Virus record (IMG/VR): IMGVR_UViG_3300036406_001035
Span: 78,522 to 142,521 of that record
Direction: 5' to 3' (one strand)
Length of the DNA stretch: 64,000 bases
Origin: a virus
Shown: piece after piece, positions 1 to 64,000 of the stretch
Numbering within the stretch: position 1 is the stretch's first letter
Layout of the letters: every line of letters starts with the position of its first letter
Made by a program: the position numbers and the translations under genes
Notes under the pieces: generated by a model
Databases searched by the model: none
Seen by the model: the letters and a program-made list of their open reading frames with translations, nothing else
What the model was told of the DNA's origin: nothing

Positions 1-2
1 CT

Positions 3-203
3 AAAATCAACTCTGAAAATGAGTTATTAAGATTAGATTACAATACTGCTGTAAAAGTATATGAAGAAGCTAATCAAAAAGCTATTCAAATATTTGAGCA
101 AAAGCGTCAAGAAGATATTCAAAAAACTTCTTCTTTACGTATTCAAATTGATCCACGTTTTCAACCTGTTGTAGATTTATTTCTAAAACAGCTAGAAAAC
201 TAG
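3..203 (+). CDS. 3' end of an unrecognised gene (partial)
   Basis: An open frame enters from the left edge and ends at TAG 201-203, giving 66 visible residues with no internal stop. The visible part is charged and helical (KVYEEANQKAIQIFEQKRQE) and ends with a short hydrophobic helix near DLFLKQLEN, as in a coiled-coil protein. The true start lies outside the window. It is not recognised, and the reverse-strand frame over the same bases is a shadow. Confidence 0.6.
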   Translation, partial: KINSENELLRLDYNTAVKVYEEANQKAIQIFEQKRQEDIQKTSSLRIQIDPRFQPVVDLFLKQLEN

Positions 204-641
204 TCCATACTGATGGTAAGAAAGAGATAGGCACAAGCTGATTCTTTTTCTTTTTATGTTTATATAATAAGTCCAAAACAATATATAATATATATTATAA
301 TAACTAAAGAATGGCTTTGTGCCAAAAAACCGCTTTCTTACAAAATAAAACAAAACTGAGATAGAACTCACTAGTTAATAAGGTTACTGAAAACTCTAAT
401 AAGAGCAGATAATTTATTAATGAACATGAGACTTAGTATTTGTCATTGCCTTTGTAGTAAGAAAGGTCTTTGTTTTAGTATTTGATTTTGTATTTATCTA
501 TTTACTTATTATATAAACAACATTTATTTTTAAATACCTGAATGAATAATTCAGGTTGGTAGTCTAATATCCTGAAAAATCTAATGGATAGCGTTTAGTG
601 ACTATGATGTAATTATTAATAATTTAAAAACAATAAAACTC
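204..641 (+). other. Non-coding interval with foldable RNA
   Basis: No convincing reading frame lies in these 438 bases. The stretch holds a long-range stem (216-341) and a perfect 8-bp hairpin, ACCTGAAT 536-543 with ATTCAGGT 549-556. The word GTAAGAAAGG recurs near 459-468. It may be a leader, a small RNA gene or a regulatory region ahead of the gene at 642. No promoter could be assigned with confidence. Confidence 0.5.
216..341 (+). ncRNA. Candidate structured RNA with two-step long-range stem
   Basis: GTAAGAAAG (216-224) pairs with CTTTCTTAC (333-341), and inside it GGCACAAGC (230-238) pairs with GCTTTGTGCC (314-323) with one bulged U. The enclosed part is extremely AT-rich. Two nested matches of 9 bp or more at consistent spacing are unlikely in filler sequence. 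Strand and transcription are inferred from the flanking genes, and no known RNA family was recognised. Confidence 0.4.
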
Positions 642-965
642 ATGCTTGAAGAAACTATTATTTTAATTCCTAAATTAGTTGGAACTGATTTAAAGACTGA
701 AATAACTAAATTTTGGAATAAATCGTTAATTCCAGGATTATTTAAAGATTCTTTTGGGAATCTTCTTAGTCAAAATGGAGATTTATTAGAAGTTAATGAA
801 TTATACTCATTAGCTTTAAAGGCTGCTCATAATAGTACTTCTCGTTTTTATGCTATTTTAGCAGATATGTCTAATCAATTAGGATTAGATTTTGATGATT
901 TTGAAGAACAAATTAATTCATTAGTAGTCTCAAATGAAAAATTTTATGAAACCTCTTATAATTAA
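642..965 (+). CDS. Unrecognised 107-aa acidic protein
   Basis: The frame opens with ATG behind an A-rich leader (aacaataaaactc) and has no Shine-Dalgarno site, as in Bacteroidota. The protein is mostly helical and acidic (GLDFDDFEEQ near the C-terminus), with no membrane segment or known motif. It is the first gene after the non-coding interval. The next gene starts 2 nt after its stop. Confidence 0.7.
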   Translation: MLEETIILIPKLVGTDLKTEITKFWNKSLIPGLFKDSFGNLLSQNGDLLEVNELYSLALKAAHNSTSRFYAILADMSNQLGLDFDDFEEQINSLVVSNEKFYETSYN

Positions 966-966
966 T

Positions 967-1125
967 ATGGAACAAGAAACTAGTATTTTAACAGAAGTAA
1001 CAGCTACTCATAAGGTTTTTAATATTAAAACAAATCAAATTTGTTTTATAGGAACGTATGAAGAATGTGATGATTATAAATATTCATCAGTATATCCTAT
1101 GATTTATGAAATAATACCAAGATAA
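967..1125 (+). CDS. Unrecognised 52-aa protein
   Basis: I chose ATG 967 over an in-frame ATG at 934, because the earlier one would overlap the upstream gene by 32 nt while 967 follows its stop by 2 nt. The protein has a compact beta-rich look (VTATHKVFNIKTNQICFIGTY), as in small phage proteins that copy a repeat-like fold. The next gene begins 2 nt after its stop. Function unknown. Confidence 0.6.
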   Translation: MEQETSILTEVTATHKVFNIKTNQICFIGTYEECDDYKYSSVYPMIYEIIPR

Positions 1126-1126
1126 T

Positions 1127-1294
1127 ATGAATGAAGAAAAGATATGGTCAGATGACCCACAATATGAAGAGTTTTTTAACTTTCCTGTATCTGTTATAGA
1201 ATCCAGTAATGGAATGTGGGTTGCTGCATTTAATAAAAAGAGTGAAGAATACTTAGGAGAAGATATATCAGCTGTAGAATCCAAAATACAATAG
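1127..1294 (+). CDS. Small 55-aa acidic protein
   Basis: ATG 1127 follows the previous stop directly and the frame runs to TAG 1292-1294. The product is acidic (MNEEKIWSDDPQYEEFF), with a short beta-like core (SSNGMWVAAFNKK). Position and spacing fit an operon of tiny genes. No known family is recognised. The longer reverse-strand frame over this locus is a shadow. Confidence 0.5.
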   Translation: MNEEKIWSDDPQYEEFFNFPVSVIESSNGMWVAAFNKKSEEYLGEDISAVESKIQ

Positions 1295-1315
1295 AACAAC
1301 ATCAAATAATTTTAT

Positions 1316-1849
1316 ATGGAAAAGAAAAGAAATTTATGGGTAATACCAACAGATAAACCAAGTAGGTTAATTTATAATGATGCAAATCAATTATGTTACC
1401 AGTCTAATAAGTCATATAAGAATGATAGAAAATGGATGCACAGAAAAAAGTTTAACATCTACATCACTAATTCAGAAGAAATTAAAGAAGGAGATTGGGT
1501 ATATCATTATGCTTCACATAAAATGTTTAAGTATGATGGACACGGACTTTGTGTGGAAGTTAAAAAAATCATTCTAACAACAGACCAAGACTTAATCAAA
1601 GATGGTGTACAGGCTATTGACAATGGGTTCTTAGAATGGTTTGTAAAGAATCCAAGTTGTGAGAGTGTTGAGATTGAAAATACTTGTTTAGAAGTAAGAG
1701 TATGTGATTGTGCTATGAATGAAAATTGTTTAAAGCCTGGATACAAAATCATAATTTCACAAGAAGAACCTAAACAAGAAATAGCAGGTAAAGCATTTTA
1801 TGAATCTGCTGATAAAGTAATTACAGTTACGAGACAAGAAAATGTATAG
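1316..1849 (+). CDS. Paralogous EIKEGDW/DLIKDGVQAID protein, copy 1
   Basis: 177 aa. The N-terminal part has a beta segment with EEIKEGDWVYHY. The middle carries KKIILTTDQDLIKDGVQAID followed by FLEWFVKNPSCE. After that come several cysteines (VCDCAMNENC) and an IIISQEEPKQE segment. The same blocks in the same order occur in the gene at 2681, so the two are paralogs. Such proteins are common in Bacteroidota phages without a known role. The next gene's ATG overlaps the end by 8 nt. Confidence 0.8.
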   Translation: MEKKRNLWVIPTDKPSRLIYNDANQLCYQSNKSYKNDRKWMHRKKFNIYITNSEEIKEGDWVYHYASHKMFKYDGHGLCVEVKKIILTTDQDLIKDGVQAIDNGFLEWFVKNPSCESVEIENTCLEVRVCDCAMNENCLKPGYKIIISQEEPKQEIAGKAFYESADKVITVTRQENV

Positions 1850-2108
1850 TGAGGAAGAGGTGAGAGAAACAGTAAATTGGAAAGCAGTGTATGAAGAATC
1901 ATTAAGTATGCAAAAGTGTTCAAATGCAGGATTCTTAAGTAAAATTAATGAGTTAAAAGAGCAAATCAAAACAATGTATAGTAAGGAAGAAATTAAGGAA
2001 GCGATAAGATTTGGTTTTGATAAGGGTTTTTGTAGTAATTCAAGAAATAAAGTAAAAAATTTAGGACTATCAGAACAAGAATGGTTTGAACAATTTAAAA
2101 AGAAATAA
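1842..2108 (+). CDS. 88-aa protein ending in WFEQFKKK
   Basis: It starts 8 nt inside the previous gene (ATGTATAG), so translation is probably coupled. It is a helical, charged protein whose last part (LSEQEWFEQFKKK) matches the tail of the 264-aa protein at 2681 (LLQEWIEQFKKK). This suggests that the gene at 2681 equals copy 1 plus this gene fused, or that copy 1 was split. Function unknown. Confidence 0.7.
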   Translation: MYSEEEVRETVNWKAVYEESLSMQKCSNAGFLSKINELKEQIKTMYSKEEIKEAIRFGFDKGFCSNSRNKVKNLGLSEQEWFEQFKKK

Positions 2109-2109
2109 T

Positions 2110-2511
2110 ATGAACAAAGAATTTATACCATACGAACATACACCATACGAACAAGCATTAGCTTTAAAAGAACTTGGTTTTGATGAACCATGTTTTGGAT
2201 ATTACAATATTGACCCACAACTAAAAAATCCTGCTTTTAATATGGTAAAACCATTTGAGCACATATGGTGTTTACCTGCTCCTTTATACCAACAAGCATT
2301 TAGATGGTTTAGAGAGAAGCATGGAATTTTTGTATCAATTGTTCCAAATAGACATGGGAGCTTAGATTCTTTTATTGGATGGATTTATGTACCATTAAAT
2401 GGTTCTACTAAAGATATTAATGTTGGAGATTATAAAATAGGGTTTAATACTCCAGAAGAAGCAGAACTTGCTTGTTTAATTAAATTAATCGAAATTGTAA
2501 AAAACAAATAA
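2110..2511 (+). CDS. GFDEPCFGYY-type protein, 133 aa
   Basis: ATG 2110 was chosen because it follows the previous stop; the in-frame ATG at 2086 would overlap by 23 nt. The motif ALKELGFDEPCFGYY, a central FEHIWCLPAPLYQQAFRWFREK and a C-terminal FNTPEEAELACLIKLIE resemble the gene at 4037 (LCFNEPCQGYF, PTYEQAYKFLLAL). This is a small-protein family met in Bacteroidota phages, with no known biochemical role. Confidence 0.75.
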   Translation: MNKEFIPYEHTPYEQALALKELGFDEPCFGYYNIDPQLKNPAFNMVKPFEHIWCLPAPLYQQAFRWFREKHGIFVSIVPNRHGSLDSFIGWIYVPLNGSTKDINVGDYKIGFNTPEEAELACLIKLIEIVKNK

Positions 2512-2512
2512 G

Positions 2513-2665
2513 ATGGAAAAGATAAAAAAGTATTATCCCTTTTGGCTAGGTCTTTTGTGGTTTATTATCTTAAATGGTTTTGAAATCATTAGAAGTGCGC
2601 CAAGTATTGGAATGCTAATCATGTATCTGATTGGGTATTTTAAACTAACTAAATTACACGAGTAA
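2513..2665 (+). CDS. Small membrane protein, 50 aa
   Basis: ATG 2513 lies 1 nt after the previous stop and the frame ends at TAA 2663-2665. It has two hydrophobic segments (FWLGLLWFIILNGF and IGMLIMYLIGYF) joined by a short polar loop. It is most likely a two-pass inner-membrane peptide. Role unknown; a holin-like job is possible, but it lies far from the lysis cassette. Confidence 0.55.
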   Translation: MEKIKKYYPFWLGLLWFIILNGFEIIRSAPSIGMLIMYLIGYFKLTKLHE

Positions 2666-2680
2666 TAAAAACAAAATAAC

Positions 2681-3475
2681 ATGAAAAACATACACATATT
2701 ACCAACAAATAAACTGATTCAAAACATCTACATCACTTCTGATGAAGAAATTAAAGAAGGAGATTGGGTTTTTAATTTTGAATATAATTACATAGTCCAA
2801 TATAATTCTGAAAAACATGACAATAAATTTTGGTACAAGAAAATCATCCTAACAACAGACCAAGACCTAATTAAAGATGGTGTACAAGCTATTGATGATG
2901 AGTTTTTAGAATGGTTTGTTAAGAATCCAAGTTGTGAGGAGGTTGATATTAAGAGAAATTATCTAGGTAGCAAATGTTTAAAATGTGGTTTTATAGAAAA
3001 TCATGATGAAGTTGATACTAAAGATTGTCCTAAATGTCATAATACAACTTATGAACATTTATATAATAACAAAATCGTCATCCCACAAGAAGAACCTAAA
3101 AAAGAAACAACTCAAGCAATAGATAAGCTTTTTGATGAGGCTAAATCTGAATTTGGAAATACGCTTAAAATGTTATCAGATTCTTTTATAGATAAAACAC
3201 TTGAAGAAGCTGCTGAAAGATATGTTAAATCTGATTTAAAAAAAACACCTCTGTATTGGTTATTTCATGATACTTTTAAAGCAGGTGCTAAATGGCAAGC
3301 AGATAGAAGGTATGGTGAGGAAGATATGATCAACTTTGCAGAATTTGTAGCAAAATATCCAGATAAAAATAAAAATGTAAACGGAGAAATGTTACACGCT
3401 AAATCTAAATATGATAGTTCTGAAAGAACTATTGATTTATTACAAGAATGGATTGAACAATTTAAAAAGAAATAA
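2681..3475 (+). CDS. Paralogous EIKEGDW/DLIKDGVQAID protein, copy 2, with zinc ribbon
   Basis: 264 aa. The N-terminal half repeats the blocks of the 1316 gene (EEIKEGDWVFNF, IILTTDQDLIKDGVQAID, EWFVKNPSCEEVDI). A CLKCGF...CPKC four-cysteine pattern around residues 98-119 looks like a zinc ribbon and is missing from copy 1. The C-terminal 130 residues are helical (DKTLEEAAERYV, KAGAKWQADRRYGEEDMI) and end in WIEQFKKK. The gene is clearly expressed-looking but functionally unknown. Confidence 0.8.
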   Translation: MKNIHILPTNKLIQNIYITSDEEIKEGDWVFNFEYNYIVQYNSEKHDNKFWYKKIILTTDQDLIKDGVQAIDDEFLEWFVKNPSCEEVDIKRNYLGSKCLKCGFIENHDEVDTKDCPKCHNTTYEHLYNNKIVIPQEEPKKETTQAIDKLFDEAKSEFGNTLKMLSDSFIDKTLEEAAERYVKSDLKKTPLYWLFHDTFKAGAKWQADRRYGEEDMINFAEFVAKYPDKNKNVNGEMLHAKSKYDSSERTIDLLQEWIEQFKKK

Positions 3476-3477
3476 AA

Positions 3478-3732
3478 ATGAATAAAAATTTTGAAAATGC
3501 AATGGAAGCAATTGGTCAAGCAGTATTTGAAATGTTTGATAAAAACACTCCACAACCAGTTTCTAATTTACTATCAATTGTAAACGAAGGATACGTATTA
3601 GTACAATGGCCTGAATCACAAGAGTATATGGAAGAAGAATGGTTTGATGAAGAAGCAATATTTTGTGGAGGAAGTGAAGATAAAACAGGTGGTAGTGCTT
3701 ACTTTATACCTATAAAATATATAGTAAATTAA
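3478..3732 (+). CDS. Unrecognised 84-aa acidic protein
   Basis: It begins 2 nt after the previous stop. The frame has a helical N-terminus and then a beta-rich part (GYVLVQWPESQEYMEEEWF, GGSAYFIPIKYIV). This resembles small single-domain phage proteins with an SH3- or KOW-like fold, but the match is impressionistic. It sits in the same operon as the paralogous genes upstream. Confidence 0.65.
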   Translation: MNKNFENAMEAIGQAVFEMFDKNTPQPVSNLLSIVNEGYVLVQWPESQEYMEEEWFDEEAIFCGGSEDKTGGSAYFIPIKYIVN

Positions 3733-3748
3733 TTAAAATAAAAAACCT

Positions 3749-3994
3749 ATGCTAAAATTTTTAGGTAAAAAAACATCTTCATTATCTCCAATTTTAGATC
3801 CTTTTAAATCTGATAAAGTAGATAGTATTTCCTTTAGATTACATTCCTGGGGAAAAGAACAATATTGGAAAGGAACCGTAACTTTCAAAAATGGTAATAC
3901 TTCAGGAGAATATACAACAAAAGAATATAAACCTGATGAATTTGAGAATTGTGTTAGAGATATTGAAAATGCTATAAAAAGTACAGCTATATGA
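3749..3994 (+). CDS. Unrecognised 81-aa protein
   Basis: The frame opens with ATG behind an A-rich leader (aaaataaaaaacct). The product has a basic N-terminus and a beta-strand-rich middle (SISFRLHSWGKEQYWKGTVTF) followed by a helical tail ending KSTAI. No known motif. A frame starting at 3991 overlaps its stop but conflicts with the gene at 4037 and is not annotated. Confidence 0.65.
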   Translation: MLKFLGKKTSSLSPILDPFKSDKVDSISFRLHSWGKEQYWKGTVTFKNGNTSGEYTTKEYKPDEFENCVRDIENAIKSTAI

Positions 3995-4036
3995 ATGAAA
4001 AGAATTTTATTTTAACACCACTTAAAAAACATACTT

Positions 4037-4429
4037 ATGCAAATTATTTATCATATTTTAATTATAGTAGGAATTATAGACATGATCTTATATTTTATAA
4101 CTCCTTTTAGTTTTAGAATAACTAAAATTCCTAATCATTGGTTTAGATATCTTCTACCTTGTTCTGGAATATATTTATTTATTTCTTATTTAAAGAATAA
4201 AAGACGTTTACAAAATTTAGAAGAATCTTTGATTTCTTATGAGGATTGTAAAAAACTAAGAACTTTATGTTTTAATGAGCCTTGTCAAGGTTACTTTACA
4301 GAAATAAATGGAGGAGAAATAACATTTATTCTAAAAGAATATAATATTAATGATAATAATCATCTTTTAAGACCTACTTATGAACAAGCTTATAAATTTC
4401 TATTAGCTCTTAAATTCGATACTCAATAG
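4037..4429 (+). CDS. Membrane-anchored GFDEPCFGYY-type protein
   Basis: 130 aa. The N-terminus has two hydrophobic segments (IIYHILIIVGIIDMILYFI and YLLPCSGIYLFISYL). The cytosolic C-terminal half carries LCFNEPCQGYFTEI and PTYEQAYKFLLAL, which match the soluble gene at 2110. It therefore looks like a membrane-tethered paralog of that protein. Function unknown. Confidence 0.75.
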   Translation: MQIIYHILIIVGIIDMILYFITPFSFRITKIPNHWFRYLLPCSGIYLFISYLKNKRRLQNLEESLISYEDCKKLRTLCFNEPCQGYFTEINGGEITFILKEYNINDNNHLLRPTYEQAYKFLLALKFDTQ

Positions 4430-4436
4430 AGTATCG
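4417..4436 (+). terminator. Perfect 8-bp hairpin across a stop codon
   Basis: CGATACTC 4417-4424 and GAGTATCG 4429-4436 are separated by AATA. The stop TAG 4427-4429 lies in the hairpin loop and stem base. No U-run follows, so it may be an RNA-processing or stability element and not a true intrinsic terminator. Confidence 0.4.
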
Positions 4437-4543
4437 TTGGGTCGTTAACTATATGAAGTAAAATCCAAAATATAGGTAAGATATATATCTTATACGATTA
4501 AGGTAATCTCTTTTTATTTTTTAAAACCTTAAAACAAAAAAAC

Positions 4544-4750
4544 ATGTCAGAAAAAAAGCCAATTAAAGGAAAACTACATCTTGAACCTGAACAAGAACAA
4601 GAAGTAGAATTAAGATTCTTAACTTCTTATAAAGGAGGAGTTGAAGGAACAAGTTTACACATTATAATTCCTGAAACAGGACAAGGAATTGTAATAAATC
4701 ACAATAATTTAGTCTTATTAAAAGAAGAGCTTAATCAAATCTCTTTATAA
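4544..4750 (+). CDS. Unrecognised 68-aa acidic protein
   Basis: The start follows the A-rich leader AAAACCTTAAAAC, a word that recurs before several starts here (also near 11342 and 24856). The protein contains EPEQEQEVELRFLTSYKGG and a short beta-rich half (GTSLHIIIPETGQGIVINHNN). It may be a single-domain binding protein. No family recognised. Confidence 0.65.
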   Translation: MSEKKPIKGKLHLEPEQEQEVELRFLTSYKGGVEGTSLHIIIPETGQGIVINHNNLVLLKEELNQISL

Positions 4751-4821
4751 TTTATAACATATCAATAGTTGTGTTTTATTGTTGTAGGTGTATATGGTAA
4801 GATCTGAGTTTACAGATGAAA

Positions 4822-4848
4822 GGATAGTAGGTACTATCCAATTTTTTT
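4822..4848 (+). terminator. Intrinsic terminator after 4544 gene
   Basis: GGATAGT 4822-4828 pairs with ACTATCC 4833-4839 and a run of seven T follows. A second hairpin, ATCTG/CAGAT, lies just upstream (4801-4816). The short interval 4751-4867 otherwise holds no gene. Confidence 0.65.
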
Positions 4849-4867
4849 CACTTTAAAAATATAAAAT

Positions 4868-5296
4868 ATGTTAGCTACAGCTATTAAAATTGCCTCAGAA
4901 GCATTCGAACATACATACGATAAAGGAAATAAACCTTATATATTACATTTATTATATGTAATGAATAAAGTAAGTCATTTAGGAGAAACAGCAATGATTT
5001 GCGGAGTATTACATGATTTATTTGAAGATAAATATGCAGGAGGTTATACAGAACAATATTTGTTAGATCAAGGTTTTTCTTTAGAAATAATCACTATTTT
5101 ACAATTATTAACTCATAAACCTGAAGAAGTTTATATGGATTATATTAAAAAATTAGCTTATAATCCAATAGCTAAAGCTATTAAATTGGCTGATTTAGAA
5201 CATAATTCTAAAATTACAAGACTTAAAAACCTTTCTAAAAAGACATTCGATAGATTAGAACTTTATTGTCAAGCTTATACATATTTAAATTCTTAA
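4868..5296 (+). CDS. HD-domain phosphohydrolase, SpoT/MESH1-like
   Basis: 142 aa, about the length of a stand-alone HD hydrolase. The order of motifs is that of the RelA/SpoT-type HD domain: KPYILHLLYVMNKV (conserved His, helix 2), GVLHDLFED (the HD pair, residues about 47-48) and KLADLEHNSKI (downstream Asp and His-Asn). These are the metal and phosphate ligands of (p)ppGpp hydrolases such as MESH1. It probably removes pyrophosphate from alarmones or a related nucleotide in the cytosol, which could blunt the host's stringent response. The substrate is inferred from the family. Confidence 0.75.
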   Translation: MLATAIKIASEAFEHTYDKGNKPYILHLLYVMNKVSHLGETAMICGVLHDLFEDKYAGGYTEQYLLDQGFSLEIITILQLLTHKPEEVYMDYIKKLAYNPIAKAIKLADLEHNSKITRLKNLSKKTFDRLELYCQAYTYLNS

Positions 5297-5302
5297 TATA
5301 TA

Positions 5303-5542
5303 ATGACATTAACGCAATTTAAAGCTTTAAAATCTACCATAGTATCAATTTCATCTAGTGAAACTTCTATATTTTCTGAATTAATATCATTTAATGAAAA
5401 TGAAACAATTGAAGGGGAATTAATTAAAGAAGAAGAATACTTTGGTAATATTTTAAAGTATAAAAACAGTATAACATATACTGTGTCTATTCCTCAAGGA
5501 ATAATTGAAATTGATAGTTATCGTTTTCAAAAACTCACTTAA
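5303..5542 (+). CDS. Unrecognised 79-aa protein
   Basis: It starts 6 nt after the HD gene, so the two are probably co-transcribed. The product has a helical N-terminus with Ser/Thr-rich text (STIVSISSSETSIFSELISF) and a beta-rich second half (NSITYTVSIPQGIIEIDSY). No known motif. Confidence 0.6.
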   Translation: MTLTQFKALKSTIVSISSSETSIFSELISFNENETIEGELIKEEEYFGNILKYKNSITYTVSIPQGIIEIDSYRFQKLT

Positions 5543-5553
5543 AATAAAAAAAA

Positions 5554-6306
5554 ATGAATGAAAAACTTATAAATGACGTAAAGTTATTAGAAGACCCTGA
5601 ATTAAAAAAAGCATTAAGTTTATTAGATTTAGCAGCTCCTAATTCTAAGGTTTCTAAAAATCGGAAGATATGTGCTGATATTAAAGATGCTCAGAATATG
5701 ACAGATAAAACTAATATTAAAGCTTTATCTGCTTATGAATTACAGCAAGAAATGAAAAGATTTAACTTGGTTTTAGTTAAATCCAACTATTATAAAGGAT
5801 CTTATAATAAGGACTATTTAAAGAAATTAACTGCATTTTTAGAAGATGAAAAAGCATCTATTATTTCTTCTGAATATGAAATCAAAAATAATATGTTCTT
5901 TTTATATCCTTTTAATCCTTTTTTACTTTTTACAAAAGAGTCAGATAAAGGTAACTTTATTGCTCGGATTTATGATGATGCGTTACATTTTAATAATGGA
6001 TGTTTTATTAAAAATCCTACATTATTATTTTATTATAATGAGAAATTTTACGTTATAGAAAGAGGAAATTCTTATAATAAATTTAACGCAATAATTGGAT
6101 TCTTAACTAAATCTATATTTAGTTGTATATTAACTTATATTTTAATAGCAATTAGTTTAGCTTCATTATTAGTATTATCTAAACCTAGTTTTATATTAGC
6201 AGTTAGTTTTGTAGGAGTAGTTATTTTTATGATATTTTTATTTCTTACAATGATTAATCAAATAGATTATAATAAATCTTTTAAAAAACTATACAATGAA
6301 AATTAA
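5554..6306 (+). CDS. Membrane protein, 250 aa, soluble N-terminal domain
   Basis: Residues 1 to about 180 are soluble and mixed helical/beta (LEDPELKKALSLLDLAA, YAL-type helices, FYVIERGN). Two adjacent transmembrane segments follow (ILTYILIAISLASLLVL and ILAVSFVGVVIFMIFLFL), then a short cytosolic tail ending YNEN. The tail overlaps the next possible start by 11 nt. No known family; it is probably an inner-membrane early protein. Confidence 0.7.
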   Translation: MNEKLINDVKLLEDPELKKALSLLDLAAPNSKVSKNRKICADIKDAQNMTDKTNIKALSAYELQQEMKRFNLVLVKSNYYKGSYNKDYLKKLTAFLEDEKASIISSEYEIKNNMFFLYPFNPFLLFTKESDKGNFIARIYDDALHFNNGCFIKNPTLLFYYNEKFYVIERGNSYNKFNAIIGFLTKSIFSCILTYILIAISLASLLVLSKPSFILAVSFVGVVIFMIFLFLTMINQIDYNKSFKKLYNEN

Positions 6307-6337
6307 TTCTCATATTCACATTTTTAAAAACATCTCA

Positions 6338-6874
6338 ATGAAAAAATATTTATTTATCTTATTACGAATAATTGCTTTAATTTGTTTAATTTATACATTA
6401 TTTGTAATAACGAGATTTACAATTAGTGTTGTAAATCAAGAAGTTATGATAAAACAACGTTTTTATCGTACAGAAGAAAAAAGAAAAACTACATATCAAA
6501 ATATGTATAAAACTGTATTAGAAAAATATAATGTAATTAAATTTGCTGATACAGGTTTTGCTAATATTATGTTAATTCAAATGTCTAATCAAAGTCCTAA
6601 TAAAGAATTAATGTGGTATTGGGTACAACAAAATAATCCTTCTATAACTTATACGAGGGTTCTTGATATGTATAATGATTTAATTAATTTAATTGAATCT
6701 AAACGTAATGACTTTACATATATTGAGAATGAATTACAGCAATTAAAATTTGAACATGATAGTTTATTGTTAACAATTCCTTCTAAATTTGTTGTTGGAA
6801 GAAGAAAACCAATAATTTATAGACCTATATTGTCTGATAAAACTGATGTAGTTTTTAGAACTAATAAGGAATAA
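6338..6874 (+). CDS. Single-pass membrane protein with coiled coil
   Basis: ATG 6338 is preferred because it sits directly before a basic residue pair and a transmembrane segment (KKYLFILLRIIALICLIYTLF). ATG 6296 would add 14 residues and overlap the previous stop by 11 nt, also a common junction here. The rest is periplasmic or cytosolic with helices (KRNDFTYIENELQQLKFEHD) and a basic C-terminal part. Function unknown. Confidence 0.65.
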   Translation: MKKYLFILLRIIALICLIYTLFVITRFTISVVNQEVMIKQRFYRTEEKRKTTYQNMYKTVLEKYNVIKFADTGFANIMLIQMSNQSPNKELMWYWVQQNNPSITYTRVLDMYNDLINLIESKRNDFTYIENELQQLKFEHDSLLLTIPSKFVVGRRKPIIYRPILSDKTDVVFRTNKE

Positions 6875-6882
6875 ATTATAAA

Positions 6883-6910
6883 AACCCTTTCTATTTTTAT
6901 AGAGAGGGTT
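6883..6910 (+). terminator. 12-bp hairpin between 6338 gene and tRNA-like block
   Basis: AACCCTTTCTAT 6883-6894 pairs with ATAGAGAGGGTT 6899-6910 (one G-U). It ends four bases before the first tRNA-like element and has no trailing T run. It may be a terminator variant or a processing signal that separates the mRNA from the RNA genes. Confidence 0.45.
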
Positions 6911-6914
6911 ATCC

Positions 6915-7140
6915 AGTCAGGTGGCAGAACTGGTAATGCCTATAGCTGAGTATTGGAATAAACAAGTAGACCCCTAATTAAAAGCCTAACGGATTTCACC
7001 ACCAAGAACCAAAGTTCTGGAATAATAAAAATCCTCAGATGTGGTTTAGGGACTTATCAAACTCTCCGAAATCAGAGTAGGAGCTGTTAATAACCAAGAT
7101 GGTAAGTGTTTATTTACAGGTTCGAATCCTGTCCTGACTA
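6915..7140 (+). tRNA. tRNA-like element 1 with 175-nt insert
   Basis: Acceptor AGTCAGG 6915-6921 pairs with CCTGACT 7133-7139, a D-arm-like stretch ends near 6940, and the T stem ACAGG 7116-7120 pairs with CCTGT across TTCGAAT. Instead of a 17-nt anticodon arm there are about 175 nt, closed by AATAAAC 6957-6963 and GTTTATT 7108-7114 next to the T arm, with internal hairpins such as AGAAC/GTTCT. Ends are identical or nearly so to elements 2 and 3. No anticodon can be placed with confidence. No group I core words (P7 GACUA/UAGUC type) are visible. Confidence 0.65.
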
Positions 7141-7154
7141 CAAAAAATATTAAT

Positions 7155-7313
7155 ATGAGAAGTAAAACAGTTCAGAGAATGCTGGATAAGATGAAAAAAG
7201 ACCCTTGGTGGGTTAAGTTAAAAAGATGGTTAATAGTAGAATTTTACGTAATCAATTGTTTGGGTGTTGTTAAATACATAAAAAATAATATAGTCAGGTG
7301 GCGGAATTGGTAG
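7155..7313 (+). CDS. Basic 52-aa peptide between tRNA-like elements
   Basis: ATG 7155 opens a frame that ends at TAG 7311-7313, inside the 5' end of tRNA-like element 2. The peptide is basic and amphipathic, with an aromatic-rich segment (KKDPWWVKLKRWLIVEFYVI) that could sit on a membrane. The overlap with an RNA gene makes expression uncertain. Confidence 0.35.
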   Translation: MRSKTVQRMLDKMKKDPWWVKLKRWLIVEFYVINCLGVVKYIKNNIVRWRNW

Positions 7314-7463
7314 ACCGTCTCTTGGTTGAGAAGGCTTATAGTCCATGTTCGGGGATTAACTCTTTGGCATACCGACAACTACAGTGAAGTATGAATGTAC
7401 CTCTCCTGATGTAGCGACAGAGTTTTAACTATAAGTATACAGGTTCGAATCCTGTCCTGACTA
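7292..7463 (+). tRNA. tRNA-like element 2 with structured insert
   Basis: Acceptor AGTCAGG 7292-7298 pairs with CCTGACT 7456-7462. The D region GCGGAATTGGTAGAC is of class II (Leu-like) type, and the T arm 7439-7455 is identical to the other two elements. An insert is closed by CTTATAGT 7335-7342 and ACTATAAG 7428-7435, just before the T stem. Inside it AACTCT/AGAGTT and CATAC/GTATG can pair. A small hairpin (TCTC...GAGA) occupies the place of the anticodon arm but has no normal 7-nt loop. Confidence 0.65.
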
Positions 7464-7481
7464 CTAAAATATTACGTGATA

Positions 7482-7613
7482 ATGCTAACTTTAGAAGAAT
7501 TTAAAAATAAGTACTCTGTTGAATTAGATGGGTTATTGGATGATGATGTAAAATATTATTACCATATATATTTAGAAGATCCATTTCAGTTTCATTCAGA
7601 TATGATTGATTAA
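7482..7613 (+). CDS. Small 43-aa acidic protein
   Basis: The ATG lies 19 nt after tRNA-like element 2 and the TAA lies 4 nt before element 3. The product is acidic (ELDGLLDDDVKYYYHIYLED) and looks folded or helical. It sits between two RNA genes and may be a remnant or a true small protein. Confidence 0.45.
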   Translation: MLTLEEFKNKYSVELDGLLDDDVKYYYHIYLEDPFQFHSDMID

Positions 7614-7617
7614 TAAT

Positions 7618-7707
7618 AGTCAGGTAGCGGAATTGGTAGACGCAAAAATAGAATTAGTAAGGTCGTAACCCCTTTACAATTTACAGGTTCGAATCCTGTC
7701 CTGACTA
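7618..7707 (+). tRNA. tRNA-like element 3, compact, CCA follows
   Basis: Acceptor AGTCAGG 7618-7624 and CCTGACT 7700-7706 pair; discriminator A 7707 is followed by CCA 7708-7710. D arm GCG...CGC and T arm match elements 1 and 2. Between the D arm and T stem there is only one long interrupted stem (GAATT/AATTT plus GTAAGG/CCTTTAC) with loop TCGTAACC. A standard 5-bp stem with U33 and anticodon cannot be drawn. It resembles a class II tRNA without an anticodon arm. Confidence 0.6.
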
Positions 7708-7710
7708 CCA

Positions 7711-8086
7711 TTATGGCGGAAACCTAACAAGTTGTGGGGCTCCTGTGTCTCTTAAAGTCTATAAAATACTTTAAGTCCAATTAAAAAGACAAGGTAGTGC
7801 AGAGTATAAAATCAACCCTTTTATAAAATGAATACTTGATATGTATTCTGTGTTTTTAGGTTAAAAACTAGGATATCCATACAACCTTATTTGTATGTTC
7901 TTCTATGAGTTTAAGGTTCTCATATTGATATAAATTATATATATGAAGATATATTAAAAGTTATTATAATCATGATTATAACTTTTAGATTTATATCTGT
8001 TTGGCAAAAAGAGAAGAAGTATTAGGATGGTATAACTTACATCCGAGTGTCGTTTCATGAAACGATGCTACTCCTTATAAAAATTT
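7711..8086 (+). other. Non-coding RNA-rich interval
   Basis: No convincing reading frame is present. Short hairpins (ATACAA/TTGTAT near 7880-7897), a long inverted repeat at 7947-7998 and a palindromic stem TCGTTTCATGAAACGA (8050-8065) are visible. It sits between tRNA-like element 3 and a tRNA and could be part of one long RNA precursor. Confidence 0.5.
7947..7998 (+). repeat. Long inverted repeat (hairpin)
   Basis: AGATATA 7947-7953 pairs with TATATCT 7992-7998, AAAAGTTA 7956-7963 with TAACTTTT 7979-7986, and the centre 7966-7979 is the palindrome ATAATCATGATTAT. Together they make an almost continuous stem of over 20 bp. It may act as an RNA structure or as a DNA site; no protein site could be assigned. 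Confidence 0.55.
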
Positions 8087-8157
8087 TCGAGTATAGTATA
8101 ATGGTAGTACGCCTCATCCTGGAAGAGGTAGCATAGGTTCGAATCCTATTACTCGTA
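8087..8157 (+). tRNA. tRNA, anticodon uncertain
   Basis: Acceptor TCGAGTA with TACTCGT (first pair mismatched), a D arm GTAT...GTAC of Gly/Gln type, anticodon stem CCTC/GAGG and T arm ATAGG/CCTAT fit a 71-nt tRNA. The anticodon stem has an A-A mismatch at its top, so the loop is 7 (TCCTGGA, anticodon CTG, Gln) or 9 nt (ATCCTGGAA, CCT possible). A 4-nt variable loop and C at position 33 are unusual. Confidence 0.7.
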
Positions 8158-8180
8158 CTAATTAAAAAAATTAAACAACA

Positions 8181-8246
8181 ATGAAATATTCAAGTACATT
8201 CTTTGTTATTATGAAAGATATGAAAAAACATTTACATAACTTATAA
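8181..8246 (+). CDS. Possible 21-aa leader peptide
   Basis: A short frame with an A-rich leader (aaattaaacaaca) encodes a basic, Phe-rich peptide ending KKHLHNL and stops 10 nt before the next gene. It could be a coupling peptide or noise. Only spacing and leader support it. Confidence 0.25.
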   Translation: MKYSSTFFVIMKDMKKHLHNL

Positions 8247-8256
8247 ATCTATAAAT

Positions 8257-8598
8257 ATGGATAAATATATAAATAAAGACAATATATCAATTGTTTATAA
8301 ATCTTATAAACAAAAAAGTTTCTGGATTTATCATCCTGAAAAAATAAAACGTTATTTTTTTGGTTTATATCAAGAAGTAGAACCTGAACATTTAAAATAT
8401 CATGATTGTGATCTTATGACTACAACTAATTTTTCAAACTATATTATTGAAAATAATATAGTTTATGATAAACCTATTCTTGAGATACATATGAATTCAG
8501 GAGATAAACATATTATAAGATTTAATTCTAATGAAGAATTAAATAAATATATTGATGAAAATCCTTGGATATTATTAAATCTTATGTTAATAAATTAA
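8257..8598 (+). CDS. Unrecognised 113-aa protein
   Basis: The product has an N-terminal beta-rich part (SIVYKSYKQKSFWIYHPEK), a central acidic part and a C-terminal segment ENPWILLNLMLIN. The hydrophobic tail resembles the ILLLI-type tails of its downstream neighbours. It is the first gene of the accessory train after the RNA block. Function unknown. Confidence 0.65.
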   Translation: MDKYINKDNISIVYKSYKQKSFWIYHPEKIKRYFFGLYQEVEPEHLKYHDCDLMTTTNFSNYIIENNIVYDKPILEIHMNSGDKHIIRFNSNEELNKYIDENPWILLNLMLIN

Positions 8599-8602
8599 TA
8601 TC

Positions 8603-8866
8603 ATGACAGAACAAGAATTTAGAGATATATATCCTCCTGAAGTTATTGAGCTGATGCTCCAAAGACAGGAGGAGCAAGGAAATCCTAGAAATATTCAACC
8701 TTTTTTAAAAGACATTATGACAGGTACAATCTCAGGAGGATTTAACTGGATAAGAACTATTGAAGGTTGGTGTTTTTGGGATAAAGTATTAAATTATAAA
8801 CAGTTTGAAGTTTTTTATAAACAATATCCAAAGAAAGAATTAAAAAACATTTTATTATTATTATGA
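8603..8866 (+). CDS. YPPE-family small protein, copy 1
   Basis: 87 aa. Signature: FRDIYPPEVIELMLQRQ, QGNPRNIQPFL, GGFNW, a TIEG turn and a C-terminal FEVFYKQYPKK, then the tail NILLLL. Two close paralogs lie at 12296 and 18953. The conserved Trp/Phe and Asn-Pro positions suggest a compact helical domain. The family is unknown to me. The next gene starts within its last codon (ATGA overlap). Confidence 0.75.
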   Translation: MTEQEFRDIYPPEVIELMLQRQEEQGNPRNIQPFLKDIMTGTISGGFNWIRTIEGWCFWDKVLNYKQFEVFYKQYPKKELKNILLLL

Positions 8867-9138
8867 AATTAAATAAAGAAAGAATTGAATTACTTCGACA
8901 AAGAAAAGTAATAATTTATAATGATAAAAGTGATGAATCTGTTAAATTATTAAAAGAAATAGTAGATTTTATAAGTAATAGATTTGTAATGGGTTCTGAT
9001 ACATTTTATTATATTAACACTAACGGATCTTGGGAGAGTTATCATCAATTATCAAATGATCACAAATATATAAAGCAACATTTTCCAGCCTGGTTTTTTG
9101 AAGAAGAATTAAACAATAAAACCCTATTATTACTATGA
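8863..9138 (+). CDS. MKLN...WFFEEE small protein, copy 1
   Basis: 91 aa. It starts MKLNKERIELLRQRKVIIYN, continues with a helical LLKEIVDFISNR, and ends PAWFFEEELNN followed by TLLLL. The gene at 20297 has the same frame (MKLNEKRIELLK, ISWFFEEENNN, ILILI), so both form a paralog pair. The start overlaps the upstream stop by 4 nt. Role unknown. Confidence 0.75.
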   Translation: MKLNKERIELLRQRKVIIYNDKSDESVKLLKEIVDFISNRFVMGSDTFYYINTNGSWESYHQLSNDHKYIKQHFPAWFFEEELNNKTLLLL

Positions 9139-9293
9139 TAACAAAAAAGAATAAGGTTATTTTATCAGTAGTATTATTAGTAATACTTTTATTTATAGCT
9201 TTTAGTTTATTAAATATACCATCTACATTGGCTATGTTTATTGGACTTGGCTTATTAGTAGCATTATTAATATATACTATACTGAATTTATAA
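9135..9293 (+). CDS. Small two-pass membrane protein, 52 aa
   Basis: ATGA overlap with the previous gene, TAA 9291-9293. A basic N-terminus (MITKKNK) is followed by two hydrophobic segments (VILSVVLLVILLFIAFSLL and LAMFIGLGLLVALLIYTIL). It is likely an inner-membrane peptide. No family recognised. Confidence 0.6.
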   Translation: MITKKNKVILSVVLLVILLFIAFSLLNIPSTLAMFIGLGLLVALLIYTILNL

Positions 9294-9338
9294 ACTTAAA
9301 AAACAAGAAATATGAAAGAATTACAACAATTAGAATAA

Positions 9339-9572
9339 ATGAAAAAAAGAATAGATAGAGTTTATAGTGGAGATATTTTTACATGTTATTATAACAATAC
9401 ATACATAAAAATAACTGTAATTAAAAGTGGCATTAAATATGTCACTTTTTCTTTACAGCAAGATACTCAACTTATAATTCCTTCAAAACAAGTTTATTTA
9501 GAAAATTTTAAAGAATTAGTAACACATTATAAAGAAGAAAAAATCAAAAACAATATTTTATTACTTATTTAA
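9339..9572 (+). CDS. Small KOW/SH3-like protein with ILLLI tail
   Basis: 77 aa, beta-rich (VYSGDIFTCYYNNTYIKITVIKSG) and ending KNNILLLI. Unlike its neighbours its stop (TAA) does not overlap the next start, which lies 24 nt on. The tail is therefore not explained by a start codon inside it. Function unknown. Confidence 0.65.
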   Translation: MKKRIDRVYSGDIFTCYYNNTYIKITVIKSGIKYVTFSLQQDTQLIIPSKQVYLENFKELVTHYKEEKIKNNILLLI

Positions 9573-9595
9573 ACAATTAAAAAACAAACAAAATT

Positions 9596-10591
9596 ATGAT
9601 TAATTTATTATTAGCTATAATAATTGGACTTATTATAGGAAAACAATTAGGAATATTCAAATTTAATGAATACGTTAAAACATATACACAACAGGACTTT
9701 GAACAAGGTTTATGTAGTCGTCATGAAATTGGAGATGAAAACCCTAACTCACGATTAATAGCTAAAGCTATTTTAACATTATGTATTACATTATTAATTT
9801 GGTTATTAGGACCAATAGGAGTTCAATGGATTAAAAGTGATACGTATGGATTAAAAATAGATAGATTAGGAACTAATAAAGGTGTTCCTATTGTTAGAGA
9901 TTGTCAGGGTGTTGTTTTTTATAACACTTATCTTACAGATGTTAATGAATATGATAGGAAGACTAGACATATTGAATTTGATCAATTTGAAGTAGCTTGT
10001 AAAGGAGGTACTTTAATTCCTGTAAAACCATCTTTAAATATGGCAGTTAAAAAATCAGCTTTACCTTATATTTATACACATTTAACAAAAAGTGAAGATT
10101 TAAGTGATATTGATGATAAATTTGTTAAAAATGCTGTAAATATAGCTATAACAAATGCTACAAATTTATTTACTCCTGATAGTATATTTAATAATGCTGA
10201 TAATTACAGAATAACAGTAGAAAATTATTTAAAATTATCATTAGGTAAATATTTTGATATAGATCAAGTTAAAACTGGACAAAGACCTCCTAAATCTATG
10301 ATTGCTCAATTACAAAGAAAAGCAGAAGCTGTTCAAAATGCACAACAAGCAGAATTAGATAGACAAACTGCTGTAGCTAGAGCTCAAGAAAAAATGGCTA
10401 CAGCTAGAGGAGACTCAGCAGAAGCTGTTATTACAGCATCTGGTAGAGCTATTGCTATTCAAAAAGAACAGTCTGTTATTACACCTACTTATGTAGAATA
10501 TATTAAGTGGACAAGAGCTGCTTCTACTGTAGAAAGAGTACCAAGTACTATATTAGGTACAAATACCTCTGTTTTATATAACTCTAAATAG
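9596..10591 (+). CDS. SPFH (band 7/prohibitin-like) membrane protein
   Basis: 331 aa. Two N-terminal hydrophobic segments (NLLLAIIIGLIIGKQLG and ILTLCITLLIWLLGPIGV) anchor it; a beta-rich SPFH-like domain follows (about residues 75-220), then an Ala/Gln/Glu-rich helix (AEAVQNAQQAELDRQTAVAR) typical of the band 7 coiled coil. Family members form large ring assemblies on membranes and control proteases. A phage copy may protect or remodel the host membrane. It is preceded by the leader ATTAAAAAACAAACAAAATT. SPFH assignment is by layout and coiled coil. Confidence 0.7.
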   Translation: MINLLLAIIIGLIIGKQLGIFKFNEYVKTYTQQDFEQGLCSRHEIGDENPNSRLIAKAILTLCITLLIWLLGPIGVQWIKSDTYGLKIDRLGTNKGVPIVRDCQGVVFYNTYLTDVNEYDRKTRHIEFDQFEVACKGGTLIPVKPSLNMAVKKSALPYIYTHLTKSEDLSDIDDKFVKNAVNIAITNATNLFTPDSIFNNADNYRITVENYLKLSLGKYFDIDQVKTGQRPPKSMIAQLQRKAEAVQNAQQAELDRQTAVARAQEKMATARGDSAEAVITASGRAIAIQKEQSVITPTYVEYIKWTRAASTVERVPSTILGTNTSVLYNSK

Positions 10592-10658
10592 TTATAAATT
10601 TAATTTTTAAAAATCATTTAATAAATACAATAAACAATCAAAAAAACAAACAAAAATT

Positions 10659-11204
10659 ATGGCAAATCCAAAAAAAAGTGCAAAAAGCACTACAATAGCT
10701 GACTCTAAAGCAGTAGCTACAGTTGAAACTCCAAAAATTGAACTTCCTGTTAAAAGTGATGGAACTCTTGACAAAACAAAGATTTCTACAACTATTAAAC
10801 AATTAGAAGAATTACGAGATCAATTAAAAGGTAACTTAGATCAATCTGTTAAAACAGATATTTGTTTTAATATTCAATTAAGTTCAAAAAATATCCAGGA
10901 AATCGATACTTTGACTGATTTGGTTTATTTACATGCTGCTGCAAGAGAAGCAAAAAATAAATTTGATCAAAGTGTTTCAGAATTAGGACTTAATGGAGTA
11001 ATTAAACCATTTAAGATTAATGATGTATCTATTGAAGAGTTTAATGCAGCAATTGTTAAAAGAACTTTTGAAATCAAAAATAAAGCAAGTCTGGAACAAG
11101 TTGAAAACAGCTTGAAAGAAATGCAACAATTCCTTTCAGAAGAAGAAAAGCAAAAACGAGCTATGGAGCGTATTATTAAATCCGCTTCTGGTTTATTACA
11201 ATAA
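10659..11204 (+). CDS. Coiled-coil protein, 181 aa
   Basis: Ser/Thr/Lys-rich start (MANPKKSAKSTTIADSKAV), then a mostly helical body with heptad-like text (KTKISTTIKQLEELRDQLKG and a C-terminal EQVENSLKEMQQFLSEEEKQ). The leader (CAATCAAAAAAACAAACAAAAATT) is almost the same as at 9580. A terminator follows. It is a possible structural or DNA-associated protein; not recognised. Confidence 0.7.
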   Translation: MANPKKSAKSTTIADSKAVATVETPKIELPVKSDGTLDKTKISTTIKQLEELRDQLKGNLDQSVKTDICFNIQLSSKNIQEIDTLTDLVYLHAAAREAKNKFDQSVSELGLNGVIKPFKINDVSIEEFNAAIVKRTFEIKNKASLEQVENSLKEMQQFLSEEEKQKRAMERIIKSASGLLQ

Positions 11205-11228
11205 TATTATTGTAAAATAACTTAAAAA

Positions 11229-11260
11229 GAGGGTTAATTAAATATTAACTCTCTTTTTTT
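11229..11260 (+). terminator. Intrinsic terminator
   Basis: GAGGGTTAAT 11229-11238 pairs with ATTAACTCTC 11244-11253 (one G-T), then seven T. It ends the operon of 9596-11204 just before the tRNA-Arg gene. Confidence 0.8.
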
Positions 11261-11264
11261 ATTT

Positions 11265-11336
11265 GGTCTCATAGTTCAAGGGATAGAACTACAGTTTTCT
11301 AAACTGTTAATCCATGTTCGAATCATGGTGAGATCA
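11265..11336 (+). tRNA. tRNA-Arg (anticodon UCU)
   Basis: Clean cloverleaf of 72 nt: acceptor GGTCTCA with TGAGATC (one G-U), D arm GTTC...GAAC, anticodon stem ACAGT/ACTGT with loop TTTCTAA (anticodon TCT), T arm CCATG/CATGG. CCA is not encoded. Reads AGA/AGG codons, AGA being heavily used by this AT-rich genome. Confidence 0.9.
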
Positions 11337-11351
11337 CAAAAAACCTTAAAA

Positions 11352-11672
11352 ATGAAAAAAGAAATTATTATAGAAAGAATAGAGAAAAATAAAATTTATT
11401 TAATTGTAGATGATAAATCAATGTTATTAGAAAAATTGAGCAAATTTGTCTGTAATATAAATGGTGAAAATGATGAAATATTGCTTTATTTATTTAACTC
11501 TAGAGAAAATTATACTAAAAAGTTAGAAGTTTTATATGGTCATCAAGCAATTAAAGGAATTTGGCCTATATTTAATAATCCAAATACTCCTATTTTAGAC
11601 TGGTTAGTTAAAGAAATATATGAATTTAATAAACAATTTAATAATACTTCTCAAATCTTATTAATATTATGA
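11352..11672 (+). CDS. Unrecognised 106-aa protein with ILLIL tail
   Basis: ATG 11352 was chosen because the longer frame would start inside the tRNA. The start follows AAACCTTAAAA. The product begins MKKEIIIERIEKNKIYLIVD, has a central helical part, and ends FNNTSQILLIL with an ATGA overlap to the next gene. No motif recognised. Confidence 0.65.
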   Translation: MKKEIIIERIEKNKIYLIVDDKSMLLEKLSKFVCNINGENDEILLYLFNSRENYTKKLEVLYGHQAIKGIWPIFNNPNTPILDWLVKEIYEFNKQFNNTSQILLIL

Positions 11673-11917
11673 CACATTTTTTACAATTTATAAGAGATTT
11701 CTTATTATTTTTTTACTTATTATTATTTATAATAACGATTATAAACGCATTTAATAGAAAATCTTTATTTCGTAGAATACCAGAAGAAAATGAAAATGAT
11801 ATTCTTAGTTTTAGAATGTTGTTATTTGTAATAGTATATTTTATCGGTATGCCTCTATTTATAATATGGGGTTTTTTTGTTAATGTATATAAACTATTAT
11901 TAGATGATGAAAAATAA
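11669..11917 (+). CDS. Two-pass membrane protein, 82 aa
   Basis: Hydrophobic segments FLLFFYLLLFIITIINAF and MLLFVIVYFIGMPLFIIWGFF flank a basic loop with RKSLFRRIP and an acidic stretch. It overlaps both neighbours (4 nt upstream, 14 nt downstream). Likely inner-membrane; role unknown. Confidence 0.65.
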   Translation: MTHFLQFIRDFLLFFYLLLFIITIINAFNRKSLFRRIPEENENDILSFRMLLFVIVYFIGMPLFIIWGFFVNVYKLLLDDEK

Positions 11918-12299
11918 ATACGATATATTAATTTCCATTATAATTATTGGATTAGCTTTTCTTCTATTCTGTTCTTATTTAGATAATAGAACTGTAGAAG
12001 GATTATTGACATTATCCATAGTTTTGTTTACTATGGGAACAGTATTATTAATCTTAAGATTAATAACTATATATAATTATAAATCAAAATCTACTTATAA
12101 TTATATTAATAAAAAAGTAATATGTATAAATAATATATATTATTTAGAAGAATTAGATTTTACAATTTCTAAAGAATATTATATTATAGATACTTATTTT
12201 TCTATAAAAGATAATGTAAGATATTGTATTATCAAAGATAACCAGAATAATAAAATTAAAATAAAAGAATCTGATTTATTATTAATATTTAAACTATGA
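11904..12299 (+). CDS. Two-pass membrane protein with C-terminal domain, 131 aa
   Basis: Starts inside the previous gene (ATGATGAAAAATAA). Two membrane segments (ILISIIIIGLAFLLFCSYL and LTLSIVLFTMGTVLLILRLI) are followed by a beta-rich 75-residue domain (KKVICINNIYYLEELDFTI) and end in LLLIFKL. The tail carries the next start (ATGA overlap). No family recognised. Confidence 0.65.
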   Translation: MMKNKYDILISIIIIGLAFLLFCSYLDNRTVEGLLTLSIVLFTMGTVLLILRLITIYNYKSKSTYNYINKKVICINNIYYLEELDFTISKEYYIIDTYFSIKDNVRYCIIKDNQNNKIKIKESDLLLIFKL

Positions 12300-12559
12300 C
12301 AGAAAAAAAATTTAGACAAATATATCCTCCTGAAGTTATTGAGCTAATGCTCCAAAGACAAAAGGAGCAAGGTAATCCTAAAAATATTAAACCTTTTCTT
12401 AATCAAATACAAGTGGCTTTAACCACTGGAGGATTTAATTGGACTGATACTATAGAAGGATTTGATTTTTGGAATGACGTGTTATATCTTGAAGATATTA
12501 ATGTATTTTATAAAAAATACCCAAAAAGTTCAAACAATAAAATTTTATTATTAATATGA
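12296..12559 (+). CDS. YPPE-family small protein, copy 2
   Basis: 87 aa. Same signature as 8603: FRQIYPPEVIELMLQRQ, QGNPKNIKPFL, GGFNW, TIEG and FYKKYPK, then NNKILLLI. The change of only some positions shows a recent duplication. Its start lies in the previous stop and the next start lies in its own stop. Confidence 0.75.
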   Translation: MTEKKFRQIYPPEVIELMLQRQKEQGNPKNIKPFLNQIQVALTTGGFNWTDTIEGFDFWNDVLYLEDINVFYKKYPKSSNNKILLLI

Positions 12560-13038
12560 TAGATGAAATAATTTATAATAAATGTCCTCAGTGTAATCAA
12601 GAATTAAAAAGACAAGATATTCTAGAACATTTTATGAATGCTAAAACTGATATAAATCATCCTCAGTATGATTATTATAAAAATTATTCTGATGAAGATA
12701 TATATAAAGTAGCAGAAAGTTATGGTTATGATAAAAATAAACCTGTATATTTTCAGAATGATATTACATTGATGGAGTATTCTCGATTATATGATGGTGG
12801 TTTATTATATAAATGTAATCATTGTAATAACAGCTGGGGTAGATTTTCTGGAATTCCAAATATCGAACCAGAAAAAGAAGCAAGGTATAGACTAAATATA
12901 CCAATACAAAAATTTAATAGCGGTAATGGAGCCACATTATGCTATTCTTGTAGTAAAATCATTGATACTGGTCTTAATAATAAACAGTTATTATGTGATG
13001 AATGTAAAATAAACTTAGATAAACTTAAAAAAACTTAA
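12556..13038 (+). CDS. Zinc-ribbon protein, 160 aa
   Basis: Cysteine pairs CPQC (about residue 9), CNHC (about 91), CYSC (about 136) and CDEC (about 152) give two or more likely zinc sites. The middle is charged and helical (DEDIYKVAESYGYDKNKP). Such zinc ribbons in phage genes often bind RNA or host transcription proteins; here that is only inference. ATGA overlap upstream. Confidence 0.65.
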   Translation: MIDEIIYNKCPQCNQELKRQDILEHFMNAKTDINHPQYDYYKNYSDEDIYKVAESYGYDKNKPVYFQNDITLMEYSRLYDGGLLYKCNHCNNSWGRFSGIPNIEPEKEARYRLNIPIQKFNSGNGATLCYSCSKIIDTGLNNKQLLCDECKINLDKLKKT

Positions 13039-13042
13039 AAAT

Positions 13043-13543
13043 ATGAATTATACTAAACTTTTTTATTGGCTAACAGTAGCTGATAACGCTAAAATCTTTT
13101 TTGGTTGGTTTGCTATTCTTTTTACATTAATATTTATAATAGTAACACTAGTAAGAATATTTAATACTTTGGAAGGTGATGGATCTGAAGAATTTTATGA
13201 TAAATGTAATAAATGGACATGGTATAGTACTCCATTTATGTTATTGTTTTTAACATTATGGATATTTACACCTAATAAAAGAGATGCATTACTTATAGTA
13301 GCAGGTGGTTCTACTATGAATTTTTTAACTCAAGATAGTACTGTTAAACAACTACCTCATGAATTGAGTTCTTATCTTGTAACAGAGATCAAGAATATGG
13401 CAGAAGAAACTAAGTTAGAGTTAAATATTAATGATAATAAACAAAAAATACTTGATGAAGCCAAACAATTAACAGCAGAACAGTTAATTGAAAGATTAAA
13501 AACAGATACTACATTAAAAAATATATTAATTAATGGAAATTAA
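13043..13543 (+). CDS. Two-pass membrane protein, 166 aa
   Basis: Membrane segments IFFGWFAILFTLIFIIVTLV and TPFMLLFLTLWIFTPN are joined by an acidic loop (EGDGSEEFYDK), then a soluble helical tail of about 70 residues (LVTEIKNMAEETKLELNIND). It sits between the zinc-ribbon gene and the pentapeptide gene and overlaps the latter by 11 nt. Not recognised. Confidence 0.65.
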   Translation: MNYTKLFYWLTVADNAKIFFGWFAILFTLIFIIVTLVRIFNTLEGDGSEEFYDKCNKWTWYSTPFMLLFLTLWIFTPNKRDALLIVAGGSTMNFLTQDSTVKQLPHELSSYLVTEIKNMAEETKLELNINDNKQKILDEAKQLTAEQLIERLKTDTTLKNILINGN

Positions 13544-14543
13544 AAATACAAAAGGAGAACTTCTTTATAAATCAAGAAAAACTAAACTAATAGCTGTTAT
13601 AGAAGAAGCTATAGCAAATAATATTTCTTTAGCATATACTGATTTATCAGGTGCTGATTTATCAGATGTTGATTTAACAAATGCTGATTTATTAGGAGCT
13701 GATTTATCAGGTGCTGATTTATCAGGTGCTGATTTATCAAATGCTGATTTATCAAATGCTAATTTATCAAGAGCTAATTTATCAAATGCTGATTTATCAG
13801 ATGCTGATTTAGCATATGCTGATTTATCAGGTGCTGATTTATCAGATGTTGATTTATCATGTGCTGATTTATCAGGTGCTGATTTATCAGGTGCTGATTT
13901 ATCAGGTGCTGATTTAGCATATGCTGATTTATCAGGTGCTGATTTATCAGATGTTGATTTATCATGTGCTGATTTATCAGGTGCTGATTTATCAGGTGCT
14001 GATTTATCAGGTGCTGATTTATCAAATGCTAATTTATCAAGAGCTAATTTATCAAATGCTGATTTATCAGATGCTGATTTAGCATATGCTGATTTATCAG
14101 ATGTTGATTTATCAGAAGCTAATTTATCAGATGCTTATCTAGGCGATCTTAATCTATCAGGAGTTAATTTATCAGAAGCTGATTTATCAGGAGCTAATTT
14201 ATTAGGAGCTGATTTATCAGGAGCTAATTTAACAAATGCTGATTTATTAGGAGCTGATTTAACAGATGTTATTTTATCAAATGCTGATTTATCAGATGCT
14301 GATTTATCAGGAGCTAATTTAACAAATGCTGATTTATCAGATGTTGATTTATCAGGAGCTAATTTAACAAATGCTGATTTAACAGATGTTAATTTATCAA
14401 ATGCTGATTTATCAGATGCTGATTTATCAGGTGCTGATTTATCAGGAGTAGATTTATCAGTTCTTGCTAGTTCTTCTAAAAAAGATAAAGCTCCAAAAAA
14501 GAAGAATAAGTTAACTAATACAAATATATTACTATTAATATGA
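13533..14543 (+). CDS. Pentapeptide-repeat protein, about 56 repeats
   Basis: 336 aa. After about 28 residues the chain is an uninterrupted series of A(D/N)LSx pentapeptides (ADLSG, ANLSR, ADLTD) up to about residue 308, then a basic Lys-rich tail (SSKKDKAPKKKNKL) and ILLLI. Pentapeptide proteins form a right-handed square beta-helix; some mimic B-form DNA and inhibit or protect gyrase (MfpA, Qnr). This one is very regular and acidic, which fits DNA mimicry. The target is not known. ATGA overlap with the next gene. Confidence 0.85.
   Translation: MEIKNTKGELLYKSRKTKLIAVIEEAIANNISLAYTDLSGADLSDVDLTNADLLGADLSGADLSGADLSNADLSNANLSRANLSNADLSDADLAYADLSGADLSDVDLSCADLSGADLSGADLSGADLAYADLSGADLSDVDLSCADLSGADLSGADLSGADLSNANLSRANLSNADLSDADLAYADLSDVDLSEANLSDAYLGDLNLSGVNLSEADLSGANLLGADLSGANLTNADLLGADLTDVILSNADLSDADLSGANLTNADLSDVDLSGANLTNADLTDVNLSNADLSDADLSGADLSGVDLSVLASSSKKDKAPKKKNKLTNTNILLLI
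13811..14020 (+). repeat. Tandem 105-bp duplication in the pentapeptide gene
   Basis: 13811-13915 and 13916-14020 are the same sequence by eye, seven pentapeptides each (AYADLSGADLSDVDLSCADL and on). A second identical block, 13751-13830 versus 14021-14100, is offset by 270 bp (18 pentapeptides). Both keep the frame. The 15-bp word GATTTATCAGGTGCT is the basic unit. Such identity at silent sites points to recent expansion by slippage or recombination. Confidence 0.85.
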
Positions 14544-14965
14544 CAACCAAATTATATTTTTATATTCAAGAAATTTTCAGATATTATTTTCTTTTATTAC
14601 ATGAAATATCTCATTATATAATGGCTTTAATTATTAGTTCATTTATTAAAGATATTACAATAAATGAATTTCATTTACAATTTGGAGAAATACAGGTAAA
14701 ATCTGATGGTTATAGTATTAAACATAGTTCAGGATATGTTCAAATAGGTGGTGCAAAACATAGAGATCTCAAGAAAGATTTTTGGATATTTCTATGCACC
14801 TTAGCTCCTCTACTATTTACTCCATTATGGTTATATACTTTTTATACTATTCATATTTATATATTTATAATAGGTATATTATATTTACCTACATTATTAC
14901 CTTCAAGGAGTGATTGTAATTATATTTATAATTATTTAGGATATAAATTGTTACTATGGCATTAA
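14540..14965 (+). CDS. HExxH membrane protein, possible M50-type metalloprotease
   Basis: 141 aa. HEISH at residues 21-25 lies within a hydrophobic segment (YFLLLHEISHYIMALII), as in membrane metalloproteases of the M50 type. Two further membrane segments follow (FWIFLCTLAPLLFTPLWLY and IYIFIIGILYLPTLLPS). A third ligand could be the Asp in SRSDCN. It is much shorter than bacterial site-2 proteases. It may act on membrane substrates; activity is inferred from the motif only. Confidence 0.55.
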   Translation: MTTKLYFYIQEIFRYYFLLLHEISHYIMALIISSFIKDITINEFHLQFGEIQVKSDGYSIKHSSGYVQIGGAKHRDLKKDFWIFLCTLAPLLFTPLWLYTFYTIHIYIFIIGILYLPTLLPSRSDCNYIYNYLGYKLLLWH

Positions 14966-15141
14966 AGAATAAAAAAAATAAAGTAAAAAAAGAAGATCAG
15001 TTTAAAGAAATTGAAATTAATGTTTCACCACTACCATTAACAGAGTATTTTACTAATGAATACTTAATTGAAAACAGAAGAAAACCAGATGAATTTGAAT
15101 TGAATGACTATATTAAAGATAAATTAGAGTATTTGAGATAG
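14956..15141 (+). CDS. Basic-to-acidic 61-aa protein
   Basis: The ATG lies in the last codons of the membrane protein (10-nt overlap). The start is very basic (MALKNKKNKVKKEDQF), the rest acidic and helical (RRKPDEFELNDYIKDKLEYL). No motif recognised. A hairpin GAGAT/AATCTC starts at its TAG stop. Confidence 0.6.
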   Translation: MALKNKKNKVKKEDQFKEIEINVSPLPLTEYFTNEYLIENRRKPDEFELNDYIKDKLEYLR

Positions 15142-15339
15142 TGGGGAATCTCATTTTTAAACCTCAATAGATAGGATAATCTATGTACTTTTAAAAATAT
15201 TAATAGCAGAAGTCTCACAAGCTTTAGCATCCCAGTTTAAATCTGAGGTGATCCACCAAGAATAAGGATTGTAAAATAACAAATATTTTTATTAAAAAGT
15301 AAAAACGTGTAACAAATGATAATATATTTAATATATTCT
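15142..15339 (+). other. Non-coding interval with RNA folds
   Basis: No gene is seen. Hairpins GAGAT...ATCTC (from 15135) and AGATAGGATAATCT-like text occur, and the stretch CACAAGCTTTAGCATCCC...GATCCACC looks less AT-biased than its surroundings, as in a structured RNA. Nothing could be identified. Confidence 0.35.
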
Positions 15340-15489
15340 ATGAGATATATTGAGTCTATGCCTTTTTTAAGAATAGATAATATGAATCATAGAATTAAAA
15401 CAAAAAGTATAGTACAAAACAAATTTAAAATTAAAAAACAAACAAAAATTATTAAAAGATCTTGTAATAGAATAAGATCTTCAATTTAA
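15340..15489 (+). CDS. Very basic 49-aa peptide
   Basis: ATG 15340 to TAA 15487-15489. It is rich in Lys, Arg and Ile (NKFKIKKQTKIIKRSCNRIR), with no acidic residue in the second half. It could bind nucleic acid. A perfect inverted repeat AGATCTT...AAGATCT lies at its end. Coding status is uncertain because part of the sequence copies the A-rich leader word used before starts. Confidence 0.3.
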   Translation: MRYIESMPFLRIDNMNHRIKTKSIVQNKFKIKKQTKIIKRSCNRIRSSI

Positions 15490-15500
15490 AATTATTAATT

Positions 15501-16124
15501 ATGGGCGCTACAACAGCTAAAAAACCATCAGGAACAAAAACAACTGAACTTATTATTGGTTCAAGTGCAGCTAATCTTTCAAGAGGATTAGAAAGTTTAC
15601 GTAAATTAAACAGTGATCTGGAAAACTTCGATAAACTTATTGAAGAAAAAACGTTAAAAACAGCAGATTTAGAAGAAAAAATTGAAAGATTAAATGCTGA
15701 ATTTATAGAAAAACGTAGAACTGCTGAAGTAAACTTTCAAAATGATTTGAAAGAACATGAAATGAGTGTCATTCAAAGTACATTACATTCTCAAAATAAA
15801 GTTGCTATTTCTAATGAAGAATTAGAAGGTTATCGTAGTTTAAAAAATGAGTTTGATAAACGTTTAAATGAAGCTGTAAATGTTAAAATGCATACTTTGT
15901 CTTCAAGTCATGCAAGTGAAATAGCTTTGTTAAAAGCTAATAATGAACGTGATAATGCTCAACGAGATGCTAAAGTAACTGTATTACAAGATAAAATTGA
16001 TATGTTACAGAAACAAGTAGAATCATATGAAACTATGATTGCAGAAAATCGTAAAGCAGAAACTGAAAGAGCTAGAGCTACAGCAATTCAATATCCTGTT
16101 GGTCAGCAAATGAATAAGTCTTAA
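15501..16124 (+). CDS. Long coiled-coil protein, 207 aa
   Basis: After a Thr/Lys-rich start (MGATTAKKPSGTKTTELII) almost the whole chain is helical with heptads (ENFDKLIEEKTLKTADLEEK, VLQDKIDMLQKQVESYETMI). It looks similar in style to the gene at 10659: Ala/Thr/Lys start, coiled coil, own terminator, so they may form one complex. No family recognised. Confidence 0.75.
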   Translation: MGATTAKKPSGTKTTELIIGSSAANLSRGLESLRKLNSDLENFDKLIEEKTLKTADLEEKIERLNAEFIEKRRTAEVNFQNDLKEHEMSVIQSTLHSQNKVAISNEELEGYRSLKNEFDKRLNEAVNVKMHTLSSSHASEIALLKANNERDNAQRDAKVTVLQDKIDMLQKQVESYETMIAENRKAETERARATAIQYPVGQQMNKS

Positions 16125-16147
16125 AATTAAAAAAATAATCAAATTTT

Positions 16148-16176
16148 AAAAGCTAGCTATAACAGTTAGCTTTTTT
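16148..16176 (+). terminator. Intrinsic terminator
   Basis: AAAGCTA 16149-16155 pairs with TTAGCTTT at 16167 on, then a T run. It ends the 15501 gene just before a tRNA gene. Confidence 0.7.
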
Positions 16177-16178
16177 CT

Positions 16179-16250
16179 CTCTTCATAGTATAATTGGCAA
16201 AATGCAACCTTAAAACGGTTGAGATAGTGGTTCGAATCCATTTGAAGGGG
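16179..16250 (+). tRNA. tRNA with AAA in the anticodon loop
   Basis: Acceptor CTCTTCA with TGAAGGG (one G-U), D arm GTAT...ATGC, anticodon stem CAACC/GGTTG with 7-nt loop TTAAAAC, T arm AGTGG/CCATT, discriminator G. The loop reads U33-AAA, a Phe-type anticodon with A34, which is rare. The D stem and anticodon stem share a base in this fold, so the tRNA is slightly short. Identity is uncertain. Confidence 0.65.
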
Positions 16251-16269
16251 CTTATTTAAATTTAATCTT

Positions 16270-16467
16270 ATGTCAACAAAACAAAAAAAACCTAAAAAAG
16301 AAAAAATGTTTGATTTAAAAGAATATTTAAAAGATATTCGAAGTCTTGGTAATCCTAGTATTTTAAAAGATGGTTTATATTATAGAACTAGATCTGTAGT
16401 TAGTCAACCTACTTTAGGAGTATTAGAATGCCCACGAGCTAAATCAAGAATGAACGGATTTTCATAA
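16270..16467 (+). CDS. Basic 65-aa protein
   Basis: ATG follows the tRNA by 19 nt. The start is Lys-rich (MSTKQKKPKKEKMFDLKEYL), then SLGNPSILKDGLYYRTRSVV and ends with VLECPRAKSRMNGFS. No known motif; its charge would suit binding to RNA or DNA. Confidence 0.6.
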   Translation: MSTKQKKPKKEKMFDLKEYLKDIRSLGNPSILKDGLYYRTRSVVSQPTLGVLECPRAKSRMNGFS

Positions 16468-16494
16468 TTAAAAACAATAAAAAACAATAAAAAG

Positions 16495-16680
16495 ATGACT
16501 ATTACAATTACAACAACAGTTGAATCATTAAAAGGACAAACAACTACTAAAACTTTAAGGAAAATAACTCCTTCAAAAGATTTTATAGGATTTACCAAAT
16601 ATGGTAAACCTATTAATGCAGAAATTCTTAAGTTATGTAAAGCTTTAGAACCTACTGCTACTGGCTTTTATTTATCATAA
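16495..16680 (+). CDS. Thr-rich 61-aa protein
   Basis: The ATG lies behind repeated AAAAACAATA leader text. Starts MTITITTTVESLKGQTTTKT, then a short Lys-rich helix and ends GFYLS. Small, beta-rich; unknown. Confidence 0.55.
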   Translation: MTITITTTVESLKGQTTTKTLRKITPSKDFIGFTKYGKPINAEILKLCKALEPTATGFYLS

Positions 16681-16702
16681 TTAAACCTTTAAATCTATAA
16701 CA

Positions 16703-17182
16703 ATGAAACAAGAAGAAACAAAAAAAAGAAAACCGTGGGTATTTTATTTATTTGATAAGATTAACTTTAAACAAAAAGGACCATTATTTTTTGAAGAATG
16801 TCCTAGTTCAGAAGAAATACTGAAAATGGAAAAGTTTAATATTGTCTTTTATTATAACAGAATTAAATCTCATTGGGTAATTCCTCAATATTTTTCTGAT
16901 TTAAGATTATTAAATGCTCAACATAAGCTATATTCTACTTTATGTAAAAGTGAAATAATCCGTATATTATCTCCTATTGTAAAAGAATTATTACTAATTC
17001 AAAGAGATAGTCAAAATACTAAAGAAACTGAAGTAATTAAAGAAATGAGAAAATATGAAGAAATACCTAAATTTCCTGGTGGTGGATACTCTACTGATTG
17101 GAAATCTCAAAAAGCTGAACAATTAGCTATTAGTATTAAGAGATTAAAAAGAATTTATGGGTCGAACACAAAGGTTAAATAA
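16703..17182 (+). CDS. Unrecognised 159-aa protein
   Basis: N-terminus KKRKPWVFYLFDKINFKQKG is followed by an aromatic-rich part (MEKFNIVFYYNRIKSHWVIP) and a helical C-terminal half (ICRILSPIVKELL-type text). The last 26 nt overlap the next gene. No motif recognised. It opens a train of overlapping small genes to 19.5 kb. Confidence 0.65.
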   Translation: MKQEETKKRKPWVFYLFDKINFKQKGPLFFEECPSSEEILKMEKFNIVFYYNRIKSHWVIPQYFSDLRLLNAQHKLYSTLCKSEIIRILSPIVKELLLIQRDSQNTKETEVIKEMRKYEEIPKFPGGGYSTDWKSQKAEQLAISIKRLKRIYGSNTKVK

Positions 17183-17840
17183 AAAACTAAATAATTTAGA
17201 TAATAATCCTCACTATGGAGTATATAATGCTTACATAGTGAGGATTAATTCCTATACCGTTACTCTAAAAGATATATTTTCATCATATGAATTTGATATT
17301 ATATTTAATTTATCAAATGAATATGAATATACTAAAGCTGGAAAAGAAATATATATTAATCAATATGGAAATATTGGTTATGGAAATGAGGATTTATTAT
17401 TTGAATCATTTAAGAAAACAAAATATTGGCAAGCTAGAAAAGGAGAAAGACATTTATTTTCATTTTTAAAAGCATTACATAATTCTAATATATTTGATCC
17501 AAATGTTAATTTACAAAAAAATCAAGATTATATAACTAATCCTGATGCATTTAAACAGCTATTTTTATCTGATCATGATTATAATCCTACTATTGGTGGA
17601 TTATTATATTTAGATGACGATTATTGTCAACAAATTTTAAATAAATATGTTCCAGGAAATAAATCTTCTATTATTAGAAACTCTAAAGGTGATTTTAGTA
17701 AAATAAATGATTTTACTATAAGTGATTTTGTAAACTTATTTATCAATAATTATAATCCTTCAGGAATTTATAGATATGATTATATTGTTAATTTTAATGA
17801 AGAACCTATAATAAAAAATATAAAAGATGAAGAATTTTAG
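17157..17840 (+). CDS. Unrecognised 227-aa protein
   Basis: ATG 17157 overlaps the previous gene by 26 nt. N-terminal helical and Asn-rich, then a beta-rich domain (GVYNAYIVRINSYTVTLKDI) and several Tyr-rich segments (GGLLYLDDDYCQQILNKYV, SGIYRYDYIVNF). The end overlaps the next gene by 14 nt at DEEF. No known family. Confidence 0.65.
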   Translation: MGRTQRLNKKLNNLDNNPHYGVYNAYIVRINSYTVTLKDIFSSYEFDIIFNLSNEYEYTKAGKEIYINQYGNIGYGNEDLLFESFKKTKYWQARKGERHLFSFLKALHNSNIFDPNVNLQKNQDYITNPDAFKQLFLSDHDYNPTIGGLLYLDDDYCQQILNKYVPGNKSSIIRNSKGDFSKINDFTISDFVNLFINNYNPSGIYRYDYIVNFNEEPIIKNIKDEEF

Positions 17841-18177
17841 ACAATTATGGTTTACAGATCAATTAGCTGTTGAAATTAATAATATTGAAGATTTAGCTAA
17901 ATTTAATAAATTATATAGAAATTTACAGAAATATTGTAATATAAATGTTAAATTAACTTATGATTTAAAGAGTACACAGGAAAGATTAAGATTAGGAACT
18001 ATTTATATTATGTTATATGGTGTTTTTGGTAAGGATTTGCCTTCTATAGTTGAATCTAGATATTATTTTATAAATATATCTGAATTTGAAAATATATTTA
18101 AATCAGATCTTTTAATAGCTAAAATGGAAGAATTAATAACTGAAATTGAAAATAATAATGAAGACACATCAGATTAA
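17827..18177 (+). CDS. Small protein with C-terminal EELITEIE helix
   Basis: 116 aa. The body is alpha/beta (INNIEDLAKFNKLYRNLQKY, TIYIMLYGVFG) and the end is an amphipathic helix DLLIAKMEELITEIENNNED. This (I/L)xxLIxxIE tail is shared with over ten small proteins in this window, which look like a divergent family of about 100-120 aa. Overlaps by 14 nt upstream and 20 nt downstream. Confidence 0.65.
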   Translation: MKNFRQLWFTDQLAVEINNIEDLAKFNKLYRNLQKYCNINVKLTYDLKSTQERLRLGTIYIMLYGVFGKDLPSIVESRYYFINISEFENIFKSDLLIAKMEELITEIENNNEDTSD

Positions 18178-18457
18178 AATCCAAAAAGACGTGATTTATT
18201 ATGTTGTTATAAAACATAATCAATATATAGTAAAAGCATCTGAAACAAGTACAAGTTATTTAAGAGGAATTACATATAGATTTCTAGAAAATAGATTTAT
18301 AAAAATGATACCTTCTATGAATTTATATATATCTGATCTAGATTCTTATATTACATTGAGTATAGCTAAACCTTCTTTAGTTAGAATGAGTCCTTTTTAT
18401 GATCCTATAAATAAATGTTTAGATTTAATAAAACAAATTGAAGATGAAAATTATTAA
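18158..18457 (+). CDS. Small protein with CLDLIKQIEDENY tail
   Basis: ATG 18158 was preferred to an upstream TTG. 99 aa: a beta-rich start (KIQKDVIYYVVIKHNQYIVK), Ser/Thr-rich middle, then the helix NKCLDLIKQIEDENY of the same tail type as the neighbours. Overlap with the next gene is 14 nt. Confidence 0.65.
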   Translation: MKTHQIKIQKDVIYYVVIKHNQYIVKASETSTSYLRGITYRFLENRFIKMIPSMNLYISDLDSYITLSIAKPSLVRMSPFYDPINKCLDLIKQIEDENY

Positions 18458-18956
18458 TGAAAATGGAGAATTAAATAAAGAAATTAGAGTAATTGAAGTT
18501 TATGATGATGTTCATATTAACTTTTTATCTATATTTTTTAATTATAAATCTAATTCTTATAAATATGAAGAACGATTTAGAAATTTACATGGATATATTT
18601 CTCCAATAGGTGTCAATATATTAAAAAGTACAAATCCAAACTCTGTTGTAGATATATATACTGTCATGTATGAATATTATAGATATTTATGGAATGAAAA
18701 TAAATTACATATTACTATAGATAAAAACTCTGATGATATTTGCAAATTTCTTATAAATTCACAAGATTGGGATAATGAGTTTCATACTAGTCATCATGGA
18801 CGATATTTATACAACATTCTAGATTTAAAACATGATATTTATTTTATACCAGCTACTAACATATTACATATTATAGATATGTATAAGAAAAAGAATCCTG
18901 CATTTAAATCTTTTAATTTAATTGATGAAATATTAGAGAAAATAGAGAAATTATGA
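18444..18956 (+). CDS. Small protein with LIDEILEKIEKL tail
   Basis: ATG 18444 was preferred to TTG 18438. 170 aa: starts MKIINENGELNKEIRVIEVY, contains a central YRYLWNENKLHITIDKNSDD, and ends NLIDEILEKIEKL, the shared amphipathic tail. The next gene starts within the stop (ATGA). Function unknown. Confidence 0.65.
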   Translation: MKIINENGELNKEIRVIEVYDDVHINFLSIFFNYKSNSYKYEERFRNLHGYISPIGVNILKSTNPNSVVDIYTVMYEYYRYLWNENKLHITIDKNSDDICKFLINSQDWDNEFHTSHHGRYLYNILDLKHDIYFIPATNILHIIDMYKKKNPAFKSFNLIDEILEKIEKL

Positions 18957-19246
18957 CAGAACAAGAATTTAGAGAAATATATCCCCCTGAAATTATTGAG
19001 CTGATGCTTCAAAGACAGGAGGAGCAAGGTAATCCTAGAAATATTAAACCTTTTCTTAATGAAATACGAGCGGCTTTACATGATAAAGGATTTACATGGG
19101 ATCGTACTATAGAAAAAGATATATTTTGGGACGAAGTGTTAGTTCATAGAAACTTTGAATTATTTTATGATCGATATCTTAAAAAAAATAAAACATTAGA
19201 ATTATGTCAGAAAATAGAAGAATTGATCTCTCATTTAGAAAAATAA
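18953..19246 (+). CDS. YPPE-family small protein, copy 3
   Basis: 97 aa. FREIYPPEIIELMLQRQ, QGNPRNIKPFL, GFTWDRTIEKDIFW and FELFYDRYLKK match the copies at 8603 and 12296. The tail differs: here it is LELCQKIEELISHLEK, the amphipathic type of the local genes, and not ILLLI. The same body thus carries two kinds of tail. Confidence 0.75.
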   Translation: MTEQEFREIYPPEIIELMLQRQEEQGNPRNIKPFLNEIRAALHDKGFTWDRTIEKDIFWDEVLVHRNFELFYDRYLKKNKTLELCQKIEELISHLEK

Positions 19247-19543
19247 AAGATTTATATCGAAAAAATAGTTGTTTTATAGGTATTCAAAATCAACAAGATT
19301 TACAATATTTATTAAATCAAGGATTTCAGGAGGATCTCAGATTACACTGCCTTGAAGATTATAAATGGGATACAGATAATAAATGTATATGGCTATGTCA
19401 TCATGGATATTCAAAAAAAAAAAGATAACCATTCGAGTCCATATATAACAATAAAAGAATTAATGGAACTAAAAGATAGAGGTCTATATTTTGTTAAGAA
19501 AATGTTAGAAATTGTAGAAAAATATGAAAATAGAGAACTTTAG
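19204..19543 (+). CDS. Small family protein split by an A11 run (frameshift)
   Basis: ATG 19204 opens a frame that stops at TAA 19426-19428, right after a run of eleven A (19413-19423). One A fewer would join it to the following frame, giving 112 aa that continue DNHSSPYITIKELMELKD and end LEIVEKYENREL, the family's usual size and tail. The second half alone would start at ATG 19403. It may be programmed slippage, a true frameshift or a homopolymer error. The end overlaps the next gene by 20 nt. Confidence 0.6.
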
Positions 19544-20300
19544 AAAATATTTTGGAGAATGGTTTGAATTATTTAAACCATTTTTAGAATCAGAAGAATT
19601 TGAAAATATAATTAATGAATTAAGATCTAGAACTAATAGAGGAAAGATTATATTTCCTTATAGTTCTACATTGCAAGCTAAATGTATCAACTGGAAAAAT
19701 CCTCAAAATTGTATATTTAAATGTTTTGAATTAACTCCGCCTGATAAATTAAAAGTGATTTTATTAGGATTAAGTCCATATTATACTGTTAAAAACGGTA
19801 AACCTATTGCTGATGGATTAGCTTTTTCTACTCAAGATAAAGATTTACCACCTTCTTTAAATGTTTTATATAAAGCTCTAGAAGATGATTTATATCCTTC
19901 AAATTCTAATATTATTAAAAATCCTAATTTATCTTATTTAGCAGAACAAGGTGTATTATTATTAAATATAGCATTAACTTGTGAGCCTCAAATGGCTACA
20001 GTTCATGTAGATATATGGAAACCATTTATTATGTATTTTATTAAATTACTAAATGAACAGTTTTCTGATATACATATTGTAATGTTTGGAGAAGAAGCTC
20101 AGTTTTATAAAAAATATATTAATCAACATAGCTTAGGAGGATTTAAATTTAATAATCATCATTATTTATATTTAGAAAATCATCCAGCGTATTATGCTAG
20201 AAATGAAGCCAATATGTCTACTAATTGCTTTTCTCAAATTCAACAACTAACTGGAAATGTAATAAATTGGATGCAAATAAAAGAAAATAAAGAATTATGA
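19524..20300 (+). CDS. Uracil-DNA glycosylase family 1-like protein
   Basis: 258 aa, close to the usual 220-300. Motif order fits family 1: LLGLSPYYT (about residue 80, place of GQDPYH), GVLLLNIALTCE (about residue 147, place of GVLLLNxxLTV), IVMFGEEAQFY (place of the LWG helix) and ENHPAYYA (place of HPSP). The catalytic Asp of GQDPYH appears replaced by Ser, while the HP of the last motif remains. It should bind DNA in the cytosol and either remove uracil with altered chemistry or act as a non-catalytic factor near the polymerase two genes on. Confidence 0.75.
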   Translation: MKIENFRKYFGEWFELFKPFLESEEFENIINELRSRTNRGKIIFPYSSTLQAKCINWKNPQNCIFKCFELTPPDKLKVILLGLSPYYTVKNGKPIADGLAFSTQDKDLPPSLNVLYKALEDDLYPSNSNIIKNPNLSYLAEQGVLLLNIALTCEPQMATVHVDIWKPFIMYFIKLLNEQFSDIHIVMFGEEAQFYKKYINQHSLGGFKFNNHHYLYLENHPAYYARNEANMSTNCFSQIQQLTGNVINWMQIKENKEL

Positions 20301-20611
20301 AATTAAATGAAAAAAGAATTGAACTATTAAAAAATACAGAAGTCATTATACATAACCAAAATTTCAGAAAAGATTTAGGTTTATTAAATCAAATTATATC
20401 AAAATGTTTAAATCGTGTTATTCGTCTTGGCGGTACAACTAAATATTATGGAATAACAAAAATAGATATTAATAAATATGATTGGGATAGTAGTGATTTT
20501 AGTGATTATTTAATCGAATATTTACTAAACCCAACAAGTAAGAATATACTTATTAAACCTATTTCCTGGTTTTTTGAAGAAGAAAATAATAACATATTAA
20601 TACTCATATGA
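20297..20611 (+). CDS. MKLN...WFFEEE small protein, copy 2
   Basis: 104 aa. MKLNEKRIELLKNTEVIIHN, a central alpha/beta part, then PISWFFEEENNN and ILILI. Paralog of 8863. It overlaps the UDG-like gene and the polymerase gene by 4 nt each, so all three are likely translated together. Confidence 0.75.
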   Translation: MKLNEKRIELLKNTEVIIHNQNFRKDLGLLNQIISKCLNRVIRLGGTTKYYGITKIDINKYDWDSSDFSDYLIEYLLNPTSKNILIKPISWFFEEENNNILILI

Positions 20612-22584
20612 TAAATAATGATAATATATTAATATATGATATAGAAACTATATTAGGTTATACTTTATTTAGTTTTTATGATCCTATATTAGATGAATAC
20701 ATTGATTTTAGTATTAATGAATATGAAAATGAATATTTAGAATTATTAAAATCTTTAGAACAGAATCAAGATAAATATTTTGTTGGATTTAATAATATCA
20801 ATTTTGATGCGCAAGTTAAGGAACATCTATGGCGTAATAAAGACAGATTAGTCTTATTAAGTTCTAAAGAATTTAATCAAGAAATATGGCAATATGCTCA
20901 AGATATTATAGAAACTAGCAATCATGGAGGATTTGTTAAATATCAAGAACATGATTTTTCTTTTAAACAATTAGATCTATTTAGAATACAACATTTTGAC
21001 AATAAGAATAGACGGGTTGGCTTAAAACGTTTAGAGTTTGAAATGGATGCAGAAGATGTAAGAGAAATGAATATTCCTCATACTAAACTTACATTCACAC
21101 CTGCTGAAGTTAAAGATTTAATTGATTATTGTCATAATGATATTAAAGAAACATATAATAATTATAAATATCTAATTGGTGATACTACTAATGCTTTTTA
21201 TCAAGGTACTAATATGATTGAATTAAGAGAAGCGTTAAGTAAAACTTTTAATATTAATTGTTTAAATTATTCTAATTCTAAATATGGTGATGAAATAATG
21301 AAGAAAATCTATTCTGAGAAATTAGAAATAGATATAAAGGATTTACCTAAAAAAGGTACATTTAGAAAGAAATTAATATTCAAAAATTGTATCCCTGATT
21401 TTATTAAATTTCAAACTTCTACACTTAATAATTTTTTAAATGATCTTAAACTAAAAGAAATTAAACCAAGTGACAAATATGAAAAAACTATTAAAATAGG
21501 AGATAGAAAACATACGTTTGCTTTAGGAGGATTACACTCTGTAACAGAAAATGAATCCTTTATTGAAGATGATGAATATGAATTAATAGATGTAGATGTC
21601 GCGGGCTACTATATCTGGACTATTATATCTCAAAAAATAATACCTAAACATTTAAAAAAAGAGTTTTTACATGTAGTAGAATGGTTATTTAATGAAAGGA
21701 TTAAATTAAAACCCTTAGTAAAAACCAAACCTGAATATAAAGCCTTAGTAGCAGGATATAAAGAATCAGCTGTTTCATTATATGGTAAGATGGGTGATCC
21801 TTCTAATTGGATGTATGATCCTCAAGGTAGGTTACATATTTGTATAGCAGGACAATTAGCTATTTTAATGTTAATTGAACAATTAGAACTTGAAGGTTTT
21901 AAATGTTTTATGTCAAATACCGATGGAGCTTCTTTTCAAGTAAAAAAAAGTAAAAAAGACTTATTTTTTCAGATTTGTGATAAATGGTGTAAGGATACTA
22001 CGTATTCTTTAGAATATACTTATTTTAAAAAGATATTCTTTCAGAACGTTAATAGTTATACTGCTTTAACACTTGATGGGAAAATTAAACAAAAAGGTAG
22101 TTTTTTAACTTCTACAGAATTACATAAAAACAAATCATTTAGAGTTATTGCTTTAGCATTAGAACAATACTTTATAAATGATATTAAAGTTGAGGATTTT
22201 ATTAAATCTCATGATAATATTTTTGATTTTGTAGGTAGATCTACAGCATCTAAAAATAAATTCTATCATGAAGATATTATTTCTAAAGAAAGATTACCTT
22301 ATTTAATTAGATATTATCCTTCAAATGATAATTCAGCACAGAAAATAATGAAAATTAAGGATCCTAAAAATCCTACAAATGCTAATAATACTTTATTATC
22401 TCCTGCTGAATTAAAGAAAATTACATGTAATTATTTACCTAAATCTTTATATTCTGATCATTTATCTAAAGTTAATAGAGATTGGTATATAGAAGAATGT
22501 TATAAAATAATAAATCCTATTATTATAAATAAAAAAATAAAAAACAAGAAATTTAAAGATCCTAATCAAATTTCTTTATTTTAA
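20608..22584 (+). CDS. DNA polymerase, family B, with 3'-5' exonuclease
   Basis: 658 aa, short as in phage family B enzymes. Exonuclease motifs: YDIET (11-14), FNNINFD (about 66) and DYCHNDIKE (about 180). Polymerase motifs: DVDVAGYY (about 328, motif A), KESAVSLYGKMGD (about 384, motif B) and NTDGASF (about 437, motif C). It copies the phage genome in the cytosol, working with the primase, helicase and SSB further right. Placement far from them but in the same + arm is normal. ATGA overlap with the gene before it. Confidence 0.9.
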   Translation: MINNDNILIYDIETILGYTLFSFYDPILDEYIDFSINEYENEYLELLKSLEQNQDKYFVGFNNINFDAQVKEHLWRNKDRLVLLSSKEFNQEIWQYAQDIIETSNHGGFVKYQEHDFSFKQLDLFRIQHFDNKNRRVGLKRLEFEMDAEDVREMNIPHTKLTFTPAEVKDLIDYCHNDIKETYNNYKYLIGDTTNAFYQGTNMIELREALSKTFNINCLNYSNSKYGDEIMKKIYSEKLEIDIKDLPKKGTFRKKLIFKNCIPDFIKFQTSTLNNFLNDLKLKEIKPSDKYEKTIKIGDRKHTFALGGLHSVTENESFIEDDEYELIDVDVAGYYIWTIISQKIIPKHLKKEFLHVVEWLFNERIKLKPLVKTKPEYKALVAGYKESAVSLYGKMGDPSNWMYDPQGRLHICIAGQLAILMLIEQLELEGFKCFMSNTDGASFQVKKSKKDLFFQICDKWCKDTTYSLEYTYFKKIFFQNVNSYTALTLDGKIKQKGSFLTSTELHKNKSFRVIALALEQYFINDIKVEDFIKSHDNIFDFVGRSTASKNKFYHEDIISKERLPYLIRYYPSNDNSAQKIMKIKDPKNPTNANNTLLSPAELKKITCNYLPKSLYSDHLSKVNRDWYIEECYKIINPIIINKKIKNKKFKDPNQISLF

Positions 22585-22603
22585 ACTTAAAAAACAAAAT
22601 ACA

Positions 22604-23242
22604 ATGATGGAAAAACAAACAAAAAGCATAGCTTTAGAAACACAAGCTAAAGTAGACTTTAATTTAACTAAAGATGATATTTATTTAGTATTACAAGAAG
22701 AAAAAATACAAGACATTAATATTAAAATTAATGATTTAAAAAAACAAATTGAAGATATTGAAAATACTCAAGAAAATATAAAAAAAGATATTATAAATAA
22801 AATCAAAAAATTAAATAAAATTCCAATAGATTTTGATCATGATTCTTTCTTTAATACAGCTGGTCAGTATATAAAATTGTATGATATGGAATATCTATCT
22901 CAATTAAAAAACTTTAGAAAATCAATCAATTCTAAAAACAGTATTAGATTTTCAAATACTATCAATATAAAAAATTCTCATGTTAATATATATCAAAAAT
23001 ATGAAGACTCAGAAGGATTTATTATCAATAAAGGTAAACAGATTAGTCTAAAATCGAATAAAACTATTGAAGATTTAATTAAAAAATATAATTCTTTTAC
23101 AGAAGTATTAGAAAAACTATATATTGAGACTAATGAGTTAGAATATGAGATTTTAACAATTACTTCAGATAATTCTTATAAAGCTAAATTTATTAAACAA
23201 ATTATTAAAGATTCTCCAGAAATAATGAAATTATTAAAATAA
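22604..23242 (+). CDS. Coiled-coil protein, 212 aa
   Basis: Starts behind the leader TTAAAAAACAAAATACA. Helical with heptads at residues 35-70 (INIKINDLKKQIEDIENTQE) and again near 140-160. Ends KDSPEIMKLLK, 0 nt before the next gene. It follows the polymerase and may be co-expressed; no family recognised. Confidence 0.65.
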   Translation: MMEKQTKSIALETQAKVDFNLTKDDIYLVLQEEKIQDINIKINDLKKQIEDIENTQENIKKDIINKIKKLNKIPIDFDHDSFFNTAGQYIKLYDMEYLSQLKNFRKSINSKNSIRFSNTINIKNSHVNIYQKYEDSEGFIINKGKQISLKSNKTIEDLIKKYNSFTEVLEKLYIETNELEYEILTITSDNSYKAKFIKQIIKDSPEIMKLLK

Positions 23243-23587
23243 ATGTCTCATAACGGTATAGAATTTAATAAAGATATTAATTCTTCTAATATTAAACAAT
23301 ATCTTAATACTAGAGTTTCTATATTATGTCATACCCCTGAAGATTGGGATTATTTAATGAAAATAACAGAAACTAAAGCAACCGATAGTAATAAATATAT
23401 TAAAAGTAGTAATAAGTTATTTGATTTATATGATCCTTCTTCAGTATGGACTAGTACAAGTTTTAAAAATATTATTAACAGTACAGATAGAAAGGTAATT
23501 AATATTAAGGATATTTATTATAATGATTTATTCAGAGCTATAGATGATTTATTAGATTTAATAGAAAAAAATGAGTCAAAAATTTAA
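23243..23587 (+). CDS. Small family protein with LLDLIEKNE tail
   Basis: 114 aa. Motif order: RVSILCHTPEDWDYLM (beta strand then Asp-Trp), YIKSSNKLFDLYD, INIKDIYYNDLFRAIDDLLD and LIEKNESKI. Similar to the frameshifted 19204 gene and to 51262. Overlaps the next gene by 17 nt. Function unknown. Confidence 0.65.
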   Translation: MSHNGIEFNKDINSSNIKQYLNTRVSILCHTPEDWDYLMKITETKATDSNKYIKSSNKLFDLYDPSSVWTSTSFKNIINSTDRKVINIKDIYYNDLFRAIDDLLDLIEKNESKI

Positions 23588-23897
23588 GTTATATGAGTTT
23601 TATAGAGATATAAGATCTTCTGATAAAGAAAATATTTGGCAATTAGTTGGTTTAGATGCTCGAAAAGATGCAGGTGTATTTAAAAAAATTAAAGATTCTA
23701 TCAATACAGGACATTGTGCACCTCAAAAAGATTATTGGTATGATGAAGAAGGTAATGATATATATCATACTAGAAACCCAGAAGAACGATATTATTTTTT
23801 TACTATTCACAATGTTAAACCTCTTTTGTCTTCTACTTTAGAGGATAAAGTAGAATATATATTAAAAATGATTAAAGATTATGAAAATAATAAGTAA
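23571..23897 (+). CDS. Small family protein with MIKDYENNK tail
   Basis: 108 aa. Starts MSQKFKLYEFYRDIRSSDKE, contains CAPQKDYWYDEEGND and ends LEDKVEYILKMIKDYENNK. Tail and size place it with the neighbours. The Tyr-Glu codons hold the next start (17-nt overlap). Function unknown. Confidence 0.65.
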   Translation: MSQKFKLYEFYRDIRSSDKENIWQLVGLDARKDAGVFKKIKDSINTGHCAPQKDYWYDEEGNDIYHTRNPEERYYFFTIHNVKPLLSSTLEDKVEYILKMIKDYENNK

Positions 23898-24456
23898 ATA
23901 TAAAGACTATTATGATTACTTGCAGGGTATATATGGTATAGATGATAAATTAATTCTAGATCGAAGAGATTTTAATTCTATTCCAAAAGATAGATGTAAT
24001 GAAAAAGTACAATTAATTATTGGAGATAAAATTTTAGCAGGATATCATTATAATAATGAATATTATTTTGGACAAAAACGATTAGATAAGTTAAATGAAA
24101 TAACTAAAAGTAAAAAAGTAAATAGATGGGATGAAGAAGAAGGTGTAACTCATTGGATTTTAGACACAAGACTTAATTGTAATATTAAAGGTTTTAACAA
24201 TGATACAGAATTTGCAATATGTGAATATACAGTCCCTAAATATAAAGAGAGTGTAATTCTTGGAGTTAAATATAAATATCCTAAATTATCAGATTATAAT
24301 ATTTCTTTTATTTTAGATCCTCATACTATATGGTTAATATTAAATGAATATTTATCTAGAAAAGTAACAGAAGGAGAACCAATTGTTCCTGTTGGAGACG
24401 ATAAAGTAAGACTTCTATCCGCAGGATTTGATCCTAAAACTAGTTTTAGAAAATAA
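23881..24456 (+). CDS. KYKDYYDYLQGIYGID-type protein, 191 aa
   Basis: The N-terminal KYKDYYDYLQGIYGIDDKL is a word seen in many large phages of Bacteroidota and others; the family has no known function. The middle has a beta-rich part (GDKILAGYHYNNEYYFGQKR) and the end a helical DPHTIWLILNEYLSRK followed by PIVPVGDDKVRLLSAGFDPK. Starts in the previous gene's end. Confidence 0.7.
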   Translation: MKIISKYKDYYDYLQGIYGIDDKLILDRRDFNSIPKDRCNEKVQLIIGDKILAGYHYNNEYYFGQKRLDKLNEITKSKKVNRWDEEEGVTHWILDTRLNCNIKGFNNDTEFAICEYTVPKYKESVILGVKYKYPKLSDYNISFILDPHTIWLILNEYLSRKVTEGEPIVPVGDDKVRLLSAGFDPKTSFRK

Positions 24457-24525
24457 TGACAGAATATTTATTGTATTGATTCTATCTATAAATGATGAGA
24501 ATTGGATAGATATATTTAAAAAGAA

Positions 24526-24756
24526 ATGACAAAACCTGGTTTTATAAATAAAAGATTAATTCTTTTATTTGAATCTGAAAAAAATGAAGATATTATAAAA
24601 CAACAAGAGATTGTGGATAATTATAATAAAATAAGAAGAAATGAATGTTATTGTGGACATACTGATGTATGTGATTGTGAAAATCCTGGAATAAGTGAAT
24701 TTAAATCAAGTTTATACACTTGTTCTATTCCAGAGTTTATTTTAGATAAGCTCTAA
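24526..24756 (+). CDS. Cysteine-containing 76-aa protein
   Basis: Basic start (MTKPGFINKRLILLFESEKN), then ECYCGHTDVCDCENPG with four Cys and one His that could bind zinc, and ends IPEFILDKL. A 69-nt gap separates it from the previous gene; a tRNA gene starts 4 nt after its stop. Confidence 0.6.
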   Translation: MTKPGFINKRLILLFESEKNEDIIKQQEIVDNYNKIRRNECYCGHTDVCDCENPGISEFKSSLYTCSIPEFILDKL

Positions 24757-24760
24757 TTTG

Positions 24761-24828
24761 GGTTATATAGTATAATTGGTATTATGATTATTAATAATCG
24801 GATGTAGGTTCGAATCCTATTATAACCC
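24761..24828 (+). tRNA. Short tRNA, anticodon uncertain
   Basis: Acceptor GGTTATA with TATAACC, TA at 8-9, a GTATAATTGG D loop as in the tRNA at 8087, and T arm GTAGG/CCTAT are clear. The middle is only 34 nt, too short for standard arms; GATT/AATC form a stem round ATTAAT, which would place ATT (Asn) near the anticodon. It may be a minimal or decayed tRNA. Confidence 0.6.
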
Positions 24829-24867
24829 CTTTTTAAAAACAAACATTAAATAAAAACCTTAAAAATT

Positions 24868-25749
24868 ATGAATGTAGGTGTAATCGTAGGACGATTTCAG
24901 AATTACAAATTACATGATGGTTATCATCATCTTATTAATGAAGTAGTAGAAGAAAATGATAGAGTTATCATTATTATTGGACAGAGTTTATCTAATTTAG
25001 AAGATAGAAATCCAATTCCAGCAGAATTAATAAAACAAAGTATAGAACAACAATTAAATAATGATAATATATCATATTTAATATTACCTGATTGTCCATC
25101 AGATGATTTTGTATGGACTATCAAATTAGATGAATTAATAACATTAAATACAGAATCAACTGATTATATTAAATTATATGGTAGTAGAGACTCGTTTTTA
25201 AATACATATCAAGATTATGGAAAATATAAATCAAAATATATTGAAAATAAATCATATGTATCTTCTTCATTTTTAAGAAGTAATGTAAAACCAGTAATAT
25301 CTGAAGATTTCTTAAAAGGAATGATATATGCTCAAAATACAAGATTTCCTATAGTTTATTCTACTGTTGATTGTATGATTATTAGAAAATCATGGTTATT
25401 TGGAAAACAAATATTATTAGGTCTTAAAAATAATACTCAAAAATGGTGTATTCCTGGAGGATTTATAGATCCTTATGAAACTTCAGAAGGAGCCATTAAA
25501 AGAGAATTATCAGAAGAATGTCCTCATATCAAATATAAAAAATTACAATATATCCAAGATGTAGTTATAGCTGATAGAAGATATATAAATTCTAAAGATT
25601 CTGTATTAACTCATTTATATCAAGCAGAATATGTATCTGGTGATTTAATTGCTGGAGATGATTTAGAAAGATTAGAATTCTTTTCTATTAAAGATGCATA
25701 TTATATCTTAGAAGATAATCATAAACATTTTTTAAAATTATTAAAATAA
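24868..25749 (+). CDS. nadM: NMN adenylyltransferase-NUDIX fusion (NadM type)
   Basis: 293 aa. The N-terminal half is a nucleotidyltransferase: VGVIVGRFQNYKLHDGYHHL (GRFQ and an HxGH-like motif, with Tyr in place of the second His), SLSNLEDRNPIPAELI (RNP) and SSSFLRSN near residue 132. The C-terminal half has the NUDIX box GGFIDPYETSEGAIKRELSEEC. Family members join NMN to ATP to make NAD+, and the NUDIX half often hydrolyses ADP-ribose. With the next gene (NAMPT) it rebuilds NAD+ from nicotinamide. Leader AAAAACCTTAAAAATT. Confidence 0.85.
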   Translation: MNVGVIVGRFQNYKLHDGYHHLINEVVEENDRVIIIIGQSLSNLEDRNPIPAELIKQSIEQQLNNDNISYLILPDCPSDDFVWTIKLDELITLNTESTDYIKLYGSRDSFLNTYQDYGKYKSKYIENKSYVSSSFLRSNVKPVISEDFLKGMIYAQNTRFPIVYSTVDCMIIRKSWLFGKQILLGLKNNTQKWCIPGGFIDPYETSEGAIKRELSEECPHIKYKKLQYIQDVVIADRRYINSKDSVLTHLYQAEYVSGDLIAGDDLERLEFFSIKDAYYILEDNHKHFLKLLK

Positions 25750-25777
25750 AAAAAATTTAATCAAAAATTAACACAAT

Positions 25778-27172
25778 ATGAGAAAGAATATAATACTGGA
25801 TACTGATTTTTATAAATTATGTCATCCTAAAGCATTAAAACCTGGTATAACAGGTATGTATGAATATTTAGAAAATAGAATAGGAAAACAACCTATAATG
25901 CAAGTAGCTGGTATAGGGGTAGTTATTCATGAACATTTTTTAAATCCAGTAACACAAGAAATGATAGATGAAGCTGTTGAAGAATCTATATTAGGTGGAG
26001 GTTATAATTTAATTGATGAAGAAGTATGGAAGAAAGTAATGAAATTAGGATACTTACCATTAAGAGTTAAAGCTTTACCTGAAGGTACTATTATTAGACC
26101 TGGGACAGCTTATTTAACTTGTGAAGCTACTGAAGATTGGTTTGCACCATATGTAGGACAATTTGAAGGTTTATTTCAACATACATGGAGTCCTTCTGCT
26201 GTTGCTACACGAAGTTTTTTAATGAAAAAAAACATTAAACCTTATTATGAATTATCTTCAGATACATTAAATAATTTAGATTATGCTGTAAATGATTTTG
26301 GATTTAGAGGAGATAAATGTTTTGAAGCTGCTGCTATAGATGGTTTTGCACATATGATTAATTTTCCTGGTTCAGATAATATTGCTGCATCGAGAGCTGT
26401 AATTAAAGATATTTATCAATATAAAGGAAGATTAAAATCTGTATGGGCTACAGAACATAGTGTAGCCATGTCTTTTGGTAGAAATAATGAATTAGATTAT
26501 GTATTACATCAATTATATCAAGCTCCTCCTGATGCTAATGTTTCTATTGTTATAGATGCATTTGATCAGGATAATTTTATTAAAAATATAGCTTGTCATC
26601 CAGAAGTAATTGATAAACAAAAATCAAGAACAGGAAGATTAATATGGAGACCTGATACAGGAGATAAATATATTAATATTCCTAGATATTCTGATATAGT
26701 TGCTGCTGCATATACTTATTCTATTAATAGAAAAGGATATAAAGTCATAAATCATAATGTAGGATTTATTCAAGGTGATGATATTGATGAAACTGTTCCT
26801 AATTTATATAAAGAATATACTAAAGCAGGTTGGTCAGCAGATAATTTAGTAACTGGTTCTGGTGGTGGATTATTAGTTAAAAACTTAACTAGAGATACAC
26901 ATAGAATAGCTATGAAACCTTCTGAAATGAGATTTGGAGATGATATTGTTAATGTACAAAAAACACCATTATCTGATCCTACTAAGAATTCTAAATTAGG
27001 AAGAGTTAAAACTACAACATCTTTACATGGATTTACTACTTTAGAAGCAGGAAAAATGTCCGCACCTCAATTTGCAGGATATCAAGATTGTTTAGAAACT
27101 ATATTTGAAAATGGAGTATTTCAAAGACCTCATTTTCAAGATATTATTAATACAGCTAATAAATATTTATAA
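25778..27172 (+). CDS. nadV: Nicotinamide phosphoribosyltransferase
   Basis: 464 aa, full length for the family. Motifs in order: ILDTDFYKLCHPKALKPG (N-terminus), DFGFRGDKC (about 170), FPGSDNIAASRA, WATEHSVAMSFGR (active-site His region), RPDTGD, NVGFIQGDDIDE and VTGSGGGLLVKN. It makes NMN from nicotinamide and phosphoribosyl pyrophosphate; the NadM-like enzyme just upstream turns NMN into NAD+. Phages with this pair can restore NAD+ drained by host defences; that role is inferred from published work on NAD+ reconstitution pathways. The next gene overlaps by 1 nt. Confidence 0.93.
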   Translation: MRKNIILDTDFYKLCHPKALKPGITGMYEYLENRIGKQPIMQVAGIGVVIHEHFLNPVTQEMIDEAVEESILGGGYNLIDEEVWKKVMKLGYLPLRVKALPEGTIIRPGTAYLTCEATEDWFAPYVGQFEGLFQHTWSPSAVATRSFLMKKNIKPYYELSSDTLNNLDYAVNDFGFRGDKCFEAAAIDGFAHMINFPGSDNIAASRAVIKDIYQYKGRLKSVWATEHSVAMSFGRNNELDYVLHQLYQAPPDANVSIVIDAFDQDNFIKNIACHPEVIDKQKSRTGRLIWRPDTGDKYINIPRYSDIVAAAYTYSINRKGYKVINHNVGFIQGDDIDETVPNLYKEYTKAGWSADNLVTGSGGGLLVKNLTRDTHRIAMKPSEMRFGDDIVNVQKTPLSDPTKNSKLGRVKTTTSLHGFTTLEAGKMSAPQFAGYQDCLETIFENGVFQRPHFQDIINTANKYL

Positions 27173-27576
27173 TGAGAAATGAATTTAATATATCTACAAT
27201 TAGTGATATGTTACAAGCTATTAATATTTTTAATGATATTCATGCTTGTCAGAATTATACTTTAATTAAACCTGAACATGCTATCAATTTTAAAAAAATA
27301 TCATATGAAATGTGGTTATCCTATAATATACATATTGTTAGTCAAACATGGGAAAATACTTCTGGTGGATGGCAAAGTATAGGAGGAGCAGCTATGACAA
27401 CACAATTTACAATTATAATAGAACATATCTTCTCTAATTCTGTTTGGGTGTTTTATTCAGGTAAATTAGCATATATATGTACTATGGATAGCTTATATAA
27501 CAAATATAAAGGTCAATTAGAGCATTTACCAGGTAAAAGTAACGCTATAAAAAATTTAACATTAATTAACGTTTAA
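27172..27576 (+). CDS. Unrecognised 134-aa protein after nadV
   Basis: It shares one base with the stop of nadV (TAATG), so it is tightly coupled. The chain has a helical first third (ISTISDMLQAINIFNDIHAC), a Gly-rich GGWQSIGGAAM and a beta-rich end (VWVFYSGKLAYICTMD). A terminator follows. Operon position suggests a link with NAD+ metabolism or its regulation; nothing in the sequence proves it. Confidence 0.7.
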   Translation: MRNEFNISTISDMLQAINIFNDIHACQNYTLIKPEHAINFKKISYEMWLSYNIHIVSQTWENTSGGWQSIGGAAMTTQFTIIIEHIFSNSVWVFYSGKLAYICTMDSLYNKYKGQLEHLPGKSNAIKNLTLINV

Positions 27577-27585
27577 ACAAATAAT

Positions 27586-27616
27586 AAAAAAGAGATCTAC
27601 AATAGGTCTCTTTTTT
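27586..27616 (+). terminator. Intrinsic terminator of the NAD operon
   Basis: GAGATC 27592-27597 pairs with GGTCTC 27605-27610 (one G-T) within A and T tracts that extend the stem, and six T follow. It closes the 24868-27576 operon. Confidence 0.8.
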
Positions 27617-27630
27617 ATTTTAATACAATT

Positions 27631-27936
27631 ATGAAAAAAGGAAAAATAATAGAAATGTCACAGGAAACTTTAATTATATGTGATAATCCAAACTGTAATT
27701 ATACAGTCCCAAGTATTGATAATAATATAAAAGAATATATCAATAAACCTTGTCCAAACTGTAATTCTAATTTATTAACTGAAAATGATTATAAAAACTT
27801 TATAACTTTTACAAAAGTTGTAAATGTAATTAATTTCTTATTTGGATGGATTACATATATAATTCCTTTAAAAGAAACATCTTCTGTTAGTATTCATCAT
27901 CATGAAGGAAAAACAACTATAGAAAAAGAGAAATGA
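27631..27936 (+). CDS. Zinc-ribbon protein with hydrophobic segment, 101 aa
   Basis: Two Cys pairs (CDNPNC about residue 17-22, CPNCN about 41-44) suit one zinc ribbon. A hydrophobic stretch VVNVINFLFGWITYIIPL follows, then a His-rich VSIHHHEGK tail. Overlaps the next gene by 4 nt. Function unknown. Confidence 0.65.
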   Translation: MKKGKIIEMSQETLIICDNPNCNYTVPSIDNNIKEYINKPCPNCNSNLLTENDYKNFITFTKVVNVINFLFGWITYIIPLKETSSVSIHHHEGKTTIEKEK

Positions 27937-28145
27937 ATTTAGAACAATTATTAGATTGTATTGATAATAATATTCCATTAATTTGGAATGATCCCGATCC
28001 TATACCAGGAAACGATTATACAATATCATATATAAAAGATATTAATATAGAAGATTTTGATAAACATACACCTATATTAATAGAATATAATAAAGGAAAC
28101 TCTGAAGCTGAAGTCTTTTTACATGAAATATTAGTAAAACAATGA
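27933..28145 (+). CDS. Acidic 70-aa protein
   Basis: MNLEQLLDCIDNNIPLIWND, Pro-rich PDPIPGNDYTISYI and an acidic end. ATGA overlaps at both sides. No motif recognised; small acidic phage proteins may bind host proteins. Confidence 0.6.
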   Translation: MNLEQLLDCIDNNIPLIWNDPDPIPGNDYTISYIKDINIEDFDKHTPILIEYNKGNSEAEVFLHEILVKQ

Positions 28146-28333
28146 GAAAAAATGAAAGTTTAATTAATATTATTGAGAAAATATTAACTCCTGAAACTAA
28201 TTGGGAGTTAATTATGAGTGTAATAGAACAAATAAAAAAAGAAGGGACAAGTAATATATTAATTACAACTAATAAAGAAGAAGTCGTAACAGATATTAAA
28301 ATTTGGTTAGAATCTTATAAAAAGTTATTTTAA
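28142..28333 (+). CDS. Helical 63-aa protein
   Basis: Made of helices with heptad text (SLINIIEKILTPETNWELIM) and ends VTDIKIWLESYKKLF. ATGA overlap upstream and 1-nt overlap (TAATG) downstream. Similar in style to the shared C-terminal helix of other small genes. Unknown. Confidence 0.6.
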   Translation: MRKNESLINIIEKILTPETNWELIMSVIEQIKKEGTSNILITTNKEEVVTDIKIWLESYKKLF

Positions 28334-28731
28334 TGGAAAAACAAAAAATAAGAATTAAAGACGTTCCTTATATTTATTTAGATATAGATATTATTGAAGG
28401 AGATATAACTGAAGTTAGTGCTAATATTTTAAATATTAGACAAAATTTACATTTAGCATATTTAGAACGACAAAAGAATGTTCCTGCTGAAAAGTTTACT
28501 CCTTTTGAACTATATGAAGAAATATATATTAAAAGAGATTATAACGATTTAGATTTAGAAATAGAAGTATATAGATTAGAAACAGATGAAGAGTGTCGTG
28601 AAAGAGAAGAACTACAGAAAAAAAGATCTAATGCTATAAAAAAAGCTGCAAAAGAAAGAAAGTTAAAACAAGCACAAGAAGAATTAGAATTATATAATAA
28701 ATTAAAAGCTAAATATGAAGCAAAAGAGTAG
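28333..28731 (+). CDS. Charged helical protein, 132 aa
   Basis: A beta-rich start (IRIKDVPYIYLDIDIIEGDI) is followed by a long Glu/Lys/Arg-rich helix from about residue 75 (ECREREELQKKRSNAIKKAA) to the end AKYEAKE. The Tyr-Glu codons hold the next start (17-nt overlap). No family recognised. Confidence 0.6.
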   Translation: MEKQKIRIKDVPYIYLDIDIIEGDITEVSANILNIRQNLHLAYLERQKNVPAEKFTPFELYEEIYIKRDYNDLDLEIEVYRLETDEECREREELQKKRSNAIKKAAKERKLKQAQEELELYNKLKAKYEAKE

Positions 28732-28861
28732 TTATGATTTTATACAGAAAGAATTAAGTCATCATTTAATTACTGAAAAATTTGATTCAAAAACATTTAA
28801 AGATAAATATCCTGAAATTGATATTCATAAAAACAACCTTACAATATTATATATTCCATGA
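28715..28861 (+). CDS. Small 48-aa protein
   Basis: Start ATGAAG lies in the AKYEAKE codons of the previous gene; TGA 28859-28861. The peptide reads MKQKSSYDFIQKELSHHLIT, then a Lys-rich middle, and ends NNLTILYIP. Its tail overlaps the next ATG by 4 nt. Spacing fits the local pattern of coupled genes. Confidence 0.5.
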   Translation: MKQKSSYDFIQKELSHHLITEKFDSKTFKDKYPEIDIHKNNLTILYIP

Positions 28862-29025
28862 ATTTAGAATTTCTTATTAAATACGCAGAAGCTAAACAAA
28901 AAAATAAAAAAATTAACATCATATATTATAAATATATATTATATGTAAATGAAATAAAAACAATATATAATGACTTATATAGAAACATTGACAAACAGAT
29001 TAAAAAAACTTTTATTAGAAGTTAA
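28858..29025 (+). CDS. Possible 55-aa basic peptide
   Basis: ATGA overlap with the gene before it, but its last 56 nt run over the start of the 28970 gene in another frame. The product is Lys/Tyr-rich. Overlap of this length is unusual here, so the frame may end by chance. Confidence 0.3.
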   Translation: MNLEFLIKYAEAKQKNKKINIIYYKYILYVNEIKTIYNDLYRNIDKQIKKTFIRS

Positions 29026-29470
29026 TATTGCTAATAATGTGGCAATTAAGAATGGTAGTGAAATACCGAGTGTATTTATATTAGCATATGAAAGATTAGA
29101 TACTCAAGAAATAGAATATACAAAGTTTGCTCTTGATACAGAAGATGAAACGTCTAAAAAAGCGTCTAAAATAGCTTTAGAAATGACATTGAAGCAATCA
29201 AAAGAGGAGATTAAACCTATATTATTAATATCAATATTAAATGCTTGGTATGTACAAAAAGATATAAAAGAAGTTAAAGAAGTACATGATATTAAAGTAT
29301 CTGAAGATCCAGATAAAAAATCATGTTTAGTTTTAGCATGTGAATTTAGTGATCGATCAATTACTATTATGAAAAAAGAAGAAAGTGAAGAGTTAATAGA
29401 AACAGTTGATACATATGATTCTAATGAAAACTATGGAGAATTTCAATTTATTCTAAAAAGACTTAAATAA
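28970..29470 (+). CDS. Unrecognised 166-aa protein
   Basis: Starts MTYIETLTNRLKKLLLEVNI, then a beta/alpha middle (PSVFILAYERLDTQEIEYTK), a helical LEMTLKQSKEEIKPILLISI and ends ENYGEFQFILKRLK. No motif. It precedes the ATPase-like gene by 9 nt and may act with it. Confidence 0.65.
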   Translation: MTYIETLTNRLKKLLLEVNIANNVAIKNGSEIPSVFILAYERLDTQEIEYTKFALDTEDETSKKASKIALEMTLKQSKEEIKPILLISILNAWYVQKDIKEVKEVHDIKVSEDPDKKSCLVLACEFSDRSITIMKKEESEELIETVDTYDSNENYGEFQFILKRLK

Positions 29471-29479
29471 TATTACTAA

Positions 29480-30217
29480 ATGAGTACAAATAACTTAGGA
29501 CAAATAGATAAATTGAAAATTCAAATTGATAAACCGTTTGAATTTGATTCTGAGATCGAATATAATAAACTGACATTATTGACAGGTGCAAATGGTAGTG
29601 GAAAAAGTTTTTTTAATAAATTATCTTATTGTTTAGTTTCTATTTCTAATATGTATATTATGACTAAAGATCTAGATATTACAAAAAAACAAGCTCAATT
29701 CTTTTTTGATAATTGTTTTGATAATCAAAATATAAATGGAGATATTTCTGTAACTTTTACTTCTGAATTTGAAATAATTGTTAAATTTGATTATGGTACA
29801 ATTGTAAATTTAGATGTAAATAAAGTAGTTTGTGATGTTGGAACTAATATTGTTTATATGTCTTCTAACATGAGATTATTAACAGAATTAGAAAAATATA
29901 TTCATCTTAAAAATTCATTATTACCTAAAGGACTTATAAATGATAATGACATTTTACAACTTTGTAAAATTTATAAGTTATATGATATATTATATGCAGA
30001 AGCTGTATATAATAAATTAAAAATAGGTATTGATATACCTCCTAGTAGTTTTTCTAAATTTGAAAACTTTAAAGATATTAATAAGGTATATTATAATGAA
30101 CATTCTAATAAAATATGTTATTTATTATCAGATGGGACGGATGGATTAGTTTCAACATTATCAGCTGGAGAACAAGCTATAATTAACATGTTTATTACAA
30201 ATCTAATTTATAAATAA
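29480..30217 (+). CDS. ABC/SMC-type ATPase fragment lacking Walker B
   Basis: 245 aa. Walker A LLTGANGSGKSFFN at about residues 34-47, a Q-loop-like part, and the ABC signature LSAGEQAII near 229 are clear. The chain stops 11 residues after the signature, before any Walker B or His switch. It could be a decayed ATPase, a protein that works with a separate partner, or a nucleotide-binding regulator. The full family (AAA15-like) hydrolyses ATP and includes defence and repair proteins. Confidence 0.7.
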   Translation: MSTNNLGQIDKLKIQIDKPFEFDSEIEYNKLTLLTGANGSGKSFFNKLSYCLVSISNMYIMTKDLDITKKQAQFFFDNCFDNQNINGDISVTFTSEFEIIVKFDYGTIVNLDVNKVVCDVGTNIVYMSSNMRLLTELEKYIHLKNSLLPKGLINDNDILQLCKIYKLYDILYAEAVYNKLKIGIDIPPSSFSKFENFKDINKVYYNEHSNKICYLLSDGTDGLVSTLSAGEQAIINMFITNLIYK

Positions 30218-30219
30218 AA

Positions 30220-30297
30220 ATGACAACACAAATTAAAGGAGTAAAAGAAATAATTTCAATATTAAATGAACAAGGACTTATATTAATATTTAATTAA
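30220..30297 (+). CDS. 25-aa peptide with LILIFN tail
   Basis: Starts 2 nt after the ATPase stop. Peptide MTTQIKGVKEIISILNEQGL, ending ILIFN. The tail recalls the ILLLI tails of other genes. It may be the leftover end of a deleted gene or a true small peptide. Confidence 0.35.
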   Translation: MTTQIKGVKEIISILNEQGLILIFN

Positions 30298-30314
30298 TAA
30301 AATACAAATGATTA

Positions 30315-30566
30315 ATGAAATACAAATTTAACATAGGAGATAAAGTACAAATTAATGATTCTGGTTCAGGTTTTTGGCCTTCAGAAGTAGGAAAAATAGC
30401 TACAATTACTGCTAAAGGACAATACTTTTCTGGACCAGGATATTTAATTGAAGAAAAATATTATGGAAATCCAACATCAGGTAAGCTTGATGGATTTGTA
30501 GGAAAAGCAAGTTTTAAACTATATAAAAAAGCACCAAAAAATAATTCTATATTATTATTAATATGA
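30315..30566 (+). CDS. KOW/SH3-like small protein, copy 1
   Basis: 83 aa. KFNIGDKVQINDSGSGFWPSE, VGKIATITAKGQYFSGPGYL and a C-terminal FVGKASFKLYKK give an SH3-like barrel pattern; ends NNSILLLI. Copy 2 follows with an ATGA overlap. Such barrels often bind nucleic acid or ribosomes; here only fold-level inference. Confidence 0.7.
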   Translation: MKYKFNIGDKVQINDSGSGFWPSEVGKIATITAKGQYFSGPGYLIEEKYYGNPTSGKLDGFVGKASFKLYKKAPKNNSILLLI

Positions 30567-31132
30567 CCTATAAATTTAAAGTAGGAGATAAAGTAAAAAT
30601 TACTAATTGTGGTTTAGGTTTTCCTCCTTCAGAAATAGGAAAAATAGCCACAATTACTGAAACAGGATATTATAGTAAATCTCCTGGATATAGAATTAAA
30701 GAAAAATATGAAGGAAACCCAAAAACAGGGCATTTTGATAAATTTGTTTGTGAATCAAGTTTTGAATTAGTACCAAATTTCGAATATATTCCACCAAAAT
30801 ATGAAAAAGGATCTATAGTATATATAAAAGCTTCTTTTATTTTTATATATTCTTTTGTAGCAATAGATATCACTAAAATACGTTCTTTTTATAGAATTAA
30901 GGGTAAAAAAATTTCTGATCCAATAAGTTTAACTCAAGAAACTTTATTATATGTTAAAAATAATGAATATATAATCACAGATATAAATGGTAGAAGAGAA
31001 CGAGTATATTTAGTTTATGATAAACATCATAGAATATATCTTATAGAAGAAAGTCATTTAGATAAAAAACAACGTTTATCTACTGATAAAATAATTAATA
31101 ACATAGAAAACATATTAAATAACATTAAATAA
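30563..31132 (+). CDS. KOW/SH3-like protein, copy 2, with extra domain
   Basis: 189 aa. The first 70 residues repeat copy 1 (KFKVGDKVKITNCGLGFPPS, IGKIATITETGYYSKSPGYR). A second beta-rich part follows (YEKGSIVYIKASFIFIYSFV, YIITDINGRRERVYLVYD) that looks like another barrel. Ends with helix DKIINNIENILNNIK of the shared tail type. Function unknown. Confidence 0.7.
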   Translation: MTYKFKVGDKVKITNCGLGFPPSEIGKIATITETGYYSKSPGYRIKEKYEGNPKTGHFDKFVCESSFELVPNFEYIPPKYEKGSIVYIKASFIFIYSFVAIDITKIRSFYRIKGKKISDPISLTQETLLYVKNNEYIITDINGRRERVYLVYDKHHRIYLIEESHLDKKQRLSTDKIINNIENILNNIK

Positions 31133-31138
31133 TAAATT

Positions 31139-31402
31139 ATGGCAAAGCAATTCATTAACAAAACAGCAGCATTCAATTTAATTCAGCAAACTAAAGGTCA
31201 TTTTTTTGGAGTGACTTTTACAGAAAAAGACGGTTCAAAAAGAATTATGAATGCACAATACAGTAAACGTGAAACAAATCCATTAGGATATGTATTATTA
31301 CGAGATACTAATATTAAAGATGGTACATCTGGTTTACGTAATGTTAATTTACAAACTATTAGTGAATTAAAAATTAGTGGTATAACATATAAAGTAAAAT
31401 AA
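31139..31402 (+). CDS. Basic small protein, 87 aa
   Basis: MAKQFINKTAAFNLIQQTKG, then HFFGVTFTEKDGSKRIMNAQ and a beta-rich end LQTISELKISGITYKVK. This pattern is widespread in phages of Bacteroidota and others; it is thought to be a small nucleic-acid-binding type fold but no role is known. Overlaps the next gene by 1 nt. Confidence 0.65.
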   Translation: MAKQFINKTAAFNLIQQTKGHFFGVTFTEKDGSKRIMNAQYSKRETNPLGYVLLRDTNIKDGTSGLRNVNLQTISELKISGITYKVK

Positions 31403-31875
31403 TGAGTACAATTTATAAATTTGAAGATTTATTATCTTTTCAAGACTCACAATTAGGAAGTGGAGATGAATTTGAAGCATGGGATATTTTTGGAAAATTT
31501 GATCCTGCTAAGAAAAGATTAGATAATTTATTAAATGATGATAGTTTCTTAGAAAGAATAGGAAGTGTTCTAAACGTTGAACAAGAAGAAGATAGTATTA
31601 CAGTAAAAGGAAATACTATAGCTTTACTTAATAATCTTTTATTAGAATTAGATAAAGAAGAAAACTATACATGGCCTGAAATAGCATCTACATGTTTCTT
31701 TTTAGGAAGAAATTTAGATGTTATAGTAAAGAAAGTCAATAAATTATTACATAGAAAGTATAGTCCTGTTGGAGAAGATATGAATGTAATTGAAGAATCA
31801 ATGCAAAGATTTGAAAAAGAATTAGAAGAATTAAAAAATGAATTAGAATTATTAAGAGATGCAGGAATTATATAA
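31402..31875 (+). CDS. Acidic helical protein, 157 aa
   Basis: MSTIYKFEDLLSFQDSQLGS, an Asp/Glu-rich middle and a C-terminal coiled-coil helix (MQRFEKELEELKNELELLRD). Overlaps the next gene by 17 nt. No known motif. Confidence 0.65.
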   Translation: MSTIYKFEDLLSFQDSQLGSGDEFEAWDIFGKFDPAKKRLDNLLNDDSFLERIGSVLNVEQEEDSITVKGNTIALLNNLLLELDKEENYTWPEIASTCFFLGRNLDVIVKKVNKLLHRKYSPVGEDMNVIEESMQRFEKELEELKNELELLRDAGII

Positions 31876-32395
31876 TGTCATTAAGAAAAATGTACAAAAA
31901 ACATGTGATATCTTAAAAAATAATGAATCTTTTAAATATCCTTTATATGTTATTATTGCTAAAGATCAAGAAACTAATGAAATTAAAATAATGAACATAG
32001 ATCACCAAAAATTTATGTTATTACAAATGATTTGGAAATTAGAAGCTACTACGAAGGATAATAAACTAAAAGAAGAAGAATTAAATTTAGGTTTATTTTT
32101 CAATTATTCTTTAACAAAAGTTAAAGAAACTCAAAATTGGGATATATTAGGTTATTATTTTTTAGCTATTGGATACATGGAAGATGATAAAGATGTTATA
32201 AAAGAATTGAAAAAACTTGATGCAGAAGAATTACAAGAAATAATGAGTGATGAAACGTTTACTATGAATAAAGGTTTAACTGCAATTATTCGTACAAAAG
32301 ATACAACAGCAGCTCTTTCATTTGATTTAACTTCAGGAGAGCTAGTAAAAGAAAATTTTGCTCAAAGAAGTGAAAATATTTATGAAGATAATTAA
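31859..32395 (+). CDS. Unrecognised 178-aa protein
   Basis: Starts in the end of the previous gene. Helical (IKKNVQKTCDILKNNESFKY), then LFFNYSLTKVKETQNWDILG and an acidic EDDKDVIKELKKLDAEELQE; ends ENIYEDN with the next start in Tyr-Glu-Asp codons (14-nt overlap). No motif. Confidence 0.65.
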   Translation: MQELYNVIKKNVQKTCDILKNNESFKYPLYVIIAKDQETNEIKIMNIDHQKFMLLQMIWKLEATTKDNKLKEEELNLGLFFNYSLTKVKETQNWDILGYYFLAIGYMEDDKDVIKELKKLDAEELQEIMSDETFTMNKGLTAIIRTKDTTAALSFDLTSGELVKENFAQRSENIYEDN

Positions 32396-32900
32396 AGGTT
32401 TTGAAATAGATCCTAATATTTTTGACATTAAAGAAGTAGATATTCCTGTTTCTGAAGCAGGAAGTTGTTTTGATTATATGTATTCATTTTTTGATAGAGA
32501 TGAATGGGATAGTGATATTGAGCAAGAAAAAGATGGTTTAAATCATATATTATATATTAAAAAAAACAATTTAATAAATATTGCTTCTCAAATTGAAAAA
32601 TATACAGAAGATAAATTAAAAAAATTAAGTGAAGAAGAACAACAAGCTGAACAAGAAATAATTAATTCTAAAAAGCTTAGAAAACACGATATAGATATAA
32701 ATGGATTTTTATGGAAAGGTCAACATCCTAAAGATATGATTTTTGATAAAGCATTATTAATAGGAATTGACTTTTTTAATGATCCTGTATCTACTAATAT
32801 AACATTAGAAGAAATAAAAAAAATAATAGAATTTAGAAAATTCAATGGAACAGAAATATTATATAAACAAAAAAGTAATTTTAATTTACTCTCTTTTTAA
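32382..32900 (+). CDS. Unrecognised 172-aa protein
   Basis: ATG 32382 was preferred to TTG 32358 because it sits in the usual Tyr-Glu junction. Starts MKIIKGFEIDPNIFDIKEVD, has a Glu-rich helix (KKLSEEEQQAEQEIINSKKL), and ends with IIEFRKFNGTEILY. It is the last gene before the MoxR-like operon. Confidence 0.65.
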   Translation: MKIIKGFEIDPNIFDIKEVDIPVSEAGSCFDYMYSFFDRDEWDSDIEQEKDGLNHILYIKKNNLINIASQIEKYTEDKLKKLSEEEQQAEQEIINSKKLRKHDIDINGFLWKGQHPKDMIFDKALLIGIDFFNDPVSTNITLEEIKKIIEFRKFNGTEILYKQKSNFNLLSF

Positions 32901-32926
32901 CAAACAAATAAAAAATCTTATAAACA

Positions 32927-34105
32927 ATGGCAACAATTAATGAAATCCCAAGTATGGAACAAGGTATTCAACAAGAAATTAAAACAAAACACGTCCCTTC
33001 TAAATTTGTATATGCAGATCATGTATTTAAAGGACTTGAATTAGCTCGTAAATCAGGAGAAAATATTATTTTATGGGGAATGGGTGGATTTGGTAAATCT
33101 GAAATAGTTAATAAATATTTCAAAGATTTAGGCATTAACCCTTATGTAAAATCTTTAGGTAGTGGTACTACTATTGATGCTCTATTAGGTGGTGTAGATT
33201 TAGGTTTATTTAGTCATGGTATTATTGATCATAAAGCTACAGCAGAAGCTAAGAAAGCTGCGTTAGAAGCAGGATTAGATATTAATGATGTGCAACCTAT
33301 TTATATAAAAAAGCCAGGAGCAATCGAATATTTAATTGAAAATTCATTTATGAATGAGGAATATGTAGTATTTGAAGAAGCTTTAGATGCTCCAGATTTT
33401 GTTTTAGAAGCATTAAAAGATATATTGACTTCTAAAGAATTTAGAAATGGTACACAACGTCATCCTTTAAAAACTAAAATGATTGTTATTTGTACTAATA
33501 AATCTCGTGCAGATTTTGCTACAGATAATGCATCTTTAAAAGCTTTAATGGAACGTTTTGTAATGGAAGTTAAAGTAGAATGGCCTGCTTATAATGCAGA
33601 AAACTATTCTCATATGTTTAAAGAATGTTTTGGAAAAAGTAATAAAACTTTAGCATATATTTTAGGAGAATTGGCTAAAGATAAACTTATTGTTTCACCA
33701 AGAACTGCTGTAAAAGTATTATTAGGAATGGAAGAAGCAGGAACAGATTATATGTCTTATGTTGCAGAATTTACTTCTGAAAGAGCAAAATCTGTAGTTC
33801 AAGAAAGTATTAAAAAATATAAATCTGTAGCTCGAATTGATGAATTAACAGATAAAGTTGATGAGGCTATTAAACAAATTAATACTATTGATTTTTCTGG
33901 TGGATTCCAAACTATTAATTTACCAGTATTTAAAGAAGCGTTACAAACAATTAAAAGATCTAAAGAAGAGTTATCTAAAACTAAAACTGATGATGAATTA
34001 ATGAAGAAAGTAACAATGTTAGATGAGAAATGGAATCAAATTTTAGAGAAAAATATGAATGAGTTGCAAAAATTAACAGGACTCGATCAATTAAATAAAA
34101 AATAA
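32927..34105 (+). CDS. MoxR/CobS-like AAA+ ATPase
   Basis: 392 aa. Walker A-like ILWGMGGFGKSE at about residues 46-57, Walker B-like YVVFEEALDAPDF near 145, and VICTNKSRADFATDNASLKA (sensor 1 region near 190). Family members pair with a VWA-domain partner to remodel proteins or, in CobS/CobT, to drive cobalt insertion. The next gene codes such a VWA partner (1-nt overlap). The leader AAAAAATCTTATAAACA sets the start. Role in the phage is unknown. Confidence 0.85.
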   Translation: MATINEIPSMEQGIQQEIKTKHVPSKFVYADHVFKGLELARKSGENIILWGMGGFGKSEIVNKYFKDLGINPYVKSLGSGTTIDALLGGVDLGLFSHGIIDHKATAEAKKAALEAGLDINDVQPIYIKKPGAIEYLIENSFMNEEYVVFEEALDAPDFVLEALKDILTSKEFRNGTQRHPLKTKMIVICTNKSRADFATDNASLKALMERFVMEVKVEWPAYNAENYSHMFKECFGKSNKTLAYILGELAKDKLIVSPRTAVKVLLGMEEAGTDYMSYVAEFTSERAKSVVQESIKKYKSVARIDELTDKVDEAIKQINTIDFSGGFQTINLPVFKEALQTIKRSKEELSKTKTDDELMKKVTMLDEKWNQILEKNMNELQKLTGLDQLNKK

Positions 34106-36487
34106 TGAATTGGTTTAATTTTAAGGAAAAAGCAGAAAAACCCTTATTTATTAAAGATAATGAATGGTACTATACTCCTACTTTGGGGTATAGTACTTCT
34201 ATCTTACAAAATAATAAGATGAATTATGTTAGACCTGAATTTTTTCAGGAACTAACTAGATTTTTTTCTCATCAAATGATGTGGAATAAAGACTATATTG
34301 ATGATAGTTTTAAAGACATGAGTAAATTTAATGAGCAACAACAAGAAAAATTAGCTAAAAAAACAAATTTTTATGAAGGTTTATATAATGAATATATTCC
34401 AGGTTATACATTCATAGATAAAGCTCTCTTTTTATTGCAATATATGAAAGAAATAGCTGGTCAACAAGATCCAGAAAGTTTTATGGAAGGAGCAGAACCT
34501 TCTACTCAAGATGATTTCATGCAAGAAATGAGAGATAATCTACCAGGAAAAGGAGAATGGGAAAACCCTAATTTACAAAAATTAAAAGAAAATAGAAAAG
34601 ATATTAATACTTTTAAAAAAAATGTAGATTTTCTTAGACGTATAGCTAAAGTAGAAAGTTTTGGTAAATCTTTTGAAGTTAAAAAGAAAGTTACAGATAA
34701 AAGAGTACAAAATGCTCCTAAAACTAAACAGAAACGATTAACCCATTTTGAAGATATTATGAGAAGTCCATTATATCAAAGAATGTTACCTGATTATGAT
34801 ATTAGATTAGCTCAGAAAACGTTAATTACTAATGTTCCTGTTAAACCTGAAACTAAAAAACAAAAGATTATTATCCTTATTGACGACAGTGGATCAATGA
34901 ATGAGAATTTTAAAAAAGAATGGGTTTATGCTATTGTAGCTAATAGATTACAATATGCTATGATTAAAGAGTGTGAAGTATTTATAAGTATGTTTTTAAC
35001 TGAAGGAACTATAAAATCCTATAAATTTACACATATTTATGATGAACAATCTGCATTAGAATTTTGGAAAACATTTAATTTTAATCCTGGTGGAGGTAAA
35101 AGTGTTGCCTCGGTATAAAGTAATTTATACAAAAATAAATCTATCTAATTCGGTGGAACTCTTAACAGATAATGCTGAAGACAATACCGAGCCAAGCTTA
35201 GAAATAAGAAGGTGTAACGACTATCCCGCAAGGGAGTACATTCAAGTGAATGGAAAAGGTAGACATCCTATAGAGTATAGGATGAAGATATAGTCTAATC
35301 TTATAGGAAACTATAAGCTGGATTTAATTCCGAATATAATTTAACGAATTATATTGAATATTATAAATTAAAATTTGGTTAAATTATTATATTTCCGTAT
35401 ATTGTATTATACAAATAATATAATATGAAAAAAGTAAATCTGTCAAAAGAACAAATCAAAGAAGTTATAGAACTTTATACAATTAAAAAGTTTAGTATTA
35501 AAAAAATAGCAGATAAATTTCAATTATCAAATATACCTATTACAAGAATATTAAAAGAAAACGGTGTAAAAATTGTAAATAATACACAGTTTGTGAAAAA
35601 ATATTCATTAAATGAGCAATATTTTAAAGATATTGATACGGAAGATAAAGCTTATTATTTAGGTTATTTATATGCAGATGGATATGTATCTATTAAAAGA
35701 AATTCTGTTACTTTAACTTTACAAGAAGAGGATTTACCTATAATTGAAAAATTTAAAGACGTTATTAATACAAATAAACCTATTTATACAATCAAACCTC
35801 CTAAAAAATTTCTTCATAGAAAGGTTTTAAAAACGTTAATGATTGTTAATAAATATTTTTATAAGCATTTAATTGATAAAGGTTGTTTAAATAATAAATC
35901 ATTTATTCTTGAATTTCCTACACAAGTCCCTGATAATTTAATTCATCATTTTATTAGAGGTTATTTTGATGGGGATGGTTGTATTTGGTATAAAAATGGA
36001 AAAAATCCATGTGTAGAAATTGTTGGAACAGAAATGTTTTTAACTTGTTTACAAGATTTATTAATTAATAAAATTGGATTAAATAAAACAAAATTAAGTT
36101 GTCGATTTCCTAATAGGAATAATACAACAAGAACTTTAAGATTTTCATCTAAAAAAGATGTACAAAACTTTAAAGATTTTATTTATTCAAATGCAACGAT
36201 TTACTTAGAAAGAAAAAAAACTAAATTTTAATTTAACGGACACTCAGGTCGGACACGTTATTAATTCTATTGAAAAGGAAATAGTAAATAATAAAAAACT
36301 ATATAATTTAAATATAGATCTTTCTCATGAACGTCCTGAAATATTAATAGTTAATGATGGGAATGATTCTGTAAAAACTAGTGTTAACTGGAAAACTAAT
36401 GCTATAACTATATCACAAGCAAATGATCAATTAAAAGCATTATGTGAAGATACAGGAGGTTCTTATATCTCATTTAATTATGATTAG
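34105..36487 (+). CDS. VWA-domain (CobT-like) protein, split by group I intron
   Basis: Exon 1 is 34105-35097 and exon 2 is 36239-36487; spliced length 413 aa. The VWA part begins IIILIDDSGSMNE (MIDAS DxSxS, about residue 254). The join restores NPGGGDTQVGHVI, a typical VWA metal-site loop, exactly at the splice point. Without splicing the frame ends soon after at TAA 35116-35118 and loses this loop. It overlaps the MoxR-like gene by 1 nt and should act with that ATPase. A terminator follows. Confidence 0.88.
35098..36238 (+). mobile_element. Group I intron with homing endonuclease
   Basis: The 5' exon end GAGGT pairs with GCCTC (35107-35111) with a U-G at the splice site (P1). The 3' exon start GACAC pairs with GTGTT (35102-35106) (P10). 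The intron ends in G 36238. The core holds P7-like GACTA (near 35219) and TAGTC (near 35291) with GATATAGTC. It self-splices from the VWA mRNA; the ORF inside drives spread to intron-less alleles. Confidence 0.88.
35425..36231 (+). CDS. LAGLIDADG homing endonuclease
   Basis: 268 aa. The N-terminal helix-turn-helix-like part (FSIKKIADKFQLSNIPITRI) is followed by two LAGLIDADG helices: YLGYLYADGYVS (about residues 78-89) and HFIRGYFDGDGCI (about 173-185). Their acidic residues would cut the intron-less target. The gene lies wholly inside the intron downstream of its ribozyme core, with its own A-rich leader. It ends 7 nt before the splice site. Confidence 0.88.
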   Translation: MKKVNLSKEQIKEVIELYTIKKFSIKKIADKFQLSNIPITRILKENGVKIVNNTQFVKKYSLNEQYFKDIDTEDKAYYLGYLYADGYVSIKRNSVTLTLQEEDLPIIEKFKDVINTNKPIYTIKPPKKFLHRKVLKTLMIVNKYFYKHLIDKGCLNNKSFILEFPTQVPDNLIHHFIRGYFDGDGCIWYKNGKNPCVEIVGTEMFLTCLQDLLINKIGLNKTKLSCRFPNRNNTTRTLRFSSKKDVQNFKDFIYSNATIYLERKKTKF

Positions 36488-36493
36488 ATTCTT

Positions 36494-36527
36494 AAAAAGG
36501 TTAGAGTAACATCTAACCTTTTTATTT
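36494..36527 (+). terminator. Intrinsic terminator
   Basis: GGTTAGA 36499-36505 pairs with TCTAACC 36512-36518 inside A and T tracts. It ends the MoxR-VWA operon. Confidence 0.8.
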
Positions 36528-36540
36528 TAAATATTAAATA

Positions 36541-36915
36541 ATGGAAATATATACTTATAAAGGTAAAATATACTATATTTTTGAAAAAGATATAGATGAA
36601 GACAATTTAATTAATTTTATTAATAACTTACATAAACTATATAACTTAATAAATTATGGATCATGGGTAGATAAAGAAAATAAAATTTCTCCGCTTATAT
36701 CATATATATCACTTAAAGCACGTTATAAAGAATATGGTTATTTAGTTTTTGAATTAGAACAACGTGACGATGGTAAATATAATCTTTATCATAATAGTTC
36801 TAATAATTTCTCTAACGTTTATAGAGAATATCAAGAATCTAAATTTAAAAGAACTGAGATAACTATTAATAAAATAGAAGATATAATAAGAACTTATGAA
36901 ACAAATTTATTATAA
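36541..36915 (+). CDS. Small family protein with IEDIIRTYE tail, copy A
   Basis: 124 aa. MEIYTYKGKIYYIFEKDIDE, a Tyr-rich middle (YKEYGYLVFELEQRDDGKYN, NVYREYQESKF) and ending NKIEDIIRTYETNLL. The gene at 37230 has the same layout (YYIFQGDINTF, YGYIILHKDDNTLYR, KIYREYLTVRS, ETIKNYEE), so the two are paralogs with one divergent gene between. Overlap 20 nt with the next gene. Confidence 0.7.
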   Translation: MEIYTYKGKIYYIFEKDIDEDNLINFINNLHKLYNLINYGSWVDKENKISPLISYISLKARYKEYGYLVFELEQRDDGKYNLYHNSSNNFSNVYREYQESKFKRTEITINKIEDIIRTYETNLL

Positions 36916-37249
36916 AGTTAATTTTATTTCAGATATTATAGTCATATTAAAAGACGCTCTTAATAAAGAATTCATAGATCAAAAAGAATATGATGGATGG
37001 TTTAATGATATAGGAGAAATTAAATCTGGATGGAAGGATATAATTTATCATAATTTGAAAAATAAGACAGTATATATAAAAATATTTTCACAAGATAAAG
37101 AAAGTTATATAGAAATTAATAGTAATATAACAGATTTTATTACTGTCTCTGATATAATGAATGATAATAATAAAAATATATCTATAAAATTAGATAAATT
37201 ATTTGAAAAAGCTGAAAAAATAAATAACAATGAAAACTTATACTCGTAG
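36896..37249 (+). CDS. Small family protein, 117 aa
   Basis: MKQIYYKVNFISDIIVILKD, then GWFNDIGEIKSGWKDIIYHN and ends KLDKLFEKAEKINNNENLYS. It is sandwiched between two paralogs and overlaps both by 20 nt. No motif recognised. Confidence 0.65.
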   Translation: MKQIYYKVNFISDIIVILKDALNKEFIDQKEYDGWFNDIGEIKSGWKDIIYHNLKNKTVYIKIFSQDKESYIEINSNITDFITVSDIMNDNNKNISIKLDKLFEKAEKINNNENLYS

Positions 37250-37595
37250 TCATATTCATCATTATTATATATTTCAGGGAGATATAAATACTTTTATAAG
37301 TGAATTAGAACAATTAATAAACCATTTAACTAGTATAAGATTATCAAATTATTCAATATGGCAACATGTATTAAATGAATTAAAACAATTATCAGGAGAT
37401 AAATATACAGAGATAAATGATGTAATAAATAAATATGGATATATAATTCTTCATAAAGATGATAATACTCTATATCGTTCTGAGAATAATTATCAAAAGA
37501 TATATAGAGAATATTTAACTGTTAGAAGTAATATCATTATTAACTATTTTGAGGAAACAATAAAAAATTATGAAGAAAGTATTAATAGGGAGTAA
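37230..37595 (+). CDS. Small family protein with ETIKNYE tail, copy B
   Basis: 121 aa. Paralog of 36541: YIFQGDINTFISELEQLINH, NKYGYIILHKDD, NNYQKIYREYLTV and IINYFEETIKNYEESINRE. The Tyr-Glu codons carry the start of the nucleotidyltransferase-like gene (26-nt overlap). Confidence 0.7.
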   Translation: MKTYTRSHIHHYYIFQGDINTFISELEQLINHLTSIRLSNYSIWQHVLNELKQLSGDKYTEINDVINKYGYIILHKDDNTLYRSENNYQKIYREYLTVRSNIIINYFEETIKNYEESINRE

Positions 37596-38319
37596 AGCCC
37601 TTCAATATTATAGTCTAAGTAATAGATCTATAAAAGATGTAGATTATGCTGTTGATGATAAACAGCATTCAGGTAAAATTGGTATTACTGAATATCTATA
37701 TAATCCAATTATTACAAGAAGAAATGATGAAATATGTTCTTTAAATGATTTATTAACTTTAAAAGTTAGTCATGTAGTTGGTTGGGATATTGGTTGGGAT
37801 AAGCACATGTGGGATATTCATAAAATTATTACGTCAAAATATGATTATCTTTTTGATATGGAATTATTTAATGAATTGTATTTATTTTGGAATACAATAC
37901 ATGAAAAGAATAAACGAAGTAATTTAGATATGTCTGCTAATGATTTTTTTACAAATGCTATTAAATATCCAATAAAACATGATGATTTACATGAAATGTT
38001 AATAAAACATTCTCATTTTAAAGGACAATTAACTCCAACATATTGTAAAATATTAAAAGATGATAGTGAAGTAGATGTAAGTGAAGATAAATTTAATATG
38101 TTATCTTTTGAAGAAAAACTGAATTTAGTTCAGGAAGAAGTAATGGTTATGGCAATGGAAAGAAGTTTCCATCCAGATTATAGGATTAATTATAATATAA
38201 TGTTAAAGAAATTTATTTTAAATCATGCTCCTTTATGGGAAGCTATATTTATTATATTTAATTATCCAAAATTAATAAAACCTTTTTTTAATTATAAACA
38301 ATTTTTAAACAATGAATAA
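37570..38319 (+). CDS. Nucleotidyltransferase-like protein of large phages
   Basis: 249 aa. KVLIGSKALQYYSLSNRSIK followed by DVDYAV gives the GS(x)AL...DxD pattern of the pol-beta nucleotidyltransferase fold. Later parts (VVGWDIGWDKHMWDIHKII, KHDDLHEMLI, DSEVDVSEDKFNMLSFEEKL, EEVMVMAMER, MLKKFILNHAPLWEAIF) form a layout known from many phages and giant viruses, with no proven substrate. It may modify a nucleotide, tRNA or protein. Confidence 0.7.
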   Translation: MKKVLIGSKALQYYSLSNRSIKDVDYAVDDKQHSGKIGITEYLYNPIITRRNDEICSLNDLLTLKVSHVVGWDIGWDKHMWDIHKIITSKYDYLFDMELFNELYLFWNTIHEKNKRSNLDMSANDFFTNAIKYPIKHDDLHEMLIKHSHFKGQLTPTYCKILKDDSEVDVSEDKFNMLSFEEKLNLVQEEVMVMAMERSFHPDYRINYNIMLKKFILNHAPLWEAIFIIFNYPKLIKPFFNYKQFLNNE

Positions 38320-38602
38320 ATTAGAGATTTTAGAAAAGATATTAGAAGATCTTAATCCTAGTGCTATAACAAATAGATTAGCACTTTTTAAGTTTGGATT
38401 AGTTGAAGAAGAAACATCAACAGGATATTATGATGAAAAGAGTCAAGGAGATTATGGTATACTTACATCTGTATATTATAATAATGAAGAAAATTTATAT
38501 CTTCAAGTTACTAAAGAAACCGATTCTTATGGAGAAAATGAACATATTAAAAGTATTAAATATGTAACACCAATATCTAAAACTGTAACTATTTATGAAT
38601 AA
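38312..38602 (+). CDS. Small protein with KTVTIYE tail
   Basis: 96 aa. MNKLEILEKILEDLNPSAIT, then FKFGLVEEETSTGYYDEKSQ and ending YVTPISKTVTIYE. The two following genes end in nearly the same tail. The last codons TAT GAA TAA contain the next start (8-nt overlap). Confidence 0.65.
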   Translation: MNKLEILEKILEDLNPSAITNRLALFKFGLVEEETSTGYYDEKSQGDYGILTSVYYNNEENLYLQVTKETDSYGENEHIKSIKYVTPISKTVTIYE

Positions 38603-38942
38603 AGAAGAAGAAATTATACAATTGTTAAATGATAGCTTAAAACCTATAGCTTATCCTTTAACTCCTAAAGAGATTTTAAAAGAATTTAAATCTGCTATAA
38701 GTAAGAACGATCTATATTTTAATAATTTTATTTATGGAATGGATATATTTGAAAATTTTGAATTAATACAAAAATATAGAGCTTCAAATCTTACAAATAA
38801 TCAAGATATAATTATATTAAGACATAAATTAAATAATAATTATATCAAAATATCTAAAAATTATGATGATTTAGAAGTATTAAAAGAAAAAGATATAAAA
38901 ATTGTAAATCCTAAAACAATAGAAAAAACAGTATATGAATAA
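38595..38942 (+). CDS. Small protein with EKTVYE tail
   Basis: 115 aa. MNKEEEIIQLLNDSLKPIAY, ASNLTNNQDIIILRHKLNNN and ending VNPKTIEKTVYE. Overlaps both neighbours by 8 nt. Related in layout to 38312 and 38935 (N-terminal helix, middle beta, same tail). Confidence 0.65.
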   Translation: MNKEEEIIQLLNDSLKPIAYPLTPKEILKEFKSAISKNDLYFNNFIYGMDIFENFELIQKYRASNLTNNQDIIILRHKLNNNYIKISKNYDDLEVLKEKDIKIVNPKTIEKTVYE

Positions 38943-39297
38943 AGATTTAAATGAATTAAAAGATTTAATTCAAGACATCCAAGATATTAAGACTGTTCAA
39001 ATTACACGAGAACAATTGATAGCTAAATTAAGAGAACTTAAGATAACACCAGGAAATTTTGCTTATGAAAATTATGATCAGAATAAGTTAGGATTTGGTC
39101 CTATAAGAGAAATTGAACAAATTGGTGGAGAAGAAGGCGGTTCTAATTGGTTTTCTATTAAACATATGGAGAAAACTAATCAGTATTTTAAAATAAGTGG
39201 ATATTATCAAAGTTATAGTGGAACTGATTTTGATCCTTATGAAGATTGTTTAAGAGAAGTATCTCCTAAACAAAAAACTATTACAGTTTACGAATAA
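38935..39297 (+). CDS. Small protein with KTITVYE tail
   Basis: 120 aa. MNKDLNELKDLIQDIQDIKT, NKLGFGPIREIEQIGGEEGG, HMEKTNQYFKISGYYQS and ending KQKTITVYE. Here the tail reads TAC GAA, so the hidden ATG is lost; the next gene has its own promoter. This looks like a fossil junction. Confidence 0.65.
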   Translation: MNKDLNELKDLIQDIQDIKTVQITREQLIAKLRELKITPGNFAYENYDQNKLGFGPIREIEQIGGEEGGSNWFSIKHMEKTNQYFKISGYYQSYSGTDFDPYEDCLREVSPKQKTITVYE

Positions 39298-39302
39298 TTT
39301 TG

Positions 39303-39310
39303 TATATTTG
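39303..39310 (+). promoter_or_regulatory. Candidate TAnnTTTG promoter box, leaderless start
   Basis: TATATTTG within TTGTATATTTG, matching the Bacteroidota -7 element. The ATG of the helicase lies only 5 nt after it, near the expected transcription start, so the mRNA would be leaderless. A clear -33 TTG is not seen. The same 11-base word precedes the SSB gene. Confidence 0.45.
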
Positions 39311-39314
39311 CTTT

Positions 39315-40400
39315 ATGACAAAACGTGAAGTAATACAAAATAATATAGTAAAAGCTATTCAAGAGGATAGTAATAAAGTTTTAGGTATTCATGTCTCAAT
39401 GAGACTTGGTAAAACAAAAGCATTAATAAATTATTTTAAAACGTTAAAAAATAAACCTAAAATATTGATTTCTTATCCTGATAATAAAATTAAAGAAAGT
39501 TGGGAATTTGAAATGGATAAATGGGATTATAAAAATGAAAATATTACATTTTGTAATTTTTCTAGTTTAAAAAAATATGTTAATGAGAGTTATGATATAT
39601 TGGTAATTGATGAATGTCAATTTTTGAGTGATTTTGAATTAGAACAAGTTGTTTTATTAAAAGATAAATGTTCTAAAATATTAATGCCATCAGGTACAAT
39701 ATCACAAAAAACATATGAAAGATTATCAATATATCTAGGTATGGTTATAACATATGAGTATAGTGTAGAATCAGCAATTAATGATGAAATTATAGCTGAT
39801 TATCAAATAACTGTACATTATGTTAAATTAGATACGAAATTTAAAACTAAAGCTAAAAATGGTGTCATGAGAAGTGAGAAAAATCATTATGATGCTTATT
39901 CAGCAGTAATAGAAAATTTAAAAAGACAAAAAAAAGACTTTATGTTTTTATCTTTACAAAGAAATAGAATATCTCAAAATTCAATTTCTAAAATTAATTA
40001 TGTTAAAGATTTATTAAAACAGATGAAAGATAAAAGAGTCTTGGTTTTTAATGGATTAGCTAAAGTTGCTGATAGTTTAGGGATTGATTCGTATCACAGT
40101 AAAGTGAGTGACTCTGGATTTAAGAAATTTCAACATAAAGTTATTAATCATTTAGCTTTAGTAAATATGGCTAAATCTGGAGTTACATTTAATTATTTAG
40201 ATTCTATTATATTAAATGGATTTACGCATAATGAAAGTGAGTTATCACAAGTTATTGCAAGAGCACAAATCATGGATTTTAAAAATAAAGTAGCTGATAT
40301 ACATATTATATGTTTAACAGAACCTGCTGAAGTTAAGAAATTGCAAAATGCTCTTAAAATGATGAATTTGAGTAAAGTAAATTATATTGAATCTAAATAA
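39315..40400 (+). CDS. SF2 (SNF2-like) helicase
   Basis: 361 aa. ATG 39315 was preferred to TTG 39300, which would start in the promoter. Walker A-like VSMRLGKTKALI (about 30-41), ILISYPDNKIKESW (motif Ia), ILVIDECQF (DEAD-type box, about 97), ILMPSGTIS (motif III), and a C-terminal half with LVNMAKSGVTFNYLDSIIL and QVIARAQIMD (motif VI-like). It moves along duplex DNA using ATP, and belongs to the crAss-like replication set. It may serve replication or transcription. Confidence 0.85.
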   Translation: MTKREVIQNNIVKAIQEDSNKVLGIHVSMRLGKTKALINYFKTLKNKPKILISYPDNKIKESWEFEMDKWDYKNENITFCNFSSLKKYVNESYDILVIDECQFLSDFELEQVVLLKDKCSKILMPSGTISQKTYERLSIYLGMVITYEYSVESAINDEIIADYQITVHYVKLDTKFKTKAKNGVMRSEKNHYDAYSAVIENLKRQKKDFMFLSLQRNRISQNSISKINYVKDLLKQMKDKRVLVFNGLAKVADSLGIDSYHSKVSDSGFKKFQHKVINHLALVNMAKSGVTFNYLDSIILNGFTHNESELSQVIARAQIMDFKNKVADIHIICLTEPAEVKKLQNALKMMNLSKVNYIESK

Positions 40401-40405
40401 TGTTG

Positions 40406-40413
40406 TATATTTG
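40406..40413 (+). promoter_or_regulatory. Candidate TAnnTTTG promoter box before SSB
   Basis: TATATTTG in the shared word TTGTATATTTG, 20 nt before the SSB start. A TTG lies 16 nt upstream (40387-40389), a little closer than the usual -33 spacing. Two copies of the same 11-mer before replication genes suggest one regulon. Confidence 0.45.
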
Positions 40414-40433
40414 TAATCTAAAAATAAATAATA

Positions 40434-41192
40434 ATGTCAAGAACAACAAGAATTGAAATTGCAGAAAATCCTGCAAAGAAACTTTTAAAATGGAAATCAT
40501 CTGAAGGTTCATTCCAATATTGGGATAAAACTTTAGAACAGAATGTAACAGTAGATTTACCTTTTAAATTTGCTATTTTGGAAGAAAAGTATGTATCATT
40601 TAATGGATTTGATGAAGAATCAAATACAGCTATTTGGTCAAATGAAGTGAAAGATGCTAATGAAATGGTAATTGTTAAATCAGGAGAATCAATATTAGGT
40701 GAATTTAAAAAATCAGAATGGAAAAATGTAAAAGATAGTCCTGCATTTAAATCAGCTAATTATACTCAAATATTATATGCTGCTGCAAATTTTGGTTCTG
40801 GATGGGAAATATGTAGAATTATGTTAAATAAATCTGCATTAACTGGTGGGATTTTAAAAGATAAAAAAACAGGTGTGACGTTTCCTGGTCAAGAAACAGA
40901 TGGATGGATTAATTTTATGAATAATTTGTCTAAAGCAAAAGGTAGACAAGCTATTTATGATAATTTTATAATTGTTAATGGATCTAAATCTAAGAAAAAT
41001 GGAGCAGTTAATTTTACTGTACCTGAATTTGATTATGAAGCTATGGACCAAGAACAAAATGAAGAATTTAATGCTTTAGCTATTAAAGTTGATGACTATT
41101 TCTTAAATAGAGTAATTAGTAAAGAAATTACCTCTAATCCTGAAAAAGTAGAAACAAAAGAAGCTTCTTACAATGAAGAATTGCCGTTTTAA
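40434..41192 (+). CDS. ssb: Single-stranded DNA-binding protein
   Basis: 252 aa. The core is beta-rich (KLLKWKSSEGSFQYWDKTLE, VDLPFKFAILEEKYVSFNGF), as in the OB-fold SSBs of crAss-like phages. The end is acidic and finishes NEELPF, the mark of SSB tails that dock partner proteins. It coats single strands at the fork and recruits primase, helicase and polymerase. Assignment rests on the tail, layout and neighbours. A terminator follows. Confidence 0.75.
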   Translation: MSRTTRIEIAENPAKKLLKWKSSEGSFQYWDKTLEQNVTVDLPFKFAILEEKYVSFNGFDEESNTAIWSNEVKDANEMVIVKSGESILGEFKKSEWKNVKDSPAFKSANYTQILYAAANFGSGWEICRIMLNKSALTGGILKDKKTGVTFPGQETDGWINFMNNLSKAKGRQAIYDNFIIVNGSKSKKNGAVNFTVPEFDYEAMDQEQNEEFNALAIKVDDYFLNRVISKEITSNPEKVETKEASYNEELPF

Positions 41193-41216
41193 TTTGTTTT
41201 GATTTGTATTTGTTTT

Positions 41217-41245
41217 AAGACCTGATAAATTCAGGTCTTTTTTTT
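41217..41245 (+). terminator. Intrinsic terminator after SSB
   Basis: GACCTGA 41219-41225 pairs with TCAGGTC 41231-41237, then eight T. Separates the SSB unit from the primase operon. Confidence 0.85.
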
Positions 41246-41263
41246 ATATTTATATAAAATAAT

Positions 41264-42241
41264 ATGAGTAGATTAAACCGAGAATTAGATTGGAAAGATA
41301 TAGAAAATAAATTTGATATTATTGAATATATATCTAGATATACATCTTTAAAAAAGCAAGGTCATTATTATATAGGATCATGTCCATTTCATAATGAAAG
41401 TAATCCTTCATTTTCTGTTAAAAACAATACATTTCAATGTTATGCTTGTCAAATAAAAGGATCAGGAGTTATAGACTTTGTAATGAAAAAGGAGAATATT
41501 AATTTTATAGAAGCTTTAAATGTTTTAAAAAAAGATAAAGGTTTAGAATCTCAAAAAATTAATATTAAAAAACCTAAAATTATAAAGCCTTTAGAAATAG
41601 ATTTTGTAGATGGACCTTTTACAGATAAACATATAGAATATTATGCTAAATTAGAAATGGATAAGTCTTTCTTAGAAAAGAAAAATGTATTTGCTGTTAA
41701 ATCATGGGCAATGGGTTATGGTCATAATAAAAAAATAATACAATTTACTCAAGATGAATATGTATTTGCTTATTATGCTGCTGATATTGATAAATGTAAA
41801 ATATTAAGATTAGGGCCTGAAATAGATAGCAAAGATAAATGGAGAAATAACGCTCCTAATTCTTATTTATGGTATTATAATGATTATGTTAACTTATATC
41901 CTAAAGATGTAGGATTTGTAGTAAAAAGTGTTAAAGATGCTCTTATTGTTCAAAAAACAGGTAGACCTGCTATAGCTACAAATAATGAATCAGATGTTAT
42001 TTTATTACATAATAATGTTCAAAATATAGAGAAAATATTTAAAAAACCTATAATGTGTTATGGAACAGATCCTGATGGAAAAAGAAAAAGTATAAACATA
42101 ACAAATCAAACTAATTGGGGTTGGTTTAATATTCCTAATGATTTATATGATCTTTATAATATTGAAGATTTTGCTGATTATTTAAATAACGGATTTAATT
42201 ATAAACAATTAGAAAGCATGTTTAAAAGAAAGAAATTATGA
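41264..42241 (+). CDS. DnaG-type primase with CHC2 zinc finger
   Basis: 325 aa, shorter than bacterial DnaG. The N-terminal IEYISRYTSLKKQG and GSCPFHNESNPSFSV plus CYACQIKGSG give the CHC2 zinc site (C-H-C-C, about residues 44-68). A TOPRIM-like part is weak (VGFVVKSVKDALIVQ, near 220; the usual Glu is Lys). It makes RNA primers with the helicase at 44535. ATGA overlap with the next gene. Confidence 0.85.
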   Translation: MSRLNRELDWKDIENKFDIIEYISRYTSLKKQGHYYIGSCPFHNESNPSFSVKNNTFQCYACQIKGSGVIDFVMKKENINFIEALNVLKKDKGLESQKINIKKPKIIKPLEIDFVDGPFTDKHIEYYAKLEMDKSFLEKKNVFAVKSWAMGYGHNKKIIQFTQDEYVFAYYAADIDKCKILRLGPEIDSKDKWRNNAPNSYLWYYNDYVNLYPKDVGFVVKSVKDALIVQKTGRPAIATNNESDVILLHNNVQNIEKIFKKPIMCYGTDPDGKRKSINITNQTNWGWFNIPNDLYDLYNIEDFADYLNNGFNYKQLESMFKRKKL

Positions 42242-42489
42242 AATTAAAAATAGGAGATAGAGTTACATTAAAACCTAATTGTCAGTATTATGAACAATCA
42301 TATGATGTTAAAAATGATTGTTACTCAATAGGAACTATAGTAGAAGAGCCATATAAGGAAACTCAAGATTGGGTTGGAATTGAATGGGATACTGGATATA
42401 TGAATTATTATCAAATAGAAAATGTAATAAAAGACCCAGAGTTAATTGATAATATGTTAAAAATAATAGAAAATTATGAATCCAGATAA
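42238..42489 (+). CDS. KOW/SH3-like small protein with IENYE tail
   Basis: 83 aa. MKLKIGDRVTLKPNCQYYEQ, YSIGTIVEEP, DWVGIEWDTGYMNYYQIENV give an SH3-like barrel related in look to 30315; ends NMLKIIENYESR. 4-nt overlap upstream, 14-nt downstream within Tyr-Glu codons. Confidence 0.65.
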   Translation: MKLKIGDRVTLKPNCQYYEQSYDVKNDCYSIGTIVEEPYKETQDWVGIEWDTGYMNYYQIENVIKDPELIDNMLKIIENYESR

Positions 42490-42676
42490 AATAAGAGATG
42501 TAATTATAGGAAATGTTAATGACTTAGTTGCAGAAATAGAAACTAAGAATGACATAATTGATGAGTTAACTCAAGCAATTAGAGAGTTAGAAAACAAAAT
42601 AGAAGAAAAAGATGATGAAATACAGAAATTAAAAGTAGAAATACAAGTATTTACATTTTTAGAAAACGTAAAATAA
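42476..42676 (+). CDS. Coiled-coil protein, 66 aa
   Basis: Almost entirely one acidic coiled coil (NVNDLVAEIETKNDIIDELT, ELENKIEEKDDEIQKLKVEI). Probably forms dimers. Starts in the previous gene's end. No family recognised. Confidence 0.65.
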   Translation: MNPDKIRDVIIGNVNDLVAEIETKNDIIDELTQAIRELENKIEEKDDEIQKLKVEIQVFTFLENVK

Positions 42677-42681
42677 TTAAT

Positions 42682-43089
42682 ATGTTAATAACAGAAATAA
42701 AAGATAAACATTTTAAAGATAATTATAATAATGCTATTAAATTTAGCAATATGTCAGAATTAGATAAGTTTATTGCATATATAGAAGAAGATAGAAATAG
42801 ATATGATAAATTATTTGGAACTCCTTATTCAGAAACACAGATAAAGTATTGGAGAGAGGTTTTAGAAAATAATTTAAAAAAGAAAAGATTTAGATTTGTA
42901 TCAATTAGAGATCGTGGAGCTTGTTATAATGGACAAAATACAAACTATTTACAATCTGAAAAAATAAGATATTCTAATATATCTGCTATAGATCAGATGT
43001 TAGATATGATTACTATGTATGAAAAAAAAGAAGAAATGTCTGATACAGAAAAAGAAATAAGATCTATTTTAGATGAATTGGCGTTATAA
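42682..43089 (+). CDS. Small family protein with MLDMITMYE helix
   Basis: 135 aa. NMSELDKFIAYIEEDRNRYD, WREVLENNLKKKRFRFVSIR and AIDQMLDMITMYEKKEEMSD. The helix that is normally the tail is followed by 20 more residues ending ILDELAL, so the C-terminus has been extended. Overlaps the next gene by 17 nt. Confidence 0.65.
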   Translation: MLITEIKDKHFKDNYNNAIKFSNMSELDKFIAYIEEDRNRYDKLFGTPYSETQIKYWREVLENNLKKKRFRFVSIRDRGACYNGQNTNYLQSEKIRYSNISAIDQMLDMITMYEKKEEMSDTEKEIRSILDELAL

Positions 43090-43495
43090 AAATAAAGAAG
43101 TTAAGAATATTCCAAAAGATTACGATCATTTTATTTATATTATTACTAATATAGATACAGGACAATGGTATGTTGGTAAAAAGATATTTTTCAATAAAAA
43201 ACGAGTTAAATTAAGTAAAAAAAGAAGACTTGAATTAAATACTAGAAAAATATATGAACATATTGTTAAAGAAAGTGATTGGAAAGATTATTATGGAAGT
43301 TCAATAGAATTAAAAAATGATATTTTAAAGCGGGGAAAAGATAAGTTTAAAAGAGAGATTCTTAAGTATGTTAAAGGTAAAAAACAAGCTACTGCTTGGG
43401 AACTTTATTATATATTTAAAAGTGGATTTCCTGATAAATTATCATATAATGGGAATATATTAGGTAGGATATTTAAAAAAGATTTTATAGAATGA
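43073..43495 (+). CDS. GIY-YIG endonuclease (Seg-like)
   Basis: 140 aa. FIYIITNIDTGQWYVGKKIF has the GIY-YIG pattern (YI-I ... YVG, about residues 18-35). YYGSS and a WELYYIFKSGF helix with the expected acidic residue follow. Free-standing Seg proteins cut neighbouring alleles and spread between phages. It sits between small genes and the replication block; start lies inside the previous gene. Confidence 0.7.
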   Translation: MNWRYKNKEVKNIPKDYDHFIYIITNIDTGQWYVGKKIFFNKKRVKLSKKRRLELNTRKIYEHIVKESDWKDYYGSSIELKNDILKRGKDKFKREILKYVKGKKQATAWELYYIFKSGFPDKLSYNGNILGRIFKKDFIE

Positions 43496-44538
43496 CATTA
43501 GATGAATTACATAAATTAATGAGTTACAATGTAACATCTTTATTTACTATGATATTAAAACATAGATTGTTATATTATGATTTTGAGAAATATTATAAGA
43601 ATTCTTATAGTCAATGTACAGCTTATGTAGAAAAATCTGGTAATTTAACTGATGATTATGTATTTCATGTATTTAAATACTCTCCAGAATGTGAAAAATT
43701 AATAGAAAAACATTTTGAGAGTTTGGATGAACATGAAGATACTATACATGTTGGTTATTATATAGTAGTAGTAATGAATAAATGGAGTTATATGAGTGGA
43801 GATGAATGGCAATCATTACAACAAAGTAATTATTATGATTTTAAAGATTCTTTATTTAATGAATCTAGATGGAATCAAGGTGCTAATATCCATAATTCTA
43901 TCATTACTAAATCTGATAAATTAGCTAATTTATTAGAACTTTATATAGGAGAAGATGTTAGAAAAAGAAATATATATTGGAAAGCGTATTTAAAAGAAGA
44001 AGAAGTCTTAGATTTGGATAAAATATCAAACATGAAAATACTTGGATACAATGAAGAATGGATTTTAGAACAATTAAATAAAGCTTCTAAATATGATAAA
44101 ATTGTATATGAAAAAGTATTAAAGCATAGTTTTGAAATTACAGCTCCAGCAATAACAGGCTTACAAGCTTTACATTATAAAGAAGATTATGATTTTAAAT
44201 CTTTACATCAAAGATTAGAATCATATTTAGAAGAAAAAACAGGTAAAAAACAATATAGAATTGATATTTTAGGAACTAAATTTTCTATATTACCTAATGA
44301 AAAGGATTTTGCAGCTAAATTAAAAAAAGCATGTAAACAATATAATTTAACAGATATGAATAAAGTTGAAAAATGTCTAAAAAATCATTTAGATAAATTA
44401 CAACCTCCATTATTACATTATTATATATTACATAAAGAAAGAGGAAGTCAATTAGCTACAGATTATCAATCTTTTGAAGAAGATAATATGAATGAGAGAA
44501 TTAAAGAAGTTATAAAAAATAAAGATTTATTTGGATGA
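43492..44538 (+). CDS. Unrecognised 348-aa protein in replication operon
   Basis: Starts in the previous stop and ends in the next start (ATGA both sides), directly ahead of the helicase. The chain is helical with Tyr/His-rich parts (YDFEKYYKNSYSQCTAYVEK, EWILEQLNKASKYDKIVYEK, FHLRLES-type helices). No enzyme motif is visible. Position suggests a helicase loader or fork protein, unproven. Confidence 0.65.
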   Translation: MTLDELHKLMSYNVTSLFTMILKHRLLYYDFEKYYKNSYSQCTAYVEKSGNLTDDYVFHVFKYSPECEKLIEKHFESLDEHEDTIHVGYYIVVVMNKWSYMSGDEWQSLQQSNYYDFKDSLFNESRWNQGANIHNSIITKSDKLANLLELYIGEDVRKRNIYWKAYLKEEEVLDLDKISNMKILGYNEEWILEQLNKASKYDKIVYEKVLKHSFEITAPAITGLQALHYKEDYDFKSLHQRLESYLEEKTGKKQYRIDILGTKFSILPNEKDFAAKLKKACKQYNLTDMNKVEKCLKNHLDKLQPPLLHYYILHKERGSQLATDYQSFEEDNMNERIKEVIKNKDLFG

Positions 44539-45437
44539 GTAAAATAGAAATATATCAACCTGGACATTGTTATGATAAAATGATTCATCAATATCAAAAA
44601 GGAAAAGTCAAAGGTACTACAACCTATAATAAAAATATTGATGAAGCATGGACTTGGAGATTACAAGAGTTTAATATATGGACTGGATATGCAAATGAAG
44701 GAAAAAGCTTAATGTTAAAACAATTATGTCTAATAAAAGCACTTGAGGAGGGTAAGAAATTTATTTTTTCTTCACCCGAAGATTACCCTCCTGAAGAATT
44801 TTTTGATGATATGATACATACCATTTCAGGCGGATCTACAGATAAGGATAGAAAAAACTATATATCTAAGGAACTTTATGATAAATGTTTTGATTTAATT
44901 AAAGATAAATTTTACTTTTTATATATTAAACCTCCATTTAATACTATTGAAAATGTTATTTTACAAATGGAAGAATTAATTAAAAAAGAAGAAATATATG
45001 CTTGTATAATAGATCCTATTTTAAAATTTACTCCTTCAGATAAAGCTCCTGATAGAGATGATCGTTATGCAGGATACATTGGTACTCTTTTAGTAGACTT
45101 TGCTAGAAGACACAATGTATCTATGCATATGGTCATGCATCAAAATACTCCTAAAATTATAGAAAGTACAGGATGTTATCCAAAACCTAATATGTATAAT
45201 GTTAAAGGAGGTGGATCGTGGAATGATGGAGCAGATAATCTTGTTTTTGTACAAAGACCTCTATATGCTAAAGATAAAATGGATGATACTGTATTATTTG
45301 GTTCTCAAAAGATTAAAAAACAAAAATTGGTAGGAATACCACAAGAAATGAAATTTAAATTTAATAGATTAACAAATAGATATACTGATATGAATGATCA
45401 AGATATATTCTATTTTGATAAATTTTTAACAAAATGA
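44535..45437 (+). CDS. DnaB-type replicative helicase (RecA fold)
   Basis: 300 aa, lacking the usual N-terminal domain. Walker A WTGYANEGKSLML (about residues 49-61), KFIFSSPEDYP after strand 2, Walker B ACIIDPILKF (about 155), MHMVMHQNTP (motif H3-like) and GGGSWNDGADNLVFVQR (motif H4-like). It unwinds DNA at the fork with the primase at 41264 and the polymerase at 20608. ATGA overlap on both sides. Confidence 0.82.
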   Translation: MSKIEIYQPGHCYDKMIHQYQKGKVKGTTTYNKNIDEAWTWRLQEFNIWTGYANEGKSLMLKQLCLIKALEEGKKFIFSSPEDYPPEEFFDDMIHTISGGSTDKDRKNYISKELYDKCFDLIKDKFYFLYIKPPFNTIENVILQMEELIKKEEIYACIIDPILKFTPSDKAPDRDDRYAGYIGTLLVDFARRHNVSMHMVMHQNTPKIIESTGCYPKPNMYNVKGGGSWNDGADNLVFVQRPLYAKDKMDDTVLFGSQKIKKQKLVGIPQEMKFKFNRLTNRYTDMNDQDIFYFDKFLTK

Positions 45438-45661
45438 AAGAATACTCAGTCCCAATCAGATGGGAATCTTACTGTAGAATAACAGTTCAAGCTTCTAATA
45501 TAAATGAAGCATGTACTTTAGCATTAAAAGAATTTTTATCTATATCTGATGATAATTATTTAGATGATAGTTTTTCTATTGATGAATTTATAGTAGAAGA
45601 GAATCCTAATGAAGCAGAATTATATAATGAAGAAGAAATTTATAAAAAATTATGGGAATGA
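45434..45661 (+). CDS. Acidic 75-aa protein
   Basis: MKEYSVPIRWESYCRITVQA, then a helical NINEACTLALKEFLSIS and an acidic end (EENPNEAELYNEEEIY). The pattern VPIRWE..CRITVQA...EACTLA is that of small alpha/beta proteins common in phages. ATGA overlap with the helicase. Confidence 0.6.
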   Translation: MKEYSVPIRWESYCRITVQASNINEACTLALKEFLSISDDNYLDDSFSIDEFIVEENPNEAELYNEEEIYKKLWE

Positions 45662-45689
45662 ATTTAAAAATATTAGAAGGTATAAAAAT

Positions 45690-46283
45690 ATGAAAATAAG
45701 ATTATTTAATAAAGCAATAGGAGATTTTAATAATGTTTATTTTTCTTCTGATTTACATTTAAATCATGAAAATATTATTAAATTTGGTAGAGATTTCAAA
45801 AATGTATCTCATATGAATAGAACTATTATTGATAATATTAATAAAGTATGTCAACCTACAGATTTATTAATATTATTAGGAGATACATTAATGGGTAATA
45901 AAGATTATAATGATTTTTGTTCTAATATTAATTGTAATTTAATAATATTATATGGAAATCATTGTAATATTAATAAATTTAAAGAAGTTACAGCTTCAAA
46001 TTTATTATATCACGGATATTATCTTGAAATACAAGTTGATAAACAAGATATAATTTGCTCTCATTATCCAATGATGCATTGGAATTATCAAAAAGATGGT
46101 AGTTTTATGTTACATGGACATAATCATGGTTATGAATGTGCTGTATTGAAAGAAATCCATAAATATAAATCAATGGAAGTAGGAATAGATTGCTATTATG
46201 AAGAATATAAAGAATGGAAACCTTATTCTTATAAAGAAGTAAAAGAAAAATTAAAAAATAAAAAATTAATAAATAGACATTAA
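45690..46283 (+). CDS. Calcineurin-like metallophosphoesterase
   Basis: ATG 45690 was chosen because the upstream part of the frame overlaps the previous gene. 197 aa. Motifs in order: VYFSSDLHLNHENII (DxH), LLGDTLMG (GD), YGNHCNI (GNH), CSHYPMMHW (H near 136) and LHGHNHG (GHxH). These bind two metals. It may act on nucleotides, cyclic nucleotides or RNA ends. Genomic neighbour: a cyclic-phosphate receiver-like gene at 46818. Confidence 0.85.
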   Translation: MKIRLFNKAIGDFNNVYFSSDLHLNHENIIKFGRDFKNVSHMNRTIIDNINKVCQPTDLLILLGDTLMGNKDYNDFCSNINCNLIILYGNHCNINKFKEVTASNLLYHGYYLEIQVDKQDIICSHYPMMHWNYQKDGSFMLHGHNHGYECAVLKEIHKYKSMEVGIDCYYEEYKEWKPYSYKEVKEKLKNKKLINRH

Positions 46284-46284
46284 T

Positions 46285-46362
46285 ATGGCTAGAATTATAA
46301 AAAACCCAGGTAGAGGTTATAGCGGTAGAGAAAAACAACCTATTTATGTATATGATTTCTAG
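46285..46362 (+). CDS. 25-aa basic peptide
   Basis: ATG 1 nt after the previous stop; TAG 46360-46362. Peptide of Gly/Arg type (NPGRGYSGREKQ), ending IYVYDF. Sequence style and spacing suggest a real small gene; function unknown. Confidence 0.4.
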   Translation: MARIIKNPGRGYSGREKQPIYVYDF

Positions 46363-46407
46363 TAGTAATTAACATAGATAGATTTGATATAGATTAAATA
46401 AAATAAT

Positions 46408-46818
46408 ATGAAAAATACAACCGTAATAATAAAAGGAGAAGCTAAATGTGATTACCCTCATTTAGTAGAATTACATGGAATATCATGTGAACAAGATTTC
46501 ACAGAATATTTTGATGATGAATTTACATTTAAAGATAAAATAGACTCAGGTTATATGAGTTTTAGTTATGAAAATGGAAAATTATATACATTAACAGTCT
46601 ATGATTGTAATTGTAAATTAACAGAAGAAGAATTGCTAACATTAGAAGAATATACACAAGGGCAATGGTCTGATGGTATAGGAGAAGGTTTTGAACAACA
46701 ACCTGCTACATATGTAGATGATTATTTAAACTCAGATGGAGAGATTACAACTGAAGTATATATTAGTCCTTGGTTTTTTGGTCAGAAAATAAGTACAAAT
46801 CAAAAAGAATTAACATAA
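46408..46818 (+). CDS. Unrecognised acidic 136-aa protein
   Basis: Start MKNTTVIIKGEAKCDYPHLV, then acidic (YFDDEFTFKDKIDSGYMSFS), TVYDCNCKLTEEELLTLEEY and a Gly-rich GQWSDGIGEGFEQQP motif, ending in beta-rich text. The GQWSDGIGEGFE word is seen in unrelated phage and plasmid genes of unknown role. 1-nt overlap (TAATG) with the next gene. Confidence 0.65.
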   Translation: MKNTTVIIKGEAKCDYPHLVELHGISCEQDFTEYFDDEFTFKDKIDSGYMSFSYENGKLYTLTVYDCNCKLTEEELLTLEEYTQGQWSDGIGEGFEQQPATYVDDYLNSDGEITTEVYISPWFFGQKISTNQKELT

Positions 46819-47210
46819 TGAAATTATTTTTAGATGATATTAGGTATCCTAAAGATTGCATAGATTATATGCATAGAAGAATAGGACATTTAGCAAAGTT
46901 TTATGAAGATGATTGGGTTATTGTTAGAAATTATGATGAATTTTGTGATGTTTTAAAAAACCATTTTCAGGAAATAGAAGTCATTTCTTTTGATCATGAT
47001 TTAGCAGATGAACATATGTTAGATTATCATAAACATCAAGGTAATGGAAATGATATTATAGGATATGAAGACTTTAAAGAAAAAACAGGGTTAGATTGTG
47101 CTTTATTTACAAAAGAAATATATAAAGAGAATAATTTAGTATTACCAACAATGTTTGTTCATAGTATGAATCCTGTTGGGACTCAAAATATTATAAATGT
47201 GTTTAAATGA
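46818..47210 (+). CDS. Cyclic-phosphate processing receiver-like (cREC) protein
   Basis: ATG 46818 shares one base with the upstream stop; an earlier frame start would overlap. 130 aa. MKLFLDDIRYPKDC (acidic pair and Arg after strand 1), VIVRNYDEFCDVL, VISFDHDLADEH (Asp-His-Asp) and MFVHSMNPVGTQNI near the end fit the receiver-like fold predicted to process cyclic phosphates on RNA. It lies 0.5 kb from the metallophosphoesterase. Substrate unproven. Confidence 0.75.
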   Translation: MKLFLDDIRYPKDCIDYMHRRIGHLAKFYEDDWVIVRNYDEFCDVLKNHFQEIEVISFDHDLADEHMLDYHKHQGNGNDIIGYEDFKEKTGLDCALFTKEIYKENNLVLPTMFVHSMNPVGTQNIINVFK

Positions 47211-47359
47211 AAGATTATTTAAATGAAAAAATAGACAGATTATTAAGAATTGGAACTTTAAATTTTTGGAATATTAAAAAATATTTAAAAGAAGAAGGAT
47301 TAAATTTAAGTAAAACTGCATTAATTAAAAGAATTAAAGAATTATGGAAGAATTGTTAA
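47207..47359 (+). CDS. Basic helical 50-aa protein
   Basis: ATGA overlap with cREC gene; TAA 47357-47359. MKDYLNEKIDRLLRIGTLNF, a Lys-rich middle and TALIKRIKELWKNC could be a small winged-helix or helix-turn-helix protein (NIKKYLKEEGLNLSKTALI). Overlap with the next gene is 16 nt. Confidence 0.5.
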   Translation: MKDYLNEKIDRLLRIGTLNFWNIKKYLKEEGLNLSKTALIKRIKELWKNC

Positions 47360-47490
47360 AACAAATGAGAGAGGAAATGAATCAATATATATTAGTTGAT
47401 AAAGACTCCCATCAAGTATTAAATTTAGTAGAAGTAGAAGTTGTAATTCCAATTATTGAAAAATATATAAAATTAGCATATGATCATTGA
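47344..47490 (+). CDS. Small 48-aa protein
   Basis: Start inside the previous gene, stop TGA within the next start. MEELLKQMREEMNQYILVDK, then VEVVIPIIEKYIKLAYDH. Helical and acidic. Placement fits coupled translation. Confidence 0.5.
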   Translation: MEELLKQMREEMNQYILVDKDSHQVLNLVEVEVVIPIIEKYIKLAYDH

Positions 47491-48535
47491 GTGTTGTGAA
47501 GTAGATTATAGAAAATATGAAGCATATAATTATTCAGGGTTGAAACTTTTTGCAGAAAACCCTTATAGTTATTATAATAAATACATTCTAAAACAAAAAG
47601 AAGATGAAACTTTAAGTGATTCTGTTAAAATCGGAATGCTTGTAGATTGTCTTTTGTTAGAAAAAGAAAGATTTAATGAAAAGTTTAGTATAACTGTTTG
47701 TGAAAAACCAATAGGACAATTAGGTGAATTCATTGATGAATTATGGGCAATAACTCAAAGATATATTGATCAAGATGGAACTATTACAATTTCTATGAAA
47801 GAAAGATTAGAATTTACCTGGGATGTATTTAAACAAAAAAATCCAAATAAATTCAAAGGAAAAGATTTTAATTATCTTGTAGAAAACTTTAAAATAGAAG
47901 ATAAAAATGGAAACTCTCCACAATTATATTATATCAACCTTATTAAAGAATATGGTAAAGTTACAATAGATCAAAGAACATATGATAAAGCAGAAAAAAT
48001 TGTTAATAATATAATTCATGGAAAATATACTAATAATTTATTTATACCTTCTAGAACTATAGAATTAAAATATCAAACTGCAATCGTATCTATTATAGAT
48101 GGAGTAGAAGTTAAAGGTTTAATTGATATTATTAAAATTGATCATACATCTAAAACTGTGTTAGGTATTGATTTAAAAACAACCTGGCAAATGACTAATT
48201 TCTCTTTTAATTTTAAGAAAATGGGATATTATTTACAAGCTAGTTTATATCATAGTTTATTATCTCAATATATTATTGATAATAATTTAACTGATTATAC
48301 AGTTGATGATAGATTTATGTTCTTAATTTGTGATAGTTCATTGACTTATTTACCACATTTTTATATATGTAGTAAAGATATAATAGATAAAGGTTTAAAT
48401 GGTTTTTCAGATAGTTATACTGATTATAAAGGAGTAAAACAATTAATTAAAGAAATAGAATATTGTAAGAAAAATGGATTTTATGATCACATTTCTTTAC
48501 ATGAAAATAATGGATATTTAAATATAAAATTATGA
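47480..48535 (+). CDS. PD-(D/E)XK exonuclease (RecB/Cas4-like)
   Basis: 351 aa. NYSGLKLFAENPYSYYNKYI (N-terminal helix with conserved contact), GMLVDCLLLEKERF, then the catalytic pattern VKGLIDIIKID followed by VLGIDLKTT (Asp ... Asp-X-Lys, about residues 213-234) and MGYYLQASLYHSLL (motif QxxxY). It likely degrades DNA ends and works in recombination with the RecA-like gene at 52228. ATGA overlap with the next gene. Confidence 0.85.
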   Translation: MIIECCEVDYRKYEAYNYSGLKLFAENPYSYYNKYILKQKEDETLSDSVKIGMLVDCLLLEKERFNEKFSITVCEKPIGQLGEFIDELWAITQRYIDQDGTITISMKERLEFTWDVFKQKNPNKFKGKDFNYLVENFKIEDKNGNSPQLYYINLIKEYGKVTIDQRTYDKAEKIVNNIIHGKYTNNLFIPSRTIELKYQTAIVSIIDGVEVKGLIDIIKIDHTSKTVLGIDLKTTWQMTNFSFNFKKMGYYLQASLYHSLLSQYIIDNNLTDYTVDDRFMFLICDSSLTYLPHFYICSKDIIDKGLNGFSDSYTDYKGVKQLIKEIEYCKKNGFYDHISLHENNGYLNIKL

Positions 48536-48903
48536 CATACGTAACATATAAATATTTTAATAAAAGTAATCAAAGATTAGCTATTTTTGGTGAAGTGATC
48601 AATGATAACATGGCAATTACTATAATTCCATGTTCAAAAAAAGATCAATTTAATAAAAAAAAAGCTAAAGAATTATATAATAAGATAAAAGAAGGAGAAA
48701 CTGTTCATTATGAAGCCTTTAACTTTAAAGGAACTGATGCAAGTGACTTTTTTAGATGGTGTAAATCTAGATATTATAAAAAAATATATATAATCACAGA
48801 TGAAAATACTGAAATAGTAAAATACACACATAAAACAGGAAAAAAACCTTCTAGAATAGAAATATTATATAGTCCTCAAATTAATAAAGAAAAAGTAAGT
48901 TAA
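48532..48903 (+). CDS. Basic 123-aa protein
   Basis: MTYVTYKYFNKSNQRLAIFG, VINDNMAITIIPCSKKDQFN, then FFRWCKSRYYKKIYIITDEN and a Lys-rich end. Its charge suits DNA binding; it is coupled to the nuclease. The terminator stem covers its last codons. Confidence 0.65.
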   Translation: MTYVTYKYFNKSNQRLAIFGEVINDNMAITIIPCSKKDQFNKKKAKELYNKIKEGETVHYEAFNFKGTDASDFFRWCKSRYYKKIYIITDENTEIVKYTHKTGKKPSRIEILYSPQINKEKVS

Positions 48904-48918
48904 TTCTTACTTTTTTCT
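48889..48918 (+). terminator. Intrinsic terminator overlapping a stop codon
   Basis: AAAAGTAAG 48891-48899 pairs with CTTACTTTT starting at 48906, then a T-rich run. TAA 48901-48903 lies in the loop. Confidence 0.75.
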
Positions 48919-48932
48919 TTTATTTTATAATT

Positions 48933-49274
48933 ATGGAATGTTATTTAGTTGAAAATTTAAAAGAATTAGATCAAGTAGCCTCTTTAAAAGGTTTGAATGT
49001 TAAACGAATTAATAAAGGTTATCGAACAAAAGTAGGACCAGGCTTAAAAGAATATTTGGATATAAAAGAAGATATATTAGCTGGAAATCATACTGTTTAT
49101 GCTATTTCAGCTAAAAGAAAAACATTATATTGGTTTAGAAGAGATACTAGTAAAGTATCAATGATAGACTACTTGAAGAAAGATAATATTAAACTTCTCC
49201 TTATTCCTAGTCTTAATCTTACGTTTTTTAAGAATCTAGATTTAATCTTAAATAAATTAGAAGAAATTGTATAA
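48933..49274 (+). CDS. Small family protein with LDLILNKLEEIV tail
   Basis: 113 aa. MECYLVENLKELDQVASLKG, GPGLKEYLDIKEDILAGNHT, YWFRRDTSKVSMIDYLKKDN and ending FKNLDLILNKLEEIV. Tail and size are close to the small-protein family. It stands alone between a terminator and nrdJ. Confidence 0.65.
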   Translation: MECYLVENLKELDQVASLKGLNVKRINKGYRTKVGPGLKEYLDIKEDILAGNHTVYAISAKRKTLYWFRRDTSKVSMIDYLKKDNIKLLLIPSLNLTFFKNLDLILNKLEEIV

Positions 49275-49334
49275 AATATTAGAAATAAGTTGTATCTTAT
49301 ATTCTAATTATTTAATTTTACAAAAAATAGAAAA

Positions 49335-51260
49335 ATGGTAGATATAGAAAAATTATCAAAGGAGGTTATAACTCCTTTTGGAGAGATAGGTTACGTTGTT
49401 TTTAAAAGAACATATGCTAGAAAATTAAAAGAAGATGATCCTAATTCAAAGACTGAAGAATTCTTTCAAGTCATTGAAAGAGAACTTGATGCTTGTAAAA
49501 AACAATTAAAAATTAAATTTACGCCTCAAGAAGAAGAACAATACGCAAGATATAGATTAGGACTTAAATTTAGTACAGCAGGTAGATTTATGTGGCAATT
49601 AGGAACCAAAACTGTTGATAAATTAGGTTTACCTAGCTTACAAAATTGTTCTTATGTAACTGTAAATCAACCTATTAGACCATTTACTTGGGCATTTGAA
49701 ATGTTAATGTTAGGTTCAGGGGTTGGTTTTAACATTCAAAAAGAAAATGTATATCAATTACCTAAATTAAAGAATAAAATTAAAATTGAAAGAAAAGATA
49801 CTAAAGATGCTGATTTTATTGTTCCTGATACACGAGAAGGATGGGTTAAACTTTTAGGAAAAGTATTAAAAGCTCATTTTTACTCAGGTGAGAGTTTTTC
49901 TTATTCTACTATATGTGTGAGGGGTAAAGGTGCTCCTATAAAAGGTTTTGGTGGTACTTCTTCTGGACCAGAAGATTTATGTTGGGGAATAAATGAAATT
50001 CATAAAATATTAAATAATCGTAGTAATAAAAAATTAAGACCTATAGATTGTCTTGATATTATGAATATCATAGGATATATTGTTGTAAGTGGTAATGTTA
50101 GAAGAAGTGCAGAAATTGCTATTGGTGATTTTGATGATATAGAATTTTTAACAGCTAAACGTTGGGATTTAGGACCAATACCTAATTGGAGAAGTATGAG
50201 TAATAATTCTATTTATACTCCTTCAAACTTAAAATTATTACCTCAAGAGTTTTGGGATACATATGAGCAAGGAGAACCTTATGGATTGATAAATTTGGAT
50301 TTAGCACGTTCTTGTGGTAGAACTGGAGAAACAAAATATCCAGATCCAAATGTAGAAGGATTTAATCCATGTGGTGAACAAGGATTAAATAATTTTGAGA
50401 CTTGTTGTTTAAGTGAAGTTTATTTACCTAATATAACATCTAAAGAAGAATTATTTGATGTTTTAACTTATACATATCGAGTAAATAAACATTCTTTAAG
50501 TTTAACATGTTCTTTAAAAGAAACAGAAGATGTTGTTCATAAAAATATGAGAATGGGAATTGGTATGACAGGAATCTTACAAGCTACTGAAGAACAAAGA
50601 AGTTGGTTAAAAGAAGCATATGTATTTTTAAGAGAATATGATAAACAATATTCTGAATTAAATGGATTCCCTGAATCTATTAAATTAACAACTGTTAAAC
50701 CTTCTGGAACATTGTCTTTATTAGCTGGAGTAACTCCTGGAGTACATCCTAATCCTGCTGGACCTTATTATTATAGAAGAGTAAGAATGGCTACAGGATC
50801 TCCTTTAATTGATTTATGTAGAAAACACGGATATCATGTTGAACCTGCTATAGAGTTTGATAATAGTCAAAGTAAAACTACAATGGTTGTTACATTTCCT
50901 TGTAAAGTACCAGAAACTACACCTGTAGCATCTAATTTCTCATTTAAAGAACAATTAGATATGGTTAGAAGACTTCAAGCAGAATGGAGTGATAATTCTG
51001 TAAGTTGTACAGTTTATTATAATAAAGAAGAACTTCCTGAATTAAAAGAATATTTATACAAATATTTTAACTCAGAAATAAAAACAGTATCATTCTTATT
51101 ACAACAAGGTCATGGTTTTCTTCAAGCTCCTTATGAAACAATTTCTAAAGAAACATATGAAAAAGAAATTAAGTTGATAACTCCTATTACAAATGTTAAT
51201 TTAGATGATAACTCATTTGAATTACAAGATTGTGATAATGGATCTTGTCCAATAAAATAA
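49335..51260 (+). CDS. nrdJ: Class II (B12-dependent) ribonucleotide reductase
   Basis: 641 aa. GRFMWQLGT near 82, NCSYVTV (first redox Cys), GSGVGFN, SGNVRRSAE, FNPCGEQGLNNFETCCLSEV (NPCGE active-site Cys and the second redox Cys), and VKPSGTLSLLAGVTPGVHPN. The end CDNGSCPIK is the C-terminal Cys pair that re-reduces the active site. These are marks of the monomeric triphosphate reductase using adenosylcobalamin. It makes dNTPs from host NTPs and needs no metal cofactor subunit. The gene follows an A-rich leader. Confidence 0.92.
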   Translation: MVDIEKLSKEVITPFGEIGYVVFKRTYARKLKEDDPNSKTEEFFQVIERELDACKKQLKIKFTPQEEEQYARYRLGLKFSTAGRFMWQLGTKTVDKLGLPSLQNCSYVTVNQPIRPFTWAFEMLMLGSGVGFNIQKENVYQLPKLKNKIKIERKDTKDADFIVPDTREGWVKLLGKVLKAHFYSGESFSYSTICVRGKGAPIKGFGGTSSGPEDLCWGINEIHKILNNRSNKKLRPIDCLDIMNIIGYIVVSGNVRRSAEIAIGDFDDIEFLTAKRWDLGPIPNWRSMSNNSIYTPSNLKLLPQEFWDTYEQGEPYGLINLDLARSCGRTGETKYPDPNVEGFNPCGEQGLNNFETCCLSEVYLPNITSKEELFDVLTYTYRVNKHSLSLTCSLKETEDVVHKNMRMGIGMTGILQATEEQRSWLKEAYVFLREYDKQYSELNGFPESIKLTTVKPSGTLSLLAGVTPGVHPNPAGPYYYRRVRMATGSPLIDLCRKHGYHVEPAIEFDNSQSKTTMVVTFPCKVPETTPVASNFSFKEQLDMVRRLQAEWSDNSVSCTVYYNKEELPELKEYLYKYFNSEIKTVSFLLQQGHGFLQAPYETISKETYEKEIKLITPITNVNLDDNSFELQDCDNGSCPIK

Positions 51261-51261
51261 A

Positions 51262-51627
51262 ATGTTTAATTTTAATAAAATAAAAGCATATATGGATTTA
51301 TATCCAAATATTGAGAAAAATCATTTAAATGATAATAACTACTCTAAATATTGGATTGAATTTAAAGATGGAAAAGAAATGAATGAATTTTATAGTTTAT
51401 TAAAAGCAAATAATATTACTAGTAATTCAATCGAATTCTTATCTGCAAATATATTTCTTCAGGAAAAATTATATGGAGGATTATACGGAGAATGGACCAT
51501 TAACAAAGGTTGGTTAAAAGAAAGAGAATGTATTATAGTATCTTCAGATTATTTTAAAGGAGATGATACATTAGAAGTAATACAAAAAATAGAAAAATTA
51601 ATAAATATAATAGAAAATGACATTTAA
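51262..51627 (+). CDS. Small family protein with LINIIEND tail
   Basis: 121 aa. MFNFNKIKAYMDLYPNIEKN, KYWIEFKDGKEMNEFYSLLK, GWLKERECIIVSSDYFKGDD and EVIQKIEKLINIIENDI. Similar in layout to 23243 and to the frameshifted 19204 gene. Starts 1 nt after nrdJ; overlaps the MazG-like gene by 11 nt. Confidence 0.65.
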   Translation: MFNFNKIKAYMDLYPNIEKNHLNDNNYSKYWIEFKDGKEMNEFYSLLKANNITSNSIEFLSANIFLQEKLYGGLYGEWTINKGWLKERECIIVSSDYFKGDDTLEVIQKIEKLINIIENDI

Positions 51628-52159
51628 AGAGTATCAATCCAATGCTAAAAGAACCTGTGCTGATTTAGGTTCATTAGAGATGAATTTATCTCATATGATT
51701 TTAGGAATTATTTCTGAACAAGAAGAATTCTTAAAAGCTATAGTAAATCATGATAAAATAAATATAATTGAAGAATCAGCTGATGTTTTATGGTATATAG
51801 CTAATTATTGTACGTTTCGTAATTTTGATTTAGAAGATATTTATAATAACAGAAACGATGTTGTTATAGAAGCCTGGGAAACAGAAGTGACTCCATATGA
51901 AATTCATGCATCTAAACTTGCAGATTATGTTAAAAAGTTTATAGCTTATAAAAAACCTCTTGATCCTAATAATGAGATTAATTCATTAAGAATGATTATA
52001 GATATAATTTGTGGTGATATTGAGGAAGTAGGCGGAGATGTTTATTCTGCTTTGCAGAATAATATAGATAAACTTAAAGTTAGATTTCCTGATAAGTTTT
52101 CAGAACATTCTGCATTGAATAGAAATATAGAAGAAGAAAGAAAAGAATTAGAAAAATGA
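51617..52159 (+). CDS. MazG-like nucleotide pyrophosphohydrolase
   Basis: 180 aa. The N-terminal half has GIISEQEEFLKAI and IIEESADVLWYIANYC, the ExxE...ExxD metal site of the all-alpha NTP-PPase family. The second half (SKLADYVKKFIAYKKPLDPN, DKLKVRFPDKFSEHSALNRN) is the usual partner module in phage versions. It hydrolyses (d)NTPs to monophosphates and may also lower alarmones; it lies next to nrdJ so dNTP control is likely. A terminator follows. Confidence 0.85.
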   Translation: MTFKEYQSNAKRTCADLGSLEMNLSHMILGIISEQEEFLKAIVNHDKINIIEESADVLWYIANYCTFRNFDLEDIYNNRNDVVIEAWETEVTPYEIHASKLADYVKKFIAYKKPLDPNNEINSLRMIIDIICGDIEEVGGDVYSALQNNIDKLKVRFPDKFSEHSALNRNIEEERKELEK

Positions 52160-52163
52160 TAAC

Positions 52164-52200
52164 AAAAAATCCCCTGAAATATGGGGATTTTTCATTTTTT
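52164..52200 (+). terminator. Intrinsic terminator
   Basis: AAAAAATCCCC 52164-52174 pairs with GGGGATTTTT 52183-52192 around TGAAATAT. A strong stem with A and T tracts on both sides, so it may work in both directions. Confidence 0.85.
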
Positions 52201-52227
52201 AATAGTATTTTTGATTAAAATAATAAT

Positions 52228-53250
52228 ATGAGTAAAGAGAAATATTCAGCACAAGCAGAAAGCATGATTGAAGAATTAGAGAAACTTTTTGGAAAAGGAA
52301 CTGTCTTATTAGGTATAGATAAAGAACCTTATGGAGATATCATTCCTTCATCTTCTTTTTCTTTTAATTATGCTAGTGGTATTGGAGGAGTAGCAAAGAA
52401 AAAAATATATGATATTTATGCAGATCCTTCTGCTGGTAAAAGTACATTAGGATATGATTTAATTGGTAATTGTCAGAAGAAATTTGGAGAATGGGCTTTA
52501 TTAATTGATAAAGAAGATTCTTACTCTCCTAATTATGGAGCAGCAATGGGAATAGATAATGAAAAACTTATTGTTATGAATAATAAGTCTTCTAAAATTG
52601 AATCATTAGAAGATATGTATGATGTTTTAAGAAAAGCTATTGAATCTAATAAATTTGGTGTTATAGTAGTAGATTCAGTCACATCTTTTGCTCCACAATC
52701 TAAATTTGAAGATTCAGCTGTAATGGGTGTAGAAGCTCGTGTAAACTCTGATAAAATGAGATTAATTAATAATCTTATGCCTAAATCTAATACATGTTTA
52801 TTGTTATTACGACAAAGTAGACAAAGTATTGGTGGATTTGGTAATCCGATTACAGTTAGTGGTGGTACAGCTATTCCTTTTTATTCTCATGTACGAGTAT
52901 GGGTTACAAGAAGTGAAATTGATAGAGAGTTAGGAAAAAATAAAATTAAATTCAACTTTGTTAAAAATAAAATGAGTGTTCCATTTAAAATTGGAGTTAC
53001 ATTATATGATTGGAAAGAAGGATTTGATTCTGCTAGTGAATGTGGTGATTTAGCATTAGAATTTGGTATTATAAATATTTCTGGAAAGAAATATACATTA
53101 CCTAATATTGAAGAAAGTATAACAGGAAAGAAAAAAGTAGTAGAATATTTAAAAAATAATCCAGATTATGTATCTACTGTTTTACAACCATTAGTAGAAA
53201 ATAAACTAAATAATAGTGAAGAAATAGTTGAAGAACCTGATGTGCAATAA
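52228..53250 (+). CDS. RecA-like recombinase
   Basis: 340 aa. Walker A DPSAGKSTLG (about 67-76), LIDKEDSY after strand 2, Walker B GVIVVDSVTSF (about 145), LLLLRQSRQSIGGFGNP (L1 region) and VSGGTAIPFYSHVRVWVTR (L2 region and following strand), all in RecA order. The end is acidic (EEIVEEPDVQ), as in RecA. It pairs single strands with homologous duplex, working with the PD-(D/E)XK nuclease and SSB. It is the last + gene before the convergent virion arm. Confidence 0.88.
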   Translation: MSKEKYSAQAESMIEELEKLFGKGTVLLGIDKEPYGDIIPSSSFSFNYASGIGGVAKKKIYDIYADPSAGKSTLGYDLIGNCQKKFGEWALLIDKEDSYSPNYGAAMGIDNEKLIVMNNKSSKIESLEDMYDVLRKAIESNKFGVIVVDSVTSFAPQSKFEDSAVMGVEARVNSDKMRLINNLMPKSNTCLLLLRQSRQSIGGFGNPITVSGGTAIPFYSHVRVWVTRSEIDRELGKNKIKFNFVKNKMSVPFKIGVTLYDWKEGFDSASECGDLALEFGIINISGKKYTLPNIEESITGKKKVVEYLKNNPDYVSTVLQPLVENKLNNSEEIVEEPDVQ

Positions 53251-53263
53251 TTTTTATTTTTAA

Positions 53264-53299
53264 ATAAAAAAGGGAGACATTTCTGTTTCCCTTTTTTTA
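53264..53299. terminator. Bidirectional terminator at convergent junction
   Basis: GGGAGACA 53272-53279 pairs with TGTTTCCC 53284-53291 with one mismatch, flanked by A tract on the left and T tract on the right, extending the stem by six pairs. It can end the recA-like transcript and the leftward fibre transcript. Confidence 0.85.
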
Positions 53300-53316
53300 T
53301 TTTTATTTTAAATTGT

Positions 53317-54882
53317 TTATTTAGATAATTCTAAATCAGCATTAGTGAATTTTTTAAATTTATAAACTGATTCAACTTTAATAGTATCATTTATATTTAC
53401 AATACTTTGATTATATCGTCTAAAATATAATTTATTAATAATACCTCCAGATCTATCTTGAATTAAAAGATTTGTTGTATCTCCAATAGCACATAATATA
53501 CCCCAACTAGTTAAAGGATTCCAAATATATCCAGCAGTTGCATTTTGATTATATTTATATGATTCATCATCATTATTTAATATATAATTTTGATTGGCTT
53601 CCCATGCAGTAGCTTTATTAACTGGTTCATTTACAGCAAGTTGTGGTAAATATCCTGTTGCTGTTCCAGGATAACCCCATACATATACAGTATTAATTTT
53701 TACACCATCTTTAGCTGTAAAAGTATAAGATTGACTATATGTAGAAACTTTTCCTATTAAAGAATGTTTACAATATCCTGTTATATTAAATTTAAATTCA
53801 TTACATAAATGTGTATAATTACCTTGTGGGACACTAGTTAATAAATAACCGTCTTTATACATAGATGTTGTAGATTTAAACTGAGAACCAGAATGACCTA
53901 ACCATTCTGCTTGAGTTACACTTAAACCTTGTGGAATAAAAGAAAACGCAAAATTATTATCAGAGTTAGTAGACATCAAATTAGAATTTGATATAGGTTC
54001 AAAACTTACTCCAGGTTTTGTTATATTTATAGAACTATCATTAAACCAAATACCTGTTAATCTAACAGTTTTAGTAGAATTATTAATTGCAGAATATGGA
54101 GTAATTATAAATCTAACAATATGAGTATCTAAAGGTAGATTATTAGCTATTATTAATCGTCTACTACTAGTAAAATAACTTAAATCAGAATGTATAGGTA
54201 ATATAGCATTAGAACCAGGACTTTTTCCATATAATAGTCTATCTGTTGGAGCTAATAAACCACCATTAGTAGTTAAACAACTTGAAGATAATGTTCCATT
54301 GTTAACAAATTGTTGAGCTGTAGGTAACATATTAGCTAAGGTAGCATTATTATCTATTAATACTTTTAAAAATCCACTTACAGAACTTGTAGCAACATCA
54401 TATACTCCAATTGCTGTACAAGGTCCTGTAGTTTTAAATTGAGCATATCCATTAATTGATGCTGAAGTTCTATATGATGAGCCATATTGAGTAACTGCTG
54501 TATTTACAGCCCACGCTCCTAAACGAGTGGCATTATTAATGTGAACACCTCCTAATATATTAACTAAACCATATTGAAATATTTCTGCTGCTCCTGAATT
54601 AGCACTAGCATTTATTTTTCCTAATGGGAAGAATAAAGCTTGAGTTTTTACAGATGTAGGTATTACTACTCCATAATCAGCAGTTGATTCTGTAGCATTT
54701 CTTCTAACAATTAAAATTGGAGAAGTAATAGATTCAAATATATCTATAATAGGACCAGAAGGTTCATTAATAGATTCTATATTAAAAGAACTATTAAAAA
54801 AAGATAGATTTGGTATAACTGTTTTTTGACAAGAAACTATTAATAATAAAGTTAATAATAATATAGTATATGATTTTTTCAT
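53317..54882 (-). CDS. Phage-encoded lipoprotein, receptor or fibre-like
   Basis: 521 aa. The N-terminus is a lipoprotein signal (MKKSYTILLLTLLLIVSCQK, lipobox IVSC with Cys 18). The rest is beta-rich with Ser/Thr/Asn and Gly (VIPTSVKTQALFFPLGKINA, TRLGAWAVNTAVTQYGSSYR, KINTVYVWGYPGTATGYLPQ). It is the last gene of the virion arm. It may be anchored in the host membrane to block superinfection, or a fibre gene fused to a host signal. No acidic export signal follows the Cys. Function inferred only. Confidence 0.65.
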   Translation of the reverse strand: MKKSYTILLLTLLLIVSCQKTVIPNLSFFNSSFNIESINEPSGPIIDIFESITSPILIVRRNATESTADYGVVIPTSVKTQALFFPLGKINASANSGAAEIFQYGLVNILGGVHINNATRLGAWAVNTAVTQYGSSYRTSASINGYAQFKTTGPCTAIGVYDVATSSVSGFLKVLIDNNATLANMLPTAQQFVNNGTLSSSCLTTNGGLLAPTDRLLYGKSPGSNAILPIHSDLSYFTSSRRLIIANNLPLDTHIVRFIITPYSAINNSTKTVRLTGIWFNDSSINITKPGVSFEPISNSNLMSTNSDNNFAFSFIPQGLSVTQAEWLGHSGSQFKSTTSMYKDGYLLTSVPQGNYTHLCNEFKFNITGYCKHSLIGKVSTYSQSYTFTAKDGVKINTVYVWGYPGTATGYLPQLAVNEPVNKATAWEANQNYILNNDDESYKYNQNATAGYIWNPLTSWGILCAIGDTTNLLIQDRSGGIINKLYFRRYNQSIVNINDTIKVESVYKFKKFTNADLELSK

Positions 54883-56088
54883 TTATGCTCCATTTAAAAG
54901 AATCCATTTTGCACCCGTCCATTGAATTTGAAACCTGGCATTACTATTTAAAGTAGTAGTAGTAGAACCATTTCCATTTTCAACATTACTAGTTAGTGTA
55001 AGATTAACCCCAGAATAATTAATTAAATTATATATACGACCTATAACTGCTCCAGGAGTTAACGTAAACGTACCTGAAGCTCCTGTAATAAAATATTGAG
55101 TATAAGCATCAGTAATTGTAGGATCAAGTGAATTATGAGTAGTAATACTAGATCCAAAAGATCCATTAACTTCTAAGTTTGATAATGGTACAGATGAGGT
55201 ATTTATTCCTAATTTACCATCATTTGTTAATTCCATTCGTTTTGCATCTCCAACATCATTATTACCTGCTCCTTGAACTCCACTATTCCATGCTAAACTA
55301 GCATTTGAAGATTGGATATATTGAGTAAAATAATTTGCTGTAGGAGGTACACCTCTAATAATTCTTATTCCTGTTTGTTGTTGAGCAATACTATTTAAAG
55401 CACACCATACATTAAAATGAGCATTTCCTAATTGATCAGGAGCATATCCTAATTGTTGAGGAATAATGTTTGTGGTATTATATATTCTTGTAGCTGCTGA
55501 AAATGAAGGATTTGTAGATAAAGATAAAGAAGGATTACTATTTCCTGTTCTTACAACAAGAACTCCTGATTCCTCTCTAATATTAGCAGTATTAACACCT
55601 GCTACATTACCATCTCCTAATTGTATATAATTCAAGAAATTCATTCTTAAACCTACGCTACCACTTGCTCCATTAATATATACTCCTGATGTTAAATGGT
55701 TACCATTATCTCCTATTTGAACTCTTAATGCCCCTGAAGGACTTAAGTTTGCAGGAGCAACACCATTATTATTAATTAATAATCTACCATCAGATAAAAA
55801 AGAAGAAGTAGTAGTTCCTGCTATTAATAAATTAAATCCATTATTGGTAATGGTTGTATTTTGTAATAAATTACCTCCTAATTGCCAATTAGTATCTGTG
55901 GACTTATTTAATCCATTATTTGCAGTTAATGATAAATAACTTAAATTTCCACCAGATATTCCAAGAAATGTACCATTAGACCCAGGAGCTAAAAATTGAC
56001 ATTCATTACTTACATTTGTACTTAATAATGATTGAGCAACAGATGACTTTTCAAGATCGTTTTTTAATATAAGTCTATTGTTTGCCAT
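54883..56088 (-). CDS. Tail fibre-like protein, 401 aa
   Basis: N-terminus MANNRLILKNDLEKSSVAQS then APGSNGTFLGISGGN shares its layout with the fibre at 56088. A long beta-rich, Asn/Ser/Gly-rich shaft follows (GSVGLRMNFLNYIQLGDGNV) and a C-terminal part (GRIYNLINYSGVNLTLTSNV, NARFQIQWTGAKWILLNG) typical of fibre tips and appendages. It likely binds host glycans. Overlaps the upstream gene by 1 nt. Confidence 0.75.
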   Translation of the reverse strand: MANNRLILKNDLEKSSVAQSLLSTNVSNECQFLAPGSNGTFLGISGGNLSYLSLTANNGLNKSTDTNWQLGGNLLQNTTITNNGFNLLIAGTTTSSFLSDGRLLINNNGVAPANLSPSGALRVQIGDNGNHLTSGVYINGASGSVGLRMNFLNYIQLGDGNVAGVNTANIREESGVLVVRTGNSNPSLSLSTNPSFSAATRIYNTTNIIPQQLGYAPDQLGNAHFNVWCALNSIAQQQTGIRIIRGVPPTANYFTQYIQSSNASLAWNSGVQGAGNNDVGDAKRMELTNDGKLGINTSSVPLSNLEVNGSFGSSITTHNSLDPTITDAYTQYFITGASGTFTLTPGAVIGRIYNLINYSGVNLTLTSNVENGNGSTTTTLNSNARFQIQWTGAKWILLNGA

Positions 56089-56918
56089 TAGTATGTATAA
56101 TTTATTTGAATATTTTCACTTCCTGCTCCTCCAACAGAAGGACCAAAAGAAGTAGAAAAAGTTACAGTTGTTCCAGATATAGTATAATCATTACCTACAC
56201 CTGGTAATTTAATTTGACCGTTTCTCGAAACAAATAATATTTCTAAAGGAGTTTGAGTTAATGTTACAGTCGATCCAGAAGTTAAACCTAAAAAACTATC
56301 TCTTTGAATTCTAAGACCATAAGATATTCGATTAGAAGATACTGTAGGTATTATTCCATTTGTACCATGAAATAATAAAGTTTCATGATTATTTAATAGA
56401 TCTGTATTAACCCCATCAGAAATTGTAAAATCAAAAAGAAAGTTAGCAATATTATCTACTATAGGGACATTAACAGTAGCTCCTGAATCAAATGTTAATA
56501 CTAAATTATTAGTAGCATCATTCCAAGTAACATTTGTTAATAAATTATTCTTAGATAAATAAATACCACCATCTGTTCCTATTGTAATATCATTATTAGC
56601 ATCAGTAGATATTTTAACTAAAATAGTTAATAAATCTGTAGCACTTACAGTAGCAGTAATACCGTTTCCACTAGTAATTGTTAATGTATCTCCTGAATTT
56701 ACTACTTGACTTGTAGTACCATCAGTTATGGTAAAACTACTATTTAATGTAGAAGCTTGCCAAGATGGTTCATTTCCAGGTCCATTAGATGTTAAAATAT
56801 ATCCATTTGAACCTGGACCTATATATTTTTGTTTATTATTACTATCTGTAACAATAATAGACCCTGGATTAGCAGATTTCTCTAATTGAGTTGAAATTAT
56901 AATACTATTATTGCTCAT
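56088..56918 (-). CDS. Tail fibre-like protein, 276 aa
   Basis: N-terminus NNSIIISTQLEKSANPGSII then KYIGPGSNGYILTSN, the same attachment-like part as the next gene. A beta-repeat middle (DGTTSQVVNSGDTLTITSGN, TWNDATNNLVLTFDSGATVN) ends with the domain VSRNGQIKLPGVGNDYTISG ... IQINYTY, which is also in the gene at 56920. Likely a particle appendage. Confidence 0.75.
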   Translation of the reverse strand: MSNNSIIISTQLEKSANPGSIIVTDSNNKQKYIGPGSNGYILTSNGPGNEPSWQASTLNSSFTITDGTTSQVVNSGDTLTITSGNGITATVSATDLLTILVKISTDANNDITIGTDGGIYLSKNNLLTNVTWNDATNNLVLTFDSGATVNVPIVDNIANFLFDFTISDGVNTDLLNNHETLLFHGTNGIIPTVSSNRISYGLRIQRDSFLGLTSGSTVTLTQTPLEILFVSRNGQIKLPGVGNDYTISGTTVTFSTSFGPSVGGAGSENIQINYTY

Positions 56919-56919
56919 G

Positions 56920-57276
56920 TTAATATGAATAAGTTATTGCAATGTCTTCTCCACCTGCTCCTCCAGGTGTTACAGAAATAGGATTAATTAAAGTTAAAAT
57001 ATTAGCAGCTATAGTATATTCAGATGACAGTAATTGTTTACCTCCTCTTGTTACTACTTCAGGATAACCTGTTGTAGGAGTATAAGTTAAAGTAAAATCA
57101 GTTGTACCTGTTAAAGGATTAATAAACTCATCTCGAAACATATTAAATACAAAATCTTTAGGACAACAACTGGAAGGTAGAAGCCTATATAAAAAATCAG
57201 CATCTTGTTTTGTAATACCCAAGACAGCTGATAGTTTATTAACAATCATTTGTTTATTTAAAATTTCAATATTCAT
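56920..57276 (-). CDS. Short fibre or adaptor protein, 118 aa
   Basis: A helical start (LNKQMIVNKLSAVLGITKQD), a Cys pair (LPSSCCPKDF), then the beta domain TGYPEVVTRGGKQLLSSEYT ... DIAITYSY shared with the 276-aa fibre. It could be a connector between the tail and the fibre. Two nt separate it from both neighbours. Confidence 0.7.
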   Translation of the reverse strand: MNIEILNKQMIVNKLSAVLGITKQDADFLYRLLPSSCCPKDFVFNMFRDEFINPLTGTTDFTLTYTPTTGYPEVVTRGGKQLLSSEYTIAANILTLINPISVTPGGAGGEDIAITYSY

Positions 57277-57278
57277 TA

Positions 57279-57704
57279 TTAAGGATTAGGTACACAACAT
57301 GCATCAGAAACATCTATATCTAACTGATTTAATTTTGTATAAAGCCATTTATTTAATTTTCCTACTTTTTTAAAATGAAAAATATCTGAATGTACATATA
57401 CATCAGGTTTTTCTGGACAACAAGTTACTTGATAGGTCTCTGCTACCATAATACCGTTTGAAATAAGTTCTTTGGCTAACCATTTAGTTAAGTTAATATA
57501 TCCACTTAATTTTTTTGTGGATTTTTTTACATAACCGTTAAAAATAAATAAAGATTGTGTACAACATAATAAACTTGGATTTATAGGAGTATATGTTATA
57601 TTATATTTATTTAATTCTTTTAAAACAAAATTAAATAAATTAAAATTACTCTTATGGTCATATCTTTCTTTATAATATGATCCTACTTTTAATGTTAATC
57701 TCAT
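57279..57704 (-). CDS. Cysteine-pair-rich virion-arm protein, 141 aa
   Basis: Three vicinal Cys pairs (LLCCTQS, VTCCPEK and DACCVPN). The rest is basic and alpha/beta (KSNFNLFNFVLKELNKYNIT, FKKVGKLNKWLYTKLNQLDI). The pairs recall those in the flanking genes (56920, 58988). Possibly a disulfide-stabilised particle part. Not recognised. Confidence 0.65.
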   Translation of the reverse strand: MRLTLKVGSYYKERYDHKSNFNLFNFVLKELNKYNITYTPINPSLLCCTQSLFIFNGYVKKSTKKLSGYINLTKWLAKELISNGIMVAETYQVTCCPEKPDVYVHSDIFHFKKVGKLNKWLYTKLNQLDIDVSDACCVPNP

Positions 57705-57738
57705 AGTAATAATATCTATTTAACCAAAATAGAGAAGG

Positions 57739-58278
57739 TTATTGTTCGTTTGTAGATTCTTTTATTGTTTTACCGTCTGTTACAATTATTTTTTTAACAG
57801 ATTCAGGTTGAATATTATATATTGGTCTTCTTACAGCAGTACATCTAGACTTAGATATTTTAGCTATATTAACTCGATCAGATTGATTACCACCTAATAC
57901 ATAAAAAAAGTTTTTATCTTCTCCTACATATATTCCTACATGACCTCCACCTTTTCTTGTAAAGATTAAAACATCTCCTAAAGCAGCATCTTTAATAGCA
58001 ATTTCTCCACCAAACTTCCTCCAAGATAAAGCAGATAAATCTACCATAGAACTATCTTTATCAGCTCGTTGTGCTATAACGATCATAAATAAAGAACACC
58101 ACGGAATAGAATCTGCATTATACCAATCATCAGCTTTATTTTTAGTTTCTTTAGCCCAATTTACAATAACTGGATTTGATTTAGATCCTGGCGTTTCTAT
58201 AATACCATATAAAGCTAACGCTTCTCTAACAATTTTAGGAGGTAGTATTTGTTTTAAATGATTTAATATTGATGTCAT
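57739..58278 (-). CDS. Endolysin, CHAP/NlpC-type cysteine amidase
   Basis: 179 aa. TPGSKSNPVIVNWAKETKNK followed by ADDWYNADSIPWCSLFMIVI sets the catalytic Cys (WCS, about residue 53). ALGDVLIFTRKGGGHVGIYV holds the His (GHVGIY, about 105) and VLGGNQSDRVNI the third residue. This is the TIGR02594-like family of peptidoglycan hydrolases found in phages of Bacteroidota and Proteobacteria. It cuts the cell wall at lysis. It follows the spanin-like pair. Confidence 0.82.
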   Translation of the reverse strand: MTSILNHLKQILPPKIVREALALYGIIETPGSKSNPVIVNWAKETKNKADDWYNADSIPWCSLFMIVIAQRADKDSSMVDLSALSWRKFGGEIAIKDAALGDVLIFTRKGGGHVGIYVGEDKNFFYVLGGNQSDRVNIAKISKSRCTAVRRPIYNIQPESVKKIIVTDGKTIKESTNEQ

Positions 58279-58280
58279 TT

Positions 58281-58592
58281 TTACTTATTTATAGAACTAC
58301 TAGTATCAACCATGCAAGATATCGAATCAATTGACATATTAAGTTCTTCTTGTTTCTTTTCTTGATTTTTAACATTCTCAAATGACTTTTTAATCTGAGA
58401 TTCATATTGATTATGTTTTGATATTTTAAAATTTTCTATTGAATCAAGAAGTTTATTAGAACTTATTTTTAATTGAGGTCCATAAATGGGTTGTATATCA
58501 ACTTGATTAATAGTAGGTTGTTTATTTGATAATAAACCTAAAGCAATAAAAGCCAATAAAGAACTAGACACAGAAACTAATAAATTTTTCAT
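58281..58592 (-). CDS. Spanin-like lysis protein, 103 aa
   Basis: An N-terminal hydrophobic segment (NLLVSVSSSLLAFIALGLLS) then a charged helical part (FKISKHNQYESQIKKSFENV, KNQEKKQEELNMSI). With the gene upstream and the endolysin downstream it forms a lysis cassette. It could be the outer or inner spanin; no lipobox is seen, so an inner-membrane type is likely. Confidence 0.55.
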   Translation of the reverse strand: MKNLLVSVSSSLLAFIALGLLSNKQPTINQVDIQPIYGPQLKISSNKLLDSIENFKISKHNQYESQIKKSFENVKNQEKKQEELNMSIDSISCMVDTSSSINK

Positions 58593-58979
58593 TTATTTAT
58601 TTATTTTTTTTAATAAATTAGATTGTTTTTGTTTTATTTCTTGAGTCTTTTTAGAAACTCTATTTTCAATAACTTTAACGTCATTAGCTATTTTTTTCAT
58701 TTCATTTATTTCATTAATAGCATTAAATAACTTCTCAGAAGCTAATGAATCTTTCCAATAAGCAACCTGTCTTTGAAGCTCTTTCTTTTCTAATTGACAA
58801 GTATCGTTCATTTTTTGAATATGTTTTTTATATTCATTAGAACTATTTAAATTAGAACTTCTTTCTTTAAAAAACAAGAAACCAATAAATAATAAAGCTC
58901 CTCCAATTACGCCTATTATTTGTTTTTCAGCTTTCAGTTTTATAAAGTATTTCCATATATTTATTAAACCTTGAAACAT
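58593..58979 (-). CDS. Inner-membrane coiled-coil (i-spanin-like) protein
   Basis: 128 aa. One membrane segment (QIIGVIGGALLFIGFLFF) near residue 20 and a long helical tail (MNDTCQLEKKELQRQVAYWK, VIENRVSKKTQEIKQKQSNL). Topology and position are like an i-spanin or Rz protein. No nt separates it from the next gene. Confidence 0.55.
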   Translation of the reverse strand: MFQGLINIWKYFIKLKAEKQIIGVIGGALLFIGFLFFKERSSNLNSSNEYKKHIQKMNDTCQLEKKELQRQVAYWKDSLASEKLFNAINEINEMKKIANDVKVIENRVSKKTQEIKQKQSNLLKKINK

Positions 58980-58987
58980 AAATAAAA

Positions 58988-59362
58988 TTAATGTAATAAA
59001 CTAGAAACAATAGTAATATCTGTTAAAGTACCTCCTCCTGATAATATAGTTACTGAACCAATATAAAATGGATTTGTATAAACAGGAGTTTGATAGAAAG
59101 TAGGACCAGCAGGAAGAATAACAGTTCCTATACTTGTATTTAACTGTACAACTTGATTAGTTAATTTAAAAATAGAAAAAGTATTCCCAATTATACCACT
59201 CATAATAGCACTATTTCCTAAAAAAGAATCAAAATGGGCTAAACTAACCCCATCTGGAGTTGGTTCTAATTTACAACATAATTGTTTAAATCCTTGACCT
59301 AATATACCTCGTATATCAGAAAGTAATTTCTGAGCTGTAGCTGTATGTAATGAACTTTGCAT
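58988..59362 (-). CDS. Virion-arm protein with vicinal Cys, 124 aa
   Basis: A helical start (LHTATAQKLLSDIRGILGQG), the pair FKQLCCKLEPTPDG, then a beta-rich Gly/Ile/Val-rich part (NTSIGTVILPAGPTFYQTPV, GSVTILSGGGTLTDI). Probably a particle protein. It lies 116 nt from the next upstream gene; nothing was found in that gap. Confidence 0.65.
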   Translation of the reverse strand: MQSSLHTATAQKLLSDIRGILGQGFKQLCCKLEPTPDGVSLAHFDSFLGNSAIMSGIIGNTFSIFKLTNQVVQLNTSIGTVILPAGPTFYQTPVYTNPFYIGSVTILSGGGTLTDITIVSSLLH

Positions 59363-59478
59363 AGTATTTATTTTAAAATAAGAGTAAATCTTAGGAATAA
59401 TAATTCCTTAGTGTATATGACACTAACTATAATATAAGTTACTGATTTTTAATCTATAAAGTATATTAATTTTAAAAA

Positions 59479-59715
59479 TTAATCTTCTTCTATATAATCT
59501 ATAGAGATATCTAAATCTTCAAATTCATCTTCAGCATCTTGTTTAAAAACTTCTAAAGCTGAGTTATCAAATGGGTTTTTAATTATTTGATGATATTCAA
59601 AATTTACTGTTTGATTATCATAAAATTTTTCTAATTCATTATCTGATAATAAATAAAACCAATCGGATTCTACTTTAACAGTCATTCCATTAGGGAGTTC
59701 TACATTTATTAACAT
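59479..59715 (-). CDS. Acidic 78-aa protein
   Basis: MLINVELPNGMTVKVESDWF, a helical middle and a very acidic end (EDEFEDLDISIDYIEED). It starts right after the large gene (1 nt gap). Acidic small proteins next to large ejected proteins may act as chaperones or assembly factors; this is inference. Confidence 0.6.
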   Translation of the reverse strand: MLINVELPNGMTVKVESDWFYLLSDNELEKFYDNQTVNFEYHQIIKNPFDNSALEVFKQDAEDEFEDLDISIDYIEED

Positions 59716-59716
59716 A

Positions 59717-62700
59717 TTAATTATATCTTAAAGTTATATTATGTTTTTTTCTAAAATCTTCATCTATAATAGCCATCCAATTCATCATTTCTTTAGAAAT
59801 TGGAAATAATTTACTAAAATATTTAAAAGGGTGGGTTTTTTCTAAATCTTCTTGTTCATCATTCGTGAAAATATTTTGAACTTGATTAAAGCTATATCGA
59901 GTCATATGTTCTCCAAATCTCATTCCATCTACTAATGTCTGAACTACTGGGAAAGGTTTATTTACTAAATCTGTAAAAGAAACAGGATTTATATAGAAGG
60001 TTAACTCATTTTTAAATTTACCTAACATATTTAATACTAATCTTTGATAACCAGACTTAGGTTCATCATCATCCCAGGCCATTCCTATGGATAACATAGC
60101 TATCAGTAAACTAGTTATAATTAATAATTCTTTAAAAGTAGATCTAATATTATTTATATATACATGAGTAAAATCTGAAAAAGAAATAAAGTTATTTTCT
60201 GATCCTCCATTTAATAAATGTTGTTCTTTTAAGTTATTATATTTTGTTAGGATTTTTTCATAAGAAACTTCATTCATTTGAGAAAATGCTGCTTTTGTTA
60301 ATTGTAAAAAATCCTTTCCTATTAAATCTTTAAACGTCATATATTTTCCCCAATTTAATCGTTTAGTTACATTATCTATTTCAGGATCACCAAATCTTTC
60401 TGTAACTAATCTAGGCATCCAATTTTTAAATTGCATAGATATTACACCTAATGCACTTAATCCAAACGCATTTTTATCCTCATGTGAAGCATTACCTATG
60501 ACTTTTGTAGTTAATTTTTGAATCAAAGGTCTTAATTTAATAATATGATCTTCTGATAATTCAACAGAAGGATTGTTAAATAAGGATTCTTTTTGTAATT
60601 CTTTTATTTTATTTTCTAGTTCTATATCTAATTTACTAACATTTTCAAATTCTTTAAGACTCATCATATTATTAAACTGAGCCTCATAATTTAATTCTTC
60701 TTTAGCTAAATCTCTAATATTATATAATTCATTATTTCTAAGAATAAAATTATTCAAAGTAGATAAACCTATTACATTTTGAATGTATTTATCTACATTT
60801 CTTAACATGAAATATAACTTTTCCTGAGTAAAATGTTTCTCAAACGTTACTTTTGAAAGTTTATTACCTCTAATTCTATCTGAATCTTCAATAAAAGAGT
60901 CAATTGAATCTAATAATCTCATTCTTTCCTTTGCTGTATCGTTTAATAGTGAGTTTGCTAAACTTACTTTGGAAGAAGCTATATCTGACTTTGTAAAATA
61001 TCCATTTCTATTGGCTTCTAATAAAAGATTGGACATACCTCCAAATAAAGCTGAACTAGCTGACAAAATATTAAAACCTAATGTAGTCATACTTCTCCAA
61101 GCCATTAACTTTTTAACAGTTTTAACTGTAGAGATATTAGTATTTAAGATAGTGTTACCTGCAAACTTTGCTAATTCTGAAAATCCTGATTTACCATATA
61201 CTGAATAATTAATAAAACGTCTTAATAATTCAGTATTTTCATTATGTCCTTTAATAACTTGAGGAATCTTTTCACCAGAAATATTTGTACTATATACTAT
61301 ATTTCCATCTTTATTAACTTGAAGATTTTCTTTATCTTTTTCAATTTCAATTAAAATTCTAGATAATTCTTCTAAGGATTGTTTGGCTTTAAATTCTTCT
61401 AAATGAGAAGAAAATAATGAATATACTTTTAATAAATTAAATGATTGATTGCTATAATCTTTTAATTCATTAATAATATCATATTTACCAATGACTTTTG
61501 ATTTTGGATCAAATCCTAAATTTAAAACTTTATTTATCTCATCAATAGTAAAATCAAAAGTTTCTAACGTTTTTCTTAATCCATATTCTTCCAGTCTAAC
61601 TGCAAAATCTTCATCATCTAAGCTAATTATTTTAGAAAATAAATCTTTTTCTTTAATATTAGATATATCTTGTTGGAATAATTTAGGAATAACTAACTCT
61701 TCTTCACCTGTAATAGGATTTATAATAGTCTCAGCCAAACTATCTTCATCATTAATATTCTCTTTTAGTTTTCTATAATAATTCTGAAGAGATATATCTG
61801 AAAAGTTCTTATCCTGTACTTTTTCAGTTATTGTAGCATAAGCTGATGGATAGAAAGTAAATTTATTAGGGATTAAACCTTCTTCAAATGCTTTAGTATT
61901 TATATCTATAAGAGTATTATATAAATTGACTCTGTCTTCAGATTCTTTTAATTTAATATAATCTTTAGTATGAAACTTACTTTCGGCTTCTTCAGTTAAA
62001 TTAAAAAATCTCCAATTAATATTTGTTATTACACCTTCTCTTTCAATAAAAGCTTTGTTATTTTCAAGCTCCCAAACATCTAGCAATTGATTTAATTTAT
62101 CTCGTAATGCTTGATTATGATAATATTCCTCCTCGGTTTCTTCTTCTAATTCTACATCTATAAAATCTAATGTAGACATTAAAAAATCTCGATATGCGTT
62201 TTTAGCTTTTTGATAAGCTTCATCATTTCTAATAAAATTATCATCTTCAAAAGCATATAACTCATCTAAAGTTTCAAATCCATTAGCTTCAGCTAATATT
62301 TTACCTTTATCAATTTTAGCTATTAACTTTGGAATTCTTTTTCCTTGTCTGTTCTTTTGAAAGAAATAATTAAAATCTGATTGGGATAATTTAGAAAACT
62401 CATTAAGATTCTTAAAATGTTTTAATTTCTCAATATTAGCTTTATTAAATAATAATGTTTGTTTTGCATTTAAAAAAGCTATTGTTTTTACATCTGATAT
62501 AGCAGAAAACTCTCTAAAATGCCTTTTAGCACCTGTATATGCTTTTTCATTACTTGTTAAATTATATATACCAAAACCTTGAGCTTGTTCAGATAATATC
62601 TGATTTCTAAGATTTTTTAAACTTTTTACACTTAAAAATATCTTTCTTTCTAATAAAGCTAAAGCATTTTTATCTTCTGTGTTATCTTGATCTTCTAAAG

Positions 62701-64000
62701 GAAAATAAGTAGATAAGTTACTATATACATTTAATTCATAAATTAAATCTTGTATTTTCTTTAGATTAATGTCTTCAGTTTTTTTAGTTAACTCTTTTTC
62801 TGCTTCCGATATTAACATGTTAATACGTCTTTTAGCAGCATCAGCACTTTTTCTGACTTTTAAATCCTGAATAATCTTTCTAATTTCTCTAAATCTTAAA
62901 GATTTTAAGAATTCTCTATCTTCTCTAGATTCTTCTTGTTGTTTAATATAGTTCTGTAATAATGATTCAAGCTTATTAATTAATGTATTAATATGATCTT
63001 CATTCTCATCAGATACAATAATTGGTAGTAAGTAACGTTGAGGAACTTCCCCTTCTTGTTTAATTTCAGTGGATCCAAAAGGTTGAATTGTAATAGGATC
63101 TCTATCAGGATTAAAAGAATTTAATGTATAATCATCAGATTTATCATATTCTCCTGTAAATATGTTGAATTCACTCTTTTTACCTACAAAAAGACCTACA
63201 GGTATAGCTCTACCATCAATAAATTCTAATCCAGTTAATCGTTTAACCATTTTAGCATACTCTGATAACTGTAAAGCATAAGCTGTTTCTTTTTTATCTG
63301 ATAATATTTCAATTTCTCTAAAGGTAGTATTATACTTATCATATCTACTAGCAGATAAAGTCTTCCAATCTACAATAGAAAAACTTCCATTACCTAAAAC
63401 TAATAAATCTATAGTACCAGCTATTCCTGTTTCAGGATTAATTACTTTTTGTTCAGTTCTAAATTGAACATCTATTCCATGTCTTTGAATGTAAAATTCA
63501 ATCATTCCTGGTAAAAACTCAGCAACAACTGTTTTTAATATATTAGCTGCATCAGAATCTAATAATATTTTATTTTCATCTTCTGGAGAAGTAATAGCAA
63601 AATCATTTACTAAACTCATTAACATGTCTTGAATTGCTTCACTTCTTTCTTCTGAACTTAATTTCTTTAAATTTTCATTCAAATAACCATCTTTATCTAC
63701 AATAGTAAATTTATCAGATAATAATTGTTCTATATAATTATGAAAAACAGTTCCTACATTCTTTAAATATTCACTTTTTTCTGTTGGAGAAAATGTTTTT
63801 TTAAAAGTTTGTTTATAAAAGACATCTATAATAGCTTCATGCACAGATTTAAATATTTGCTGACTACGTTTATCAATATATTTACGTTTTGGCTCATCTA
63901 TATCTAATTCACCTTTTACAAAGGTTACTTCAATATTATCATTTATATCATCTAATACTTTATTAACTTCTGTAGGAGATAAACGTTGATCAGCTGCAAA
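59717..64000 (-). CDS. Very large virion or ejected protein with PD-(D/E)XK domain (5' end outside window)
   Basis: The frame is open to the right edge, so the 1375-residue version starting at GTG 63844 is only part of the chain; about 1427 residues are visible. The N-terminal part seen has GIAGTIDLLVLGNGSFSIVD with DWKT, a PD-(D/E)XK nuclease core, then LQLSEYAKMV. Long helical coils follow, and near the C-terminus a hydrophobic segment (LLIITSLLIAMLSIGMAWDD). crAss-like phages carry giant proteins in the capsid that enter the host; this fits such a cargo protein. The exact homolog is not certain. Confidence 0.75.
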   Translation of the reverse strand, partial: FAADQRLSPTEVNKVLDDINDNIEVTFVKGELDIDEPKRKYIDKRSQQIFKSVHEAIIDVFYKQTFKKTFSPTEKSEYLKNVGTVFHNYIEQLLSDKFTIVDKDGYLNENLKKLSSEERSEAIQDMLMSLVNDFAITSPEDENKILLDSDAANILKTVVAEFLPGMIEFYIQRHGIDVQFRTEQKVINPETGIAGTIDLLVLGNGSFSIVDWKTLSASRYDKYNTTFREIEILSDKKETAYALQLSEYAKMVKRLTGLEFIDGRAIPVGLFVGKKSEFNIFTGEYDKSDDYTLNSFNPDRDPITIQPFGSTEIKQEGEVPQRYLLPIIVSDENEDHINTLINKLESLLQNYIKQQEESREDREFLKSLRFREIRKIIQDLKVRKSADAAKRRINMLISEAEKELTKKTEDINLKKIQDLIYELNVYSNLSTYFPLEDQDNTEDKNALALLERKIFLSVKSLKNLRNQILSEQAQGFGIYNLTSNEKAYTGAKRHFREFSAISDVKTIAFLNAKQTLLFNKANIEKLKHFKNLNEFSKLSQSDFNYFFQKNRQGKRIPKLIAKIDKGKILAEANGFETLDELYAFEDDNFIRNDEAYQKAKNAYRDFLMSTLDFIDVELEEETEEEYYHNQALRDKLNQLLDVWELENNKAFIEREGVITNINWRFFNLTEEAESKFHTKDYIKLKESEDRVNLYNTLIDINTKAFEEGLIPNKFTFYPSAYATITEKVQDKNFSDISLQNYYRKLKENINDEDSLAETIINPITGEEELVIPKLFQQDISNIKEKDLFSKIISLDDEDFAVRLEEYGLRKTLETFDFTIDEINKVLNLGFDPKSKVIGKYDIINELKDYSNQSFNLLKVYSLFSSHLEEFKAKQSLEELSRILIEIEKDKENLQVNKDGNIVYSTNISGEKIPQVIKGHNENTELLRRFINYSVYGKSGFSELAKFAGNTILNTNISTVKTVKKLMAWRSMTTLGFNILSASSALFGGMSNLLLEANRNGYFTKSDIASSKVSLANSLLNDTAKERMRLLDSIDSFIEDSDRIRGNKLSKVTFEKHFTQEKLYFMLRNVDKYIQNVIGLSTLNNFILRNNELYNIRDLAKEELNYEAQFNNMMSLKEFENVSKLDIELENKIKELQKESLFNNPSVELSEDHIIKLRPLIQKLTTKVIGNASHEDKNAFGLSALGVISMQFKNWMPRLVTERFGDPEIDNVTKRLNWGKYMTFKDLIGKDFLQLTKAAFSQMNEVSYEKILTKYNNLKEQHLLNGGSENNFISFSDFTHVYINNIRSTFKELLIITSLLIAMLSIGMAWDDDEPKSGYQRLVLNMLGKFKNELTFYINPVSFTDLVNKPFPVVQTLVDGMRFGEHMTRYSFNQVQNIFTNDEQEDLEKTHPFKYFSKLFPISKEMMNWMAIIDEDFRKKHNITLRYN

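Follow-up and report, generated by a model that had tools for sequence, protein, structure and literature searches.

The window, as we call the whole 64,000-nucleotide stretch of viral DNA that was analyzed, contains within 0.8 kb three elements with the ends of a tRNA and unrelated sequences between the D arm and the T arm. The question raised by this locus is whether these are interrupted or decayed tRNA genes or RNAs of another kind. The window corresponds to G000:C1:78522-142521 of a 142.5-kb virus record. The record carries genes for a DNA polymerase, a ribonucleotide reductase, NAMPT, a UvsX-like recombinase, and a primase/helicase, and because of this gene content the virus was judged most likely to be a tailed dsDNA phage. 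No match to PF01743 (CCA enzyme) or RtcB was found in the phage record; a search for RNA ligases was uninformative, its control having matched nowhere.

All three elements lie on the plus strand. Their common 5′ end is AGTCAGG and their common 3′ end CCTGACT-A-C, and the T arm is ACAGGTTCGAATCCTGT in each. The discriminator is A73 followed by C, and the D arm is of the tRNA-Leu type. An earlier note on this DNA had described a common acceptor stem and an identical T arm, and direct reading bore this out. The nearly identical D region that it also described was found in elements 2 and 3 and not in element 1, which is more diverged (TGGCAGAACTGGTAATGC). Element 1 (6915..7140; direct reading and shell scan) has a spacing of 176 nt between the D arm and the T arm (6940-7115), element 2 (7292..7463) one of 120 nt (7319-7438), and element 3 (7618..7707, acceptor to position 73) one of 39 nt (7644-7682), in agreement with the earlier estimates of about 175, 120, and 40 nt. 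The shortest insert is a single hairpin with the core GGTCGTAACCCC. Element 2 is located at the 3′ end of a 52-aa ORF. A small ORF on the plus strand between elements 1 and 2 (7155..7313, starting MRSKTVQRMLDKMKKDPWWVK...), the MRSK gene, has relatives in other phages that are flanked by shells, as we call the tRNA-like parts, with other inserts. At up to one mismatch, GGTTCGAATCC occurs six times in the window compared with 0.11 occurrences expected, and the shells of the window are thus far beyond chance.

The anticodon arm is missing. None of the three elements shows the expected 5-bp stem and 7-nt loop past the D arm, in line with the earlier claim. ARAGORN called none of them, and the Rfam tRNA model RF00005 reported element 3 only (42.6 bits), with the anticodon part left unaligned. 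In three other tRNA-fold genes of the same phage (window positions 24761-24829 and 8087-8158, and G000:C1:77483-77557) the anticodon loop measures about 6, 9, and 5 nt, respectively, and these genes may for this reason be unable to decode too.

A stem closing beside the T arm had been proposed for each element. Such stems exist: GAATAAACA/TGTTTATTT in element 1 (5′ strand GAATAAACA at 6956..6964, 3′ strand at 7107-7115 immediately 5′ of the T arm), GCTTATAGT/ACTATAAGT in element 2 (7334-7342 and 7428-7436, ending 2 nt short of the T arm), and GAATT/AATTT in element 3. Tested singly against dinucleotide shuffles of the respective insert, however, they gave P values of 0.035, 0.021, and 0.51. 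The MFE z-scores of the inserts were not low either (0.21, 0.81, and -1.04). Each of the three stems by itself is weak evidence and not decisive, and the structural claim is strong only for the class as a whole. No relatives were found for the inserts of elements 1 and 2. Part of the element 1 insert (window 6985-7047) has GCCTAACG ... hairpin ... AGATGTGG in common with positions 1428-1474 of L378, which look RNA-like and closely precede the tRNA at G000:77483; a search for relatives of this motif returned only a near-copy of another locus of the same phage.

Viral contigs were scanned with an exact 25-nt pattern covering T arm and acceptor, which yielded at least 120 stretches, and with two D-arm patterns, which likewise give lower bounds. 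At least 342 distinct shells were taken from the pattern loci. Among the matches listed, the T loop has TTC in 342/342 shells, the D loop has GG in 339, C74 is encoded in 335, and A73 is present in 306. The inserts of these 342 shells fell into 243 sequence-unrelated groups by blastn, 183 of them singletons. The sampled shells hold at most this many cargo types, because related inserts can be split apart: element 3 and the group L021/L053/L060/L062 share the hairpin core GGTCGTAA-CCC, yet were separated by blastn. The twelve records counted held between 1 and 11 shells each, mostly clustered in islands, and in 20/20 loci with at least three shells all were co-oriented.

Because the shells were sampled by their own patterns, part of the acceptor constancy follows from the method. 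In two scans with inserts only, which are free of this bias, AGTCAGG was again found in most shells. The clear exceptions among them were compensated. Acceptors that replace AGTCAGG/CCTGACT with pairing kept are ACGGGGG/CCCTCGT (L363), AGTGGTA/TGCCGCT (L327), and AGTCCTG/CAGGACT (L384). The shells are nearly absent from cellular genomes. A survey of 84,980 species of bacteria and archaea with the exact T-arm pattern gave only 4 matches, each of them in a MAG contig and two in Chitinophagaceae; a host tRNA as the source of the acceptor was rejected on these grounds. Among the isolated phages of INPHARED no shell was detected, and two Tenacibaculum matches cover the T arm only. The promoter-like sequence TATATTTG stands directly 5′ of shells, and the viruses that carry them probably infect Bacteroidota.

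Of the 204 insert families, 78 contain a helix, termed S2, that reaches the score threshold and has its 3′ strand ending 0-3 nt short of the T arm; shuffled inserts gave 24 (maximum 31). The enrichment was specific for this position, with counts close to background elsewhere. Among these 78 families, 48 have a gap of 2 nt to the T arm, and the 5′ strand begins a median of 17.5 nt past the D arm. A hairpin crossing S2, termed S1, was also in excess (mean score 11.1 versus 9.9, sd 0.22, prefix shuffles), which gives the layout of an H-type pseudoknot. Covariation was tested in two families only; most insert families are singletons. In the family 0 alignment (23 sequences) 99.3% of the cells are paired and 10 pairs show changes on both sides, a result matched by 0/500 shuffles; structures slid along the alignment fell to 27-45% paired. 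In family 7 (9 distinct sequences) 100% of the cells are paired, and two S2 pairs appear as GC/UA/AU and AU/UA/CG. The S1 stems are almost invariant in both families, and the covariation therefore supports S2 and the shell, not S1. Judged from these alignments, S2 and the hairpin following the D arm together form an H-type pseudoknot in the two families tested. A pseudoknot in elements 1 and 2 may be assumed by analogy only. In the loci scanned, which were not all loci, the inserts had no match to non-tRNA Rfam families. Rfam scans of part of the loci revealed no insert resembling a known effector or antitoxin RNA, including the ToxI, TenpI, and CptI repeats, the toxin partners of which would be located in the hosts.

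The inserts are exchanged at fixed places. One locus was found in 18 contigs; it belongs to a cluster of structural genes and has a terminase-like gene upstream at a distance of a few kb, as seen in L078. Its 200-nt flanks are 85-94% identical upstream and mostly 77-96% identical downstream, with a different downstream flank in four contigs, and a Bacteroidota-type promoter sequence (TATATTTG) stops a few bases 5′ of the shell. At least six unrelated inserts occupy this one place (L041/L300; L055/L061/L088; L078/L105; L298 and kin; L364; L176). The MRSK gene is 72-89% identical in the kin of the window, and shells flank most of its copies in L131-L135, with inserts that all differ. The insert of element 3 recurs with 39/39 identical nucleotides in L382 and L383, and the surroundings in L382 are unrelated. 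A near-identical copy is present in L384 inside the shell with the compensated acceptor AGTCCTG/CAGGACT. Different cargo at the same place together with the same cargo at different places indicates exchangeable alleles under selection.

As a class, the shells are well supported as selected, exchangeable, structured RNAs and not decayed or intron-bearing tRNAs; their function is inferred. The earlier note had read the elements as a tRNA scaffold with RNA cargo. This reading gained support from the covariation of S2 and shell in two insert families, from the swapping of cargo at fixed loci, and from the element 3 cargo kept in unrelated surroundings. The covariation analysis of relatives that the note had suggested showed pairing conserved while the sequence changes. 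A fold of each element into a standard tRNA with an intron, or relatives with inserts that vary without keeping a stem, would have refuted the reading; neither was encountered, and inserts with relatives retain their stems.

On balance, and without great assurance, we take the elements to be small non-coding RNA genes in which a tRNA-Leu-type scaffold has its anticodon domain replaced by a folded cargo directed at a host target, likely one in defense. The observations beneath this interpretation are the shell, the missing anticodon arm, a structured and covarying cargo, its exchange at fixed loci, and the near-absence from cellular genomes. The scaffold would consist of acceptor stem, D arm, T arm, elbow, and A73-C74, with the cargo folding independently in place of the anticodon domain. 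Given the intact elbow and ends, we infer that the tRNA machinery of the host (RNase P, 3′ end processing, CCA addition) would mature the tRNA body into a stable, abundant RNA displaying the cargo, with specificity supplied by the cargo. The cargo might then bind its host target, which would most likely belong to the anti-phage defense machinery. Recombination within the conserved halves of the shell would let phages exchange cargoes, in our proposal because defenses differ between hosts. In the absence of transcript data, transcription, processing, charging, and the defense target are all inferred.

A defense target is favored because the diversity and local exchange of the cargo resemble genes under host-specific selection, and this choice has no other basis than hypervariability and cargo exchange. 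Pseudo-ToxI is an earlier example of a phage RNA that mimics a defense RNA (PMC3475682). A bolder version, which we offer only tentatively and which may well prove wrong, is that Bacteroidota phages share hundreds of pseudoknotted RNA effectors, passed horizontally between them and displayed on one tRNA-Leu-like body without an anticodon arm, with alleles at fixed loci that each act against a different host defense factor. If true, this would be an RNA counterpart of the anti-defense protein islands. The cargo exchange at one locus suggests host-driven selection, and matching cargoes with hosts could thus reveal defense systems or other host targets. No earlier description of such an RNA class was found in the open-license literature, and a prior report cannot be excluded. 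A large viral RNA class seems to have been overlooked, because tRNA finders miss the genes or force odd tRNA calls.

The constancy of the acceptor exceeds the needs of a mere scaffold and hints at a specific partner (synthetase, EF-Tu, or nuclease). This is the starting point for the alternative that survives best, a charged or uncharged tRNA-Leu decoy. Here, the conserved shell would be the active part and would titrate or poison LeuRS, EF-Tu, RNase P, or a tRNA-cutting defense nuclease, and the insert would only block decoding or evade cleavage. The acceptor AGTCAGG, A73, and the tRNA-Leu-type D arm are conserved far above all else, which is the best argument for a shell-bound factor. Leucyl-tRNA synthetase is classically independent of the anticodon, and A73 and the D arm are compatible with leucylation, although charging is undemonstrated. 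The abnormal anticodon loops of several other tRNA-fold genes of the phage would also suit a decoy. However, the inserts are covarying structures and are conserved individually, as is that of element 3 in other phages, and are not filler. Neither 243 insert groups nor the exchange of inserts at one locus would be needed for copies of one decoy, and the same inserts are carried by three different acceptor stems. We therefore consider a decoy unlikely, if still a serious contender.

We give little credence to a tmRNA-like RNA or mimic of the ribosomal A site, in which EF-Tu would deliver the charged shell and the pseudoknot would fill the decoding site. An elbow with a pseudoknot replacing the anticodon arm is the general tmRNA layout, and the encoded C74 of the CCA end fits as well. 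Yet ARAGORN reported a tmRNA in 0/342 elements among the matches listed, the distance of the S2 5′ strand from the D arm is unlike the adjacent P2 of tmRNA, no conserved tag reading frame was seen by eye in the aligned families, and size and cargo diversity fit poorly.

The first alternatives named in the question above, tRNA-Leu genes with introns or decayed tRNAs, were also considered in the earlier note and are now disfavored to a similar degree. Elongator-tRNA features (acceptor, D and T arms, conserved elbow bases) are otherwise present, and the shells stand in tandem in tRNA islands. ARAGORN called 75 of the 342 shells among the matches listed tRNAs, with scattered or impossible anticodons, Leu being the commonest (18/75). 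A few shells have real-looking anticodon arms, of tRNA-Lys (L031) and tRNA-Ile-like (L055, L132) type, from which it follows that the shell body can also bear true anticodon arms. Class-wide, however, a 5-bp stem with a 7-nt loop directly after the D arm was present in 6/204 insert families compared with 6.06 in shuffled inserts, and canonical anticodon arms are thus at chance level. No anticodon arm is left outside the insert, inspection revealed no half arms at the insert borders, and no intron family appeared in any Rfam scan. Decay is excluded for the tested families by covariation and conserved cargo. Least plausible of all are DNA-level recombination or integration sites (integron attC-like cassettes) with an incidental tRNA fold, for which conserved ends, a middle exchanged at one locus, and the uniform orientation within islands could be cited, but the compensatory changes and retained G-U pairs, the promoter-like sequence, and a probable adjoining ribozyme indicate RNA.

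The shells were compared with known systems. With tRNA-Leu (class II tRNA, RF00005) they share the acceptor stem, D arm GGTGGCGGAATTGGTAGACGC, elbow, T arm, and A73; they differ in having no anticodon arm or standard variable arm, a structured and unrelated insert of 40-180 nt, and a distribution nearly confined to viruses. The engineered tRNA scaffold for recombinant RNA also carries its cargo at the site of the anticodon arm and uses tRNA ends for processing and stability, whereas the shells are natural and phage-encoded, with hundreds of cargoes swapped between phages (PMC3753655). If our preferred reading of a scaffold with cargo holds, this would be a natural use of the engineers' scaffold, with a ready library of folded cargoes. 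Like tmRNA and the tRNA-like structures of plant viruses, the shells combine mimicry of elbow or acceptor with pseudoknots; unlike these, they are short free-standing genes in DNA phages, with no tag frame, another pseudoknot position, a true D arm, and a highly variable insert. Phage pseudo-ToxI, which counters type III toxin-antitoxin systems, is likewise a phage non-coding RNA varying by expansion and recombination, and ToxI antitoxins are pseudoknots. It is a repeat array without a tRNA shell, has one known toxin target, and shows no sequence match to the inserts (PMC3475682).

Element 3 is probably followed by a Hatchet self-cleaving ribozyme (RF02678) at 7707..7817 on the plus strand, which begins exactly at the 3′ end of the element. 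The match scored 43.4 bits, below the gathering cut-off of 51 (E=4.6e-7), with the core UGUGGGGC ... GUGCAGA ... UAAAAUCA present, and it was the sole match in the 142.5-kb record (E=1.1e-8). No ribozyme was seen downstream of elements 1 and 2. The putative ribozyme might help to set the 3′ end of element 3, as has been proposed for theta ribozymes beside gut-phage tRNAs (PMC10879173). In both cases a self-cleaving ribozyme abuts the 3′ end of a tRNA-fold gene, mainly in Bacteroidota phages; in element 3, however, it is a probable Hatchet and not an HDV-like ribozyme, and its neighbor is a tRNA-like RNA without an anticodon arm.

GOLLD was found near shells in L135 (1517-1916, 100 bits, below cut-off) and L234 (3644-4051, 299 bits). 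The islands also hold a type-P3 twister ribozyme and a freshwater-1-like RNA just below cut-off (L311 2924-2993; L015 4124-4186; L279 8501-8562). Because of these co-occurrences, the shells are taken to be part of a wider set of phage RNA islands. GOLLD and ROOL resemble the shells in being elaborate phage RNAs that occur in tRNA islands and have no known function, but are much larger, have one conserved fold, and lack tRNA ends (PMC12286853). A hairpin of the form UGACR-5 bp-GAAAGA-5 bp-AACAU stands directly 5′ of shells and tRNAs (L023:1922 (+), L065, L009, L045, L103, and others). It was found in 41 distinct cases compared with 1-7 for control tetramers, 26 of the 41 preceding a shell, and its stem varies while pairing is kept. 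The hairpin had no Rfam match at permissive thresholds in the loci scanned and is possibly a 5′ processing element or a new ribozyme. Just 3′ of some shells (L009, L028, L117) there is a conserved stretch, CCTAGCCTTTGTTTGGGGCAAGCGCTCG..., which may be another structured RNA or ribozyme. Finally, the Tenacibaculum phage pT24 has two genes annotated as 'tRNA-Undet' (L128 2790-2868 and 3157-3235) that seemingly lack a usable anticodon loop, and this isolated phage is a possible entry point for laboratory work.
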